NCBI GenBank assembly: GCA_030590165.1
Contig: JAUUZA010000030.1
Location: 1 to 8,181, forward strand
From: Candidatus Altarchaeota archaeon
Lineage (GTDB): Archaea; SpSt-1190
DNA: 8,181 bases
Reading direction: 5' to 3'
In this document: positions 1 to 8,181 of the stretch, in pieces
Layout of the letters: each line of letters starts with the position of its first letter
How positions within the stretch are numbered: position 1 is the stretch's first letter
Program-made: the position numbers and the translations under genes
Notes under the pieces: model-generated
Database searches by the model: none
What the model was told of the DNA's origin: nothing
What the model saw: only the letters and a program-made list of their open reading frames with translations

Positions 1-1
1 A

Positions 2-373
2 AAAAATGAAAATATGTTTGAAAAAGTTGAAATTTACAAGGGTTTGAAAGTTAATGTTTTATCTCTTGAACATTTATTAGACTTCAAAATATCTCGATAT
101 AATTCACATAATAGAAATCTTGATTATTGTGATGTTTTGGCATTGGCTCCAGTTGTTGCTGAAAGAATTGAAAAAGGTAATTTTTCATATGATAATCTAA
201 ACACTCTCCTAACAGAGGTTTATCCAACTCATTCTGAAGAAAGTAATGAATTATACCAAAATTTCAAACATCTCGTTACTTTTTTCCAAGAAGAAAAAGC
301 CAATTCTGAAAAAATTACAAGGATGTACAACAAAATACACCAATGTATTGAAAACAGAACACCAAAAGAATAA
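2..373 (+). CDS. Probable nucleotidyltransferase-family protein, C-terminal part (5' end outside window)
   Basis: The reading frame is open from the first bases of the window to the TAA at 371-373. The ATG at 14 is therefore probably an internal Met, and the gene likely begins upstream. The visible part starts with a short strand-like segment (GLKVNVLSLEHLLDFKISRY) followed by R..DY.DVLAL. This resembles the end of the catalytic domain in minimal or DUF6036-like nucleotidyltransferases, where a 'v.vls.e.Ll..K' stretch precedes a conserved 'K/R..D..D...L' motif. The rest is a charged, helical tail without membrane segments. The family's catalytic GS...D.D motif would lie upstream and cannot be seen, so the assignment rests on a weak C-terminal resemblance. 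If right, such proteins are often substrate-modifying enzymes or toxin-antitoxin components. A stand-alone helical protein starting at ATG 14 cannot be excluded. Confidence 0.45.
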   Translation, partial: KNENMFEKVEIYKGLKVNVLSLEHLLDFKISRYNSHNRNLDYCDVLALAPVVAERIEKGNFSYDNLNTLLTEVYPTHSEESNELYQNFKHLVTFFQEEKANSEKITRMYNKIHQCIENRTPKE

Positions 374-446
374 TCAGACGGATAACAGATTCATCACACT
401 TTAATCAGATTCAATATCCTCATCACGAATAATAATGGTGCAAGAA

Positions 447-456
447 TTTTATAAAG
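447..456 (+). promoter_or_regulatory. TATA box, probable promoter of tRNA-Met
   Basis: TTTTATAAAG is the best archaeal box A-like site between the upstream gene and the tRNA. A start about 25 bp downstream would fall near 477, giving roughly 43 nt of leader before the mature tRNA 5' end. No TATA-like site lies at the usual 25-27 bp before 520. The leader contains a small hairpin, CTCCA (497-501) pairing with TGGAG (509-513). Confidence 0.45.
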
Positions 457-519
457 CATTGTAGCTTCTTCCTTTCCTACTGGGCTTTGGTCTCAGCTCC
501 ATTCGTATTGGAGTTTAAT

Positions 520-591
520 GGCGAGGTAGCTCAGTAGGTAGAGCGCTGGACTCATAATCCAGAGGCCGTGGGTTCGATCCCCACCCTCGCC
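520..591 (+). tRNA. tRNA-Met (anticodon CAT, elongator type)
   Basis: A full cloverleaf can be drawn. The acceptor GGCGAGG (520-526) pairs with CCTCGCC (585-591). The anticodon stem CTGGA/TCCAG encloses the loop CTCATAA, with CAT at 553-555. The T-arm GTGGG/CCCAC has loop TTCGATC. The discriminator is A592 and CCA is not encoded. The anticodon stem lacks the three stacked G-C pairs next to the loop that mark archaeal initiator tRNA. The stem-loop CTGGACTCATAATCCAG is typical of archaeal elongator tRNA-Met. A CAT anticodon can also belong to tRNA-Ile2, where C34 is modified to agmatidine. I consider that less likely because the acceptor starts GGCGAGG. Confidence 0.9.
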
Positions 592-596
592 ATATC

Positions 597-632
597 TTTT
601 TCTTATGCTATCAAGCGAAGCGAAAATAGTAT
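597..632 (+). terminator. T-run and following hairpin downstream of tRNA-Met
   Basis: Five T's (597-601) follow the tRNA by five bases, enough to resemble an archaeal T-tract terminator. Immediately downstream, ATGCTAT (605-611) pairs with ATAGTAT (626-632), 7 bp including one G-T. The 14-nt loop contains AAGCGAAGCGA, a motif that recurs in the GC-rich element at 2442-2492. The stem follows the T-run rather than preceding it, so it is not a classical intrinsic terminator. Confidence 0.4.
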
Positions 633-696
633 GTATGTAAACTGGACGCAGTTCACCCACACCCTCACTATATATTTTTCTCTCCAAAAATTTTTA

Positions 697-1803
697 TTAA
701 TAAGAATTCCAAATCTTAATTTGTTTATCTGGTTTCTTTCCAAACTCATACTTCTCAAAATGTTGACCCCATTGAGTCTTCATAAATTCACTAATGTATT
801 TTTTTCCAATAGTTGGATACCAAAGTTTATCATGATAAAACCCACTTGCAAAAATTGGAATATTAAACAAAGGAGTATGAAACAATAATTTCTCAACAAA
901 GGGTAAATACTTACTAAGTTTTGTTCGAAGCACTTGGTCGAAAAATACAACTGGGCTCTTCTTTGTTTTAAATCCAAAGTTTGGCAATTCGTCAAAATCA
1001 CCCATTAATTTTATTTCATCTGGTTCCCCAATACCTAATCCTCGTTCATGAGCAAGTCGAATATACTTAATATCCATTGGATTAAAGCCCATAATTTTTG
1101 ATGAAATTGCATCAATTGAAACTTGGTCTGCCCCAGCGAGTATAATATTTCCTTCAAAAGGAACCATAGTTCTTGGGCCAGCTCCATTCCCACAAACACT
1201 CCCATCCATCACAGCAAAAATTCCCTTATGAACTTCTTGCTGAATGGCAAGCAGGTCAACAAGAACTTCATGAATATATCTATGAGCATGATGTCGATAT
1301 TTTGGAATGAGCCCACCAAATGCATTCTTCATTGCTCCAGTTGTTGTAGTATGGCCATGAGTCTTCACAGTCGGTAACTGAACAACACTCTTACCTAAAA
1401 ACATTTTTGGAACAAGTATACCTTCCTTGAAAAGGTCATCCATTGCAAGCATTTCAGCTTCAGGATGGAAGGTTTCCCATTCAACATCAGTTAAAGAAAT
1501 AAAATCTCGTTTATACTTTTCTAAAACAGGAAGCCACTTATTTCCCCAAGCTCCCTTCCAAGGTTTTGTAACTACGGTTTGATTTTCAACAGGATAAACA
1601 TTACGATTCTTCAGTACATCAAGAACGGCTTCAAGTTGCCAAGGCGGTGTTGAACATGCCGGATAAAATAAGGACCAACTAAGATTAATTTTTAATATGA
1701 CTTCCTTACGAATATGGCGGGCATATCCTGCCAGTCTCATTGCTCGCTTACAATCCTTGATATACGTTGAAGGCGAAGTCTTAACAACTGCAATTTTACC
1801 CAT
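697..1803 (-). CDS. DUF362 domain-containing protein
   Basis: This 368-residue soluble protein belongs to the DUF362 family, whose biochemical role is not established; some relatives are fused to 4Fe-4S ferredoxin domains. Visible family motifs in order are VILKINLSW near 35-43, the hallmark KTHGHTTTTGAMKN at about 147-160 followed by GGLIP, a His-rich HHAHRYIH at 171-178, MDGSVCGNGAGP at 199-210, and a GADQVSIDAISSKIMGF block at 224-240. No CxxCxxC cluster is present; the only cysteines are at 18, 50 and 204, so this member carries no ferredoxin domain. No signal peptide or membrane segment is evident. The start codon (CAT at 1801-1803 on the plus strand) lies 49 bp from the divergent polyprenol kinase gene and about 25 bp from a shared TATA box. 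Co-expression is plausible, but no shared pathway is shown. Confidence 0.88.
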   Translation of the reverse strand: MGKIAVVKTSPSTYIKDCKRAMRLAGYARHIRKEVILKINLSWSLFYPACSTPPWQLEAVLDVLKNRNVYPVENQTVVTKPWKGAWGNKWLPVLEKYKRDFISLTDVEWETFHPEAEMLAMDDLFKEGILVPKMFLGKSVVQLPTVKTHGHTTTTGAMKNAFGGLIPKYRHHAHRYIHEVLVDLLAIQQEVHKGIFAVMDGSVCGNGAGPRTMVPFEGNIILAGADQVSIDAISSKIMGFNPMDIKYIRLAHERGLGIGEPDEIKLMGDFDELPNFGFKTKKSPVVFFDQVLRTKLSKYLPFVEKLLFHTPLFNIPIFASGFYHDKLWYPTIGKKYISEFMKTQWGQHFEKYEFGKKPDKQIKIWNSY

Positions 1804-1823
1804 AACAAAAATATTTTTCCAAC

Positions 1824-1833
1824 TTTAAATATT
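1824..1833. promoter_or_regulatory. Shared bidirectional TATA box between DUF362 gene and polyprenol kinase gene
   Basis: TTTAAATATT sits in the middle of the 49-bp divergent intergenic region. It reads as TTTAAATA on the plus strand and as AATATTTAAA on the minus strand, both good archaeal box A sequences. Its centre is about 25 bp from the start codon at 1853 and about 25 bp from the start codon at 1803. Transcription in either direction would begin at or next to the start codon, giving leaderless or nearly leaderless mRNAs. No separate second TATA box is visible in the gap. Confidence 0.65.
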
Positions 1834-1852
1834 AGGACGACTTAACCTTAAT

Positions 1853-2434
1853 ATGGGATTCGCAATTGATTTTGCATCACTCGTCCTTGGTTATCTTTAT
1901 GTTTCCTTAGCAATATTTCTCCATGAAAAAATTAGACGGAAATATGATGAATTTGTTTCAAGAAAAATTTTACATATTTTAGTTGGTAATGCCATACTTA
2001 TTCCCTTAATAATGGGCGCTAGTATTTGGGCCGCGGCTTTACCTTCATTCAGTTTTCTTATAATTAACACCATACTTTTGAAAAAACAATTTTGGAAAGG
2101 ATGGGAGGGAATTATCTCTTATCCTTTTTCTGTCTTAGTTTTAACTTATTTTGGATACACTTTCGATTTCATTTATTTACTCTTACCTATTTTCATTCTC
2201 GCTTATGGAGATTCTTTTGCTTCATTAATGGGAAAACTCATGTTCAAATCAGAGAAGAAAAGTCTTCAAGGAAGTCTTACTATGTTCCTAACAACTTTTG
2301 CAATTTCATTAGTATTTCTTAATCCCATTCAAACTTTGGCTGTTGCCCTTGTTGCAACTTTAGTTGAGGGTTCAAAGTGGGATAATCTTACAATCCCATT
2401 TGCAGTTGCTGGAACACTCTACTTAATTTTGTAA
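1853..2434 (+). CDS. CTP-dependent polyprenol kinase, SEC59/VTE5 family (dolichol/phytol kinase-like)
   Basis: This 193-residue integral membrane protein of the COG0170 dolichol/phytol kinase family has several hydrophobic helices. Known members use CTP to phosphorylate dolichol, phytol or related isoprenoid alcohols. Family motifs are visible: a cytoplasmic SRKILH near 36-41 after the first helix, GDSFASLMGK at 119-128, the KKSLQGS nucleotide-site motif at 135-141, and EGSKWDNLTIPF at 172-183 with acidic E172 and D177. All expected polar residues are present, so the protein should be active. The length is short but normal for archaeal and plant-type members. The ATG lies about 25 bp after a TATA box with no Shine-Dalgarno sequence, consistent with leaderless translation. 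It is divergent from DUF362, and the stop codon TAA abuts the terminator of the opposing tRNA-Pro transcript. The exact alcohol cannot be read from the sequence; geranylgeraniol, phytol-like alcohols and dolichol are all possible. Confidence 0.8.
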   Translation: MGFAIDFASLVLGYLYVSLAIFLHEKIRRKYDEFVSRKILHILVGNAILIPLIMGASIWAAALPSFSFLIINTILLKKQFWKGWEGIISYPFSVLVLTYFGYTFDFIYLLLPIFILAYGDSFASLMGKLMFKSEKKSLQGSLTMFLTTFAISLVFLNPIQTLAVALVATLVEGSKWDNLTIPFAVAGTLYLIL

Positions 2435-2492
2435 AAACGTCAACGGATTTCGAGGAGCCCGAGCGAAGCGAGTGGCGACGAAGAAATCGGTT
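2433..2492 (-). terminator. GC-rich hairpin plus T-run after tRNA-Pro (element A)
   Basis: Pairing (plus coordinates): AAC 2442-2444 with GTT 2490-2492, a G/G mismatch, GATTTC 2446-2451 with GAAATC 2483-2488, and GCC 2457-2459 with GGC 2474-2476. The apex CGAGCGAAGCGAGT lies at 2460-2473. On the minus strand the hairpin is followed by TTTTT (A's at 2433-2437). This is a plausible terminator for tRNA-Pro, and it overlaps the stop codon of the convergent kinase gene. The architecture matches the element after tRNA-Arg at 2960-3030. Confidence 0.6.
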
Positions 2493-2565
2493 GGGACCGC
2501 TGGGATTCGAACCCAGAGCCACGAATTCCCGAAACTCGCATGATACCAGATTACACTACGGTCCC
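2493..2565 (-). tRNA. tRNA-Pro (anticodon CGG)
   Basis: Read on the minus strand, the acceptor GGGACCG pairs with CGGTCCC. The anticodon stem CGAGT/ATTCG encloses loop TTCGGGA, with anticodon CGG at plus positions 2529-2531. The T-arm CTGGG/CCCAG has loop TTCGAAT. The 5-nt variable loop is TGGCT. The discriminator is A (2492) and CCA is not encoded. The D-arm layout resembles that of archaeal tRNA-Pro. The total is 73 nt, with no intron. Confidence 0.9.
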
Positions 2566-2587
2566 TTAGAAACATTACTTAATTAAA

Positions 2588-2597
2588 TATTATTAAA
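2588..2597 (-). promoter_or_regulatory. Possible TATA box for tRNA-Pro
   Basis: The minus strand reads TTTAATAATA here, centred about 27 bp upstream of the mature tRNA-Pro 5' end. This is the position expected if transcription starts at or near the first tRNA base. The whole 38-bp gap to the upstream small gene is AT-rich, so the match is suggestive only. Read-through from the upstream gene is the alternative. Confidence 0.35.
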
Positions 2598-2604
2598 GTT
2601 AGCT

Positions 2605-2895
2605 TCACAAAATTTTTTTGTAAGTATTTGAAAATAATTCTGGAACCCAATCATCGGAATGTTCTAAAATTCGTTTGAGACTTTTATCTTCTGCATTAAT
2701 TGACAAAAGACAAACATTTTCCAATTGCTTAGAAAAAGTTTCAATTAAATTAGAATGTCTTTCTAAATTAAGGTCAAGACCATAGGTGTCTATTCTTTCA
2801 ATATAAACTTCACTTCCTCGATTTTCGTATAATATTGTTGCTGAAAATCCATTTTCCTTTTTAAATTTTGACCGCGTATTAAATTCAGGAGACAT
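2605..2895 (-). CDS. Hypothetical protein, 96 aa
   Basis: I do not recognise this family. The predicted product is a small soluble protein with no signal peptide, membrane helix or metal-binding cysteine cluster. Its only Cys lies in a hydrophobic strand-like stretch (VCLLSIN). The layout suggests a mixed alpha/beta fold: a basic N-terminus (FNTRSKFKKENG), two strand-like segments (FSATILYENRG and SEVYIERID), a helix, another strand, and a charged C-terminal helix ending in lysines. It lies alone between tRNA-Arg and tRNA-Pro on the same strand. The start ATG (CAT at 2893-2895) has an AGAAGGAT purine stretch just upstream and a TATA-like palindrome about 24 bp away. Codon composition looks like its neighbours. 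It could be lineage-specific, and position alone gives no function. Confidence 0.6.
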   Translation of the reverse strand: MSPEFNTRSKFKKENGFSATILYENRGSEVYIERIDTYGLDLNLERHSNLIETFSKQLENVCLLSINAEDKSLKRILEHSDDWVPELFSNTYKKIL

Positions 2896-2913
2896 ATCCT
2901 TCTATATTTTGTC

Positions 2914-2924
2914 ATTTTAAAATA
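2914..2924 (-). promoter_or_regulatory. Possible TATA box for the 96-aa hypothetical gene
   Basis: The palindromic ATTTTAAAAT core is centred about 24 bp upstream of the start codon at 2895. This matches the spacing seen for the other first-in-operon genes in this window. The surrounding DNA is AT-rich, so confidence is limited. Confidence 0.35.
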
Positions 2925-2959
2925 TTAATTAATTACTAACATAACACCTGAAATTTACT

Positions 2960-3030
2960 CAAGGTTTTCGAGCGGAGCCCGAATCCCGCGTAGGGAAGGA
3001 GCGGGAGAAGGGCGTAGTGAGAAAAACTTG
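2960..3030 (-). repeat. GC-rich hairpin after tRNA-Arg (element B)
   Basis: Pairing (plus coordinates): CAAG 2960-2963 with CTTG 3027-3030, one mismatch, TTTTC 2965-2969 with GAAAA 3021-3025, GCCC 2977-2980 with GGGC 3010-3013, and an apical stem TCCCGC 2984-2989 with GCGGGA 3001-3006 closing an 11-nt loop. The outermost pair uses the last acceptor base of tRNA-Arg (3030). It shares outer architecture and the words TTTCGAG...GAGCCCGA with element A at 2442-2492, but has an extra apical stem. No long T-run follows on the minus strand. Confidence 0.6.
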
Positions 3031-3103
3031 AGCCAAGGGGGATTTGAACCCCCGATCTATGAGTCCGAAGCCCATCGCAGTATCCAAGCTGTGCTATTGG
3101 CCC
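3030..3103 (-). tRNA. tRNA-Arg (anticodon TCG)
   Basis: On the minus strand the acceptor GGGCCAA pairs with TTGGCTC, including one G-T. The anticodon stem ATGGG/CTCAT encloses loop CTTCGGA, giving anticodon TCG at plus positions 3066-3068. The T-arm GGGGG/CCCCC has loop TTCAAAT. The discriminator is A (3029) and CCA is not encoded. The total is 74 nt, with no intron. It would read CGA and other CGN codons, depending on wobble modification. Confidence 0.9.
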
Positions 3104-3124
3104 ATTACTACTTCAAATTTTTAG

Positions 3125-3134
3125 AATATAAAAC
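3125..3134 (-). promoter_or_regulatory. TATA box for tRNA-Arg
   Basis: The minus strand reads GTTTTATATT, a strong archaeal box A, centred about 26-27 bp upstream of the mature tRNA 5' end at 3103. That spacing predicts transcription starting at or within a few bases of the tRNA. Confidence 0.6.
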
Positions 3135-3164
3135 TAAGGAAAAAAATTAAATCAGAGAGTAAAG

Positions 3165-3171
3165 AATAAAA
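3165..3171 (+). promoter_or_regulatory. Possible TATA box for DUF92 gene
   Basis: AATAAAA is centred about 25 bp upstream of the ATG at 3193, the same spacing as the other predicted leaderless starts here. No Shine-Dalgarno sequence precedes the ATG, which is preceded by a T-run. The motif is weaker than the other boxes. Confidence 0.4.
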
Positions 3172-3192
3172 CCCAGTAGTAAGTAATTTTTT

Positions 3193-4473
3193 ATGAACTT
3201 CAATGCTTTTATTCCCTTACTTCCTTTAATGGCTGGTTTTCTTGTACGGTTTTTTTTAGAAGAAGACTGGAAAAGAGAAGTCGAAAAAGCTCTTTTTACA
3301 GGAGTTCTCCTTTTTGCAATTATACTCGGACTTAATTTTTCTGTCCTTCTTTTTTACTCAAGTTTAGTAATCTTAGCTTCCCTTGAAACAAAAACAATCT
3401 TCAGTTCAATATTTGGAGTCATTATAACTATCTTTGCTTATCTCGTTGCCAATCCTTTATTTTCAATAATTCCACTCGCATTGACAGGAATTGCAGAACC
3501 CTTAGCTCAATTCATAAACAGAATTTCAAAACGAACTTCACGTGGGTTCGGCTGGGCAATTTTCATGTCAACATTTTCAATAGCCGTGGCTTCATTTTTA
3601 TTTGTTTCTCTTGGACCAATCAATCCACTTTGGGGAGTACTCATAGGATTAATTGCAACATGGGCTTCGCATCTTGATACCAGATATGACAGTGCATATG
3701 TACTCATTGCAATGGGTTTCATTTATGGTGCACCTTCAGCCATAGTAATGGGATTTGGAATTAGTTTAATTTCAAGTTCACTTGCATACTATCTCAAATC
3801 ACTTGATTTCAATGGATTAGTTGGTGGAGTTCTTGTTGGAACCCTTGTCTTTGGGGCATCTCCTCTCCTCTTCTTCATAATGTTTGCCTTCTTAGTTTCA
3901 GCATCAATCCTTGGGAAAAAATCAAAACACAAAGACAATCGTTTTCATCAAAAAGGAAAAAGAAATGCAATTCAAGTACTTGCAAATGGATTTGGGCTCT
4001 CACTTGCCTCTCTTTTAATTCTTTCAGGATTTGATGCAATCGGAATGGGAATTGCTGCAGTAGCAGCATCAACTGCAGATACTTGGGCAACTGAACTTGG
4101 AAGTAGAAGTAAAAGAAAACCACGACTCATAACTACATTCAAATTTGTTGAAAAAGGAAGAAGCGGTGGAATAACACCCAAGGGTCTAATAGCAAGTTTA
4201 CTTGGCGGAACTTTTATTTTCATACTTACTCTTCCTTTCTATGGCTTTTTGTATTTAGCACAGGGACTCGTCGGTGGGGCACTTGGTTCACTTGTTGATT
4301 CATTAATGGGAGCTACTTGTCAAGGACTCTACAAATGTAGAATGTGTAATAAAATAACAGAGAACGAGACTCATTGCGGGAAAGCCACCATTCTTGAAAA
4401 AGGTTTGAGTTGGATGAATAATGATATGGTTAACTTACTTTCATCCATTATTGCAATGGCGGTGTTTATCTGA
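3193..4473 (+). CDS. DUF92 (VTE6-like) membrane protein with a degenerate SEC59/VTE5-like N-terminal domain
   Basis: This 426-residue polytopic membrane protein has a canonical DUF92/COG1836 C-terminal half from about residue 207. Visible there are KRNAIQVLANG (256-266), AASTADTWATELGSR (291-305), GRSGGITPKGLIASLLGG (322-339), GSLVDSLMGATCQ (365-377), a possible metal site C382xxC385...HC395, and a final GLSWMNNDMVN. Plant VTE6, a DUF92 member, is phytyl-phosphate kinase, which suggests CTP-dependent phosphorylation of an isoprenyl monophosphate. The first 200 residues are several helices that align with the kinase encoded at 1853-2434. GIAEPLAQFINRI (99-111) matches GDSFASLMGKLMF and SHLDTRYDSAYVLI (159-172) matches EGSKWDNLTIPF, but the GD and KKS residues are lost. 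The next gene starts 5 bp after the stop, implying co-transcription with Rpr2. The exact substrate is unproven. Confidence 0.8.
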   Translation: MNFNAFIPLLPLMAGFLVRFFLEEDWKREVEKALFTGVLLFAIILGLNFSVLLFYSSLVILASLETKTIFSSIFGVIITIFAYLVANPLFSIIPLALTGIAEPLAQFINRISKRTSRGFGWAIFMSTFSIAVASFLFVSLGPINPLWGVLIGLIATWASHLDTRYDSAYVLIAMGFIYGAPSAIVMGFGISLISSSLAYYLKSLDFNGLVGGVLVGTLVFGASPLLFFIMFAFLVSASILGKKSKHKDNRFHQKGKRNAIQVLANGFGLSLASLLILSGFDAIGMGIAAVAASTADTWATELGSRSKRKPRLITTFKFVEKGRSGGITPKGLIASLLGGTFIFILTLPFYGFLYLAQGLVGGALGSLVDSLMGATCQGLYKCRMCNKITENETHCGKATILEKGLSWMNNDMVNLLSSIIAMAVFI

Positions 4474-4478
4474 TAGCT

Positions 4479-4736
4479 TTGGAACGCATTCGAAAACTTC
4501 TATCAATGGCAAAGGATAGCCCACTCCAGAAGCGATATGTCAAATTGGCAAAAAAAGTATCAACTAGGACGCGTACACGCATTCCTTCTAACTTAAAGCG
4601 TCAAATATGCAAGGGGTGTAATGCACTTCTTATTCCAGGGAAAAATGCGACAGTAAGAATAAAACAAAAGAAACTCCGTATAAAATGTGCTGAGTGTGGT
4701 AAAATTCAGCTAATACCACTCAAACAAACACAGTAA
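4479..4736 (+). CDS. rnp4: Ribonuclease P protein component 4 (Rpp21/Rpr2 family)
   Basis: This is a protein subunit of archaeal RNase P, which removes 5' leaders from precursor tRNAs. In characterised archaea it acts as a heterodimer with Rpp29 on the RNA specificity domain. The 85-residue product has the family layout: an N-terminal helical pair (ERIRKLL and KRYVKLAKKVS), a basic linker, then a zinc ribbon with C44xxC47 and C70xxC73 around IPGKNATVRI. Length is slightly shorter than usual. The start is a TTG at 4479, 5 bp after the DUF92 stop. The in-frame ATG at 4506 would remove the conserved ERIRKL helix, so the TTG is preferred. No strong Shine-Dalgarno sequence is visible, so translation may be coupled to the upstream gene. 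The S19e promoter lies immediately after its stop codon. Confidence 0.9.
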   Translation: MERIRKLLSMAKDSPLQKRYVKLAKKVSTRTRTRIPSNLKRQICKGCNALLIPGKNATVRIKQKKLRIKCAECGKIQLIPLKQTQ

Positions 4737-4740
4737 ATTC

Positions 4741-4747
4741 TTATAAA
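4741..4747 (+). promoter_or_regulatory. TATA box of the S19e operon
   Basis: TTATAAA is centred 25 bp upstream of the ATG at 4769 and 5 bp after the Rpr2 stop codon. The spacing predicts a transcript beginning at or beside the ATG. It also argues against the in-frame TTG at 4754, which would lie upstream of the expected transcription start. Confidence 0.65.
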
Positions 4748-4768
4748 CTCTCTTTGAACTTTCAAGGT

Positions 4769-5173
4769 ATGGTAAGTGCAATTGATGTTCCTGCTGATAA
4801 ACTCATAAATGTAGCTCAAGAAGAGCTTAAAACAGAAATAATTATGCCTGATTGGGCAAGATTTGTAAAAACTGGTGCTGGAAGACAAAGAACTCCAGAT
4901 CAAAAAAACTGGTGGCAAATCCGCGCAGCATCAATCTTAAGAAAAGTTTATGTCGATGGCCCTGTGGGGGTTAATCGATTAAGAACTTGTTATGGTGGGC
5001 GAAAAGATAGGGGAGTCAAACCATGCAAAACATACAAAGCAGGCGGAAAAATCATTCGTACTATACTCACTCAACTTGAAAAAATTGGATATGTAAAAAC
5101 TTCCAAGAAAGGAAGAGAACTCACACCCAAAGGACAAAGCTACCTCGACCAGATGGCAAAAAAGGTGAAATAA
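4769..5173 (+). CDS. rps19e: 30S ribosomal protein S19e
   Basis: This is a small-subunit protein of archaeal and eukaryotic ribosomes with no bacterial counterpart; in eukaryotes it binds the head of the subunit and is needed for its maturation. From the ATG at 4769 it is 134 residues, a little shorter than typical. Motifs seen are MVSAIDVPADKLI at the N-terminus, PDWARFVKTG, NWWQIRAASILRKVYVDGPV, GVNRLRTCYGGRKDRGVKP, and the C-terminal winged-helix elements GKIIRTILTQLEKIGYV and LTPKGQSYLDQMAKK. A TTG at 4754 is in frame. The ATG is preferred because it fits the conserved N-terminus and lies 25 bp after the TATA box, implying a leaderless mRNA. It is first in the S19e-PDCD5-L39e-L31e operon, and the PDCD5 start immediately follows its stop. 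Confidence 0.95.
   Translation: MVSAIDVPADKLINVAQEELKTEIIMPDWARFVKTGAGRQRTPDQKNWWQIRAASILRKVYVDGPVGVNRLRTCYGGRKDRGVKPCKTYKAGGKIIRTILTQLEKIGYVKTSKKGRELTPKGQSYLDQMAKKVK
5163..5168 (+). promoter_or_regulatory. Shine-Dalgarno for the PDCD5-family gene
   Basis: AGGTGA lies 5 nt before the ATG at 5174, inside the last codons of S19e. It is a strong match to the archaeal anti-SD. It contrasts with the absence of any SD before the operon's first gene. Confidence 0.6.
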
Positions 5174-5443
5174 ATGTCCGGAGCACCCACGCAAAATGGG
5201 AGTCAAGAAGAACAATATAGACAATTGCTTCTTCTGAAAAAAAGAATGCTTCGTCAGGGTGTAACTAGCGATGCTCGAGAAAGACTTGGGCGAGTAAGAA
5301 GTGCTAATCCACAATTAGCTGAACAAGCAGAATCTATCTGTTTACAGTTAATTCAACAAGGTCAGACAGTGAATGACGAAATCCTAAAAAGGATATTAAT
5401 GAAACTGTCTCCAAAAAAGGAAATAAAAATAACGAGGCGATAA
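5174..5443 (+). CDS. DNA-binding protein, PDCD5/TFAR19 family
   Basis: Archaeal PDCD5-family proteins are small helical-bundle proteins described as DNA-binding, and they are consistently encoded beside S19e and L39e. Their cellular role is not settled. This 89-residue member has the family core [20 protein letters not shown], then [15 protein letters not shown], followed by [12 protein letters not shown] and a basic tail ending KITRR. It is shorter than the roughly 110 residues usual for archaeal members. The N-terminal charged helix is reduced to a polar leader ([14 protein letters not shown]) plus one short helix. The ATG directly follows the S19e stop codon and has a good SD, so translation is probably coupled. 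One base separates its stop from the L39e start. Confidence 0.92.
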
Positions 5444-5444
5444 A

Positions 5445-5600
5445 ATGGCCAGAAATAAAACTTTAGGAAAAAAACTTAGATTACTCAAGCGAGGCAAACA
5501 AAATAGGCCCATTCCTATCTGGGTTGTACTCAGAACAAAAAGGAAGGTTAGACGAAATGTCAAGAGATTCCTCTGGAGAAGGAGTAAACTCAAACGGTGA
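5445..5600 (+). CDS. rpl39e: 50S ribosomal protein L39e
   Basis: This 51-residue, highly basic large-subunit protein lines the wall of the peptide exit tunnel in archaeal and eukaryotic ribosomes. The translation begins [20 protein letters not shown] and continues through the family signature [15 protein letters not shown], then [16 protein letters not shown]. Length and motif order match the family. The ATG comes one base after the PDCD5 stop codon, with a weak SD-like GAGGCGA at 5434-5440. Its stop codon TGA is part of the GGTGA Shine-Dalgarno of the next gene. This gene order is common among archaea. Confidence 0.95.
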
Positions 5601-5601
5601 T
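5596..5601 (+). promoter_or_regulatory. Shine-Dalgarno for L31e overlapping the L39e stop codon
   Basis: GGTGAT ends 3 nt before the ATG at 5605 and contains the L39e TGA stop (5598-5600). This arrangement favours coupled translation of L39e and L31e. Confidence 0.6.
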
Positions 5602-5604
5602 TAA

Positions 5605-6177
5605 ATGAAAGAAAGAATAATAGTAGTCCCATTAAGAAAAGCAAGGAGAGGAACAAGCAGAAAGTTTGCCTCAAAAGCAGTAAGATATTTACGAAGTTTC
5701 ATTAGTAGACATATGAAAACTGAGGAAGTTGTAATTGAAAAAGAACTCAATGATTATATTTGGAGGAATGGAATAACCAACCCACCAAGGCGTGTTGAAG
5801 TTAAAGCCATCGTAAAAGAGGGAATTACTCATGTTGACTTAAGTTCAGCTAAAATTAAATTAATTAAAAAAGAAGCTGAAAATAAAAAGAAGAAACCAGT
5901 AGCAAAAGCAGAAAAAAAGACTGAAACAAAAAAGAAATCTGTAAAAAAGATTAAGAAGAAAACAGTAAAAACTGCTAAAAAGAAACCAGCAGCTAAACAA
6001 AAGAAAAAAGAAACAGTAAAAAAACCAGTTGCAAAGAAAAAGAAAGTGACAAAAAAACCTGTCACCAAAAAACCAGTTAAGAAAAAAGCAACAAAAGCAA
6101 AAAAACCTACTGTTAAAAAAACTGTAAAAAAGACTGCAACTAAAAAAACGGTAAAAAAATCACCGGCTAAAAAATAG
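5605..6177 (+). CDS. rpl31e: 50S ribosomal protein L31e with a long lysine-rich C-terminal extension
   Basis: L31e sits near the polypeptide exit tunnel of archaeal and eukaryotic large subunits. Residues 1 to about 87 form the complete conserved domain: IIVVPLRKARRGTSRKFASKAV, then YLRSFISRHMK, IEKELNDYIWRNGITNPPRRVEVKA and HVDLSSAKIKL (the two longer blocks are contiguous conserved stretches at 5-26 and 45-69). The family is normally about 80-95 residues, but here the frame continues to 190. Residues 88-190 are low-complexity Lys/Ala/Thr/Val/Pro, with 51 lysines in 103 positions and recurrent KKPV, KKTVKK and AKK units like histone H1 tails. No folded domain is visible in the tail, and it is probably disordered and able to bind nucleic acid. 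It is the last gene of the S19e operon, and its stop codon lies within a terminator hairpin. Confidence 0.93.
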   Translation: MKERIIVVPLRKARRGTSRKFASKAVRYLRSFISRHMKTEEVVIEKELNDYIWRNGITNPPRRVEVKAIVKEGITHVDLSSAKIKLIKKEAENKKKKPVAKAEKKTETKKKSVKKIKKKTVKTAKKKPAAKQKKKETVKKPVAKKKKVTKKPVTKKPVKKKATKAKKPTVKKTVKKTATKKTVKKSPAKK

Positions 6178-6199
6178 CCGCGACTTTTTATTTTTTTTT
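6164..6199 (+). terminator. Hairpin plus T-tract overlapping the L31e stop codon
   Basis: CGGCTA (6164-6169) and TAGCCG (6175-6180) form a perfect 6-bp stem around five A's. Four bases later come TTTTT (6185-6189) and nine T's (6191-6199). The L31e stop TAG (6175-6177) is the first half of the right arm. Archaeal termination needs mainly the T-tract, so a bacterial-style intrinsic hairpin is notable. It lies only 14 bp before the aIF6 start. Confidence 0.7.
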
Positions 6200-6213
6200 A
6201 ATTTGTGATAAAT

Positions 6214-6819
6214 ATGATACTCAAAACGCGTGTATATGGTTGCGACTTTGTCGGTTTATTTTTGCTGTCAGCTGGAGATACTATTTATTACTCAAAATTT
6301 TTACACGAAACAAATTTTGCAAAAGAATTACAAACCACTAAAGCAAGAAAGTGTGAATCACATATGTTGGGTATGTTTTTTGCAGGAAATAAAAATGGAA
6401 TTGTAGGTGGATTACCTCTAAAAAATTCAACACTAATTGAAACTAATTTCAATGCACTTGGGAATTTAATTCTCACTAATGATAAAGGTGCAATAGTCTC
6501 ACCTTTAATTAAAGATAAAAAAAGCGAAATTGAAAAAGTTCTTGGGGTAAAAACCAAAGTTTCAACAATAGCCGGTATGGATTTAATTGGTTCTCTTGCA
6601 ATTGCAAACAATAAGGGGGTAGCAGTTCATCAAGAAACAACTGAAACTGAAATGGATTTAATTGAAAAAACTTTAAAAGTTGATGTCGATTTTGGTACAC
6701 TTTATAGGTCAGGATTTTTAGGGTCAATGGCCACTGCAACAAATGATACCTTAATTATAGGCCCCTCAATTTTAGCTCCAGAAATTGCATTACTCATGGA
6801 AATCTTAGAAATTGAATGA
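6214..6819 (+). CDS. eif6: Translation initiation factor 6 (aIF6)
   Basis: aIF6 binds the large ribosomal subunit and prevents premature joining to the small subunit. The 201-residue product shows the pseudo-repeats of the pentameric-propeller fold: HMLGMFFAGNKNGIVG (50-65), ALGNLILTNDKGAIVS (81-96), DLIGSLAIANNKGVAVH (123-139) and FLGSMATATNDTLIIG (168-183), each ending one propeller blade. The N-terminal blade (YGCDFVGLFLLSAGDTIYY) is diverged, and the protein is about 20 residues shorter than usual. ATG 6214 is chosen; an in-frame GTG at 6205 would overlap the T-tract region and add only three residues. The T-rich stretch upstream could supply a weak TATA, or the gene may depend on read-through from L31e. 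Its end overlaps the antiporter start by 8 bp. The L20a (LX) gene that follows aIF6 in many Euryarchaeota is absent here. Confidence 0.88.
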   Translation: MILKTRVYGCDFVGLFLLSAGDTIYYSKFLHETNFAKELQTTKARKCESHMLGMFFAGNKNGIVGGLPLKNSTLIETNFNALGNLILTNDKGAIVSPLIKDKKSEIEKVLGVKTKVSTIAGMDLIGSLAIANNKGVAVHQETTETEMDLIEKTLKVDVDFGTLYRSGFLGSMATATNDTLIIGPSILAPEIALLMEILEIE

Positions 6820-8041
6820 AAATGCTTTTCTACTAAAAGCGAAGAATTCATTTGTGTTCATTCCCGTAGTATTCATGATTGTTGGTGGCATCATATTCCT
6901 TGGTTTTTTGGCCTCTGACTTTTTTGAAAAAACTAAAATTTCAGATAGCATCATTCTAATTTCACTTGGTTTAATTATAAAATACTGCGGATTAATTGAC
7001 GTTGCAGCTTTTGAACCATTCACAGAATTTATTGCAAGTCTTGCAATTTCAATTATCTTATTTGAATCGGGTATGAATATTCATCTTGACGAAATGGCAA
7101 CACATCTGTCTTCTGCATTTAATATGGCAAATTTTTCATTTGTAACAAATTCATTCGCAATTGCCGGACTCGGAATGCTCTTCATGGGTTGGGACCCTCT
7201 CATTTCTCTTATGTTTGGTTTTCTTGTTGGAGGAACTTCAGCCGCAGTAGTAATTCCTCTTGCAAAAAAACTTATGACTGAAGATGATGCCGTCATTGCT
7301 GAACTCGAATCTTCAATAACAAATGTTTACAATGTTGTCTTTACTATGGTTGTAGCAAATTTAATTCAAAATGTAACAAACCATTCAAACACAGCCCTTC
7401 AATCTTTATTATCTTATTTATCCATTGGTGTATTTTTGAGTATAATAACAGGATTTGTTTGGATAGGAATTGCAAAAAAAATCTGGAGAAAATCAGCGTC
7501 ATACATGCTAACACTTGCAATGATGTTAGTACTCTATGGATTTACTGAATTTGCAGGAGGGAGTGGTGCAGTTGCTTGCTTACTTTTCGGTTTAATAATG
7601 GGAAACACAAAGGAACTTTCAGAAATCCTGAAGACTCCAAGAATTGGAACTGGAAGATTTGCAAAATTCAGCCAAGAAATTTCTTTTCTTATTAGAACTT
7701 ACTTCTTCCTTTTTATTGGATTAATTCTTGAACTTCCTTATGACATTAAAATGTGGGCATTTGCAGTTTCAATTGCATTAATTGTATTTTTATTACGTGC
7801 ACTCATTGCAAAAATCTTGAAACTCCCAGGAGAACTTGCACTCCTTATGCCAAGAGGTTTGAGTGAGGTTGCCCTTGCTTCAATTCTTATTGGACTAAGG
7901 CTTCCCAACGCAACAACTATTATGACAATGACTGGATTAACAATAATCACCACAAATCTTTTTCCCTCTTTCATTTTGATGTTTTACAAACCTAAACATA
8001 AAACAAATGGCAACGGAAAATCCTTAAAGCAAGCTGCATAA
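6812..8041 (+). CDS. Cation/proton antiporter, CPA (Na_H_Exchanger) family
   Basis: This 409-residue polytopic inner-membrane protein has about twelve hydrophobic segments and is predicted to exchange Na+ or K+ for protons. Family landmarks are LFESGMNIHLDEM (83-95), VGGTSAAVVIPLAKKL (139-154, the unwound-helix region), ELESSITNVYNVVF (164-177), the FLIRTYFFLFIGLIL segment (292-306) with its buried Arg, and PRGLSEVALA (347-356) near the end. The usual acidic ion-binding residue of the ND/DD/TD motif appears as N171 in T-N, and the preceding motif is GTS instead of the TD found in well-studied NhaP proteins. No C-terminal KTN/TrkA regulatory domain is present. The start is a TTG at 6812 overlapping aIF6; the in-frame ATG at 6875 is an alternative that would remove 21 residues. 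It is probably co-transcribed with aIF6 and the radical SAM gene. Confidence 0.85.
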   Translation: MNENAFLLKAKNSFVFIPVVFMIVGGIIFLGFLASDFFEKTKISDSIILISLGLIIKYCGLIDVAAFEPFTEFIASLAISIILFESGMNIHLDEMATHLSSAFNMANFSFVTNSFAIAGLGMLFMGWDPLISLMFGFLVGGTSAAVVIPLAKKLMTEDDAVIAELESSITNVYNVVFTMVVANLIQNVTNHSNTALQSLLSYLSIGVFLSIITGFVWIGIAKKIWRKSASYMLTLAMMLVLYGFTEFAGGSGAVACLLFGLIMGNTKELSEILKTPRIGTGRFAKFSQEISFLIRTYFFLFIGLILELPYDIKMWAFAVSIALIVFLLRALIAKILKLPGELALLMPRGLSEVALASILIGLRLPNATTIMTMTGLTIITTNLFPSFILMFYKPKHKTNGNGKSLKQAA

Positions 8042-8048
8042 TTCGCAC

Positions 8049-8181
8049 ATGCACTTCTTTTTACACCTAACAACAAAATGTAATCTTAATTGTAAATACT
8101 GTGAAGGTGCATCTGACAAAGTTCTTGAATTTGGAGAACGGGAATGGAATCTTGAATATCCTCCCTCTGAAATTTCATATT
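8049..8181 (+). CDS. Radical SAM protein, N-terminal fragment (3' end outside window)
   Basis: Forty-four codons are visible from ATG 8049, 7 bp after the antiporter stop. The translation begins MHFFLHLTTKCNLNCKYCEG, with the CxxxCxxC motif (C11, C15, C18) that binds the 4Fe-4S cluster cleaving S-adenosylmethionine. The motif sits at the very N-terminus, directly after a first beta strand, as in SPASM/PqqE-like and activating-enzyme-type radical SAM proteins. The visible remainder (from ASDKVLEFGER onward) gives no subfamily clue. The short spacing suggests an operon with the antiporter. The reaction and substrate cannot be judged from this fragment. Confidence 0.85.
   Translation, partial: MHFFLHLTTKCNLNCKYCEGASDKVLEFGEREWNLEYPPSEISY

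Follow-up and report, generated by a model that had tools for sequence, protein, structure and literature searches.

The 8,181-nucleotide window studied here holds, close to each other, genes for a predicted CTP-dependent prenol kinase of the COG0170 type and for a DUF92 protein. In plants and cyanobacteria these families are represented by VTE5, a phytol kinase (COG0170), and VTE6, a phytyl-phosphate kinase (COG1836/DUF92) (PMC9782597), and the question raised by the locus is whether such a pair could provide an archaeon with prenyl diphosphates, and what it would then stand in for. On the grounds of gene content, conserved residues and domain fusions we propose, with a probability of about 0.5, that membrane-bound two-step salvage of prenols by the kinase and the DUF92 protein would take over the supply of allylic diphosphate from a lost GGPP synthase. 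The comparisons within the family cover seven genomes (G000 to G006, 72–90% complete), G000 being that of the window.

Gene arrangement in the window

Complete open reading frames were found for both genes at the positions proposed in an earlier sequence-only reading of this DNA, with the standalone kinase (SEC59/VTE5-like, 193 residues, eight helices) at 1853..2434 and the DUF92 protein (426 residues) at 3193..4473, both on the plus strand. The two tRNAs and one small gene that had been placed between them were also confirmed, all on the minus strand: tRNA-Pro (CGG) at 2492..2565 and tRNA-Arg (TCG) at 3028..3104, both detected with ARAGORN, and at 2605..2895 a 96-residue frame from the ORF list, for which no family match was found in Pfam or NCBIfam. 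A tRNA-Arg likewise directly precedes the DUF92 gene in G005. Because the intervening genes lie on the opposite strand, the kinase and DUF92 genes, spaced by about 760 bp, are not one operon. The next gene downstream of DUF92, encoding RNase P Rpr2, starts only 5 bp past the DUF92 stop codon, and DUF92 therefore looks to be co-transcribed with translation genes.

Conserved residues and fold of the standalone kinase

No Pfam or NCBIfam model matched the window kinase, PF01148 being negative. The residues found throughout COG0170 (R, H, D, K, G, E and DN, in this order) are present in it, and all eight core residues are kept, namely K136 together with R37, H41, D120, G140, E172, D177 and N178, the latter seven being invariant in 21 other archaeal COG0170-type proteins. 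The kinase is thus intact, as had been claimed, whereas the ‘EGS’ formerly listed among its motifs is not one: the motif that is in fact conserved, K-S-x-(E/Q)-G-S, reads KSLQGS in the window protein, with Gln common at the (E/Q) site among relatives, and at residues 172–174, where the letters EGS do occur, only the Glu is conserved.

When the predicted structure (pLDDT 92) was compared with solved folds, CdsA (4q2g/4q2e) ranked first, 4q2g giving a Z score of 8.7 over 151 residues, about 2 Z units above the next row and within the range below 13 where helical proteins call for caution. Foldseek gave no significant E-value for this model or for that of the DUF92 protein, and sequence searches for solved relatives returned none beyond one chance match.

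The DUF92 protein and its decayed N-terminal domain

The DUF92 domain proper (3760..4455, plus strand; VTE6-like, a predicted prenyl-phosphate kinase) was matched by PF01940 over residues 190–421 with an E-value of 1.5e-55 and 188.7 bits, against a cut-off of 27.5. All 32 columns invariant in an alignment of 26 archaeal and bacterial sequences are kept, including ADTWATE, SGG, DS..GA and CxxC..HC, and the family motifs are thus complete, as had been stated. The score for TIGR00297, an NCBIfam hypothetical equivalog within DUF92, was 90.6 bits and hence below its curated cut-off of 205.85.

The N-terminal domain of about 190 residues (3193..3759, plus strand) had been overlooked in the earlier reading. 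It is a second, decayed kinase-like domain with an apparently CdsA-like fold, retaining only the R and one D out of the eight core kinase residues, and it sits where the DUF92 protein of G001 carries a presumably active kinase. A sequence search with this domain reached G003 and G005 only, so that profile comparison and fold were needed for linking it to the kinases; profile–profile alignment gave a probability of 91.9 and an E-value of 7e-7 in one comparison, and the model of residues 10–180 aligned to CdsA 4q2g with a Z score of 8.2 over 143 residues. Many long archaeal DUF92 proteins have an N-terminal half without assignment, which such a pseudokinase domain would account for. A role as docking partner for the free kinase is not favoured, since G002, G003 and G005 have kept the domain although the searches gave no free kinase in them.

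Kinase–DUF92 fusions and known systems

An active kinase is fused to DUF92 in G001 (complete, 454 residues) and also in G004, where the fusion is split across two contig ends. The two fused kinase domains form one clade with the window kinase (support 0.986). Among bacterial fusions (KSB1, Neomarinimicrobiota and Calditrichota), 38 of 39 had all core kinase residues as scored by alignment columns. With fusions in two relatives and at 38 bacterial loci, the pairing of kinase and DUF92 is not due to chance. Both enzymes of a VTE5 plus VTE6 two-step pathway are accordingly encoded and linked, by proximity in the window and by fusion in G001, G004 and bacteria, which supports the two-step kinase pair suggested before as a predicted function.

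The pairing was in part already known. Makarova, Galperin and Koonin (2015, PMC5898192) connected DUF92 with both uppS and isoprenoid kinase steps, and predicted an isoprenoid kinase role for Mbar_A3310 of Methanosarcina barkeri, a COG0170–DUF92 fusion. In that archaeal protein the two domains follow one another as they do here, but its kinase domain keeps the aspartates; the window's DUF92 protein has only a decayed copy of that domain, with the active kinase encoded separately, in a genome moreover lacking the mevalonate pathway. The published uppS context was weakly seen in the archaeal loci here, as uppS lay beside DUF92 in only 2 of 30, both from related genomes and with a cis-prenyltransferase fragment that lacks the DGN motif. 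Compared with plant and cyanobacterial VTE5 and VTE6, the window pair shares the two families, the proposed reaction order and intact conserved residues in both proteins, but it is archaeal, comes from a non-photosynthetic organism without chlorophyll, has a presumed substrate and carries a decayed kinase domain on DUF92.

The reactions proposed here also correspond to an archaeal geranylgeraniol kinase activity of Sulfolobus acidocaldarius, from a 1996 study cited in PMC9385802; no genes for it were found in the literature searched. No PF01940 match was found in the S. acidocaldarius genome, and the enzyme of the second step must therefore be a different one there. This also lends something to another reading of archaeal DUF92 proteins, as some other CTP-using transferase of the CdsA superfamily that would, for example, make a CDP-activated lipid from the kinase product; both families appear to be CdsA-like (the kinase by our model, DUF92 by HHpred; PMC5898192), and no assayed archaeal DUF92 was found in the literature searched. 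We hold that reading to be improbable, as the plant DUF92 protein VTE6 yields phytyl diphosphate (PMC9782597) and the domain order kinase–DUF92 fits two successive phosphorylations.

GGPP synthase and the active kinase in the family

GGPP synthase (PF00348) was absent from exactly those three family genomes in which the active kinase was found, G000, G001 and G004, and was present in G002, G003, G005 and G006. In the latter four it lies in a conserved locus between a gene for a DHH protein and an archaeosortase-like gene; in the former three the sequence runs contiguously through that locus with the synthase cleanly missing. As G000 stood apart from G001 and G004 in a tree of SecD, SecF and DHH, at least two separate changes are indicated. 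Fisher's test for the exclusivity gave p 0.029, for seven genomes and perhaps two independent events.

These small numbers would also allow the match to be coincidental, a remnant of uneven gene loss in genomes that are small and incomplete and in which other genes are patchy too, such as the cis-prenyltransferase missing from G002. We find this rather unlikely, because each of the three genomes lacks the synthase in a locus that is contiguous and intact apart from it, and because chance absence of the kinase from the other four, by their stated completeness, would have a probability of only about 0.0005 (0.10 x 0.28 x 0.13 x 0.15). The pattern suggests that prenol salvage may have replaced GGPP synthesis in the kinase-carrying genomes, this being the direction that we infer for the swap. 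The apparent swap is, to our knowledge, new; the enzymes themselves are of known kinds.

Isoprenoid gene content and probable users of the product

HMG-CoA reductase and mevalonate kinase were absent from all seven family genomes, with matches to both in 14 of 14 outgroup genomes, in agreement with the idea that the archaeon lives without the full mevalonate pathway. It is a small, apparently host-dependent organism that has lost the normal isoprenoid route. The suggestion that the activated alcohols serve lipid synthesis was not supported, as GGGP synthase (PF01884), required for an ether-lipid sink, was found in none of the seven. The retained users of prenyl diphosphate and polyprenyl phosphate are a cis-prenyltransferase, found in six of the seven genomes and adjoining a Glycos_transf_4 gene in G000, and polyprenyl-phosphate enzymes; these are a likelier sink than archaeol synthesis.

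Having such carrier-using enzymes in the genome also agrees with a dolichol/polyprenol kinase function, in which the kinase would restore the sugar carrier and DUF92 would act elsewhere in carrier metabolism, GGPP synthase having been lost by general reduction; dolichol kinase belongs to COG0170 and the uppS context of DUF92 is known (PMC5898192). However, another COG0170 protein, some 300 residues long and in a clade of its own (L062, L064, L068, L070 and L071), could do that job in five of the seven genomes (all but G004 and G006), a fused DUF92 kinase would be left without a role where a monophosphate suffices, and exclusivity with GGPP synthase is not predicted. We thus regard polyprenol recycling as unlikely, if worth keeping in mind.

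Co-occurrence across archaea

In 121 archaea, with kinase presence determined by a single-sequence query, DUF92 was found in 24 of 32 kinase-positive and 52 of 89 kinase-negative genomes (p 0.14), and in 71 of 104 genomes with GGPP synthase as compared with 5 of 17 without (p 0.005). Co-occurrence of the two families, which had been put forward as a check, thus gave a mixed outcome, with a weak association between them and a positive one of DUF92 with GGPP synthase; salvage would therefore usually accompany synthesis and not replace it.

Proposed salvage route

In the salvage route that we propose, the 193-residue kinase would use CTP, the presumed phosphate donor, for converting a short-chain prenol (geranylgeraniol or similar), derived from the host or from recycling, to the prenyl monophosphate, which DUF92 would convert to the diphosphate. 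The free-standing kinase would take the first step, the DUF92-fused kinase domain of the window protein having decayed. In a lineage without the mevalonate pathway, this route would substitute for the lost GGPP synthase in supplying allylic diphosphate, probably used mainly by the cis-prenyltransferase for polyprenyl-phosphate sugar carriers and not for archaeol synthesis; the carriers would then serve the neighbouring Glycos_transf_4 enzyme and a UbiA-type phosphoribosyltransferase. The cis-prenyltransferase requires IPP, and that no IPP source is visible speaks against the salvage model. No archaeal COG0170 or DUF92 protein with a proven short-prenol substrate was found in the literature searched.

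The full proposition, which we put forward tentatively and with more doubt than belief, is that GGPP synthase was replaced independently, at least twice, by the two-step salvage pair in a DPANN-type lineage, where scavenged geranylgeraniol-type alcohols would prime sugar carriers and the DUF92-fused kinase domain would be a pseudokinase whose role has passed to a separate gene. If true, this would give two large archaeal families, COG0170 and DUF92, a testable substrate, and point to possible enzymes behind the geranylgeraniol kinase activity long known from archaea. It would also name genes of a salvage route in reduced archaea without an isoprenoid pathway, in which a synthase was traded for two kinases in evolution, and it bears on how such archaea obtain their isoprenoids.

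Gene arrangement and integrity of the predicted kinases

The 8181-bp contig forming the entire window belongs to a 724-kb archaeal genome in 64 contigs, with an estimated completeness of 87.6%. As named relatives it has the 'Candidatus Altiarchaeota archaeon DPANNHV_H2' MAGs and SpSt-1190, the latter given as a DPANN phylum, alias Candidatus Altiarchaeota, in a 2024 paper (PMC10936187). We could confirm, with corrections, the ORFs for a predicted prenol kinase of COG0170 type (1853-2434) and for a VTE6-like DUF92 protein (3193-4473), as well as the tRNAs and small gene between them. Because these intervening genes (tRNA-Pro, a 96-aa ORF and tRNA-Arg) all lie on the minus strand, the two genes are not one operon. 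The DUF92 gene stands first in a series of translation genes (S19e, PDCD5-type, L39e, L31e and eIF6), with an RNase P Rpr2 gene starting 5 bp past its end. The L31e protein (5605-6177; L31e part at residues 3-72) carries a tail of ~115 aa, rich in Lys, Ala, Pro and Thr and resembling that of histone H1, with similar tails in the family genomes G001 (stretch L063, 9217-9711) and G004 (L065, 2042-2650).

Pfam and NCBIfam model searches gave no match to the window kinase, which kept every invariant residue when compared with 21 other archaeal COG0170-type proteins. At the conserved KSxEGS motif its sequence is KSLQGS, with a Gln at the Glu position that is common among DUF92-fused kinases. CdsA, a CTP-using enzyme of the same superfamily with a solved structure, was the top-ranked structural match of the confidently predicted model (pLDDT 92; Z 8.7, 151 residues). 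This match supports a CdsA-like fold for the modelled protein, short of proof for a helical bundle.

The DUF92 protein has a clear PF01940 domain at residues 190-421, keeping 32/32 positions invariant in an alignment of 26 archaeal and bacterial sequences. Its first ~190 residues, overlooked in the sequence-only reading, sit where the G001 fusion protein has an intact-type kinase domain. This region matched the kinase profile (probability 91.9), and for its model (residues 10-180) CdsA was the longest among the top-ranked structural matches (Z 8.2, 143 residues), with only the Arg and one Asp left from eight core kinase residues. We take this region to be a kinase domain that has decayed. G002 and G005 show similar decay, as do long DUF92 proteins from other archaeal genomes (G016, G038, G058 and G118). 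The unassigned N-terminal halves of distant-archaeal long DUF92 proteins (stretches L008, L009, L014, L017, L019 and L072) resemble decayed COG0170 domains, with GDCAAS and ESIPSNVDDMFSVPL in L009 as an example.

Fusions and wider occurrence

In G001 the kinase and DUF92 domains form a single 454-aa ORF, its kinase domain being 45% identical to the window kinase, and in G004 the same fusion is broken across two contig ends, with its middle part missing. When 84,980 species genomes were scanned, fusions of the two domains came up in KSB1, Neomarinimicrobiota, Calditrichota and elsewhere, the eight core residues being complete in 38 of the 39 tested. The kinase-DUF92 association is thus genuine; archaeal COG0170-DUF92 fusions and a proposed isoprenoid kinase step were already described by Makarova et al. 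2015 (PMC5898192), and COG1836 was placed under phytol-phosphate metabolism in a 2011 survey (PMC3223725).

In a tree, the window kinase clustered with the fused kinase domains of G001 and G004 (support 0.986), separately from a longer second COG0170 protein of the same genomes. The gene for this ~300-aa protein adjoins a flap-endonuclease-like gene (region L062, 3856-5997, with equivalents in L064, L068, L070 and L071), and most of these loci have a nearby Rossmann-like protein resembling the start of geranylgeranyl reductase, without any Pfam or NCBIfam match.

Across 121 archaea, DUF92 co-occurred with GGPP synthase (p 0.005) and was weakly tied to kinase matches (p 0.14, with an insensitive query), so that salvage would usually supplement synthesis. 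Geranylgeraniol and geranylgeranyl-phosphate kinase activities measured in Sulfolobus acidocaldarius are cited in PMC9385802; a control search of that genome with PF01940 found no DUF92, and another enzyme family must therefore perform the second step there.

Isoprenoid and lipid genes of the family

HMG-CoA reductase and mevalonate kinase were each found in 0/7 family genomes, with matches to both in all 14 other genomes searched (that of G008 to mevalonate kinase scoring under the cut-off). This agrees with the proposal of salvage lacking a full mevalonate pathway, an interpretation that holds up in part. Isopentenyl phosphate kinase-like proteins survive in G003 (L099, 8653-9180; recognised by eye and BLAST), G004 (L190, 7899-8642; 86 bits, cut-off 120) and G005 (L096, 7873-8619; 96 bits, same cut-off), all without that pathway. 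By eye, G003 alone preserves the HGGGSFGH motif, which is changed in the other two; the window genome's contig ends at the corresponding place.

GGGP synthase was likewise found in none of the seven genomes, and a UbiA-type prenyltransferase in all; that of the window's genome was nearest to a decaprenyl-phosphate phosphoribosyltransferase model, under the model cut-off. Cis-prenyltransferase and CarS-like proteins were each present in six of seven. In the window's genome a CDP-alcohol transferase lies two genes downstream of CarS, and a Glycos_transf_4 enzyme gene adjoins that for cis-prenyltransferase. De novo archaeol building thus looks lost in the family, with lipid finishing and sugar-carrier metabolism looking retained, which argues for carrier priming and against lipid synthesis, the sink originally proposed and probably wrong.

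Proposed exchange of GGPP synthase for a kinase

A PF00348 GGPP synthase was found in G002, G003, G005 and G006, at a conserved locus with a DHH-family gene on one side and an archaeosortase-like gene on the other (the G006 contig ends within it). G005 also has a second, divergent PF00348 protein (L100, 4387-5430). The enzyme is missing from the window's genome (G000), G001 and G004, where the locus is contiguous and the gene cleanly absent, so that an assembly gap does not explain the pattern. A predicted active kinase occurs in exactly these three of the seven genomes (Fisher p 0.029, uncorrected for relatedness). Since a three-protein tree placed G000 with G003, G005 and G006 (100), apart from G001 with G004 (100), the match reflects at least two separate events. 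With moderate confidence, as judged from gene content, we suggest that prenol salvage replaced GGPP synthesis in these genomes. The exclusive pattern of GGPP synthase and kinase and the pseudokinase domain are findings added here, and they render the salvage idea testable.
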